Source of the DNA: Synechococcus sp. AG-686-F08
GTDB taxonomy: Bacteria > Cyanobacteriota > Cyanobacteriia > PCC-6307 > Cyanobiaceae
Assembly: GCA_003210315.1 (NCBI GenBank)
Contig: QCVQ01000013.1
Coordinates: 1-41,868 of the forward strand
DNA: 41,868 nt
Direction of reading: 5' to 3'
The number at the start of each line of letters is the position of its first letter. The first letter of the stretch is position 1. Below the pieces are notes generated by a model that had not been told where the DNA came from, did no database searches, and saw nothing but the letters and a program-made list of their open reading frames with translations. A program made the translations under genes and the position numbers. Shown piece after piece: positions 1 to 41,868 of this stretch.

Positions 1-279
1 TATGTGCCAGAAAACAACATGGAATGTATCCAAAATAACAAAAATGGGTATTTCTGTATCACACACAACAAATCAATCCCATGCGTAGCGCAGCGGAGAA
101 GGCACGGAAAACATGTATCAGAACGAACAAAAAATATCGGCGAAGTATCACCTCAAACAAAATCTTCCATTGAGGATTCTTCTCTGCCAGCCGAATTAAG
201 GCGGCAGGGTGGAAGGAAGAGAGAGTGACCCAGCTTGCAGATGGCCAGCCACTATGCATAGAGATCTGTCCTAAGACCT
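1..279. other. Non-coding lead-in, no supported gene
   Basis: Reading frames here give low-complexity, basic or Cys/Arg-rich peptides with no recognisable family, and the longest one is antisense to the start of the next gene. The first ~180 bases are A+T-rich compared with the rest of the window. A short imperfect hairpin (184-192 pairing with 200-207, one bulged A) lies about 75 bases upstream of the first gene. It has no T-run, so I do not call it a terminator. The region may contain the promoter of the DUF2079 gene at 280, but I could not assign -35/-10 boxes. Confidence 0.4.
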
Positions 280-1929
280 TTGCGGATGCCTGCACCGCTC
301 TCAAAGCCCACCAGGCAAGCCTTGGTTGCTGCGCTGATCTTTGCAGTCGTCGCACTCCTGCTGCAGGCTTGGCGCTCACACGTCCTCCTCGCCAGTTACG
401 ACCAAGGCATTTTTCAGCAAGTGCTGTGGAACAGCCTGCGGGGACACCTTTTTGAGAGCACGCTCTCCTCACAGCTCTCCACCAATGTGATCCACAGCGG
501 CGAGCCAGCAGGCTTGGGCTACGCGCGATTAGGCCAGCATTTCACCCCCTCCTTACTCCTATGGGCGCCTTTGTTAGGGCTCATCGGAGGTGCTGCACTT
601 CCACTTGTTCAAGTAGGACTCATCGTCTTAGCAGGCTTAGTGCTTCATCAACTCGCCCTTCAACTCGTTCCAGCAAGGACGGCGAACTGGCTGACGTATG
701 GGTTCTACGGAGGGAATGCACTCATTGGTCCCACCCTGGGCAATTTCACTGATCTCTGCCAGCTTCCCCTCGCTGTTTTTGCCTTAATGCTGGGTCTTCA
801 GAGGCGCATGGGGTGGTTGATCCTCAGCGCCGCTGTCGTGATCCCGCTCATTCGAGAAGACACCGGCATCATGCTGATTGCCATCGGACTTTGGTTGCTC
901 TTGCGAGAGCCCAAACGATGGCCCATCGCGATTGCCCTCATCATCTGGGGAGCTGGATGGATGGTGCTGGTCACCAATGCCTTAATGCCGCTGTTCTCGG
1001 ACGACAACAGCAAGCGGTTCATGGTGGAGAACTTTGGCCAATATCTCGACGTGGACTCGAGCGAAGGAGCCAGCAGCCTCTCAATGTTGCAGCAGGCTCT
1101 AAGCCATCCACTGGTCATGTTCAAGGAACTGATCTCCCCCCCAGGTCAGACCTTTTTGTACCTGCTTGGTCATGGACTTCCCTTCCTGATGGTGCCTCTG
1201 ATCAGCATGGATGCATGGGTTCTAGCGGGCCCGTCACTGCTTGGCTTATTTCTGGCACAAGGCAGCAATGACCCGCTCTCGATCACCATTCGCTACACAT
1301 TGCTAGTGGTACCGGGCTTCAGCCTGGGGGCACTGCTGTGGTGGAGCCGTCGCCAGCAACAGATCCCCGGCCGCCGCACTCGCCTGGCCTGGGGAATCGC
1401 CATCAGCCTTTCTCTCCTGCTCACCGTGAGCAGTAACCCCCATCGCAGCCTGTCGTGGATCGTGCCTGACAGTGTTAGTCCGCTGGTTTTTAGCAGTCCT
1501 ATTCAGCAATGGGAGCACGGTCAGGATGCCCGCCAAGTTTTGAATTTGATCCCCAAAAACGCTTCTGTGAGCGCTAATACCCCTCTAATTCCGTTGATCG
1601 CTCGACGTGAAGTTGCAGTCCGTTTTCCCGAATCGCTTTATTACCTCAACCGAGACAAGAAAAAACTGGCGGTGGATTGGATTGCCGTTGATCTCGATTG
1701 GTTGGAGCGCTACAGCGTGGCGTTTCGAAGTGATTGGCGTGAACTGAGCCGCATCAAGCAGGAGCTGCCTGATCAAATGGGTGCTTACCGGGTGCAAGGC
1801 CTCACGGATGGCATCGCCGTTTTGCAACATAACGGACCTTTAAACCCCGGATTAGAGCAGCAATTATTGAAACGGCTTGCAAAGCCTTTACCTCCTGACC
1901 CACGCCTGCATTCCAATAATCACTCTTAA
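280..1929 (+). CDS. DUF2079 family polytopic membrane protein (type A paralogue 1)
   Basis: This is a 549-residue integral membrane protein with many hydrophobic segments and few soluble stretches except the last ~130 residues. I recognise the DUF2079 family, a predicted GT-C-like membrane family of unknown substrate. Visible family-type motifs are YDQGIF after the first membrane segment (D41), LGQH (H87), NFTD (155-158) and RED (192-194). It is a clear paralogue of the minus-strand protein at 5037-6686: both are 549 residues and share SNPHR, VPDS.SP and a REVA.RFP block in the C-terminal soluble part. The frame opens with TTG at 280; an ATG two codons later (286) is equally plausible. No obvious Shine-Dalgarno sequence precedes either. 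Next to a GT39 protein, a role in transferring lipid-linked sugars at the membrane is my inference, not something shown by the sequence. Confidence 0.85.
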   Translation: MRMPAPLSKPTRQALVAALIFAVVALLLQAWRSHVLLASYDQGIFQQVLWNSLRGHLFESTLSSQLSTNVIHSGEPAGLGYARLGQHFTPSLLLWAPLLGLIGGAALPLVQVGLIVLAGLVLHQLALQLVPARTANWLTYGFYGGNALIGPTLGNFTDLCQLPLAVFALMLGLQRRMGWLILSAAVVIPLIREDTGIMLIAIGLWLLLREPKRWPIAIALIIWGAGWMVLVTNALMPLFSDDNSKRFMVENFGQYLDVDSSEGASSLSMLQQALSHPLVMFKELISPPGQTFLYLLGHGLPFLMVPLISMDAWVLAGPSLLGLFLAQGSNDPLSITIRYTLLVVPGFSLGALLWWSRRQQQIPGRRTRLAWGIAISLSLLLTVSSNPHRSLSWIVPDSVSPLVFSSPIQQWEHGQDARQVLNLIPKNASVSANTPLIPLIARREVAVRFPESLYYLNRDKKKLAVDWIAVDLDWLERYSVAFRSDWRELSRIKQELPDQMGAYRVQGLTDGIAVLQHNGPLNPGLEQQLLKRLAKPLPPDPRLHSNNHS

Positions 1930-1935
1930 AACGAT

Positions 1936-1962
1936 GCCCCCGACCAGAGACTGGTTGGGGGC
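1936..1962 (+). terminator. Strong stem-loop after the first DUF2079 gene, possible terminator
   Basis: A 12-bp stem (GCCCCCGACCAG pairing with CTGGTTGGGGGC, one G-T pair) with a three-base loop starts 7 bases after the stop codon. It is followed by TCTC rather than a T-run, so it is either a terminator of the weak-tail kind or a 3'-end stabilising hairpin. The rest of the gap to the next gene (1963-2108) holds nothing I can identify. Confidence 0.5.
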
Positions 1963-2108
1963 TCTCGCCGGGTCCGCTCTGGCGCGGAACCGATTGATCA
2001 GTCAGAAGACAATGCCGTCAGCCGGCGTTCTCCGCGATCAGCAGACCCTGGGTCAAACAACTGGAACTCATGGACACCTCCTCCTGGATGGATAGATGAA
2101 CGCCGGCG

Positions 2109-3731
2109 ATGCATTCGGTCTCATTCATGAACCCGAAGGTCGAGGATGAGACCACATCACTGCGAACTAGTCCTTTGCAAGATAACGGACGCTGGGGGCT
2201 TACGGCAGTGCAATTGCCGCTTTTGCTCTGGTTGCTCACCCTGCTGATTTGGCTTCCTTGGCTGGGCAATATGCCACTGCGGGATTGGGATGAAGCATTA
2301 GTGGCAGGAGTCTCCCGTTCCACCGCAGCACAACCAGCTTGGGACTGGCTTTTAGCCATTAAAAATAGTGAGGCGATTTACCTCAACAAACCCCCAGGAC
2401 TGCACTGGCTGATCGGTGCATCGATCAAGCGGTTTGGAGACGTTGATTGGGCCGTTCGCCTGATGCCAAGTCTGCTGGCCAGCTTGGCCGTACCACTGAT
2501 CGTGATCCTGCGACGACAGCTCAGCAGTGGGAAGGAGAAGGGGGCTGAGCGCTCGGCTCTTTGTTCTGGCTTGATCCTGATGACCCTGTTGCCCATGGCT
2601 CGTCATGGGCGACTGGCGATGTTGGACGGGACTCTTGTGAGCTGCAGTTTGCTGCTGATCAGCGGTTGGCTCAGCAGCAAACGCTGGCCTTGGCATGGAT
2701 TGCTTGCCGGATTAGGAGGGAGCGGCATCTTGCTTCTGAAGCCACCAGCCCTGATTGGTTACATGGCCATGGTGGCGATTATTACCTTTTTAGACAGGCC
2801 AACGAGCAGAAAGAGCTCAGCCTTGGGCTGGGCCATGAGCGGCCTTATTCCTGGAGCGCTTTGGCACATCTGGCACTTTTGGCAGCGCGGAAGCGATGCA
2901 CTCGTGATGTGGGGCGGTCAGGGGTTTGGTCGCGTCACCGAAGTTGTCGGCAACAACAGTGGGGCCTGGGTGATGCCACTCACAGAAGTTCTTGAGGGGG
3001 GCTGGCCCTGGATCCTGCTCCTACCCAGCGGCGTGAACTGGGCATGGCGCCATCGCAAAACCTCGACCGGCTTATGGGAACTTGGCCTCCTGGTCGGTAG
3101 CGCGCTGATGGTGTTGCCCTTACGAACCCAATTGCCTTGGTACAGCCACCTCCTATGGCCACCAATCGCCCTTCTCTGCGGCGAAACCCTGGCTCTTCTC
3201 TTGAAGGACGGTCGCCCCCATTGGATCCCACATGCTTGGAAATGGATCGGAATTCTCCTCCTGATCAGCGCCATGGTTCTTACGGCGCTGAACGCGAGCG
3301 CGGCACTTCCAGTCCCAGCCTTGATTGCCGCAGGCCTCGGGTTACTGATCGGCGGACTGAAGCTCTCGAAGCCCCTGCAGCTCCAACGTCAGCAAGGTCT
3401 TGCCATTGTGATCACGGGTTGGAGCATTGGCCTGCTTGCGCTTTGGCATAGCCATCTATGGCTATGGGAGCTCAATGAAATCTGGGATCCCAGACCTGTG
3501 GCAGCACAAATCCAATTGCTCCCACCAGATGCGGTTGTGATGCTGGACGGATCTACACGCCCCTCACTCAACTGGTACGCGAAACGTCCTTTAAAGGAAT
3601 TGGATTCCAATCCTCGAGGAGAGTTTTGGCTCGTAAGCAAGAGCTTCCGCAAAGGATGCTCGACTGCGACAAACAGAACTCAGGGGGACGATTGGGCGCT
3701 CTGGCAATGCTCTTTCGCTGACCAACCATGA
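2109..3731 (+). CDS. GT39/PMT-like (ArnT-type) membrane glycosyltransferase
   Basis: This 540-residue polytopic membrane protein looks like the PMT_2 / ArnT group, which moves a sugar from a polyprenyl-phosphate donor to a lipid or protein on the outer face of the membrane. The first extracytoplasmic loop has RDWDEA, matching the acidic catalytic motif of this fold. It is followed by YLNKPPGLHWL, the KPP...W hallmark of the family, and by many hydrophobic segments. The last ~90 residues are soluble. ATG at 2109 is used here; a second ATG at 2127 is possible. Its stop overlaps the next start in an ATGA arrangement (3728-3731), so it is likely translated together with the following DUF2079 protein. 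The acceptor is unknown. Confidence 0.8.
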   Translation: MHSVSFMNPKVEDETTSLRTSPLQDNGRWGLTAVQLPLLLWLLTLLIWLPWLGNMPLRDWDEALVAGVSRSTAAQPAWDWLLAIKNSEAIYLNKPPGLHWLIGASIKRFGDVDWAVRLMPSLLASLAVPLIVILRRQLSSGKEKGAERSALCSGLILMTLLPMARHGRLAMLDGTLVSCSLLLISGWLSSKRWPWHGLLAGLGGSGILLLKPPALIGYMAMVAIITFLDRPTSRKSSALGWAMSGLIPGALWHIWHFWQRGSDALVMWGGQGFGRVTEVVGNNSGAWVMPLTEVLEGGWPWILLLPSGVNWAWRHRKTSTGLWELGLLVGSALMVLPLRTQLPWYSHLLWPPIALLCGETLALLLKDGRPHWIPHAWKWIGILLLISAMVLTALNASAALPVPALIAAGLGLLIGGLKLSKPLQLQRQQGLAIVITGWSIGLLALWHSHLWLWELNEIWDPRPVAAQIQLLPPDAVVMLDGSTRPSLNWYAKRPLKELDSNPRGEFWLVSKSFRKGCSTATNRTQGDDWALWQCSFADQP

Positions 3732-5167
3732 ACATCACGCCTCCCGCACGCCTGTGGTGGACATCCTTTGGTGTTGCGTTTTTGGGTTGGTGCCTGGCAG
3801 CTGCGCGCCATTGGCTGCTTCAGAGCAATGCCTATGACCTTGGACTGTTTGATCAATGGGCCTGGTTGATGGGCAATGGGTTGCCACCCATCTCCTCGAT
3901 GGAAAACGTTCATGTGCTGGCTGATCACGGAGCCTGGATGATCTATTGGTCCGGCTTGCTGTACTGGTTTCATCCATCGATTCATTGGCTGCTCGCAAGC
4001 CAAGCTCTTGCTCTAAGTATTACCGCGGTCCCTGTTTGGATGTTGGCAGCTCAAGCAGGTCTGTCCAGACGACTCTGCTGGTTTAGCTGCCTGTTGTGGT
4101 GGCTTCAACCCTTGGTCTTCAACGTCAATTTGTTTGATTTCCACCCTGAGACATGGGTCATCCCAGGGCTCGCCTTAGCGATTTGGTGCCAACGCCAGGA
4201 GCGCTTTGGTGGGTGGCTTGTGCTTCTGATTTTGATGCTGGGATGCCGCGATGGCCTTGTTCTCGTCACATGTGGATTAAGCCTCAGTTTGTTAATCCAA
4301 AGGCGCTGGCACTGGGCCATCGCAGGCGCAGGACTATCAATCGCCTGGATGCTGTTGTTGAGCCGGTGTATTTATCCTGTTTTCCGGAACGGTGAAGGAC
4401 CAAAAGCTGCCGGTCGCATGTTTTCCCATTTGGGAGATAACTTAGGTGACATTTTATTCACATTAATCAGCAAACCATGGCTTGCCTTCACGCACATCGA
4501 CTTGGGAGGCGGCGCCTTCTACCTCCTGCTCTTAATTCTCCCAACCCTTCCGTTCTGGAGACAACGCTCACTAATCATCCTGAGTGCAGCAATTCCTCTT
4601 TTGCTTGTCAACCTCAATGCAGAGGCATCGTCTTATAGGACTCTTATTCACCACTACAGCCTTCCAATTTCAGTCTTGAGCATTGCAGCAGCCATCGATG
4701 GATTAGCAATATATCCAAGAAGGCTCTTCCCTTGGAAAGGTTTCACTTGGGCGGTCGCCTGCTGGATTGCGCTTGCGAAACCTTGGTTTTTTACAGGGCC
4801 TTACCTCAACAAAGTGGGCATGATTGGCGATGTGAGTCAAGCCATCTCAAAGCTAAGTCCACAAGACAGGGTCCTAACAACCAGTTACTTAGTTCCACAG
4901 ATCAGTCAAAGGAAGCACGTAGCTTTCGCCAAACAATCTCTAAGCGAGCAATCCTTTGAGGATGGTTGGACGGTCTTTTTACTGAATCCAAAGAATCCAG
5001 GATGGGGCTCTAAAGGAAGTATCCAAAAACGCTTACTCAATCAGGCAGAAGACAGGAATTGGAGATGTCAGAGTTGGAATTCTGGCCTTGAACTTTGCCG
5101 GAAACCCGACGCAAAACAACAGCCCCATCTTCGCAAAAAACCCGTTCGTAACGTCCATCAGAAATAA
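3728..5167 (+). CDS. DUF2079 family membrane protein (type B paralogue 1)
   Basis: This 479-residue polytopic membrane protein belongs to the DUF2079 family. Motifs: YDLGLFDQ (D37), ADH (H67), FDFHPE (from residue 136), RDG (174-176) and a later HHYS. It is closest to the protein at 6800-8284, not to the 549-residue pair. Its ATG overlaps the stop of the GT39 gene, suggesting coupled translation. The region comparable with its paralogue ends near LCRK (5093-5104). The final ~20 residues, rich in Lys/Arg/Gln/His, are encoded antisense to the C-terminal codons of the minus-strand DUF2079 gene. They therefore look like read-through tail rather than conserved domain. Function is unproven; membrane glycosyl transfer is inferred from context and fold type. 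Confidence 0.82.
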   Translation: MNITPPARLWWTSFGVAFLGWCLAAARHWLLQSNAYDLGLFDQWAWLMGNGLPPISSMENVHVLADHGAWMIYWSGLLYWFHPSIHWLLASQALALSITAVPVWMLAAQAGLSRRLCWFSCLLWWLQPLVFNVNLFDFHPETWVIPGLALAIWCQRQERFGGWLVLLILMLGCRDGLVLVTCGLSLSLLIQRRWHWAIAGAGLSIAWMLLLSRCIYPVFRNGEGPKAAGRMFSHLGDNLGDILFTLISKPWLAFTHIDLGGGAFYLLLLILPTLPFWRQRSLIILSAAIPLLLVNLNAEASSYRTLIHHYSLPISVLSIAAAIDGLAIYPRRLFPWKGFTWAVACWIALAKPWFFTGPYLNKVGMIGDVSQAISKLSPQDRVLTTSYLVPQISQRKHVAFAKQSLSEQSFEDGWTVFLLNPKNPGWGSKGSIQKRLLNQAEDRNWRCQSWNSGLELCRKPDAKQQPHLRKKPVRNVHQK

Positions 5168-6686
5168 GTTCTTGCAACTCATTTAGGATTCCTCGTTGCT
5201 GTTCCGTTTCTCGTTTAAACAATGGCACCAGAGGGGAGTAGTAACCAGGAAAGGCCGCGACCCAATCCACCTCCTGAATTTTCCCCTCGCGATCCAGGTA
5301 ACTCACACCATTGGGGAAGCGAATGGCCACCTCACGCTGAGCAAGCCATGGGAGCAAAGGAGTATCTGCACTAACAGAATCTGTGGGTGGAATCAGGGAG
5401 AGGGCTTTACGCCCTACTGCGCGTCGCTTAAGCATCTCCGAGGGAGACACATGCACCCATGGCGAAAAGCTATCTGGCACCACTGCCGAAAAGGTTCTAT
5501 GCGGATTACTCACAAGGGTGAGCAAAAGGCCAATACTCAGGGCAGTAGTCCAGCAGGGTCGCAACCAGCGTTTCTTCCAAATCGATGGATTGGATTGCCA
5601 CAACAACAACGTGCCGATGTACAAACCTGGAACAAGAGCCAGGACATAGCGAAGCGTCACGGCGAGAGCAGTTCGCCCCTGCGATAGCAAAGCAATCAGC
5701 AGCGGTGCGCTCACAATCAACGTCACATCAACTGAAAACAAAGGCACCAACAAAAGGGGCAATGTGAGTGCTAATAAAAAGCCTAGCGTTGCTCCAGGTG
5801 GACTCACCAAGGCCCCCAATAGTGCCACTGGCTTTTGCGCCATCTGCAGCAGAACCGACAAAGTCCCTCCCGAGACATCCTCAACAAGATGTCCAAATTT
5901 TTCCTGAAGAAAACGATCAGATAGTGATGCATCTACAGAAGGCTGAACAAAGCCCGTGACAAGAAAGACCCAGGCAAATGAAATCAGCATCAACCCAACC
6001 CCAACTCGACGCACATCAGGCCTGCGAACAGCCGCCCAAAGGCCAATTGAAAAGAGCAATAGACCACTGTCTTCTCTCACCAACAACAAGGCAATAGAGG
6101 GGGTAATGACCAGCCATAAGCGGCGATCGAGCAATCCCCCGAGGATTAAAAATCCAAGCAAGGGGTACCAAATCAAGTCGTGAAAGTTTTCGAGCATCGG
6201 GCCAAGGACAGCCCCACTGAGGAAATAACTCAACGTGAGACGCCAAGCCAACTCCTCAGGCAATCGCTGTTGAGCCAAGCGCCAAAGGATCAAACCTGCC
6301 GCCGTTAAGACCGTTGCCTGTGCAAAAGGAAGGACGATCCACCCGAAGACAGCAACGGCTGGCGCCAAAAGAAGCGTCAGTGCGTTGGCATGCTGACCTA
6401 GGTGTAGATAGTCAACATGCGGCAAGCTGCCATTCACTGCCACAGCAGATGACAAGACTGACGACAAACTGCTTTCAAAAGGGCGACCTTGCGCAGTCGA
6501 CCACAACTCCTGCAGGAATAACGCCTGGTCATAAGTGGCCCCGAAACTTTCAAGCCTCCAGATCTGGAGTGAAAAACCAAGAAGCCAGAAGCCAGCGGCT
6601 AGCCCTAGAACTGCAGGTGGCCAAGATCTGGTGAGGCGATTCCAGATCTTGAGCGATGACATCGAATTCAGGATTGCACCAAGCAT
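5037..6686 (-). CDS. DUF2079 family membrane protein (type A paralogue 2)
   Basis: This 549-residue DUF2079 membrane protein is a paralogue of the protein at 280-1929. Shared landmarks: TYDQALF (D53), LGQH (H99), ENFHD (from 166), RED (204-206), SNPHR, VPDS.SP and a REVAIRFP block. About 400 residues of hydrophobic segments are followed by a soluble tail. Alignment to its paralogue ends at VVLRRV (about 5103-5120). The last 21 residues, Ser/Asn-rich, are encoded antisense to the end of the plus-strand DUF2079 gene, giving a 131-base tail-to-tail overlap. ATG at 6686 is used; an in-frame ATG at 6662 is an alternative. With the upstream minus-strand gene (113-base gap) it probably forms a two-gene transcription unit. 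Confidence 0.82.
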   Translation of the reverse strand: MLGAILNSMSSLKIWNRLTRSWPPAVLGLAAGFWLLGFSLQIWRLESFGATYDQALFLQELWSTAQGRPFESSLSSVLSSAVAVNGSLPHVDYLHLGQHANALTLLLAPAVAVFGWIVLPFAQATVLTAAGLILWRLAQQRLPEELAWRLTLSYFLSGAVLGPMLENFHDLIWYPLLGFLILGGLLDRRLWLVITPSIALLLVREDSGLLLFSIGLWAAVRRPDVRRVGVGLMLISFAWVFLVTGFVQPSVDASLSDRFLQEKFGHLVEDVSGGTLSVLLQMAQKPVALLGALVSPPGATLGFLLALTLPLLLVPLFSVDVTLIVSAPLLIALLSQGRTALAVTLRYVLALVPGLYIGTLLLWQSNPSIWKKRWLRPCWTTALSIGLLLTLVSNPHRTFSAVVPDSFSPWVHVSPSEMLKRRAVGRKALSLIPPTDSVSADTPLLPWLAQREVAIRFPNGVSYLDREGKIQEVDWVAAFPGYYSPLVPLFKRETEQQRGILNELQELISDGRYERVFCEDGAVVLRRVSGKVQGQNSNSDISNSCLLPD

Positions 6687-6799
6687 GTTTATCTAAAATC
6701 CCTACTTAGAAAAAACGAAATCATTTCAATCCACAGGATGTAAAAGATGCTACCCAAGCAACCATTTAATAAGAACACAACATCTTCAACCAATTTTCA

Positions 6800-8284
6800 T
6801 CACTTCTTCGCTCTACACAATCTAATGTAGCTATTGGGCTGATCACAATGCATTCCTGCTTCCTTCGCCATTTCAACAACGTCACTCATTTTCTGACCAA
6901 TTTTCGTTTGCCCAACTTCCCTTAGCCTCCCTCTCACATTAATCAAGGCGTTCTCACTAGGAAAAACGATCACATCAAAAGGCCATCTTTGCTGATAATC
7001 CTCTTTTTCTATTTGAGATATGTGCTCACGCCCAGCCAGATGAACCACATAATTAGAAGAGGCAAGAATAGACTCTTGCGGGCCAATACCAGAAACAACA
7101 GACTGAAAAGCGACTGCCTCTGGCAAACGTGGTAGATATCGGGATTGGAAATACGTGATTCGTGAGTAACCCAAGAATGCCACCATCGACAAAACGAGGG
7201 TGACACTGAATACATTCTTCTGAACCTGAATCACTTTGGCGGAGATCAATGGCATCGAGTCAAGACAACCAGCAATCAAAAAGGCCAGGATCGGAATGGA
7301 GTAATGATGATTCAACTCACGCTGAATACCCGAATCAGAAATAATATTCACCAAGAAAACCGGGGTTGCACCAAGCAAACATGCCAATGCCGGCTGTCGC
7401 AGAAGAGCAAGAAAGGGAAGCGAAAGCCCCAAGCTATATAGAAAAATAGTGGAGGGAGACGCAACGCTAAAAACGATCCAAGGGCGCATCAGCAAGGTTG
7501 TAATCATCTCCAACTTCGTGTCACCCAAATAGCCCAAGCGGATCGCGACATGGTCGCCCCCCGCAGCAGAAAGATGCGTGGCCAAAAACCACCAAAAAAT
7601 TGAAATTACAATCGTAATCAAACCCCTGGAATATCTACCCTTTGCGATCGCATACAAACCCAAGCCAAGGCCAAATAGAGCCTGGGCATTTTTAGCAAAT
7701 AGTGTGATGAATAGGCAAAAATAATAGCGCCATCTTCCCGCCCGAGTTGCCTCAAAAATGGCAACAATCATGAACGGGATCGTGAGGACATCTGGATGAA
7801 AATCCCCCCTATTCACCAAAAAACTATAGGGGCAAAGAACGATGGCGCAGATTAGGGCCCAAACAAGCCGGGCTTTAACCTGACGCTGCACCGCCACATA
7901 GGCAGCAACAGCAGGGAGAGATCCCAAAGCAATCGACTGCAAGCCTATTAAGGTGAACGTCGAGGGGAAAAACTTATAAACTGCGCCCAGAGGAAGAAGG
8001 AGAAGCGAGAAATGATCCTCCAAGGGAGCGACCTGCCTCAAGCTACTAATCGCCGTTAACCTACCCTCACCAATCAGCCAGCTAAATTGCTCAAAAAGCC
8101 CAATATCCCAAACCTGAGTGCCAAACAGATAATGCTGAAAAGCAGCCGTTGCAAAAAGGATACTTGCGTAGACAATAGAAACAATTAAAGCTGCACGCTC
8201 TATTGATGGGCCTTGCTTAAAGTTGCAATTCACTTCGCCCACATCAACCACACCAGCTTCAAGCCGAGCAAACACTGCAGACAA
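6800..8284 (-). CDS. DUF2079 family membrane protein (type B paralogue 2, altered motif)
   Basis: This 494-residue polytopic membrane protein is related to the DUF2079 protein at 3728-5167. Shared landmarks: WDIGLFEQ (D60), EDH (H91), GDFHPD (160-165) and HHYS. At the position where its three relatives carry RED, RED and RD it reads AKNAQ (197-201), so the conserved acidic residue(s) are missing. By eye it is more A+T-rich than the neighbouring DUF2079 genes, and it sits in A+T-rich flanks. The N-terminal ~28 residues before the first hydrophobic segment are hydrophilic, so the true start may lie downstream. Lower activity, a changed substrate or a purely structural role are all possible. Confidence 0.78.
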   Translation of the reverse strand: MSAVFARLEAGVVDVGEVNCNFKQGPSIERAALIVSIVYASILFATAAFQHYLFGTQVWDIGLFEQFSWLIGEGRLTAISSLRQVAPLEDHFSLLLLPLGAVYKFFPSTFTLIGLQSIALGSLPAVAAYVAVQRQVKARLVWALICAIVLCPYSFLVNRGDFHPDVLTIPFMIVAIFEATRAGRWRYYFCLFITLFAKNAQALFGLGLGLYAIAKGRYSRGLITIVISIFWWFLATHLSAAGGDHVAIRLGYLGDTKLEMITTLLMRPWIVFSVASPSTIFLYSLGLSLPFLALLRQPALACLLGATPVFLVNIISDSGIQRELNHHYSIPILAFLIAGCLDSMPLISAKVIQVQKNVFSVTLVLSMVAFLGYSRITYFQSRYLPRLPEAVAFQSVVSGIGPQESILASSNYVVHLAGREHISQIEKEDYQQRWPFDVIVFPSENALINVRGRLREVGQTKIGQKMSDVVEMAKEAGMHCDQPNSYIRLCRAKK

Positions 8285-8312
8285 TAACTCAAAACGCGAC
8301 TCCTATCTCCTC

Positions 8313-8333
8313 AAGATTTCAGTACTGAATCTT
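8313..8333. repeat. Inverted repeat upstream of DUF2079 gene
   Basis: AAGATTTCAG / CTGAATCTT form a 9-bp dyad with one bulged T and a two-base centre around CAGTACTG. It lies 29-49 bases upstream of the minus-strand DUF2079 start at 8284. The tight symmetry suits a protein-binding operator better than an RNA terminator. No regulator is known for it. Confidence 0.4.
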
Positions 8334-8560
8334 TTGCCTATTCAAACATTGAGAGTTTATGGCGATCCCATACAGTCATGGCAATGATCCACGGAGGTCT
8401 AAGTTAGTAGCATCTCGGACTCGTGGCAAGTAAATATTGGATTGGATCGTTAATCTTTAAACGAATTAGTCCCGTCCGTCATCCAATACTGATCAACAAT
8501 ATTCTCTAGACGAAGACTTCAAACTGAATGCTTCCCAAACAACAAGCAGCTTAAAACCGG

Positions 8561-8586
8561 CAATAAAAAAGCCCCCTTACGGGGGC
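8561..8586 (-). terminator. Intrinsic terminator of psbD
   Basis: Read on the minus strand, GCCCCC-GTAA-GGGGGC is followed by TTTTTTATTG: a six-base G+C-only stem, a four-base loop and a T-run. It starts 22 bases after the psbD stop codon. This shows that psbD is transcribed as a single gene that does not run into the DUF2079 genes. Confidence 0.88.
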
Positions 8587-8608
8587 CATATGAATACTTA
8601 ACCAACAA

Positions 8609-9664
8609 TCAGAGTGCGTTACCGCGAGGCAGAACCTCTTCAGGGAAGACGAAGTTTTCGTGCGGCTGGTCAGCCGGTGCCATCCAGGCACGCAGACCTT
8701 CATTCAGAAGAATGTTCTTCGTGTAGAAGGTTTCAAATTCAGGATCCTCAGCTGCGCGGATTTCCTGTGACACGAAGTCATAGGCACGCAAGTTGAGTGC
8801 AAGGCCGATGATGCCGATGGAACTGGTCCACAGGCCCATCACTGGCACGAACAGCATGAAGAAGTGCAGCCAACGCTTGTTGGAAAACGCAATTCCGAAG
8901 ATTTGGCTCCAGAAACGGTTGGCGGTGACCATCGAATAGGTCTCTTCTTCCTGGGTGGGTTCAAACGCCTTGAAGGTGTTCGACTGTTCACCATCCTCAA
9001 AAAGGGTGTTTTCCACAGTCGCGCCGTGAATGGCGCAAAGCAGTGCACCGCCAAGAATGCCGGCCACTCCCATCATGTGGAATGGATTCAGGGTCCAGTT
9101 ATGGAAGCCCTGGAGGAACAACAGGAAGCGGAAAATTGCAGCCACACCAAAGGAGGGCGCAAAGAACCAGCTGCTCTGTCCCAAGGGGTACATCAAGAAG
9201 ACACTGACGAACACCGCAATCGGACCTGAGAAGGCGATGGCGTTGTAAGGACGAATGCCGACGAGACGAGCAATTTCGAACTGACGCAGCATGAAGCCGA
9301 TCAGTGCGAAGGCGCCGTGGAGAGCAACGAAAGCCCAGAGGCCTCCAAGTTGACACCAGCGGACAAAATCACCCTGGGCTTCTGGGCCCCAGAGCAAGAG
9401 AAGGCTGTGACCCATCGCATCAGCGGGGGTGGACACAGCAGCGGTGAGAAAGTTGCAACCCTCGAGGTACGACGACGCGATGCCGTGGGTGTACCAGGAA
9501 GTTACAAAAGTGGTTCCCGTTAACCAGCCACCAATGGAGAGGTAGGCCGTGGGGAGAAGAAGAATGCCGGACCAGCCGACAAAAACAAATCGGTCGCGTT
9601 TGAGCCAGTCATCGAGGACGTCGAACCATCCCCGCTGCGGCATGCGACCTGCAGCGATCGTCAT
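8609..9664 (-). CDS. psbD: Photosystem II reaction centre D2 protein
   Basis: This 351-residue protein is the D2 core subunit of photosystem II in the thylakoid membrane. With D1 it binds P680, pheophytin, QA and the non-haem iron. The sequence is unmistakable from N-terminus ([20 protein letters not shown]) to C-terminus ([12 protein letters not shown]), is full length, and includes the donor-side and quinone-side helices with their conserved histidines. There is no psbC downstream: a terminator follows at once. In cyanobacteria one psbD copy usually overlaps psbC and a second copy stands alone and is light-responsive, so this is probably the stand-alone copy (psbD2). That assignment is inference because the rest of the genome is not visible. 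Confidence 0.97.
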
Positions 9665-9669
9665 GAGAG

Positions 9670-9683
9670 AGCTTCATGAAGCT
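9670..9683 (-). promoter_or_regulatory. Palindrome in the psbD leader
   Basis: AGCTTCATGAAGCT is a perfect 14-base palindrome ending five bases before the psbD start codon. In RNA it could fold as a 5-bp stem with a CATG loop over the ribosome-binding area. The loop ATG opens a short out-of-frame reading frame that overlaps the psbD start. It may serve in translational control or as a protein site; neither is proven. Confidence 0.4.
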
Positions 9684-9821
9684 TTACGTTCGTGAGCCTA
9701 GAGGCCTGGGCCGTTTCTGCAGGGGCAACACAGCGCCGAAGCCCATAGATGAGTGAAAATACTCAGACCTCCGTTTCCTGCTTCTGGCGAGGAGAATGGA
9801 ATCACAAACACTTTTTTATCT

Positions 9822-10085
9822 GTGTACGTCGTCGAATTAGCTCTTCGCATGAGCCCGATGCCTATTTCTGTCCAACGGAAGGAATCGGGAGACGCCGAAT
9901 CTGTCTATCAACAGGTTCGCCAAGCTCTTGAACAGGGACAGCCACGACTGCTTGAAATGACCTGCGAAAAGGTGGAAGGCAAACGTCTCAGCGTTTTAAC
10001 GAGCGACGTCTTAGCCGTTCAGATCTACGAGAAAACGGCGGCATCCGGGGGGAGCAAACGGCCAGGCTTTTCACTCGACAGCTAA
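9822..10085 (+). CDS. UPF0367 family protein
   Basis: This small soluble cyanobacterial protein of unknown function matches UPF0367 as I remember it: [18 protein letters not shown], then LLEMTCEK and VLAVQIYEK. The frame is open further upstream (to 9753), but the family begins at the MYVVEL-like stretch. I therefore choose the GTG at 9822 (87 residues) over the ATG at 9753 or those at 9849/9858. It is divergent from psbD and lies 5 bases before the ECF-type ATPase gene, so the two are probably co-transcribed. No catalytic motif is visible. Confidence 0.78.
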
Positions 10086-10090
10086 TCCCT

Positions 10091-10771
10091 GTGGGAACGG
10101 ACACCAACGAACGGGTTCTTCAGTTTGAAGGCGTGAGTTTTTGCTGGACCGGCGGAACCCGCGCATTAGACCGCTGCAGCTTCAGCGTTCCAGGCCCAGG
10201 CCTGTGGATGCTCGTTGGCAGCAACGGGAGCGGGAAAAGCACCTTGTTTCGAATGATTGGGGGGTTGATCCAACCGCAATCGGGACGAGTGGACTGCAAG
10301 GTTCAAACAGCCTTGGTGTTCCAAAATCCCGACCACCAACTCCTACTGCCCAGTTGCGGCAGCGACCTTCTCCTCAACCTTCCACCCACGATTGCTCCTT
10401 CCCTTAAACGCAAGCGCATCGCCAATCTGCTTGAACAGGTTGGACTCGCTGGCATGGAGGGGCGGCAAATTCACACGCTGAGTGGTGGCCAAAAACAGCG
10501 TCTGGCCATAGCTGGTGCTCTAGCCAGCGAAGCAAAACTTCTGCTTTTAGACGAACCAACTGCCCTTCTGGATCCATCGAGCCAAAGCTCGGTTTTGGCA
10601 ACGGTGCAACAGCTGTGTCACCGCTCACGGAATCCACTTACAGCGCTGTGGATCACGCATCGGCTGGATGAACTGGACCATGCTGACGGCGCATCCCTAA
10701 TGAAAAAAGGCAGAATTGGACCCTGGGAAAAAGGTCCTGCTTTGCGCCGCACGCTCAAGGCACTTGCCTAA
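10091..10771 (+). CDS. ABC transporter ATPase, energy-coupling-factor (EcfA/CbiO) type
   Basis: This 226-residue nucleotide-binding subunit has all ATPase motifs: Walker A GSNGSGKST (about 43-51), a Q-loop in VFQNPDHQ, the signature LSGGQKQR, Walker B LLLLDEPTALLDP and the H-loop ITH. The QNPDHQL stretch after Walker A is typical of ECF-transporter ATPases that power uptake of vitamins or metal ions. No transmembrane EcfT or substrate-binding S component is adjacent, so it must work with partners coded elsewhere, and the substrate cannot be told. It starts with GTG and follows the UPF0367 gene by 5 bases. Confidence 0.82.
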   Translation: MGTDTNERVLQFEGVSFCWTGGTRALDRCSFSVPGPGLWMLVGSNGSGKSTLFRMIGGLIQPQSGRVDCKVQTALVFQNPDHQLLLPSCGSDLLLNLPPTIAPSLKRKRIANLLEQVGLAGMEGRQIHTLSGGQKQRLAIAGALASEAKLLLLDEPTALLDPSSQSSVLATVQQLCHRSRNPLTALWITHRLDELDHADGASLMKKGRIGPWEKGPALRRTLKALA

Positions 10772-10806
10772 GTCAGGGCCTGGCAGTTAAGGTCTCGTGG
10801 TCTCAA

Positions 10807-10878
10807 TCCTCGGTAGCTCAGCGGTAGAGCGGTCGACTGTTAATCGATTGGTCGCAGGTTCGAATCCCGCCCGGGGAG
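10807..10878 (+). tRNA. trnN: tRNA-Asn (GTT anticodon)
   Basis: This is a 72-base cloverleaf. The acceptor TCCTCGG (10807-10813) pairs with CCGGGGA (10871-10877, one T-G pair), followed by discriminator G. It has a D-arm with AGCTCAGCGGTAGAGC, anticodon GTT at 10839-10841, and a T-arm with GGTTCGAATCC. No CCA is encoded, consistent with the CCA-adding enzyme gene in this window. No intron. Confidence 0.96.
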
Positions 10879-10887
10879 TTTCAAACG

Positions 10888-10923
10888 AATGTCATCACCC
10901 ACAAGGTGGTGACATTTTTTTTT
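10888..10923 (+). terminator. Intrinsic terminator after tRNA-Asn
   Basis: AATGTCATCACC pairs with GGTGGTGACATT around the loop CACAA, and a run of nine or more T follows (10915-10923). It lies 10 bases after the tRNA end. This is the clearest terminator in the window. Confidence 0.93.
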
Positions 10924-11181
10924 GGCCTTAGCAGCACATTTTTTTCTTCATTCATAAGAAAATCGCCACTGCATGCCATCCAAATCAGAAGATTTCCTGT
11001 AGAGCCGCGCAAGCCAATCTCCGCGTTACTGCGCCAAACCCCTGTCAGGCAAACGACTTCTAGAGACATGCCAACCATGAAGGCCAGCACCTGAATTCTG
11101 CACAAACTGGTTGATCTTGAGAGAATTACTCCTTAATGACGCGGCACTACCTCGTCCAACTGTTTTTTCGCCAGCATTTAG
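10924..11181. other. Upstream region of rpaA, no gene seen
   Basis: About 260 bases lie between the tRNA terminator and rpaA. The short frames on either strand have no family resemblance and one reads through the terminator. It presumably holds the rpaA promoter and leader; I could not place the boxes with confidence. Confidence 0.45.
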
Positions 11182-11982
11182 ATGAAACCTTCCATCCTGC
11201 TGATCGAAGACGACAGGGACATGAGCGAACTGGTAGGCGGTCACCTCGAGCACAGCGGTTTTGATGTTCAGCGGGCTGACGACGGAATTAAGGGTCAGGC
11301 ACTTGCACTGCAATACACCCCAGATTTAATCCTGCTCGATTTAATGCTTCCCAACGTGGATGGGCTAACGCTCTGCCAGAGACTTCGCCGCGATGAAAGA
11401 ACGGCATCGATTCCCATCCTCATGCTGACGGCCTTGGGGGGGACGAAAGACAAGGTGAGCGGATTTAATTCGGGGGCTGATGATTACCTCACAAAACCAT
11501 TTGATCTCGAAGAGCTCCAAGCCCGCGTCAAAGCGCTCCTTAGGAGAAGCGACAGAGCTCCCATTGGAACCTCCGGAAATCATCACGAAATCCTGAGTTA
11601 TGGGCCATTGACCTTGGTGCCTGAACGCTTTGAGGCGATCTGGTTTGATCATCCTGTGAGGCTCACCCATCTGGAATTTGAGCTTCTGCATTGCTTGCTC
11701 CAACGCCACGGTCAAACCGTTGCACCCTCTCTCATCCTCAAGGAAGTGTGGGGTTATGAGCCAGACGACGACATTGAGACGATCCGCGTTCACGTTCGTC
11801 ACCTACGCACGAAATTAGAACCAGACCCACGCAAACCACGGTTTATCAAAACTGTTTATGGGGCTGGCTACTGCCTCGAGCTACCTACCGGAGCCCAACT
11901 CGATGGGCTCCAGGATGTTCTTGCTCAGGCGCGCCACGATCGAGAGCAAAAAGCTGAAGCGGCCAATCGGGCCACGGCCTGA
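11182..11982 (+). CDS. rpaA: Response regulator RpaA, OmpR family
   Basis: This two-domain transcription factor of 266 residues has a receiver domain (1-~120) with the acidic pair ED/D (10-11), phospho-acceptor D53, T83 and K105, then an OmpR/PhoB winged helix (about 135-235) ending in [12 protein letters not shown]. The receiver text [10 protein letters not shown] and the DNA-binding text [20 protein letters not shown] match RpaA rather than RpaB. In cyanobacteria RpaA receives the SasA/KaiC circadian signal and also influences phycobilisome association. The ~30-residue Ala/Arg/Gln-rich tail is outside the fold. It sits alone on + with convergent holB 10 bases downstream, a neighbourhood typical of rpaA in marine Synechococcus. 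Confidence 0.92.
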
Positions 11983-11992
11983 TCTTCAACGG

Positions 11993-12976
11993 TCAAAGCC
12001 CCATCAAATTGAGAAGCGTGACTTCCCAGGCCAACCTGGGTTGCACAAATGAGAGCAATTGAACGCGTAAACGCTCAAGTTTTCTAAGAACCTGCTCATT
12101 TTTTTGTTCCCTCCAAAAGTGCTGCTGCAGCCAATTGATCAGCCAAAGCTGTTGCTCGCCATCGAGAGCCTCAGTGAGATCACGCGCAAGCCCTAGGGCC
12201 TCGATCGGCTGGGTTGGAAAGACGTTCAAACGCCCGATCAGATCGGGTGGGACACGAGACCACTGCTTGACATGGCCCAGTAACGCACCTGGAGAACCAC
12301 CAGCCATCGCGACCAATTCAGGCTGCATCAGCCCTTGCTTCACAGCCTCTTGATCCACCTCAGCGGGCAAATGTTGGAGAACTAACTGCATGTCTTTCGC
12401 ACTGAGCTGGATCAAGCGAATCAGCTGACAGCGTGAACGAATCGTGGACAGCAGCCGTTCGGGAGCAGCCGACATCAAGATCAACACGCCATGGCCTGGT
12501 TCCTCAAGCGTTTTGAGAAGAGCATTAGCAGCAGCTTCCGCCATCGCCTCTGGCTCCTCGAGCACGACAAGGCCACGCGATGACTCCAACGGTTGACGTG
12601 AAAGGAAGCGGCTGATGTCGCGAATCTGATCCAACCTCACAAGGGGAGGGGTTCGCCGACTCACGCCTGCCTCTTCAGCTTCAGAGCGAGAAATCAAACG
12701 CCCCTGGTGGCTGTAGCTGGGTTCCACCCAGAGAAGATCAGGGTGGTTGCGTTCTGCCAAGCGACGTCGCTGGCGCTGATTGCACTGGCCTTCACTGATC
12801 ACACCCTCGAGGAAGCGAAGAACAGCAAGGCGCCGGCCAACGCCTTCTGGACCAGCGAAGACATAGGCAGGAGCAAGCCGCTTCTGCTTCAGAGCTGCCT
12901 TTAAAAGGGTCACCGCTAGAGGCTGGCCCACCAGATCGGCAAACAGATCTTGCTCTTCAAGCAACACGTCGCTCAT
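11993..12976 (-). CDS. holB: DNA polymerase III delta-prime subunit
   Basis: This 327-residue clamp-loader subunit has an AAA+-type fold with FADLVGQPLA at the N-terminus, a P-loop remnant GPEGVGRR in which the usual Lys is Arg, LEEPEAM in the Walker B place, and the RSRCQ motif (SRC arginine finger) that acts on the neighbouring ATPase subunit. Loss of the P-loop Lys fits delta-prime, which does not hydrolyse ATP. The zinc-binding Cys cluster of bacterial delta-prime is not evident. I start at ATG 12976, which overlaps the tmk stop as TGATG, instead of the TTG at 12985. Confidence 0.9.
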   Translation of the reverse strand: MSDVLLEEQDLFADLVGQPLAVTLLKAALKQKRLAPAYVFAGPEGVGRRLAVLRFLEGVISEGQCNQRQRRRLAERNHPDLLWVEPSYSHQGRLISRSEAEEAGVSRRTPPLVRLDQIRDISRFLSRQPLESSRGLVVLEEPEAMAEAAANALLKTLEEPGHGVLILMSAAPERLLSTIRSRCQLIRLIQLSAKDMQLVLQHLPAEVDQEAVKQGLMQPELVAMAGGSPGALLGHVKQWSRVPPDLIGRLNVFPTQPIEALGLARDLTEALDGEQQLWLINWLQQHFWREQKNEQVLRKLERLRVQLLSFVQPRLAWEVTLLNLMGL

Positions 12977-13623
12977 CACCGCCAAACCGCAGCTCTGGAG
13001 AGCAAGGCCGTTTGAATCGCTTCCGCGACCTCCAAAAGCGGACGGTCAGCCACAACCGACACCCAGCCACGTGCCTTCGCCATGTCAGAAAAGCCCTTGG
13101 ACACTCGCTCCAAGAAAGCAACTCCTTCCGCTTCGATGCGATCTTCCTCGCGACTTCCACGCCGCTGAACGCTCAAGGCCAAAGGAATATCAAGCCAAAC
13201 CGTCATGTCGGGGCTGAGGCCTCGTGTGGCAATTCGCTCAAGGTCAGTGATGAGCTCCCGATCGAGACCTCGTCCATAGCCCTGGTAAGCCATCGTCGAC
13301 CCCGTAAAGCGATCACTGAGAACCCAATCACCTCGCTCTAATGCAGGCTGAATGACTCGGTCCACGTGTTGGGCACGATCCGCTGCATACAACAACAACT
13401 CTGCTGTAGGCCCCGGGTCAGCATCTTGAGGGGGATGGAGCAAAAGCTGTCGAAGACTTGCCCCCAGGGCCGTTCCCCCTGGTTCTCTAGTCACAACCAA
13501 CTGAGATTCATGGGGCATCAGTCCGCTCTTGGGAAGCCAACTGGACAGCTGCTGAAGCTGGGTGGTTTTGCCACAACCATCAATGCCCTCCAGCACCAGC
13601 AGTCGCCCCTTCATCGTGGTCAT
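12976..13623 (-). CDS. tmk: Thymidylate kinase
   Basis: This 215-residue cytosolic kinase phosphorylates dTMP to dTDP with ATP. The P-loop is LEGIDGCGKTT, the substrate-site motif is LSDRFTGSTMAYQG, and TREPGGT lies in the dTMP-binding region. Length is normal for the family. It sits between the copper ATPase (2-base gap) and holB (stop/start overlap TGATG), so all three are probably on one mRNA. An ATG three codons in (13614) is an alternative start. Confidence 0.95.
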   Translation of the reverse strand: MTTMKGRLLVLEGIDGCGKTTQLQQLSSWLPKSGLMPHESQLVVTREPGGTALGASLRQLLLHPPQDADPGPTAELLLYAADRAQHVDRVIQPALERGDWVLSDRFTGSTMAYQGYGRGLDRELITDLERIATRGLSPDMTVWLDIPLALSVQRRGSREEDRIEAEGVAFLERVSKGFSDMAKARGWVSVVADRPLLEVAEAIQTALLSRAAVWR

Positions 13624-13625
13624 GG

Positions 13626-15971
13626 TTAGCGAAGCCGCAAGCTGAGGGCATTCAGCACCACAGACACCGAGCTAAATGCCATGAGCAAGGCTGCCAAAGG
13701 TGGGGACAACAAGAGGCCAAAGCCAGGCAGCAACACACCAGCCGCAATCGGCAAAGCGATGAGGTTGTATCCAAAAGCCCAAATCAAGTTTTGACGGATT
13801 TTGGCCATCGTTCGCCTGGCCAAGCAAAGCGCCTCAGGCACCGCCTCAAGCCTGTCCCCGAGCAGCACAAGGTCAGCCGTATCCTGGGCAATCTGGGTTC
13901 CTGTGCCCACTGCGATGCCAAGGTCGGCTGCCGCCAAGGCGGGGGCATCGTTGATGCCGTCACCGACCATCGCCACAGCTCCCTGCTCGCGCAAAAGCTC
14001 AAGCCGTTCAAGTTTTTGATGCGGCAAGAGCTGCCAAGCCAGATCAGCGTCCGCAAAACCAAGCTCACGTCCCACCCGTTCAACGGTCTGGCGACGATCC
14101 CCACTCAACATGGCGACGGACTGGCCCTGATCTCGTAAGCGCTGGATAGCGAGCGATGCATCCGGGCGCAGTCGATCGTCGACGGTGACGAGGCCCAATG
14201 GATTCTCGGCCAAGGCAACAGCCACTAACGACTGCCCACTCTGAAGAGCCGAATCCAGCGTTTGTTGCTGTTGCTCTGTCCAGGACACCCCTTGATCACG
14301 TAGCCATTCCGGGGAGCCGACACGCACAAGACCATCCACTCCTTGCAAACGGCCTTCCATTCCCGCACCAGGAGTGGTGCGGCTGGACTCAACTCCGAGA
14401 AGAGGCAGCTGAAGTCGTTGTGCCTCCTGCAACAGCGCGTGGGCCAGTGGATGACGGCTCGTCTGCTCAAGACTGGCCGCCAGCTGAAGCGTTTGAGGAG
14501 GATCTTCGCTGGCTAAAACCGAATCAACCAGGGGTCGGCCGAGCGTGAGGGTGCCCGTCTTATCGAAGACCATGCGCTGCACGGAGGCTGCCAACTCGAT
14601 TACATCTCCTCCTCGAAACAACCAGCCCTGCTTCGCTGCCAAGCCAGATGAGACAGTGATCACGGTGGGAGTGGCCAGACCAAGCGCACAAGGGCAAGCC
14701 ACCACAAGCACCGCAATGGAGAGCTGGAGAGCAAGACCAAGCGGCGTCTCAGCGCCAGCACCAAGAGAGCCATGCAGACCATGCGCATGGCCGTGATCCA
14801 TCAACGCGACAGGAACATCAAGAACCTGAGGCCAGAGACGACAACCGACCTGCCACCAAAACAAGAACGTGAGAATGGCAAAACTCACCACCGCATAACA
14901 AAACTGGCCGGCGACGCGATCGGCAAGGCCCTGAATCGGCGCCTTCCTTGCCTGGGCCTGCGCCACCAAATCAATAATCCGAGCCAGGGCCGTTTCACGA
15001 CCAATCCGCTGCACCTCAATGATCAAGGTGGCCTCCAGGTTGAGGCTGCCTGAACTGAGCTCAGCGCCAGGGGAAGCATCCAGAGGCAAGGGTTCGCCAG
15101 TGAGGCTGGAGAGATCCACAGCCGAATGCCCCTCACGCACGATTCCATCCACCGGAACGCGATCGCCGGCCAACAGCTGAACGTGTTCTCCTGGTCGCAG
15201 AGCCGAAACAGACACCTCACGGATCGCGCCATCGTCCATCAACAGTCGAGCAACATCGGGCTGAAGAGCCGCAAGGTCCTGTAGCGCACGGCCCGTACGA
15301 CGGCGCGCCCGCTCTTCTAGGAAACGACCCAGCAACACAAAGCCCAGCAGCATGACCGGCTCGTTAAAGAAGCAGGGCCAACCCACCTGAGGCCAAGCCA
15401 AAGCAACCAAGCTGGCCAAGTAGGCACTTCCCACACCAAGGCTGACCAGGGTGTCCATCGTTGGCACCCCCATTCGAGCTGAGCGCCATCCAGCGATCAG
15501 GATGGGCCGGCCGGGCCCCGCTAAAGCAACAGTGGCCAGTCCAGCGTGAAAAGGAAGCGAACCAAGAGGTGGAACGTGGACGGTTCCGGCTTCAGCCAGA
15601 TGACCCACCACGGACAACACGAGCAAGACAAGAGCGACAATTAACTGACGCCACTGCTTCCACCAACCCCAACTTCGATCAGCCTCAACCGTTGCACCGA
15701 ACGCAGTGGTCTCGCGAGGATGGGCACTGAAACCACGAGCCGTTAAGGCCTCAACGACTCCATCAAGATCAGCAACCGAATCGCTTTCAAAGCGAAGCCA
15801 TGCGCTGCGAGTGACCAGATTCACGCTGGCTTCGCACACCCCGGGTTGATCGAGGAGCGTGCGCTCCACCGAACGCACGCAACCACCGCACTTCATTCCC
15901 TCCACGTCTAAAAGCATCGTGGGAGGTGAATTTGAGGCGTTAGCGGAATTTGTCACAACTGCAGAACGCAT
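13626..15971 (-). CDS. Copper-transporting P1B-type ATPase (CtaA/PacS type)
   Basis: This 781-residue heavy-metal P-type ATPase has a single N-terminal HMA domain with GMKCGGC (C28, C31), a TGE actuator motif (291-293), the CPC copper-site motif (426-428), DKTGT with phospho-Asp 470, an HPLAHAL motif and the hinge GDGINDAPA. It moves Cu(I) across the plasma or thylakoid membrane, in cyanobacteria for plastocyanin and cytochrome oxidase. Which of CtaA or PacS it is I cannot decide. Odd feature: a His-rich stretch DHGHAHGLHG (392-401) in the loop just before the CPC helix. It leads the tmk-holB run and is divergent from ycf3 with 64 bases between starts. Confidence 0.92.
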   Translation of the reverse strand: MRSAVVTNSANASNSPPTMLLDVEGMKCGGCVRSVERTLLDQPGVCEASVNLVTRSAWLRFESDSVADLDGVVEALTARGFSAHPRETTAFGATVEADRSWGWWKQWRQLIVALVLLVLSVVGHLAEAGTVHVPPLGSLPFHAGLATVALAGPGRPILIAGWRSARMGVPTMDTLVSLGVGSAYLASLVALAWPQVGWPCFFNEPVMLLGFVLLGRFLEERARRRTGRALQDLAALQPDVARLLMDDGAIREVSVSALRPGEHVQLLAGDRVPVDGIVREGHSAVDLSSLTGEPLPLDASPGAELSSGSLNLEATLIIEVQRIGRETALARIIDLVAQAQARKAPIQGLADRVAGQFCYAVVSFAILTFLFWWQVGCRLWPQVLDVPVALMDHGHAHGLHGSLGAGAETPLGLALQLSIAVLVVACPCALGLATPTVITVSSGLAAKQGWLFRGGDVIELAASVQRMVFDKTGTLTLGRPLVDSVLASEDPPQTLQLAASLEQTSRHPLAHALLQEAQRLQLPLLGVESSRTTPGAGMEGRLQGVDGLVRVGSPEWLRDQGVSWTEQQQQTLDSALQSGQSLVAVALAENPLGLVTVDDRLRPDASLAIQRLRDQGQSVAMLSGDRRQTVERVGRELGFADADLAWQLLPHQKLERLELLREQGAVAMVGDGINDAPALAAADLGIAVGTGTQIAQDTADLVLLGDRLEAVPEALCLARRTMAKIRQNLIWAFGYNLIALPIAAGVLLPGFGLLLSPPLAALLMAFSSVSVVLNALSLRLR

Positions 15972-16035
15972 TCCTTAACGCTAGGCAGGGCTGCGGATTC
16001 CAGTCAGGATGGAGTCACACCTTTTTTGGTTTCCT

Positions 16036-16557
16036 GTGCCGCGCAGCAATCGAAACGACAATTTTATCGACAAAAGCTTCACGGTCATGGCCGATCTGAT
16101 CGTGAAGCTACTGCCGATTAATGCCCGAGCTAAGGAAGCTTATGTGTATTACCGCGACGGGCTCTCCGCTCAAAACGACGGTGATTACGCCGAAGCCTTG
16201 GAGAACTATGCGGAAAGCCTGAAGCTGGAGGAAAACGCGATTGACCGGGGCGAGACCCTCAAAAACATCGCCATCATTTACATGAGCAACGGAGAAGAAG
16301 AGCGAGCGCTTGAGACCTACCAAAAAGCACTGGATGAAAATCCCAAACAACCTTCATGCTTGAAAAACATGGGTCTCATTTATGAGAAACGTGGTCGCAC
16401 GGCGGAAGAAGAAGGACGTCGTGATGATGCAGACGGCTGGTTTGATCTTGCAGCCGACGTATGGACCCAAGCCGTCAGGCTGAATCCAGGTGGCTACCTC
16501 GATATCGAGAATTGGTTGAAATCAACCGGCCGCAGCAACGTGGACGTTTACTTCTAA
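16036..16557 (+). CDS. ycf3: Photosystem I assembly protein Ycf3
   Basis: This TPR protein chaperones photosystem I assembly at the thylakoid. The N-terminus [19 protein letters not shown] is the Ycf3 hallmark, followed by three TPR units (about residues 35-70, 72-105 and 120-153) with YAEALENY and [10 protein letters not shown] choose the GTG at 16036, giving the canonical 173 residues. The ATG at 16009 would add nine residues that are not part of the family. Its stop overlaps the convergent radA stop by four bases. Divergent from the copper ATPase, with which it may share a 64-base control region. Confidence 0.94.
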
Positions 16558-17957
16558 GCGTCATGGTCGTGATCAGCAGGATTCACACCAAGGGCTAGGA
16601 CCAGCGCTTCAGTGATCGATCCAGCTTCGTGCAGCTCCAAGTTCAAGCTGGCCTCCCCTATTCCGAGTCCACACCCCTTAGGAACCACTGCTCTTCTGAA
16701 TCCAAGACGGACGGCCTCTTGCAAGCGCAGCTCCAACTGCCCAACAGGCCTGAGCTGCCCACCAAGGCCAAGTTCACCAAGCAGGACGGTTCCTGCCGGC
16801 AAGATGAGATCGCGATAACTCGCCACAACAGCAGCAGCCACTCCCAAATCAGCCGCAGGCTCCTCTACATCGAGGCCACCAGCCACAGCGAGGTAGCAAT
16901 CAAAACGTGAGAGGGGCAGGCCCATGTGCTTTTCAAGCACCGCCAGGATCTGATGCAAGCGGTTCACAGCAATTCCTGTGGCCGTGCGTCTTGGACTCGC
17001 ATAGCTCGTGGTGCTGACCAAGGCCTGGAGATCGACAACAAGAGGCCTGGTGCCCTCACAGGCAACAATCGTCGCGACTCCACTGGCCTCATCACCACTC
17101 AAAAACAACTCGCTCGGGTTGTTGACCTCCACAAGACCTTGGCCCTGCATTTCGAACACGCCGAGTTCATGGGTGGCACCAAAGCGATTTTTAACGGCAC
17201 GCAGAAGTCGATGACTTGCGAAACGATCCCCCTCAAAAGTGAGCACGGCGTCTACCAAGTGCTCAAGGACCTTCGGTCCTGCCAACATGCCCTCCTTGGT
17301 TACGTGGCCAACAAGTAGCAAAGCCGTGTTCTGCCGCTTGGCTAATCGCTGCAAAGACGCAGCACATTCCCGAACTTGAGCAACAGATCCAGGAGCGCTC
17401 GACAGGTTGGCGTCATGCAAGGCCTGAATGCTGTCGATGATTGCCACGTCAGGCTGCAGAGCCTCGAGCTCCTCCAACACCAACTCAAGGTCTGTTTCGG
17501 CAAGCAGTTGAAGCCCCTCGCTCTCTCCACCCAAACGCAGCCAGCGCAACTTCACTTGCTGGGCTGATTCCTCAGCGCTGACATACAGAACAGAAAGCCG
17601 GTTCGCCATGACCGATGCGCTTTGAAGCAGCAGCGTGCTTTTACCGATTCCTGGGTCACCCCCCACAAGCACCAGCGAACCAGGTACGACGCCACCGCCC
17701 AAGACGCGATCCAATTCTGGGTAGCCGCTCTCAAGACGTTGAATCGGCCGATCACCCAGATCGGCCATGGCGGTCGAACGTCTCGCCACTGGAGCCTTTG
17801 CTGACTCGGCAGGAGCGCGTCTGCGCCGTCCGTCGTGTTTCGGAGCGGTTTGCTCGATCAGAGAATTCCAGCTACCGCAACTACTGCAGCGGCCAAAAAA
17901 CTGCCGAGTCTGCGCACCACAGCTCTGACAAACAAAAATTGAAGCGGGTCGGGACAC
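16554..17957 (-). CDS. radA: DNA repair protein RadA (Sms)
   Basis: This 467-residue recombination ATPase promotes branch migration and processing of recombination intermediates. In order: a C4 zinc finger (C10, C13, C24, C27), Walker [11 protein letters not shown] (99-108), the RadA-specific KNRFG motif, and a C-terminal Lon-protease-like domain without a protease role. Length is typical. Divergent from rpaB with about 90 bases between the starts. Confidence 0.95.
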
Positions 17958-18048
17958 GTCGAACTATGAAGAAAGTTGGCTTTCGGTGAATGAACGGGGC
18001 CTCCGTCCATTTATCTGTAACCAATACCAGTACGAAATAAGTTCGAAT

Positions 18049-18795
18049 ATGACGGCCACAGCCGCCAGCAAGGAAACCATTCTCGTTGTCGACGACGAGG
18101 CCAGTATTCGACGCATTCTGGAAACCCGCCTGTCGATGATTGGTTACAACGTTGTAACCGCCTGCGACGGCACTGAAGCTCTCGAAAGCTTTGAAAAGTG
18201 CAATCCAGACCTTGTGGTCTTGGACGTGATGATGCCAAAGCTAGACGGCTACGGCGTTTGCCAAGAATTGCGCAAGGAGTCGGATGTTCCGATCGTGATG
18301 CTCACCGCCTTGGGTGACGTTGCAGACAGAATTACCGGGCTTGAGCTGGGTGCTGATGACTATGTCGTTAAACCGTTTAGTCCCAAAGAGCTTGAAGCAA
18401 GAATTCGCTGCGTTCTTCGCCGTGTTGAGAAAGAACAGGTCGCTGGAATCCCCAATTCTGGGGTGATTCAAGTCTCAGATCTTCGCATCGACACCAATAA
18501 GCGTCAGGTGTTCCGAGCCGACGAACGGATCCGCCTCACCGGAATGGAGTTCAGCCTCCTGGAACTGCTCGTGGGTCGCTCTGGCGAACCCTTCAGCCGC
18601 GGCGAAATCTTGAAGGATGTGTGGGGATATACACCTGAACGTCACGTGGACACCAGGGTCGTGGATGTTCACATCTCACGGCTTCGCTCCAAACTCGAAG
18701 ACGACCCGGCCAATCCCGAGCTGATCCTCACGGCTCGAGGCACCGGTTACTTGTTCCAGCGCATCATCGATTCCGTTGCACCCGAAGGATCCTGA
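18049..18795 (+). CDS. rpaB: Response regulator RpaB (Ycf27), OmpR family
   Basis: This 248-residue response regulator is essential in cyanobacteria. It is the partner of the kinase NblS and regulates high-light and photosystem genes through HLR1 boxes. Receiver domain: DDE (15-17), phospho-Asp 59, T86, K108. Winged helix: from about 140 to ARGTGYLF near the end. The text KETILVVDDEASIRRILETRL and WGYTPERHVDTRVVDVH identify RpaB/Ycf27. The frame is open upstream to 17986, but the family starts at the ATG at 18049. The last 20 bases overlap the proposed TTG start of plsX, so expression of a light regulator and lipid synthesis may be linked at transcript level. Confidence 0.95.
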   Translation: MTATAASKETILVVDDEASIRRILETRLSMIGYNVVTACDGTEALESFEKCNPDLVVLDVMMPKLDGYGVCQELRKESDVPIVMLTALGDVADRITGLELGADDYVVKPFSPKELEARIRCVLRRVEKEQVAGIPNSGVIQVSDLRIDTNKRQVFRADERIRLTGMEFSLLELLVGRSGEPFSRGEILKDVWGYTPERHVDTRVVDVHISRLRSKLEDDPANPELILTARGTGYLFQRIIDSVAPEGS

Positions 18796-20116
18796 ATTCA
18801 GCCCGGCCGACGAAGCCCGGAGCAAACCACGCCGATCAAAGGCGGTGAGAAGACTTGTGATTTGGTATCGGCGTAATAGCGCCGTAACCAGTCTCGTCGA
18901 CACCGCGACCACCTCTGCCAGCGCTGCGGGCAACGTGGCTGAATCAGTCGGATCGATGGCAGGAAGCGTCGTCACCAACGCCGGAAGCATGGCTGGACAG
19001 ATGCTCCAACCGGTCATGGACCCTCTGCGCCGCCTGCAAACCACGGAGGTTGGTGATGACGGAATCATCCGTGACACAGATCGCCTGTGGGTCGCCGTGG
19101 ATGGAATGGGTGGGGACCATTCCCCAGGGGAGATCCTGGAAGGCTCTCTCCAAGCCATCGACCGGCTGCCCTTGCGAATCCGGTTTGTCGGCGAAACCAA
19201 GAGGGTCATGGAAGCCGCTGAGGCGTCTGGGCTCACGGAGCCGCTCAACAACGCCATCAATGCAGGACACCTGGAGCTCATCCCCAGCGGCCCCTCAGTG
19301 AAAATGCACGAGGAAGCCACTGTTGTGCGCAGGAAGCGCGATGCCAGCGTGAATGTGGCCATGGATCTGGTGAAGCGAGGAGACGCCTTGGCGATTTACT
19401 CCGCCGGAAACTCTGGTGCTGTGATGGCATCGGCCATCTTTCGCCTTGGTCGCTTAGCTGGGATCGATCGACCCGCCATTGGAGCCCTGTTCCCCACCAA
19501 GGACCCCGGCCAACCTGTGCTGGTTCTGGATGTGGGAGCAAACATGGACTGCAAGCCTGCCTACATGCATCAATTTGCTTTGCTCGGCAACATTTATTGC
19601 CGCGATGTTCTCCAAGTTGATCGCCCTCGAATTGGCTTACTCAACATTGGCGAGGAGGAATGCAAAGGCAATGAACTATCTCTACGCACCCATGAATTAC
19701 TCCGGGAGGAAACCCGTCTTCATTTCGCAGGCAATTGCGAAGGGAGAGATGTTCTATCCGGTGAATTTGATGTGGTGGTTTGCGATGGCTTCACAGGCAA
19801 TGTGCTGCTGAAATTCCTTGAATCCGTCGGCAGTGTTCTGCTCGGCGTGCTCCGAGCTGAATTACCGAGGGGACGCCGCGGCAAAGTTGGTTCAGCTTTC
19901 CTACGCAGCAATCTCAAACGCATCAAGAAACGGCTCGACCACGCTGAACACGGAGGCGCACTTCTCCTGGGTGTGAATGGGATTTGCGTCATCGGCCATG
20001 GAAGCAGCAAAGCCCTATCCGTGGTGAATGCTCTGCGCTTGGCTCATTCCGCTGCAAGTCATGGTGTGATGGACGATCTGGCCGAACTCAGCAAGCCAGC
20101 ACCGCTCAAAAGCTGA
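18776..20116 (+). CDS. plsX: Phosphate acyltransferase PlsX with N-terminal extension
   Basis: PlsX makes acyl-phosphate from acyl-ACP for phosphatidic acid synthesis. The catalytic region begins at residue ~104 with VAVDGMGGDHSP and contains the family landmarks SAGNSGA, LDVGAN and CDGFTGN. Canonical PlsX is ~330-345 residues; this reading is 446. The extra ~100 residues contain a basic stretch (RRLVIWYRR) and an Ala/Ser/Gly/Met/Val-rich amphipathic stretch (about 40-82). The frame opens with TTG at 18776, inside rpaB; a downstream GTG at about 18845 (before RRLVIW) is an alternative. As there is no gap after rpaB, the extension is real coding space unless translation starts internally. First gene of plsX-fabH-fabD-plsC. 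Confidence 0.9.
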   Translation: MHPKDPEFSPADEARSKPRRSKAVRRLVIWYRRNSAVTSLVDTATTSASAAGNVAESVGSMAGSVVTNAGSMAGQMLQPVMDPLRRLQTTEVGDDGIIRDTDRLWVAVDGMGGDHSPGEILEGSLQAIDRLPLRIRFVGETKRVMEAAEASGLTEPLNNAINAGHLELIPSGPSVKMHEEATVVRRKRDASVNVAMDLVKRGDALAIYSAGNSGAVMASAIFRLGRLAGIDRPAIGALFPTKDPGQPVLVLDVGANMDCKPAYMHQFALLGNIYCRDVLQVDRPRIGLLNIGEEECKGNELSLRTHELLREETRLHFAGNCEGRDVLSGEFDVVVCDGFTGNVLLKFLESVGSVLLGVLRAELPRGRRGKVGSAFLRSNLKRIKKRLDHAEHGGALLLGVNGICVIGHGSSKALSVVNALRLAHSAASHGVMDDLAELSKPAPLKS

Positions 20117-20137
20117 AGCACCCTGTCTGGACTGTGA

Positions 20138-21187
20138 TTGACTGACGCCAATCACAGCGCTTCCACATTGGCTGGATCTCCCCCACCCTTCCGTGGCATG
20201 GCTCTGGTCGCAAGTGGCAGCGCCCAGGCGAATCAAACCATCAGCAATGCTGCCCTCAGCGAGCGGGTGGAGACCAATGACGAATGGATTCGCACCCGCA
20301 CCGGAATTCAGTCTCGGCGTGTCAGCTCTCCAGATGAATCGCTGAACGATCTCGCTATCCGTGCAGGGCTCAAGGCCCTGGAGATGGCCCAGTGGGAGCC
20401 AGACAGCCTCGACCTGGTGTTACTCGCCACTTCGACCCCTGACGACCTATTTGGATCAGCACCAAGAGTGCAGGCTGGATTGAAAGCAAACAATGCTGTG
20501 GCCTTTGATCTCACAGCAGCCTGCAGCGGTTTTCTATTCGCCCTCGTGACAGCCGCCCAATATTTACGAACAGGCGCCATGCAAAGGGTGCTGGTGATCG
20601 GCGCCGACCAGTTGAGCCGCTTTGTCGACTGGGATGACAGAAGCACTTGTGTGCTCTTCGGTGACGGGGCTGGCGCCGTGGCCCTTGAAGCCACTTCTTC
20701 TGAGGCGGATGGCCTACTGGGTTTCCGGTTGCGCAGTGACGGCAGCCGCGGCCACTCCCTGACCCTGCCGCAGATCCCTACAAGCCTTCCCTTGGTCAAC
20801 ACCACCAGCCATCAATGCGGTGGCTACCTGCCAATTCAGATGAATGGCCAAGAGGTGTACAAATTTGCTGTCCGCGAAGTTCCAGCCATCCTCAAAGAGC
20901 TTTTAGAGCAGACCGCCACAACCCCGGACCAACTGGACTGGCTTCTGCTCCATCAAGCCAATCAGCGCATTTTGGATGCAGTGGCGGATCGATTTTCAAT
21001 CCCTCACTCCAAGGTCTTGAGCAACTTGGCGCACTACGGCAATACCTCTGCCTCCACGATCCCGCTCATGCTTGACGAAGCCGTGCGCGACGGCCGCGTG
21101 GCACCTGGTCACCTCTTGGCGAGTAGCGGCTTTGGAGCTGGCCTCAGCTGGGGAGCCGCATTGTTGCGATGGCAAGGTCCCGCCTAG
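20138..21187 (+). CDS. fabH: 3-oxoacyl-ACP synthase III
   Basis: This thiolase-fold enzyme starts fatty acid elongation by condensing acetyl-CoA with malonyl-ACP. The catalytic triad is visible: Cys in TAACSGF (C129 in this numbering), His in LLHQANQRI and Asn in GNTSAST. Also present is the typical NDEWIRTRTGI. The frame starts with TTG at 20138; TTG at 20168 or ATG at 20198 (before ALVASGSAQ) would give lengths nearer to the usual ~325-330, and I cannot decide between them. It follows plsX by 21 bases in a fatty-acid/phospholipid run. Confidence 0.93.
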   Translation: MTDANHSASTLAGSPPPFRGMALVASGSAQANQTISNAALSERVETNDEWIRTRTGIQSRRVSSPDESLNDLAIRAGLKALEMAQWEPDSLDLVLLATSTPDDLFGSAPRVQAGLKANNAVAFDLTAACSGFLFALVTAAQYLRTGAMQRVLVIGADQLSRFVDWDDRSTCVLFGDGAGAVALEATSSEADGLLGFRLRSDGSRGHSLTLPQIPTSLPLVNTTSHQCGGYLPIQMNGQEVYKFAVREVPAILKELLEQTATTPDQLDWLLLHQANQRILDAVADRFSIPHSKVLSNLAHYGNTSASTIPLMLDEAVRDGRVAPGHLLASSGFGAGLSWGAALLRWQGPA

Positions 21188-21214
21188 GCTCCCAGCCATC
21201 TTTACCTGCCAACG

Positions 21215-22111
21215 ATGACGATTGCCTGGGTGTTCCCCGGACAGGGGTCTCAGAAGTCGGGCATGGCTGCGCCCGTGCTGACCCTTCCTGGAGCGGAAGA
21301 ACGATTTGCACTTGCTTCCCGTCTGCTAGGCAGAGATTTGCTGGCGATCTGCCAAGGGGAGGCCAATGAGAATGCCGAACCAGCCGATCTCAACGACACG
21401 CGCAACACGCAACCAGCACTCTTCGTCATTGAAAGTCTGATTGTGGATGAACTGCTCAGGCAGAAGCGCGAGCCAGCGTTTGTCGCTGGTCACAGTCTTG
21501 GAGAGCTCGTGGCGCTTTATGCCGCTGGTGTCTTTGATGTGACCACAGGCCTTGCCTTAATGCAACGGCGCTCCGAGCTCATGGCAGCGGCTGGAGGCGG
21601 AGCGATGACTGCCGTGATTGGCTTTGACCGCGAGCAACTTGAAAGCCTTGTCAACAGCACGGATGGAGTGGTCATCGCCAATGACAACAGCTCGGCCCAG
21701 GTTGTGATCTCAGGAAACCCCGAGGCGGTAAAAAGTGTGAGTGAGCAACTCACCTGCAAGCGCGCGATTCCACTCGCGGTCTCCGGAGCATTTCACTCGC
21801 CATTAATGGCAGAAGCGGCTGCAGCATTCAAGGTTCACCTGGAAAGCCTGGCTTTCGAAGATGCTCGCTTCCCGGTGCTGAGCAACACCGATCCAACCCC
21901 CTGCCGCGACGCCGCTCAACTCAAGCAGCGCTTGACTCAACAGATGACCACGGGCGTTCGCTGGAGAGAAACCATGGAAACGCTCACATCAGCAGGGGTC
22001 GACACATTGATCGAAGTGGGACCCGGGAATGTGCTCAGTGGCCTGGCAAAAAGGGCCATGACGGGTGTTACGACCGCCCAGCTCTCGAGCTCCGCTGATT
22101 TAGGTCTCTAG
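21215..22111 (+). CDS. fabD: Malonyl-CoA:ACP transacylase
   Basis: This 298-residue enzyme transfers malonyl groups from CoA to acyl carrier protein. It begins with the family's FPGQGSQ (7-13), has the nucleophile in GHSLGE (S94) and the catalytic His in GAFHSPLM (H194), and ends with EVGPGNVLSGL. Length is normal. It lies 27 bases after fabH and 6 bases before plsC, so it supplies the malonyl-ACP used by FabH. Confidence 0.95.
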   Translation: MTIAWVFPGQGSQKSGMAAPVLTLPGAEERFALASRLLGRDLLAICQGEANENAEPADLNDTRNTQPALFVIESLIVDELLRQKREPAFVAGHSLGELVALYAAGVFDVTTGLALMQRRSELMAAAGGGAMTAVIGFDREQLESLVNSTDGVVIANDNSSAQVVISGNPEAVKSVSEQLTCKRAIPLAVSGAFHSPLMAEAAAAFKVHLESLAFEDARFPVLSNTDPTPCRDAAQLKQRLTQQMTTGVRWRETMETLTSAGVDTLIEVGPGNVLSGLAKRAMTGVTTAQLSSSADLGL

Positions 22112-22117
22112 GAAGCC

Positions 22118-22801
22118 ATGCCCCCTCTTGTGCCCAGCCCGAGCGACGGCTCTGCTGTTGTGACATCCATCACGCCAAAACCGAGCCTGATGTACCAGCT
22201 CGTGAGCTACTTGCTGGTGTTTCCAGTCTTTCGAGGTCTCTTGAGAGGGCGCACCAGAGGGAACGACTTGGTGCCCCTTCAAGGGCCATTGGTGGTGGTT
22301 GCGAATCATGGATCCCATCTCGACCCACCCTTGCTTGGCCACGCCCTCGGCCGTCCTGTGGCGTTCATGGCCAAAGCCGAGCTGTTCGAGATTCCAATCT
22401 TGGGATCCATCATTCGCGCCTGCGGCGCTTACCCGGTGAAACGGGGAGCCAGTGATCGAGAAGCGATCCGTACAGCAACGGCTCGACTGAACGAGGGCTG
22501 GGCGATCGGTGTCTTTCTTGATGGCACGCGTCAAACGAATGGCCGCGTGAATCAACCAAGGCCAGGTGCAGCCTTGCTTGCTGCGCGCAGTGGAGCCCCC
22601 CTTCTCCCTGTGGCAATCATCAACAGCCATCGCGCCCTGGGCACAGGGAGGGGCTGGCCAAGGCTTCTGCCCGTTGCCCTTCGCATTGGGGAACCAATCC
22701 CTGCACCAACCAGTCGGAGAAAGCCTGAGCTAGAGGCCACCACCCGTGAGCTTCAACAGCGGATTAATGCCTTGATCGATCAAGGCATGGGAAATCTCTG
22801 A
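22118..22801 (+). CDS. plsC: 1-acyl-glycerol-3-phosphate acyltransferase (PlsC family)
   Basis: This 227-residue membrane-associated acyltransferase makes phosphatidic acid from lysophosphatidic acid. The catalytic motif NHGSHLD (H64, D69) and the second block FLDGTR are visible; the latter has Asp where most family members have Glu (FPEGTR). A hydrophobic segment (about 26-40) may anchor it. Residues 1-20 look unconserved, so a later start (ATG at residue 25) is possible. Last gene of the lipid run. Its final 22 bases overlap the convergent DUF218 gene. Confidence 0.88.
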   Translation: MPPLVPSPSDGSAVVTSITPKPSLMYQLVSYLLVFPVFRGLLRGRTRGNDLVPLQGPLVVVANHGSHLDPPLLGHALGRPVAFMAKAELFEIPILGSIIRACGAYPVKRGASDREAIRTATARLNEGWAIGVFLDGTRQTNGRVNQPRPGAALLAARSGAPLLPVAIINSHRALGTGRGWPRLLPVALRIGEPIPAPTSRRKPELEATTRELQQRINALIDQGMGNL

Positions 22802-23367
22802 GGCCAATTCCGAAGAACCCAAGGCTTGAGATCTTGACCTGTGATGACCCAGGTCAGGGCCCTGATCCCATCACTTAGGCGCTTGCCCATTGCCTCCTCT
22901 CGACAGGAGGGCTGACAAGCAACAGGCACTCCCGTGAGACGAATCCCTCGGCTTCCCGCTACGAGACGTCCCACGGTCATGGCACGGGGCAAATGATCTT
23001 CACTCGTGACTAGATAGATGTGCTTCACACCATCGCGTTTCAAGTCATCCACCAACGATGTGAAATTCGTAAAGGTGTCTTTGGCTCTGTAATCGAGCAC
23101 AACCCTGCGCTGATCCATTCCCGCATCCCGTACAAGCCATTGCGCGTACTCAGGATTGCTGCCACCACTCACCACCAAGGGGAGTTCTAGTTGCTGTGCC
23201 AAGCGCAGTCCAACCCGTTCACGATCGAGATCTCCTCCGAGCACAAGGATCCGTTGCGGAGGTTCAACGGTGATAAGGGCCTCACGGAATGGCTTTAAAG
23301 GACCCGTCGTGGTGGCCCACACCAAAGCAGCAAGAACCACGAGAGAGGAGCGCCAAACTGGGGCCAT
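22780..23367 (-). CDS. DUF218 (YdcF/SanA-like) family protein
   Basis: This 195-residue protein has an N-terminal hydrophobic segment (WRSSLVVLAALVWATT), so it is probably anchored in or exported across the membrane. The DUF218 core follows: RILVLGGD, VVSGGS, DTFTNF and VTSEDHLPRA. The family is tied to envelope functions but its reaction is not settled. I start at the ATG at 23367, which shares its A with the tsaB stop (TAATG), instead of upstream in-frame codons inside tsaB. Downstream, its stop overlaps plsC tail-to-tail. Confidence 0.82.
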   Translation of the reverse strand: MAPVWRSSLVVLAALVWATTTGPLKPFREALITVEPPQRILVLGGDLDRERVGLRLAQQLELPLVVSGGSNPEYAQWLVRDAGMDQRRVVLDYRAKDTFTNFTSLVDDLKRDGVKHIYLVTSEDHLPRAMTVGRLVAGSRGIRLTGVPVACQPSCREEAMGKRLSDGIRALTWVITGQDLKPWVLRNWPQRFPMP

Positions 23368-23990
23368 TAGACGGGGCCCACAGGAGATGTGGGGTAAATG
23401 GGCAACACAGGCTCCCAAGGGCCTGGAGTGGCCTCCTGCTCCCAGTGGCAACACCGCTCCAACAGATGCTGCACATCCGACGCCACGTCAAGCTCCATGG
23501 TCAGAGCTGGCGAAGGGTCTTCATCCTCTCTGAGTAAACGAGGAGGCTCCAGCTCTTGTACGGGCACGGAGCCTGAAATGAGGCGGTATCGCCCAGCCAC
23601 TCGTCCACGACGGGGAAGCGTTTGAACGATCGAGAAAGGCTCCAAAACCTGACTGGCCGGCAAGGCCACAGATAACCGTGGTGCCATCAACGCGAAACTG
23701 CTCTCACCATGCAAAGGGCAACCCAACTGCTGGGCCAGGGTGCGAGCCATCACCACGGTCAAGCGCGTCCCCGTAAACCCTCCAGGCCCTGTACAAACAG
23801 CCAAACGCACAATCGAAGTCCATTCCTCTTGTGGGAGCAGTTCCTCGACAGCAGGAATCAAACCATTGGTGAGCTGACGTCCCATCGGGCGACACAGGAT
23901 GCGCGTTCCCCCAGCGGGATCTTCGGCGTCGTAAACGGCCAGACCGAGAATTTCACTCGAACTATGCAGAGCCAGCAGCCAACGGCTCAT
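23367..23990 (-). CDS. tsaB: tRNA threonylcarbamoyladenosine protein TsaB
   Basis: This 207-residue ASKHA-fold protein works with TsaD and TsaE to add threonylcarbamoyl to A37 of tRNAs reading ANN codons. N-terminal LALHSSSEILGLAVYD and the central CTGPGGFTGTRL are the YeaZ/TsaB signatures. Its start overlaps the ycf34 stop by four bases (ATGA) and its stop overlaps the DUF218 start, so ycf34-tsaB-DUF218 read as one operon. Confidence 0.92.
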   Translation of the reverse strand: MSRWLLALHSSSEILGLAVYDAEDPAGGTRILCRPMGRQLTNGLIPAVEELLPQEEWTSIVRLAVCTGPGGFTGTRLTVVMARTLAQQLGCPLHGESSFALMAPRLSVALPASQVLEPFSIVQTLPRRGRVAGRYRLISGSVPVQELEPPRLLREDEDPSPALTMELDVASDVQHLLERCCHWEQEATPGPWEPVLPIYPTSPVGPV

Positions 23991-24238
23991 CGCGGCAACT
24001 CCTGATCAGGGCGCAATCGCTTCCATCGTCCGTAATCCGGCTCAAAGCTGCTGCAAGCTCGCACATCCCATTCCACGCCAACGCCTCCACCGCTGAGGTC
24101 ATGAAGACTTATGTGAATGCGTGGATCTTGAGGACTCACGTCAGGATTGTCGTTGAGATGGGCCACACCATGCTGCCGTTCCACCGCGTGATAGGCCTGA
24201 CAACGATCCACCCAGCGGCAATCCACGCAGATGCACAT
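23987..24238 (-). CDS. ycf34: Ycf34 protein
   Basis: This 83-residue cyanobacterial and red-algal plastid protein begins MCICVDCRWVDRC, with Cys residues at 2, 4, 7 and 13 that fit the iron-sulfur binding reported for Ycf34 in photosynthetic electron transport. WDV and a C-terminal KRLRPDQELPR complete the family pattern. The frame is open to 24289, but the family start is the ATG at 24238. That start codon overlaps the beginning of the divergent CCA-adding enzyme frame (24231), an unusual head-to-head arrangement with no space for promoters outside the coding regions. Confidence 0.9.
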   Translation of the reverse strand: MCICVDCRWVDRCQAYHAVERQHGVAHLNDNPDVSPQDPRIHISLHDLSGGGVGVEWDVRACSSFEPDYGRWKRLRPDQELPR

Positions 24239-25448
24239 GCACCCCACCTCTGAAGAGGACTCCATTCTGGAGGGGGATGCCAGCCTCATGGCACGTCAGC
24301 TCATGACACGGCTGAAGCCTCAAGGCTGGCCGATCCCTCTTGATCGTTTCCCTATTGGAACGGTGCTGGTAGGCGGAGCCGTTCGTGACGGGTTGCTGAA
24401 CCGTTTGCCAGAGCATCCAGATCTCGACATGGTGGTTCCAGCGGATGCGCTGGGCCAGGTCCGCAAGCTTGCTCAAGAGTTTGGTGGGGCCTGCGTGGTC
24501 CTTGATCGCGACAGGGATATGGCCCGCCTAGTCCTAGGTCGCTGGACCATCGATCTTGCAAAACAAGAGGGTGATGACCTCACGGCTGATCTCTTGCGTC
24601 GTGACTATCGAATCAACGCGATTGCGCTCACCCTTACAACTGAGCCAAAACTGTTGGATCCCAGCGGCGGCATTGCTGATCTGCGCGCTCAACGCATTTC
24701 CGCCATCCAAGAACGCAACCTGCTGGATGATCCCTTGCGGCTACTGAGAGCTTTAAGACTGGCCGCCGAGCTCTCGATGACGATTGACGACGCCACTGTT
24801 GAAATGATTGCGCGCCATCGGCACCACTTGCCCAAGGTGGCTCCAGAGCGCATCCAAGCGGAACTCCTAAAACTCGTTCAAGCCAACAACGCCGACCAGG
24901 CAATCAGCCTGCTGAACGCCTTGCAATTGATCGAACCATGGAGTTCCGCTCAACCACAAAGAACCCTCAACACAAGCGTCTTAACAAATGAAGAACAGCA
25001 CGTCGCGTTACCGCTAGCGCGCCTAACGCAGTTACTCAGTGATCAAGGCGTGAAGGATCTGAAGTTCAGCCGAAAGCAAATCCAACGCTGTTTGCGACTG
25101 AGGTCATGGTGGACGCGAGATCAACAGCAAAGCGCAGAAGCGCTGAATGAGCGAGAGCGCCTAAAACTGCATCAAGAGCTTGAAGCTGATCTCCCTGCTT
25201 TCACCCTGGCTTGGCCTATGGAACGCCAAAAGGAATGGTTAAAACACTGGCGTGATCGGGAGGATAAACTGTTCCATCCCAGTGCACCACTGGATGGTCG
25301 AACATTGCAGGCAGAACTTGGCTTGCGTCCAGGGCCCCGCTTAGGGAAGCTGATTGATCATCTTTGCCTTGAACGAGCTTTTGGTCGAATTCGAAACCGA
25401 GACGACGCCATTCAGTGCGCACGCGCTTGGATCAACAAGCCGCTGTGA
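24231..25448 (+). CDS. CCA tRNA nucleotidyltransferase / poly(A) polymerase family
   Basis: This class II nucleotidyltransferase adds CCA to tRNA 3' ends; a poly(A) polymerase role is possible for some cyanobacterial relatives. Motifs: GGAVRD (48-53), metal-binding DLD in HPDLDMVV (64-66), RRDYRINAIAL and DPLRLLRALRLA. The length of 405 residues is within the range for bacterial enzymes. ATG at 24231 overlaps the ycf34 start; in-frame ATGs at 24237 and 24288 are alternatives. The last would drop 19 acidic residues that look unconserved and would free the overlap. The enzyme fits the lack of encoded CCA in the tRNA-Asn gene. Confidence 0.9.
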   Translation: MHMHPTSEEDSILEGDASLMARQLMTRLKPQGWPIPLDRFPIGTVLVGGAVRDGLLNRLPEHPDLDMVVPADALGQVRKLAQEFGGACVVLDRDRDMARLVLGRWTIDLAKQEGDDLTADLLRRDYRINAIALTLTTEPKLLDPSGGIADLRAQRISAIQERNLLDDPLRLLRALRLAAELSMTIDDATVEMIARHRHHLPKVAPERIQAELLKLVQANNADQAISLLNALQLIEPWSSAQPQRTLNTSVLTNEEQHVALPLARLTQLLSDQGVKDLKFSRKQIQRCLRLRSWWTRDQQQSAEALNERERLKLHQELEADLPAFTLAWPMERQKEWLKHWRDREDKLFHPSAPLDGRTLQAELGLRPGPRLGKLIDHLCLERAFGRIRNRDDAIQCARAWINKPL

Positions 25449-25491
25449 TTAACTGACTTGCCTTAACGACAGCGATCGGCCTGATAGGCAG

Positions 25492-25518
25492 TTTTCTTCT
25501 CTCTCTCCCCCCCGTCTC
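25492..25518 (+). promoter_or_regulatory. Pyrimidine tract before the RNA-binding protein start
   Basis: A 22-base run of only C and T (25492-25513) is followed by G and TCTC directly before the ATG at 25519. There is no Shine-Dalgarno sequence. It may be a translation element or binding site for an RNA-binding protein, for example the product itself; this is inference. Confidence 0.4.
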
Positions 25519-25959
25519 ATGAGCGTGCGTCTTTACATCGGCAACTTGCCGCAAACATTTGAAGCCAAAGAGTTGGAGACCCAACTCACCAGCGTGGGGG
25601 AGGGAATCCGCTTCAAAACCGTTCTCGACCGCGAAACGGGTGCATGCCGCGGCTTCGGTTTCGCGAATGTCGACGATGAAAAAGTTGCCGATGCTTTGAT
25701 CGAGCAATTCAACGGAAAGGATTTCAACGGCAACACCCTGCGGGTCGAACGCTCTGAACGACGCGAGAGCAATGCAGGCGGTGGTGGCGGCCGCCGTGGC
25801 GGTCCAGGCGGTCCTGGCAATGCCCCAGGCTCAGCACGGAAAGCCGTCAACAAGGTGGTTCACAGTGACGCGAAAGCTGAATCTGCACCAGATCCCCGCT
25901 GGGCTGGAGAATTATCCAAACTCAAAGATTTACTTGCAGATCAGAAAACAACTGCCTGA
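25519..25959 (+). CDS. RRM-type RNA-binding protein
   Basis: This 146-residue protein has one RNA recognition motif (about 1-80): RNP2 is LYIGNL (5-10) and RNP1 is RGFGFANV. A Gly/Arg-rich linker (about 91-110) and a charged C-terminal tail follow. This is the cyanobacterial Rbp family of cold- or light-responsive RNA chaperones, although the tail here is longer than in the shortest members. Expressed alone on +, with convergent crtB 23 bases downstream and a long dyad in the gap. Confidence 0.9.
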   Translation: MSVRLYIGNLPQTFEAKELETQLTSVGEGIRFKTVLDRETGACRGFGFANVDDEKVADALIEQFNGKDFNGNTLRVERSERRESNAGGGGGRRGGPGGPGNAPGSARKAVNKVVHSDAKAESAPDPRWAGELSKLKDLLADQKTTA

Positions 25960-25969
25960 TTTTTGATTC

Positions 25970-26008
25970 GCTTTGTGATCAATTAGCGAGACTGAGCGAT
26001 CACAAAGC
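25970..26008. repeat. Perfect 11-bp inverted repeat between the RNA-binding protein gene and crtB
   Basis: GCTTTGTGATC (25970-25980) is the exact inverse of GATCACAAAGC (25998-26008), with 17 bases between that include the crtB stop codon. It lies where the two convergent transcripts must end. Neither side has a good T-run, so it is either a two-way terminator or a 3'-end stabilising hairpin. Confidence 0.55.
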
Positions 26009-26891
26009 AACGAGGAAGCTCAAGCGCTTTCGCTAATTTGCCCACGAAGGCACGACGATTAAAAACGTCATAATTATTGCGTTCAATCTCGTCAAGGATT
26101 CCTCTGTAAAGACGTAAAGAGGTCCAAACAGGCCAGCGCGCATCGGCTGATAACCAGCGCACTCCAGCTTCCGAGCGAACAAACCATTCCCTGGCACGAG
26201 CCAGCTGAAATGACATCAACTCAATCCAGGCATCATTGATCTTGCCGGACAAAAGGTCCTGCTCACTTACGCCAAAATGATGCAGATCTTCCTGCGGCAG
26301 ATAGATCCGTCCTCGGGCACGATCTTCTCCAACATCGCGAAGGATGTTCGTCAGTTGATTTGCAATTCCTAGAGCAACAGCTGCATCAGAAGGATCTGGG
26401 CAATCACTCCAAGGCGCAGAGGTATAAGCCTCGTCGACGCCCATGACGCCCTTCGTCATCAAACCAACGGTTCCGGCAACGCGATAGCAGTAGAGCTTTA
26501 GATCATCAAAGGTTGGATAGCGGGTCCAAGACAAATCCATGCGCTGCCCCTCAATCATGTCGAGGTAGGGCTGAATATCTTGCGGAAATCTCTGCAAGGT
26601 GTCCAGCATGACTGCATCCAAATCATCAACAACGTGGCCGTTAAAGAGCTCCCTAGTTTTTTCTTCCCAACGGTCTAGGCGCTCTGCAAGCTCATCAACC
26701 GAACGTGATTGAGCCTCGTCGCTATCCATCAACTCATCGGTTCGTCGACACCAGACATAAATGGCCCAAATTGCACGTCGCTTCTCAGGCGGCAGCAACA
26801 ACGTTCCTAAATAAAACGTTTTTGCCCACTCAGCTGTCTCAGCACGACAAGCTTCGAAGGCTGCATCGAGATTCGAAGCTGCGAGGGTCAT
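25983..26891 (-). CDS. crtB: Phytoene synthase
   Basis: This 302-residue enzyme condenses two geranylgeranyl diphosphates to phytoene, the first committed carotenoid step. Both Asp-rich substrate-Mg motifs are seen: RRTDELMDSDE (50-59) and NILRDVGEDRARGRIYLP. Length is typical. It starts 3 bases after the pds stop, so pds-crtB form a two-gene operon with consecutive biosynthetic steps, in the order common in cyanobacteria. Confidence 0.96.
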   Translation of the reverse strand: MTLAASNLDAAFEACRAETAEWAKTFYLGTLLLPPEKRRAIWAIYVWCRRTDELMDSDEAQSRSVDELAERLDRWEEKTRELFNGHVVDDLDAVMLDTLQRFPQDIQPYLDMIEGQRMDLSWTRYPTFDDLKLYCYRVAGTVGLMTKGVMGVDEAYTSAPWSDCPDPSDAAVALGIANQLTNILRDVGEDRARGRIYLPQEDLHHFGVSEQDLLSGKINDAWIELMSFQLARAREWFVRSEAGVRWLSADARWPVWTSLRLYRGILDEIERNNYDVFNRRAFVGKLAKALELPRCFVIAQSR

Positions 26892-26894
26892 GAA

Positions 26895-28334
<1,440 letters not shown>

Positions 28335-28419
28335 ACAACCTTAAAAGGATCACGGCCCGGTTCGCTTCCTAAAGTCTTCAGCAACCGCAAGCGCGGTGTC
28401 CTTACGCAATACAAGCCCC

Positions 28420-28767
28420 ATGGCCGACACCCTGCTGAAGAGCACCACTCGCCACGTGCGCCTATTCACTGCCCGCGTGAACGACGGAAGGCTCATCCCG
28501 GACCCGAGTCAACTCACGCTCGACCTCGATCCTGACAATGAATTCCTTTGGAACGAGAGTTGCGTTCAGACGGTTCAAGAACGCTTCCGTGAGCTGGTGG
28601 ATGCCCATGCAGGCCAGCCTCTGAACGACTACAACCTCCGCCGAATCGGCTCAGAGTTAGAGGGGACCATTCGTCAGCTCCTTCAAGCCGGCCAGCTGAG
28701 CTACAACCCGGATTGTCGGGTTTTGAATTACTCCATGGGTCTACCCCGCACGCCTGAACTGCTGTGA
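28420..28767 (+). CDS. ndhM: NDH-1 subunit M
   Basis: This 115-residue oxygenic-phototroph-specific subunit of the NDH-1 complex sits on the cytoplasmic arm at the thylakoid membrane. The sequence [16 protein letters not shown] at the start and [20 protein letters not shown] at the end are NdhM. The frame is open to 28396; ATG at 28420 gives the family start. Its TGA overlaps the GTG of the next gene (GTGA), so both are probably co-translated. Divergent from pds. Confidence 0.94.
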
Positions 28768-29366
28768 GCCGCTCCCCTTACGACCGTCCACGGGGCGGCA
28801 ATCCACGTCGCTCAGATGAGCGCAGAGGAGCGCGTTTCAGCCCTCCTCCACAGGGCAACAACGAGGGTGGTGATGGAGGCGGTCGTTTCAACACGACCAG
28901 AATTGCTGTTCTCGCGGGAGTTCTGGTGGTGGGAATCGGAATTGGCAGTGCTCTCACGAGCACCACGCAGGGAGATCAAGGCAACATCGCAAGCAGTGAG
29001 CAACTGGATTTAGCGGTACCAGACCCCGAGTTTTGCAAGCAGTGGGGGGCCAGTGCCTTTGTGATGGACATTGAGATGTATACGACCATGAACCCATCCA
29101 GCAGCTTCGTGACGCAGCCCACCCTTCAGCCAGGCTGCGTGATTCGCCGCGAGAACTGGTCCGTCTTACGCAAGGAAGGAGCCATCACCGCTGCTCAAGA
29201 ACGGCAATGCAAACAAAGGATGAACACCTTCGCTTACATCGGCTCAGTGAGAGACAAACCCGCTGTGCGCTGCGTTTACCAAACTGATATCACCCAAAAC
29301 AAATTTTTAACCAAAGGGATTGCCGACGACACTGTTGGTATTACCCCAGAAGCTGATCAGTTTTAA
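28764..29366 (+). CDS. DUF3172 family protein, single-pass membrane
   Basis: This 200-residue conserved cyanobacterial protein is, I believe, of the DUF3172 family. The first ~42 residues are Arg/Gly/Pro/Ser-rich and hydrophilic, then comes one transmembrane segment ([19 protein letters not shown], about 46-64), then a conserved soluble domain with Cys in [32 protein letters not shown] and VRCVYQ. Four cysteines on one side of the membrane suggest disulfides or a cofactor, which is inference. GTG start overlaps the ndhM stop. Its own stop overlaps the rbcR stop by four bases. Function unknown; linkage to ndhM hints at the thylakoid. Confidence 0.8.
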
Positions 29367-30358
29367 GAGGCGTCAAAATCTGTGGCCATGGGTTCTGGCC
29401 CTACGGCCGCAGGCCTTGGCTGACGCAAAGGACTATCGGCACTGGCAAACACAGGCAAAACATCACACCGAAATGCTTCCGCCGCCCGTGAGCAGTAGCG
29501 CGCTGGATGGGTAATCAGCCTTAACTGGCGCCGCACCTGCAGTCCCACCACAGATGGCTTGTGCAAGCTGCCTGCCGTGAGCTCCCTCTCAATCGAGACC
29601 ACCGGAAGGAAAGCGGCACCTAAGCCGGATTGCACAGCATTTTTGATGGCCTCAAGGGAATTGAGCTCCATCTCAATCCTCAATCTCTGCACATCCAAAC
29701 CAGAACGAGCCAGGAGCTGATCCACCATTTTCCGAGTGGTGGACTGGGCATCTAAACAAACAAATCCCAATCGATACAGATCTTCCTTGCTGAGTTCTGG
29801 CAGGCGAGCCAAGGGATGCTTCACCGGAAGCACCAACGCCAATTCATCACTTGCGTAAGGAACCACCTGAAGCAACTCATTCAACTCAGCGGGTAATTCA
29901 CCGCCAATGATGGCCAGATCAATTTGACCATTCGCCACGCTCCAGCCCGTTCGTCTCGTGCTGTGCACATGCAGCTGCACTGCCACATCTGGAAATTTTT
30001 GCCGAAAGAGACCAATCATTCGTGGCATCAAATAGGTTCCCGTGGTTTGACTGGCACCCACCACGAGAGATCCTCCTTTCAAGTTGTGCAGGTCATCTAG
30101 GGCACGACACGCCTCATGGCATTGACTCAGAATTCGATCGCAATAGCTCAGCAACAAGTGACCAGCTTCGGTGAGCTGAGCCTTGCGGCCTCCGCGGTCA
30201 AATAAAGACACCTCAAGCTGCTTCTCCAGGTTCTGGATCTGCAAACTGACCGCTGGCTGCGTGACGTAAAGACTGTCTGCAGCTTTTTTAAAGCTCCCTT
30301 CACTAACGATGGCGCGAAGGATACGCAGCTGATCCAGTGTGAAAGGCAGATCGGCCAT
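29363..30358 (-). CDS. rbcR: LysR-type regulator RbcR (Ycf30)
   Basis: This 331-residue LysR-family transcription factor has a winged HTH (about 4-62) with [20 protein letters not shown] and an effector domain with [22 protein letters not shown] and [16 protein letters not shown]. The text matches RbcR, the RuBisCO/carbon-fixation regulator, closer than the NdhR/CmpR relatives. ATG at 30358 is the family start; an ATG at 30391 would add 11 residues. Divergent from the NnrU-like gene with 90 bases between, which is the expected place for an autoregulatory LysR box. I did not find a clear T-N11-A site to commit to. Confidence 0.88.
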
Positions 30359-30448
30359 AAGCGACAGCCGACCCGGCGGGGATAGCTCCAAAACTTTAAA
30401 GGGAAGGAACCCACCGCCCTTCAGAATTAACCTTCACGCAGCAACTCT

Positions 30449-31195
30449 TTGGATGAGCTCCTAGGCGGCGGAATACACCACTCCAGCTTGGTCATGCTGT
30501 TGCTGCTCTTGGTCTTCGCTGTGATTCACAGCGGTGGGGCTGCCCTTCGCACTCGCGCTGAAGCCAAAATCGGCGCTAGAGCCTGGCGAGTGCTTTTTGC
30601 CGCCCTAAGTATTCCCTCGGCAGTTGTGGTGATCGGCTACTTCCTTGCCCATCGGTATGACGGCCTAAGGCTCTGGAATCTTCAAGGTGTGCAGGGCTTG
30701 ATCCCCGTGATTTGGGTGCTGACAGCCATCAGTTTTCTGTTTCTCTATCCAGCCACATACAACCTGCTTGAAATTCCTGCTGTCCTGAAACCACAAGTGC
30801 GGCTCTACGCCACAGGCATCATCCGGATCAGCCGTCATCCTCAAGCCGTTGGTCAGGTTCTTTGGTGCTTCAGCCATGCCCTTTGGATCGGAAGCAGCTT
30901 CATGGTCGTGACCTGCATCGGCCTAATCGGACATCACCTTTTCGCGGTGTGGCATGGAGACCGACGTCTACAAGCTCGATTTGGTGATGACTTCGTAAAT
31001 CTGAAACAAAGCACATCCGTGCTGCCTTTTGCCGCTGTGCTTGATGGCCGCCAGACCCTGATTTGGAGCGAGTTGCTGCGTCCAGCACAACTTGGAATCG
31101 CGATCGCTGTTGGGGTTTTTTGGTGGGCTCATCGCTTCATCTCCTTGGGAGGCATCGCGTTCCTTCACTCACCTCTTGAAGGGCTTTTGAGCTGA
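30449..31195 (+). CDS. NnrU family membrane protein, Z-ISO-like
   Basis: This 248-residue polytopic membrane protein has about six hydrophobic segments. The block GIIRISRHPQAVGQVLWCFSH and the later GHHLFAVWHGDRRL mark the NnrU family, which includes plant 15-cis-zeta-carotene isomerase (Z-ISO), a haem-dependent membrane enzyme that uses His ligands. Several His are kept here. Its gene lies 2 kb from pds-crtB, which make the pathway intermediates upstream of the isomerase step, so a Z-ISO role is a fair hypothesis, not shown. TTG at 30449 is the opening codon; a start at the ATG at 30494 (before LLLLLVFAV) is possible. It precedes ndhF by 34 bases. Confidence 0.75.
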   Translation: MDELLGGGIHHSSLVMLLLLLVFAVIHSGGAALRTRAEAKIGARAWRVLFAALSIPSAVVVIGYFLAHRYDGLRLWNLQGVQGLIPVIWVLTAISFLFLYPATYNLLEIPAVLKPQVRLYATGIIRISRHPQAVGQVLWCFSHALWIGSSFMVVTCIGLIGHHLFAVWHGDRRLQARFGDDFVNLKQSTSVLPFAAVLDGRQTLIWSELLRPAQLGIAIAVGVFWWAHRFISLGGIAFLHSPLEGLLS

Positions 31196-31229
31196 ACTGC
31201 CTACACTCAAAACACTCTGCTTCACTCGG

Positions 31230-33233
31230 ATGCCATCGGCTGCCGATTTTGCCTGGCTGATCCCAGTGCTCCCTCTCGTTGGGGCATTGATCACAGGGCT
31301 TGGTCTGATTAGCTTCAATCGCACCATCAACCGGCTCAAAAAACCAGTGGCCTTACTGCTGATCAGCTGCATTGGAGCTGCAGCGGTCATTAGTTACGCC
31401 GTTCTGTTCGAACAGTTGAGTGGAGCCCCCCCCGTTGAACACCTGTTCATCTGGGCAAGTGCTGGAGACTTCATCCTTCCGATGGGGTACGTCGTCGACC
31501 CACTTGCAGCTGTGATGCTCGCCTTGGTGACAACGGTGGCGCTGCTGGTGATGATTTATTCCCACGGCTACATGGCCCACGACAAGGGCTATGTGCGCTT
31601 CTTTACCTATCTGGCGATCTTCAGCAGCTCCATGTTGGGGCTTGTGGTCAGTCCCAACCTTCTGGAAATTTATGTGTTCTGGGAGCTGGTGGGGATGGCC
31701 TCCTACCTCTTGGTGGGCTTCTGGTACGACCGTGAAGGCGCCGCTCACGCGGCCCAGAAAGCGTTTGTCGTTAATCGCGTTGGTGATTTCGGACTCCTGC
31801 TCGGGATCCTCGGGCTTTATTGGGCCACGGGAAGCTTTGGATTCCAAGGCATTGCAGATGGATTATCAGCAGCCGTTAGCAGTGGAGTCGTGCCGGGATG
31901 GGCAGCGCTGGCGCTCTGCCTCTTTGTGTTTATGGGGCCAATGGCCAAGTCAGCCCAATTCCCTCTTCACGTTTGGCTGCCTGACGCCATGGAGGGCCCC
32001 ACTCCGATCTCTGCCTTGATCCACGCGGCCACCATGGTCGCGGCAGGTGTATTCCTTGTGGCCAGGTTGGAACCTCTTTACGCCCAGTTCCCTGCTGTGG
32101 GCACGTTCATCGCTGTGATTGGAACGATCACCTGCTTCCTTGGAGCCTCCATCGCTCTAACCCAGATGGATCTCAAAAAAGGACTTGCATACAGCACTGT
32201 TTCGCAGTTGGGATACATGATGCTGGCCATGGGCTGCGGTGCGCCCGTTGCTGGAATGTTCCACCTCGTGACCCATGCCTTCTTCAAGGCAATGTTGTTC
32301 CTTGGCTCTGGATCTGTGATCCATGCCATGGAAGATGTGGTGGGTCACGAACCTGTCCTCGCCCAAGACATGCGACTGATGGGTGGACTTCGCAAAAAGA
32401 TGCCGATTACGGCCATCACCTTTTTGATCGGTTGTGTTGCCATTAGTGGCATCCCACCCCTGGCAGGCTTCTGGAGCAAGGATGAAATCCTTGGCCAGGC
32501 CTTCAACAGTTATCCCTTGCTCTGGGCTGTTGGCTTTGCCACTGCGGGCATGACTGCCTTTTATATGTTCCGCCTCTACTTCCTGACCTTCGAAGGTGAG
32601 TTCCGAGGCAACGATTCAGCGCTACAAAACCAGCTCATGGCAGCCGCAGGGAAGAAAGTCGAGGAGGGTCACGATCACCACGCCGCAGGAAGTGTTCACG
32701 AGTCACCCTGGTCCATGACCCTTCCACTAGCTGTTCTCGCTGTCCCATCAGCGCTGATTGGCCTGCTCGGAACACCCTGGAACAGTCGCTTCGCCGGGCT
32801 GCTAAATCCTGAAGAGGCTGCAGAGATGGCTGAACACTTCAGTTGGGGAGAATTCCTTCCACTCGCAGGAGCCTCCGTTGCGATTTCCGTCACTGGGCTC
32901 ACGGTGGCTGTCCTCGCTTACGCCCTCCACCGGATCGACCTCGGCGAACTGGTTGCTGCTCGCTTCCCAACCATCAATGCCTTCCTGGCAAACAAGTGGT
33001 ATTTGGATGCCATCAACGAGAAGCTGTTTGTTCGCAGCAGTCGAAAGTTGGCCCGTGAAGTCCTGGAAGTGGATGCCAAGGTTGTGGATGGCGTGGTGAA
33101 TCTCACCGGACTGCTCACCCTTGGCAGCGGCGAAGGCCTCAAATACTTCGAAACAGGCAGAGCCCAGTTCTATGCGCTCATCGTGTTCGGTGGAGTGATT
33201 GCCTTAGTGGTCCTCTTTGGTGCCCTGGGCTGA
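31230..33233 (+). CDS. ndhF: NDH-1 subunit 5 (NdhF1)
   Basis: This 667-residue proton-pumping membrane subunit belongs to the cyanobacterial NDH-1L complex (respiration and cyclic electron flow). The N-terminal domain is typical for chain 5 (DPLAAVMLALVTTVALLVM), then the antiporter-like core with WELVGMASYLLVGFWY, KSAQFPLHVWLPDAMEGPTP and the key Lys/Glu positions in these helices. The C-terminal part includes a His-containing loop (EEGHDHHAAG) and the lateral helix region. It resembles the NdhF1 type rather than NdhF3/F4 of the CO2-uptake complexes, mainly because ndhD follows. Confidence 0.94.
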   Translation: MPSAADFAWLIPVLPLVGALITGLGLISFNRTINRLKKPVALLLISCIGAAAVISYAVLFEQLSGAPPVEHLFIWASAGDFILPMGYVVDPLAAVMLALVTTVALLVMIYSHGYMAHDKGYVRFFTYLAIFSSSMLGLVVSPNLLEIYVFWELVGMASYLLVGFWYDREGAAHAAQKAFVVNRVGDFGLLLGILGLYWATGSFGFQGIADGLSAAVSSGVVPGWAALALCLFVFMGPMAKSAQFPLHVWLPDAMEGPTPISALIHAATMVAAGVFLVARLEPLYAQFPAVGTFIAVIGTITCFLGASIALTQMDLKKGLAYSTVSQLGYMMLAMGCGAPVAGMFHLVTHAFFKAMLFLGSGSVIHAMEDVVGHEPVLAQDMRLMGGLRKKMPITAITFLIGCVAISGIPPLAGFWSKDEILGQAFNSYPLLWAVGFATAGMTAFYMFRLYFLTFEGEFRGNDSALQNQLMAAAGKKVEEGHDHHAAGSVHESPWSMTLPLAVLAVPSALIGLLGTPWNSRFAGLLNPEEAAEMAEHFSWGEFLPLAGASVAISVTGLTVAVLAYALHRIDLGELVAARFPTINAFLANKWYLDAINEKLFVRSSRKLAREVLEVDAKVVDGVVNLTGLLTLGSGEGLKYFETGRAQFYALIVFGGVIALVVLFGALG

Positions 33234-33349
33234 ACGATCTTCTGTTTTCGAGCGTTCAGGAGTGAGGGTTATGTGTGTCAACGCCTATCGAGTGGATGCG
33301 CGTTCGCCCAAGATTTCTACACTCCGAACAGTGGTGAAAGACCTGTCCC

Positions 33350-35026
33350 GTGCTCGAATTTGCCGTTAGTGCACCCTTTAATCCGGCATTCGACATCTCA
33401 AGCGGTATCGTTCCGGCCACTTTCCCGTGGCTGAGCCTTTCGATCCTGTTCCCCATCGTTGGGGCCTTCATCGTTCCTTTCGTGCCAGACGACGGTGATG
33501 GCAAAAAGGTGCGCTGGTTTGCGCTCGGTATTGCTCTCACCACCTTCCTGATTACAGCTGCGGCTTATCTCACGGGATATGACCCCAGTTACAGCGGACT
33601 TCAGCTCTCAGAGCGGGTGAGCTGGCTGCCCAATCTCGGGCTCACATGGGCTGTCGGGGCGGATGGCCTCTCGATGCCCCTGATCCTGCTTACGAGCTTC
33701 ATCACAGCCCTAGCGGTTCTGGCCGCCTGGCCTGTGACCTTTAAACCCAAGCTGTTCTTCTTCTTGATCCTGGCGATGGATGGCGGCCAAATTGCCGTCT
33801 TCGCCGTGCAAGACATGCTGCTGTTCTTCCTCGCCTGGGAATTAGAGCTGCTTCCCGTTTACCTCTTGCTTGCCATCTGGGGCGGAAAGAAACGTCAATA
33901 CGCGGCTACAAAGTTCATTATCTATACGGCTGGAAGCTCTCTGTTCATCCTCTTGGCCGCACTAGCCATGGGCTTTTTCGGCGGTGGAGTTCCCAATTTC
34001 GAATACAGCGTTCTCGCCCAAAAAGGATTCAGTACTGGATTTGAGCTCCTCTGTTATGCGGGGTTGTTGATTGCATTCGGGGTGAAATTACCGATCGTTC
34101 CACTCCACACCTGGCTTCCTGATGCCCATGGAGAAGCCACCGCACCAGTGCACATGCTGCTTGCGGGAATTTTGCTCAAAATGGGTGGCTATGCATTGAT
34201 GCGCTTTAACGCCGAAATCCTGCCAGTAGCGCATGCCCAATTCGCCCCGCTACTGGTGGTGCTGGGTGTCGTGAACATCATCTACGCAGCGCTTACATCC
34301 TTCGCTCAACGCAATCTCAAACGCAAGATCGCGTATAGCTCAATCAGCCATATGGGCTTCGTGCTGATCGGTATTGGCAGCTTCAGCGAACTAGGAACGA
34401 GTGGCGCCATGCTGCAAATGATCAGTCACGGATTGATCGGAGCCAGCCTGTTCTTCCTTGTGGGTGCCACCTACGACCGAACCCACACTCTTCAGCTGGA
34501 TGAAATGGGTGGCATTGGCCAAAAAATGCGCATCATGTTTGCCCTATGGACTGTTTGCTGCCTCGCCTCCCTTGCCTTGCCTGGCATGAGTGGATTTGTG
34601 AGCGAACTGATGGTATTCACTGGCTTTGCTACCGATGAGGCTTACACCCTCAGCTTCCGAATCGTCATCGACGGGCTGGCTGCCATCGGTGTGATCCTGA
34701 CGCCGATCTATTTGCTATCTATGTTGAGAGAGATCTTCTTCGGAAAAGAAAACAGCGAGCTCGTTTCTCACTCCAATCTTGTTGATGCTGAGCCCAGAGA
34801 GGTTTACATCATTGGTTGTCTGCTGGTTCCAATCATCGGTATCGGGCTTTATCCAAAGATCATGACTGACAGCTACAGCAACACGATCTCAGCTCTTGTG
34901 AGGCGTGATGTTGATGCGATGGAAAGGATCACACGACCAACAGCACCTTTAATTCGCAGCACTTCCCTTGTGCCAGCGTTGTTCTCGGCACCAAAACTGA
35001 CGCAAACCAGCCAGCCCGTCTCGTAA
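33350..35026 (+). CDS. ndhD: NDH-1 subunit 4 (NdhD1)
   Basis: This 558-residue membrane subunit of NDH-1 has [19 protein letters not shown], then [21 protein letters not shown] with the conserved Glu residues, [19 protein letters not shown] and [13 protein letters not shown]. Start is GTG at 33350 (peptide LEFAVSAPF). The 116-base gap after ndhF holds no gene I can support. A clear terminator follows. The two genes together point to the NDH-1L form of the complex. The C-terminal ~40 residues are hydrophilic and look unconserved. Confidence 0.94.
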
Positions 35027-35051
35027 AGATCTTCGTCCTTTCTCTGCGAAT

Positions 35052-35085
35052 GCGATTCAGATCCTGAATCGCTCCTTAATTTTTA
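35052..35085 (+). terminator. Intrinsic terminator of ndhF-ndhD
   Basis: GCGATTCAG-ATC-CTGAATCGC is a perfect 9-bp stem with a three-base loop, followed by TCCTTAATTTTTA. It starts 25 bases after the ndhD stop and separates ndhD from the next gene. Confidence 0.8.
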
Positions 35086-35111
35086 GACGCCTGTCGCACA
35101 CTCTGTTCGCC

Positions 35112-35501
35112 ATGCGTCAGATCAATTTCAGTCTGATTTTCATCTTTGGACTCGGCACGGTGTTTTTCACGTTGGAAAACACCAACCCCACCACGGTGAA
35201 TGTGTTGCCGTGGATGCACTTCACCTTGCCTCTGGCCGCTCTTCTGCTCCTCTCAGGGGGTATCGGTGCTGTCGCAGCCTGGCTTTTTGCGAGCTGGAGC
35301 GGAATGCTCAACACGGTGGAACGATTGGGAAAATCCACTGAATTCGAAGCCCAGCAGGTTCGCATTCAAGAATTAGAAACCGATCTCGATCGCTACCGCT
35401 CAACGGTGCAAACCCAGCTAGGGCTCCTGCCCTCAGGCAATAGTGACTCGACCTCAAGCTCAACGGCGAATCCCACCGTAGACATCGATTCACAGTCCTA
35501 A
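35112..35501 (+). CDS. LapA/DUF1049 domain membrane protein
   Basis: This 129-residue protein has two transmembrane segments (about 7-22 and 38-62) with ENTNPTTVNVLPW between them, the pattern of the LapA (DUF1049) domain of envelope or membrane assembly proteins. A coiled-coil-prone stretch follows (RLGKSTEFEAQQVRIQELE...), then a Ser/Thr-rich unconserved tail. Start is ATG at 35112. It stands alone after the ndhD terminator. The specific role in cyanobacteria is unknown. Confidence 0.75.
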   Translation: MRQINFSLIFIFGLGTVFFTLENTNPTTVNVLPWMHFTLPLAALLLLSGGIGAVAAWLFASWSGMLNTVERLGKSTEFEAQQVRIQELETDLDRYRSTVQTQLGLLPSGNSDSTSSSTANPTVDIDSQS

Positions 35502-35541
35502 AAGATGAAACTCTGACGGCAACAAAAGAGCCAATCTCCTG

Positions 35542-35557
35542 GGGGACTGGCGTCCCC
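35542..35557 (+). other. G+C-rich hairpin upstream of scpA
   Basis: GGGGAC-TGGC-GTCCCC gives a 6-bp stem between the LapA-like gene and scpA. No T-run follows, so it may be a weak terminator or a leader hairpin. Confidence 0.35.
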
Positions 35558-35585
35558 TCGACTGGGCCGATACCTTTCCATCAGA

Positions 35586-36500
35586 TTGAGGTTGTTTTTG
35601 TCTGATGCCGGCCTGACCTCAAAAGCTGATGCCGGCGCCCGTCTTGCGATTCGTCTGCTCCAGGATGCTGCTCAAAGCGGCACTCTCGATCCTTGGGACG
35701 TCGATGTCATCTCAGTGGTAGACGGGTTTCTAGATCAGCTGAGACAACGCATTGAAATCCCCCGACGAGTGGCCGCTCAGCTGGGCCAACAGGGAGGAAG
35801 CTACGAACGGGATCTAGCCGAGAGCAGCGAAGCCTTCCTCGCTGCATCAGTGTTGGTGGGGCTCAAAGCGGAGGTGCTGGAAGCAAGCACGCTCCCTCCA
35901 GAACCAGTTCTGGAAGACGCTTTCGACCCTGACTTCATGGAGCAGGGTTGGCTGGATCCCCGATTCAATTTGCCGCGACATCCTGAACGTCACCTTTTGA
36001 GGCGCCCTGTTGCTCCTCCTCCTTTAAGGCGGCCGGTCACGCTGGGGGAGCTGATTGAACAGCTAGAGACTATTGCCGAGCAATTAGAGACTGACGAACT
36101 GGACATGCGCCGGCGACAACGTCAGAAGCGCTTCAGCAACCGTGAAGCAATCGCTCAAGTCGCGGCGTTGGCTCACCGGGAAAAACTTCCTGAAACCACT
36201 GCCGCCTTAGGCGTGTTCCTTAAAGAATGGGAACAGGCCTTGCACTGGGTTGATTTCGAGTTTCTCGTAAGCCGCTGGGCAGAGGCCGCTGCGCCTGACC
36301 TCGACACAGACCGCGTTGGGGTGTTCTGGGCTCTTTTATTCCTGTCCTCTCAGAGTCAGGTCGAGCTGGAACAGGTTGGCTCGCTGCATGCACCCATTCG
36401 TCTCAAGCGTCTGCTGGTTGCCGGCGAAATCACGCAGCTGCCGATCAACAGCCTTGAAGTGCCAGATATCACGCCGACCTTGCCCGCGATTGCCGCCTAA
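35586..36500 (+). CDS. scpA: Segregation and condensation protein A
   Basis: This 304-residue kleisin subunit bridges SMC heads with ScpB in chromosome compaction. It shows the ScpA N-terminal helical block (ARLAIRLLQDAAQSGTLDPWDVDVI; FLDQL; FLAASVLVGLKAEVL) and a C-terminal winged-helix part with FLFLSSQSQVELEQ-type ending. The central part is charged and variable. The frame starts with TTG at 35586; the first Met is far inside, so TTG is likely real, though a GTG/TTG a few codons on (35592, 35598) cannot be excluded. No scpB is adjacent. Cyanobacterial ScpA is often hard to recognise; I am fairly sure. Confidence 0.82.
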   Translation: MRLFLSDAGLTSKADAGARLAIRLLQDAAQSGTLDPWDVDVISVVDGFLDQLRQRIEIPRRVAAQLGQQGGSYERDLAESSEAFLAASVLVGLKAEVLEASTLPPEPVLEDAFDPDFMEQGWLDPRFNLPRHPERHLLRRPVAPPPLRRPVTLGELIEQLETIAEQLETDELDMRRRQRQKRFSNREAIAQVAALAHREKLPETTAALGVFLKEWEQALHWVDFEFLVSRWAEAAAPDLDTDRVGVFWALLFLSSQSQVELEQVGSLHAPIRLKRLLVAGEITQLPINSLEVPDITPTLPAIAA

Positions 36501-36545
36501 TCACCCTCTTATGTTGATGGATAGGTTTTTAAGCTTGGTACGTCA

Positions 36546-37721
36546 ATGAAGGCCATGATCCTGGCCGCAGGCAAAGGAACTCGGGTGCAGCCGATCACGC
36601 ATGTGATCCCGAAACCAATGATTCCAATCCTGCAGAAACCGGTGATGGAGTTCCTGCTGGAGCTTCTCAAAGAGCATGGTTTCACTGAGGTCATGGTCAA
36701 CGTGTCTCACCTGGCCGAGGAAATCGAAAACTATTTCCGCGACGGCCAGCGTTTCGGTGTCGAAATTGCTTACAGCTTCGAGGGCAGCATTCAGGACGGC
36801 GAACTGATCGGAGACGCCCTGGGTTCTGCGGGTGGTCTCAAAAAAATCCAAGATTTCCAGACTTTTTTTGACGACACCTTCGTGGTGTTGTGTGGTGATG
36901 CCCTGATCGACCTCGACCTGACAGAGGCCGTCAAGCGCCATCGCGCCAAGGGAGCCCTAGCCAGTCTTGTCACCAAAACGGTCCCAAAGGATCAGGTGAG
37001 CAGCTATGGCGTGGTGGTGAGCGATGACGACGGCAAAATCCAAACCTTCCAAGAGAAACCTAGTGTTGAGGAAGCTTTAAGCGACACCATTAACACCGGC
37101 ATCTATCTCTTCGAGCCTGAGATTTTCAAGCACATTCCCTCTGGGACATCCTTCGACATCGGCGCCGATCTCTTCCCAACATTGGTGAAGGAAGGAGCTC
37201 CTTTTTATGCCCTACCCATGGATTTTGAATGGGTCGATATCGGCAAAGTGCCTGATTACTGGCAAGCCATTCGCAGTGTTCTCCAAGGAGAAGTTCGCCA
37301 AGTTGGCGTCCCTGGGAAAGAGGTCAGGCCAGGAGTGTTTACGGGTCTAAATGTGGCGGCCAATTGGGACAAAATCAACGTTGAAGGCCCTGTCTACGTG
37401 GGAGGGATGACCAAAATCGAGGATGGTGCCACGTTGATCGGTCCAACGATGATTGGCCCAAGCTGCTACATCTGCGAAGGCGCAACCATCGACAACTCGA
37501 TCATTTTTGATTACTCAAGGATCGGGGCTGGCGTGCAGCTGGTCGAGAAATTGGTGTTCGGCCGCTACTGCGTCGACAAAGAAGGCGATCACATTGATCT
37601 CCAAGAGGCGTCCCTCGATTGGTTGATCACAGATGCACGCCGCCAGGATTTGGTGGAGCCATCGCCTCAACAGAAAGCGATGGCAGAACTCTTGGGGACC
37701 GATCTCACGCAGGCAAGCTGA
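36546..37721 (+). CDS. Sugar-phosphate nucleotidyltransferase (mannose-1-phosphate guanylyltransferase-like)
   Basis: This 391-residue enzyme makes an NDP-sugar from NTP and a sugar 1-phosphate. N-terminal Rossmann-like domain: ILAAGKGTRVQPIT (usual GTRL.PLT), PKPMIPI, the metal-binding CGDALIDLD, and WVDIGKVPDYW. From about 255 on comes a left-handed beta-helix with hexapeptide repeats (VYVGGMTKIEDGATLIGP). The two-domain form fits cyanobacterial GDP-mannose pyrophosphorylase-like or glucose-1-phosphate transferases; the sugar cannot be told from sequence. Possibly supplies activated sugar for envelope polysaccharide. Its end overlaps metF tail-to-tail by 17 bases. Confidence 0.85.
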   Translation: MKAMILAAGKGTRVQPITHVIPKPMIPILQKPVMEFLLELLKEHGFTEVMVNVSHLAEEIENYFRDGQRFGVEIAYSFEGSIQDGELIGDALGSAGGLKKIQDFQTFFDDTFVVLCGDALIDLDLTEAVKRHRAKGALASLVTKTVPKDQVSSYGVVVSDDDGKIQTFQEKPSVEEALSDTINTGIYLFEPEIFKHIPSGTSFDIGADLFPTLVKEGAPFYALPMDFEWVDIGKVPDYWQAIRSVLQGEVRQVGVPGKEVRPGVFTGLNVAANWDKINVEGPVYVGGMTKIEDGATLIGPTMIGPSCYICEGATIDNSIIFDYSRIGAGVQLVEKLVFGRYCVDKEGDHIDLQEASLDWLITDARRQDLVEPSPQQKAMAELLGTDLTQAS

Positions 37722-38595
37722 CGCCTGCTCGCTGCAAAATCGCGGGAATGCGTTCCTCTGCTTTGATTGCCATCAAATGCACTCCCTGAGCTACCCCTAG
37801 GTATTGCTTGACCTGTTCAGAGGCGATTTGAATACCCTCTGCAGCAGGGTCTGGCGCGGCCTCCAAGCGGGCAATCAGGCTGTCGGGGATGCAAGCACCA
37901 GGCACCATCCGATTAATAAAAGCTGCATTGCGCGCCGACTTAAGCAAGAACACACCCGCAAGGACCGGAAGCTCCATGGGCTCGGCGATCTCACGGCAAA
38001 ACCGTTCCAACACAGCCACATCCATCACCATCTGGGTCTGAATAAAACGTGCGCCTGCGGTTTTTTTTCGCTCCGTGCGGCGCACCAAGCCTGACCAGCT
38101 TGCACACTGAGGGTCAGCCGCCGCTCCAGCGAAGATGTCGGTAGGGCCATCGGCAAGATCACCCTTCACTGGATCATCACCCCGATTGAAGTCCGTGACC
38201 TGCTGGAGCAGACGCACAGATTCCAGTTCATTCACAGGACGGGCTTTGGGCTGGTCACCAGCACGAACGGGGTCACCTGTGAGGCAAAGAAGATTGCGGA
38301 TCCCCAAAGCATGGGCACCCAAGAGATCCGCTTGAATCGCAATGCGATTGCGATCGCGACAGGCCATCTGCAGCACGGGCTCGATGCCTTCGTCCAATAG
38401 AAGGCGAGCTACAGCAAGACTGCTCATCCGCATGACCGCACGACTGCCATCCGTGACATTGACGGCATGGACAAGACCCTTCAAGGCCCTTGCCATCTCG
38501 AGAGCATGGGATGCGTCTCCACCCCGTGGAGGCATCACTTCAGCAGTGATGGTGACGGTCCCAGCCTCAAGGCTGCTTTGCAGCGCTGAACTCAA
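37705..38595 (-). CDS. metF: Methylenetetrahydrofolate reductase
   Basis: This 296-residue TIM-barrel flavoprotein reduces 5,10-methylene-THF to 5-methyl-THF for methionine synthesis. AEVMPPRGGDASHALEMA at the N-terminus holds the catalytic-type Glu. It then has VNVTDGSRAVMRMSSL, the LLCLTGDPV motif, and GARFIQTQMVMD near the substrate site. Length is normal for the short bacterial form. Divergent from the PedR-like regulator with 108 bases between. Confidence 0.93.
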   Translation of the reverse strand: MSSALQSSLEAGTVTITAEVMPPRGGDASHALEMARALKGLVHAVNVTDGSRAVMRMSSLAVARLLLDEGIEPVLQMACRDRNRIAIQADLLGAHALGIRNLLCLTGDPVRAGDQPKARPVNELESVRLLQQVTDFNRGDDPVKGDLADGPTDIFAGAAADPQCASWSGLVRRTERKKTAGARFIQTQMVMDVAVLERFCREIAEPMELPVLAGVFLLKSARNAAFINRMVPGACIPDSLIARLEAAPDPAAEGIQIASEQVKQYLGVAQGVHLMAIKAEERIPAILQRAGVSLPA

Positions 38596-38703
38596 ACGAA
38601 TGATCGCTTCTGCAAGCCACTATGGAAGATCAGGTTCTCCATACCTGCTTAAGATGCAAAATATGGTCCAAGAAGAATGGCCATCGGTGAGGTGCCCTGT
38701 TCA

Positions 38704-38955
38704 ATGACTGTTTCCCTCTCCAGCCGAGAAATAGAGATCATCGAACTGGTAGCCGAGGGGCTGACCAATCAAGAGATCGCTGAACGACTGACGATCAGCA
38801 AGCGCACTGTCGACAACCACGTCAGCAATGTCTTCACCAAAACGGGCTCAAAAAATCGCGTGGCCTTGCTGAACTGGGCAATGGATCACGGAAAAATCTG
38901 TCGAGACGGCTTCAATTGCTGCACTCTTCCCCCTGATGCCTCCGACGCGACCTGA
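38704..38955 (+). CDS. Small LuxR-type DNA-binding regulator, PedR-like
   Basis: This 83-residue protein consists almost only of a GerE/LuxR helix-turn-helix (about 4-60: LSSREIEIIELVAEGLTNQE and TISKRTVDNHVSNVF), with no receiver or autoinducer domain. The tail has GKICRDGFNCC, with Cys at 66, 72 and 73. Short Cys-containing LuxR proteins of this type in cyanobacteria include PedR, a redox-sensing regulator that responds to photosynthetic electron flow through thioredoxin. I infer that function from length and the Cys tail. ATG at 38704 fits better than the upstream ATG at 38677. Its last 44 bases overlap a small minus-strand frame. Confidence 0.72.
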   Translation: MTVSLSSREIEIIELVAEGLTNQEIAERLTISKRTVDNHVSNVFTKTGSKNRVALLNWAMDHGKICRDGFNCCTLPPDASDAT

Positions 38956-39097
38956 CGGGAAGAGGGACAGGGATTGGGATATCAGTTAAGGAACAACTCG
39001 CTAAAGAGAGACCAAACAAACGGACGTAGGCAAGACAAGCTTCACGATCTAATCCTGTAAAACGCAGGATTCCATCAGAGTCGTACAGACCAAGCAT
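38912..39097 (-). CDS. Small hypothetical protein
   Basis: This is a 61-residue frame with a protein-like core: MLGLYDSDGILRFTGLDREA then CLAYVRLFGLSL, alternating hydrophobic and charged residues that could form a small alpha/beta fold. The C-terminal ~20 residues (IPIPVPLPVRSRRR...) lie antisense to the 3' end of the PedR-like gene. I recall similar short marine-cyanobacterial proteins but cannot name a family. ATG at 39097 is preferred; an ATG at 39142 would add 15 residues. It follows the CYTH gene on the same strand by about 53 bases, so it may end the ndhI-ndhG-ndhE-nadK-CYTH unit. Confidence 0.5.
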   Translation of the reverse strand: MLGLYDSDGILRFTGLDREACLAYVRLFGLSLASCSLTDIPIPVPLPVRSRRRHQGEECSN

Positions 39098-39150
39098 GCC
39101 GTCCCCCCTTGCGAACCATGCTCCGAATCTAAAGGAAATCAAAAGATTTT

Positions 39151-39654
39151 TTAGGTTTGCAGCCGATATTGGTCAATCCAATCCTGGGGCCACGTTGAGA
39201 GCGGCCGATGCGCGAGTGCTGCATTGCTCCAACGCTGATCCCCTGTGATTTCAACGCCACACCAGTCGGGGACGGTTAAGGGGCTATCGGGGGAGGCGAG
39301 CTCAACCTCAGCCAGGATTAACGGTGCGTTGCTTCCTTCAAAACAATCAACGACCCAGTCGCCTCCTTCCTGTTGAAGGGAATAGCGCGTTTTCACGACG
39401 CGATGGGGGGCCAGTGTCCAAAGCTCCTCCGCATCCGTCGCGGGAATGTCGTACTCGAATTCATGGCGAGCAATCCCAGCCGCAGGAGCCTTCAACGTCA
39501 GCCATGCCCTGCCATCGGCGCGCAAACGCATGCGCACAGTGAATCCATCAGGCGAGGCTGACAAATACCCCTGTCGCAGCGGTTGAGGGGGGCCCGCCAC
39601 AAGACGCCATCCGGGGTTTGTCACCAAGAATCGCCGTTCAATCTCCAGTGCCAT
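39151..39654 (-). CDS. CYTH domain protein (triphosphate tunnel metalloenzyme)
   Basis: This 167-residue protein starts with the CYTH signature EIERRFLV (ExExR). It has further charged beta-strand motifs that would line the tunnel (VRMRLRADG, LTLKAP, EFEYDIP, KTRY, EVELAS). Bacterial members usually hydrolyse inorganic triphosphate or make cAMP; with no other domain, a phosphatase role is likelier. It starts one base after the nadK stop, so translation is surely linked. Confidence 0.88.
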   Translation of the reverse strand: MALEIERRFLVTNPGWRLVAGPPQPLRQGYLSASPDGFTVRMRLRADGRAWLTLKAPAAGIARHEFEYDIPATDAEELWTLAPHRVVKTRYSLQQEGGDWVVDCFEGSNAPLILAEVELASPDSPLTVPDWCGVEITGDQRWSNAALAHRPLSTWPQDWIDQYRLQT

Positions 39655-39655
39655 C

Positions 39656-40603
39656 TCAGTTTGAGGAGGGGGCGCTATCCAGCAAACTTCCCGCCCAGTG
39701 AAGTTTGCGGGATAGCGTTCGGTAATAGGAGGGACTTTGCTCCAGCTGCACCATCAACGCATGATGCGCAGCCTGCTGAATCACGCAGCATTCACCTGGA
39801 CCAAAAACCTCTCCAGCAGCCCCATCCTTCCAAAGTTTCACCTGCCGGCTGGCATCACCAAGAGGCCAAATCACAACCCTGGATCGAGGGGGCAACACGA
39901 CGGTGCGACTCGACAAACTCATCGGACAAATCGGACTGACGACAATCGCATCAATCCCTGGATGCAAGATCGGGCCGCCAGCCGCCATCGCGTAACCCGT
40001 GGAGCCCGTAGGCGAGGCCAAAATCAAGCCATCTCCTCGAACTTGGTCAACGACCTCACCATCAATCTCCATTTCGAGAATGCAGGTTGGAGCCAAATCT
40101 TCGTGATAAGGCTTGAGGTAAAGGTCATTCAATGCCCAGTGAATCTCCTGCTGATCTTGGAGACCGTCGTCTGCGCCTGAGGCATCCTCAGAACCATGAA
40201 GATCCCCGATGCGCTGAATCGCAGCCTGGAGCATCATGCGCCGTTCCAAAGCGAAACGATCTTCAAGCACGCGCTGCCAGAGCCCTTCACTGCGCAGCAA
40301 TCCGGGATCGTGGGTCAGAAAGCCGAGATGGCCTCCCACGTTGAAACTCAGAATCGGAACATCCAGGACCGCGAGATGCCTTGCAGCACCAAGCACGGTT
40401 CCATCACCACCCAGCACCACCGCCAGATCAGGTAGCCGAGGCTCAGAGGCCAGCAAACCGGGGAAAGGGTCTGCCGTCAGGCCACTCATCCCCAGAACGG
40501 TGGTCACACCAATCTTTTCAAGCTCATCGGAACAACGACGAGCTTCTTTCAACGCGAGTGGGCTATCTGCGCGATATATCAGCCAGACCCGTTCAAGGCG
40601 CAT
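39656..40603 (-). CDS. nadK: NAD kinase
   Basis: This 315-residue enzyme makes NADP+ from NAD+ with ATP or polyphosphate. GGDGT is at 65-69 (catalytic D67). It also has the NDLYLKP motif and the long conserved [16 protein letters not shown] stretch. Placed 15 bases after ndhE and one base before the CYTH gene, it is in the usual picocyanobacterial NDH-1/nadK unit, which makes sense as NADPH and reduced ferredoxin feed the same electron chain. Confidence 0.95.
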
Positions 40604-40618
40604 AACAGCGTGTCGTCT

Positions 40619-40954
40619 TTACCAGCGCAAAAGGTTGAAGCGCTCCATGTCCACAGTGACTCTGTTTCGATACAGCGACAACAAGATCGCCAGACCGACG
40701 GCAGCCTCAGCGGCGGCAACGGTGATCACAAACACCGAGAACACCTGGCCACGAATGAGTTGACCATCGACGTAGGAAGAAAATGCCATCAGGTTGATGT
40801 TCACTGCATTGAGCATCAACTCAATGCTCATCAACACGCGAACGGCATTACGGCTGTTGATGAGACCCCAGACCCCCGTACAAAAAAGGACTGCTGCCAA
40901 CAGCAGGTAAGCCTGGAGAGGAACGGAACCGGAAAGAAGCTCAGAGAGCATCAC
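40619..40954 (-). CDS. ndhE: NDH-1 subunit 4L (NdhE)
   Basis: This 111-residue, three-helix membrane subunit (NuoK homologue) of NDH-1 has the family stretch [19 protein letters not shown] with the conserved membrane Glu, and [17 protein letters not shown] with the second Glu. It is 17 bases after ndhG. Length is typical. Confidence 0.95.
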
Positions 40955-40971
40955 AAAAAAGGAGAAAGAAT

Positions 40972-41571
40972 TCAGGCGCGAGGCTGGTCAACAAGTAAGG
41001 GAGTGCGTGCCTTCTCGATTAGGCCCTGATCAACCTCTTCACCGGTGACAGGATCCACAGATTGAACGTCACGACGGGCAAGAACAATCGCTCCAATCAT
41101 GGCCATCAACAATAAAACAGATGCCAACTCAAAAGGCAGTAAGTAATCAGTGAACAGGTGCTCACCAATACGTACGGTTGCATCCTCCCCAATCGGCGCT
41201 GGGCCCTTGGCCCAAGGAGTGGTGACCACAACACGGGTCAAAAGAGCAAACAGGCCCACACACACGCCACCGGATAGAAGGCGTCTTATGGGAAGTCCGG
41301 GGATTGGAGCCAGATCCTCTTTCTTATTGACGAGCATGATCGCGAACAGGATCAAGACGTTCACAGCACCCACGTAAACCAGTACCTGGGCCGCTGCAAC
41401 AAAACTGGCGTTAAGCAGGAGGTAGAGACCCGCCACTGCCAAAAACACCCCGCCGAGTAGGAAAGCCGAATAAACGATGTTGCTCAAAAGAACAACACCG
41501 AGGGCTCCCAGCACGATGACGGCGCTCAGAGCCAAAAAACAAATGAGCTGCGTTGACGCGGCGATCGTCAT
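40972..41571 (-). CDS. ndhG: NDH-1 subunit 6 (NdhG)
   Basis: This 199-residue NuoJ-type membrane subunit has five hydrophobic segments and the conserved [24 protein letters not shown] stretch (shown here only as its core [16 protein letters not shown]). Its ATG overlaps the ndhI stop (ATGA, 41568-41571). It forms part of the proton path between the quinone site and the antiporter subunits NdhF and NdhD, also coded in this window. Confidence 0.94.
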
Positions 41572-41868
41572 CCTGCGCTCTCCTCCTCATTGGAAGCTGA
41601 TGAAGAGGATTCTCTCTCATCCTCTGCAGACTTCATGGATCCAGAGGCTTTGAGTTCCTCAAGGATTTGCTCAGGGAGTTTGCCGGCTCTAGGACGGTCA
41701 GGAGAAACGCCATGGGGCTGAAGTTCCCCCGCCGGCAAATACACCAGTTCCCGCAACGGCTGAACCGATGGATCTGTCGTCACACTGGTGGGTAAGCGGC
41801 CTAACGCAACGTTGTCGTAATTCAGGCTATGGCGATCGAAGGCTGCCAATTCATATTCTTCGGTCATC
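41568..41868 (-). CDS. ndhI: NDH-1 subunit I, C-terminal part (runs off the window)
   Basis: This is the last ~100 residues of NdhI, the subunit with two [4Fe-4S] clusters that lead electrons to the quinone site. The stretch [19 protein letters not shown] followed by [10 protein letters not shown] and ELVYLPAGE is the known C-terminus after the second cluster motif; the Cys motifs and true start lie beyond the window edge. The frame is open to the last base. The final ~40 residues are Ser/Glu-rich and disordered-looking, longer than I expect for the plastid counterpart. Confidence 0.9.

Follow-up and report, generated by a model that had tools for sequence, protein, structure and literature searches.

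A block of five membrane protein genes at the end of contig QCVQ01000013.1 of Synechococcus sp. AG-686-F08 probably encodes five GT-C enzymes that use polyprenyl-phosphate sugars to decorate an acceptor of the cell envelope; this is our best explanation of the data taken together. Four of the five proteins belong to the family DUF2079, for which a GT-C glycosyltransferase fold is predicted here, and the block belongs to a gene array whose content differs between relatives while its site stays fixed. An earlier note on this DNA had read the block as a five-gene system, in which DUF2079 proteins of the GT-C type act with an ArnT-like protein on one acceptor. As a whole, that interpretation is partly supported. 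The whole stretch of DNA that was analysed (41,868 nucleotides) is called the window, and all positions refer to it.

Five Membrane Protein Genes in Two Convergent Halves

As described before, positions 280–8284 are filled by five membrane protein genes, four of them intact DUF2079 genes and one a PMT_2/ArnT-like gene (ORF list, Pfam). The plus strand carries P1 (280–1929, 549 aa, subfamily A), the ArnT/PMT-like transferase gene (2109–3731, 540 aa) and P3 (3728–5167, 479 aa, subfamily B); the minus strand carries P4 (5037–6686, 549 aa, subfamily A) and P5 (6800–8284, 494 aa, subfamily B). The five assignments are based on ORFs, Pfam matches and alignments, and for P1 and P3 also on structural models. 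P1 starts with TTG, and an ATG is located two codons further in. The stop of the ArnT-like gene and the start of P3 overlap by 4 bases, P3 and P4 overlap tail to tail by 131 bases. Since the genes are convergent on two strands, the block is not one operon and this reading was discarded. Purifying selection acts on each of the five genes (omega 0.11–0.18 against two relatives).

The right border of the variable array is psbD (8609–9664, minus strand), coding for the photosystem II protein D2. On the left, the window begins at the contig end, thus the sequence left of base 1 is known from relatives only. Region 1–279 aligns with the stretch between P1 and a divergent SLH-OprB porin gene in the relatives L066 and L067. 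Altogether, four DUF2079 matches were found in this genome, all of them in the block (1.58 Mb searched; genome 58.85% complete).

Two DUF2079 Subfamilies With Conserved Polar Residues

The four proteins score 431.8 (P1), 341.2 (P3), 432.5 (P4) and 144.8 bits (P5) against PF09852, for which the gathering cut-off is 28.2; the E-values are 5e-129, 1.5e-101, 2.9e-129 and 5.5e-42, respectively. They fall into subfamilies A (P1 and P4, 38% identical) and B (P3 and P5, 28% identical). The motifs that the earlier note had pointed out are all present: the aspartate after helix 1 (D41 in P1, D53 in P4, D37 in P3, D60 in P5), the loop histidine (H87, H99, H67 and H91, in the same order) and a third motif, which reads NFTD in P1 (N155-F-T-D158), NFHD in P4 (N167-F-H-D170), DFHPE in P3 (D137-F-H) and DFHPD in P5. 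The aspartate is invariant in the 86 aligned DUF2079 sequences (86/86). The histidine as well as S60 and R443 are each kept in 85 of the 86, the remaining residue being unread in each case. This set is the union of alignment A3 (the four window proteins and 66 of 78 A-type ORFs, picked by hand) and alignment A4 (the four window proteins and 28 others). Further conserved residues are R192-E-D194, R338 and R443 in P1, R204-E-D206 in P4 and R174-D175 and H309 in P3.

P5 carries K198-N-A in place of the R-E/D motif. The same residues are present in its ortholog at locus L085 (2/2 P5-like sequences), and P5 is the most divergent protein of the set, which would fit an alternative in which part of the DUF2079 set is non-catalytic, with P5 and perhaps others acting as partner or regulatory subunits of active GT-C enzymes. 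We consider this conceivable but doubtful, since P5 has retained both D60 and H91 and is under the same constraint as its neighbours (omega 0.12–0.14). Three P3-like sequences deviate at the R-E/D acid too, so that subfamily B may not need this acid.

Of the sampled cyanobacterial genomes, 86 of 244 contain DUF2079; in the family to which the window belongs, 143 of 300 do. Neither of the names DUF2079 and COG3463 was found in the open-access literature searched; PF09852 is named in one paper, whose title concerns graphs of membrane-protein data (PMC3879021).

A Predicted GT-C Fold in Both Subfamilies

DUF2079 and the ArnT-like family showed no homology in a profile-profile comparison (hhalign probability 0.34 and 0.61%), and DUF2079 gave no meaningful match to PDB sequences with phmmer or a profile search. 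In this lack of a detectable sequence match DUF2079 differs from ArnT and PMT_2 proteins. The ArnT-like protein alone had no match in the PDB sequences and its profile had only a weak one, to Pmt4 (E 0.092). A link between DUF2079 and the ArnT-like protein is not made by sequence profiles alone.

AlphaFold models were generated for one protein per subfamily, P1 for A (pLDDT 92.9, pTM 0.93) and P3 for B (pLDDT 88.2, pTM 0.88). Foldseek matched the P3 model to ALG12 (8.2e-5) and ArnT (1.8e-4), and the P1 model to OST (8.2e-5) and ArnT (4.4e-4). With VIA-align, both models gave their highest Z values with Pmt4 and Pmt1-Pmt2, over 311–323 residues (Pmt4: Z 21.8 over 311 residues for P3, 17.2 over 316 for P1). 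These alignments leave out the C-terminal part of the DUF2079 proteins, as they end at residue 357 of P3 and at about 400 of P1, and sequence similarity to the Pmt proteins was not found. ArnT (5f15) was aligned over 407 residues of P3 (Z 19.9, 4.8 A) and 410 of P1 (Z 14.8), and PglB over 404 residues of P1 (Z 16.3). In each list, the best 50 matches have titles of GT-C enzymes, of translocon maps that contain OST or of GPI transamidase (PIG-U). The confident models of P1 and P3 thus match GT-C structures, ArnT and PMT types among them, over most of their length. Together with the invariant acid after helix 1 this supports the earlier proposal that DUF2079 proteins are of the GT-C type, and this fold is predicted for both subfamilies. 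A shared fold is no proof of activity.

GT-C enzymes have 7–13 membrane helices and an acid in the loop after the first one; eleven passes were assigned by hand in the P1 model. With segment borders also set by hand, 11 of the 11 conserved polar residues tested are located in outer segments of this model, and the motif residues share one membrane side, the extracytoplasmic one. Lysine and arginine account for 11 of 39 inner-loop residues vs. 7 of 147 outer-loop residues (C-terminal domain excluded). The P1 model and its charge distribution suggest that the active sites face the periplasm.

The second gene matches PMT_2 (PF13231) with 31.1 bits (3.3e-7, gathering cut-off 26.1), and RDWDE (58–62) and K94 are invariant in 24 aligned relatives. 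It resembles ArnT and bacterial PMT_2 proteins in these features. It differs from ArnT, which transfers aminoarabinose to lipid A, in scoring far below the cut-off of the ArnT equivalog NF009784 (25.1 bits over residues 38–177 vs. a curated cut-off of 567).

Variable Gene Content at a Fixed Site

Co-occurrence of the two families, which had been expected, was found: both are present in 121 of 299 related genomes, only one of them in 21 and 36, and neither in 121. The last count assumes that both family searches drew the same 300 genomes, as shared identifiers suggest. Since the genomes are mutually related, the Fisher p-value of this co-occurrence overstates the evidence. The places of both genes were compared in the 66 genomes common to the listed matches of both families; among these matches, DUF2079 and the ArnT-like gene are located within 8 kb of each other in 54 genomes (28/32 single-contig genomes) and not in the other 12.

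Comparison of the loci of relatives showed that the block should not be seen as a five-gene system of constant make-up. It is one version of a GT-C array that varies in content at a fixed site, between SLH-OprB porin genes and psbD. In 22 loci with both flanks, 15 arrangements were observed. One of originally 23 loci (L107) was removed because it is the same record as L084; L067/L085 and L082/L140 are double records too. In L093 and L098 only the small gene c7 marks the right flank. Two of the three A genes counted in L069 are probably fragments of a single broken gene, and a second PMT_2 gene, removed by the overlap filter, is probably present in L118. A mobile-element origin received no support from the searches: no viral-contig relative of the ArnT-like protein or of the DUF2079 alignment was found, nor a P3 relative in phages or a P1 relative in plasmids.

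One to four porin genes form the left border of the array, and the four porins scanned all have OprB and SLH domains. Together with the top Z values of the protein O-mannosyltransferases Pmt4 and Pmt1-Pmt2, this raises the alternative that the array glycosylates proteins, by PMT-like O-glycosylation of the neighbouring porins or of other envelope proteins. We regard this as unlikely: adjacency may only mean a shared site, the porin genes are divergent, and the acceptor cannot be read from the fold, since ArnT, ALG and OST folds reach almost the same scores as Pmt4. In addition, no literature on glycosylation of the Synechococcus porin SomA was found, judged by titles.

Donor-Synthesis Genes and Other Neighbours

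The earlier note had stated that the block contains no gene for donor synthesis or transport. This is correct for the block and for the whole stretch from base 1 to psbD, but the arrays of several relatives do hold a donor-synthesis gene. GT2 genes were found in 14 of 101 mapped DUF2079 loci (counting the window and a few double records) and in only four of the 22 loci with both flanks. In L077, L087, L120 and L125 a GT2-GtrA fusion, which is a maker of the lipid-linked sugar donor, is located inside the array, as confirmed with Pfam; for the use of a polyprenyl-phosphate donor by DUF2079 these linked genes are circumstantial evidence. The Synechococcus genome analysed here has GtrA and GT2 genes side by side on contig C31, unlinked to the block.

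Outside the family of the window, DUF2079 genes are often found beside unrelated genes (20 regions fetched). A GT-C, GT4 or lipid-flippase gene adjoins DUF2079 in at least four of these regions (L183, L186, L194 and L196; 20 neighbours were scanned, a part of the total), and in L185 a GT2 profile match lies about 3.7 kb away. The neighbour in L183 is PIG-V-like, the one in L196 is MurJ. In 20 of 47 mapped loci, the gene near the subfamily A gene is a divergent one that belongs to a single cluster, of which the two scanned members are SasA-like. Because of these neighbours and the many unrelated ones in other families, we discarded the idea that DUF2079 generally goes with glycosylation genes.

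Other cyanobacteria have tandem DUF2079 genes with no glycosylation gene beside them. These genes, and the missing sequence link to proven transferases, would also fit a family that has the GT-C fold but another job, for example moving lipid-linked sugars, with clustering due to tandem duplication at an insertion-tolerant site. This is improbable, since all 86 aligned sequences have the acid after helix 1, as in the catalysis proposed for GT-C enzymes (PMC11127046), and since GT-C and GT2 genes recur beside DUF2079 at the array site.

Discussion

The GT-C enzymes are a known class, and the block is an uncharacterised set of its members. In the mechanism we favour, one ArnT/PMT-like enzyme and the DUF2079 enzymes, two from each subfamily, would be located in the inner membrane with periplasmic active sites, each transferring a sugar from a polyprenyl-phosphate carrier to an envelope acceptor. 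The aspartate after helix 1 would serve as catalytic acid/base or as metal ligand. A GT2 enzyme would charge the donor and a GtrA-type protein would flip it, functions that may be provided by the fusion inside the array in several relatives and by the pair on another contig in this genome. Since the array keeps its place next to the SLH-OprB porin genes but varies in content between strains, it probably sets a strain-specific envelope glycan.

Three-component periplasmic glycosylation systems consist of GtrA, GtrB and Gtr, and a pentofuranose system of C. youngae uses GT136 (PMC11127046). The array is similar in having GT-C enzymes with an acid after helix 1 and, in several relatives, a GT2 donor synthase and GtrA adjoining the GT-C gene. 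The window differs from the systems described there, since it has no linked donor synthase or flippase gene and several adjacent GT-C genes instead of one.

Glycosyltransferase islands of picocyanobacteria are tied to phage resistance. A link between glycosyltransferases and phage resistance is cited for Prochlorococcus in PMC9716671. Like these islands, the array contains strain-variable glycosyltransferase genes of envelope type; it differs in being short, in consisting mainly of GT-C membrane enzymes and in occupying one fixed porin-psbD site.

Rather speculatively, DUF2079 might comprise a pair of unrecognised GT-C families with their own candidate active-site signatures, DQ...QH...NF[TH]D...RED...RY for A and DL...DH...DFHP[ED]...RD...HHY for B. 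The picocyanobacterial porin-psbD site might then act as a cassette in which GT-C genes can be exchanged for one another. In this way the porins, or the glycan bound by their SLH domains, would be decorated differently in each strain, and strains would therefore differ in how sensitive they are to phages and grazers. We would not expect this combined reading to hold in full.

The predicted GT-C fold and the named active-site candidates turn DUF2079 from a family of unknown function into a testable enzyme. The variable array at its fixed site is a defined place to seek envelope differences between strains of Synechococcus and Prochlorococcus, and these differences may matter for phage attack and for grazing.

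Gene content and conservation of the block

The first 8.3 kb of the window contain five long open reading frames that are arranged as two convergent halves. P1 (280-1929), the ArnT-like gene (2109-3731) and P3 (3728-5167) are encoded on the forward strand, P4 (5037-6686) and P5 (6800-8284) on the reverse strand. Pfam identifies DUF2079 (PF09852) in P1, P3, P4 and P5 and PMT_2 in the second gene, which confirms the five-gene block proposed in an earlier note; the NCBIfam match of the second gene to ArnT is weak and far under the cut-off. The stop of the ArnT-like gene and the start of P3 overlap by 4 bases. Comparison with the counterparts in two relatives yielded omega values of 0.11-0.18 for all five genes, versus 0.01-0.03 for psbD; the five genes are under constraint. 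Among named organisms, Synechococcus sp. SP2 (L085) is the closest relative found, with 89% identity in P1. The window begins at the first base of contig C13, and the assembly (64 contigs, 1.58 Mb) has a completeness of 58.85%; the clustering of all four DUF2079 genes known from this genome within 8 kb is not due to chance.

P3 and P4 share a tail-to-tail overlap of 131 bases (5037-5167), one stretch thus encoding two membrane enzymes on opposite strands. An overlap of 107-134 bases is present in nine relatives (L066, L069, L070, L085, L086, L089, L090, L091 and L095), in two of which (L069 and L095) P4 looks broken.

The DUF2079 proteins fall into two subfamilies, A (P1 and P4, 38% identity over 499 positions) and B (P3 and P5, 28% over 457 positions), and the best alignment between P1 and P3 covers just 88 positions. 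Key positions were tabulated for 86 DUF2079 sequences (55 P1-like, 13 P4-like, 16 P3-like and two P5-like). The Asp following helix 1 is present in all of them and the loop His in 85, the remaining one having an unread residue at this site. Subfamily A is characterised by Q-H, N-F/Y-x-D, R-E-D (with few exceptions) and R338, subfamily B by D-H, D-x-H and H309; R-D is found in 13 of the 16 P3-like sequences, and P5 and its ortholog carry K-N-A at this position.

Predicted fold and topology

The predicted models of P1 (pLDDT 92.9, pTM 0.93) and P3 (pLDDT 88.2, pTM 0.88) are confident. Foldseek returned 13 matches for P1 and 10 for P3 at E <= 0.001, all of which are by title GT-C enzymes or OST-containing complexes. 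With VIA-align, P1 matched Pmt4 (Z 17.2, 316 residues), PglB (Z 16.3, 404 residues) and ArnT (Z 14.8, 410 residues), and P3 matched Pmt4 (Z 21.8, 311 residues) and ArnT (Z 19.9, 407 residues). Helical proteins can reach middling Z values by chance; the match is persuasive because it covers nearly the full length and because of the gap in Z: 57 chains scored at Z >= 8 with P1 and none further at Z >= 5, and with P3 57 and 61 chains reached these thresholds. Neither profile searches of PDB sequences nor profile-profile comparison with the ArnT-like family revealed the link between DUF2079 and GT-C enzymes.

For P1, eleven membrane passes were delimited by hand from the helix list of the model, assuming a cytoplasmic N-terminus. 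On this predicted topology the inner loops contain 11 Lys or Arg in 39 residues and the outer loops, with the C-terminal domain excluded, seven in 147, which is in keeping with the positive-inside rule. It also places on the outside every one of the 11 conserved polar positions examined, which run from D41 to R443. Loop residues of PMT-type enzymes are described in PMC7801869.

Co-occurrence with the ArnT-like gene

Among 300 genomes of the Cyanobiaceae, DUF2079 was found in 143 and a relative of the ArnT-like protein in 158. With the window's own genome excluded, 121 genomes have both, 21 only DUF2079, 36 only the ArnT-like gene and 121 neither (odds ratio 19), a co-occurrence whose significance is inflated by the relatedness of the genomes. 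The two genes lie at most 8 kb apart in 54 of the 66 genomes with both places listed, and in 28 of the 32 single-contig genomes among these; the 12 exceptions include four single-contig genomes in which they are far apart. Predicted fold, conservation and co-location together support the core of the earlier proposal, which places DUF2079 proteins among the GT-C-type enzymes and links them with the ArnT-like gene. The block enzymes may act jointly on one acceptor and may have a surface role.

A variable array at a fixed site

We compared 20 regions from relatives and 80 loci of public records, the best of 208 relatives found, labelling reading frames with profiles built from relatives and checking representatives by Pfam. 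In picocyanobacteria the array is bordered by cysK-dnaJ-porin on one side and by psbD-ABC on the other; the four porins scanned all have OprB and SLH domains. DUF2079 with both flanks was found in 22 distinct loci in 15 arrangements, 20 of which loci carry an ArnT-like gene and four a GT2 gene. Arrays can additionally contain a second PMT_2, a longer PMT-type protein or a GT2-GtrA fusion. Because the first 279 bases of the window can be aligned to the interval between porin and P1 in relatives, a porin is the probable left neighbour missing here; porin genes present in repeated copies would account for the contig break at the window start.

Broken copies occur in some relatives (L049, L056, L057, L058 and L095), namely ArnT-like genes with internal stops and P4 in pieces; they suggest that genes are still being lost from the array. 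A protein of 320-346 amino acids (group c19) recurs on the psbD side in some relatives (L080:12582-13622, L087:3405-4367), and these two copies gave no Pfam match. Two records that carry the titles Gammaproteobacteria bacterium and Bifidobacterium breve (L087, L105) contain the cyanobacterial array or a porin-PMT-DUF2079 locus and are probably mislabelled metagenome bins.

DUF2079 outside the Cyanobiaceae

DUF2079 was detected in 86 of 244 cyanobacterial genomes. Across 20 regions fetched from other families, in which 20 neighbours were scanned, a GT-C, GT4 or flippase gene lies beside DUF2079 in four: PIG-V-like and PMT-like genes in L183, GT4 in L186, PMT_2 in L194 and MurJ in L196. In L185 a match to the GT2 profile lies at a distance of about 3.7 kb, and the remaining identified neighbours are unrelated. 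The array is therefore an arrangement of picocyanobacteria, and DUF2079 genes can also occur unclustered.

In 20 of 47 mapped loci, mostly from filamentous cyanobacteria by title (L136-L163, L140, L141), a divergently oriented gene near DUF2079A belongs to a single cluster, and the two members of it that were scanned are SasA-like (KaiB domain and histidine kinase). Other cyanobacteria (L179-L186) have two or three DUF2079 genes in tandem; the divergent neighbour is dxr in L179, and those in L180, L181, L184 and L185 are of equal length (396 amino acids).

The sugar donor

No donor gene is present in the block, as the earlier note had stated for sugar donor synthesis. A Pfam-confirmed GT2-GtrA fusion lies inside the array of four relatives (L077, L087, L120 and L125, the last titled Prochlorococcus sp. 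AG-409-J16), in L083 a GT2 gene is located 41 bases before a DUF2079B gene, and the window's own genome has a GtrA and a GT2 gene together on contig C31. In known periplasmic glucosylation the donor is made by a GtrB-type GT2 and GtrA pair (PMC11127046). These findings lend circumstantial support to a polyprenyl-phosphate sugar as the donor. Contig C30 of the same genome (L177:1321-2742) encodes a fusion of a GtrA domain with a YdjC-like deacetylase domain, and in several relatives reading frames of about this length also match GtrA.

Significance of the block

GT-C enzymes are an already known kind, as are glycosyltransferase islands. DUF2079 may already belong to the GT-C clan of Pfam, in which case the fold assignment would be a confirmation and not a discovery. 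What is new is the structural assignment, based on predicted models, for the large uncharacterised family DUF2079, and the description of a variable array at a fixed site.
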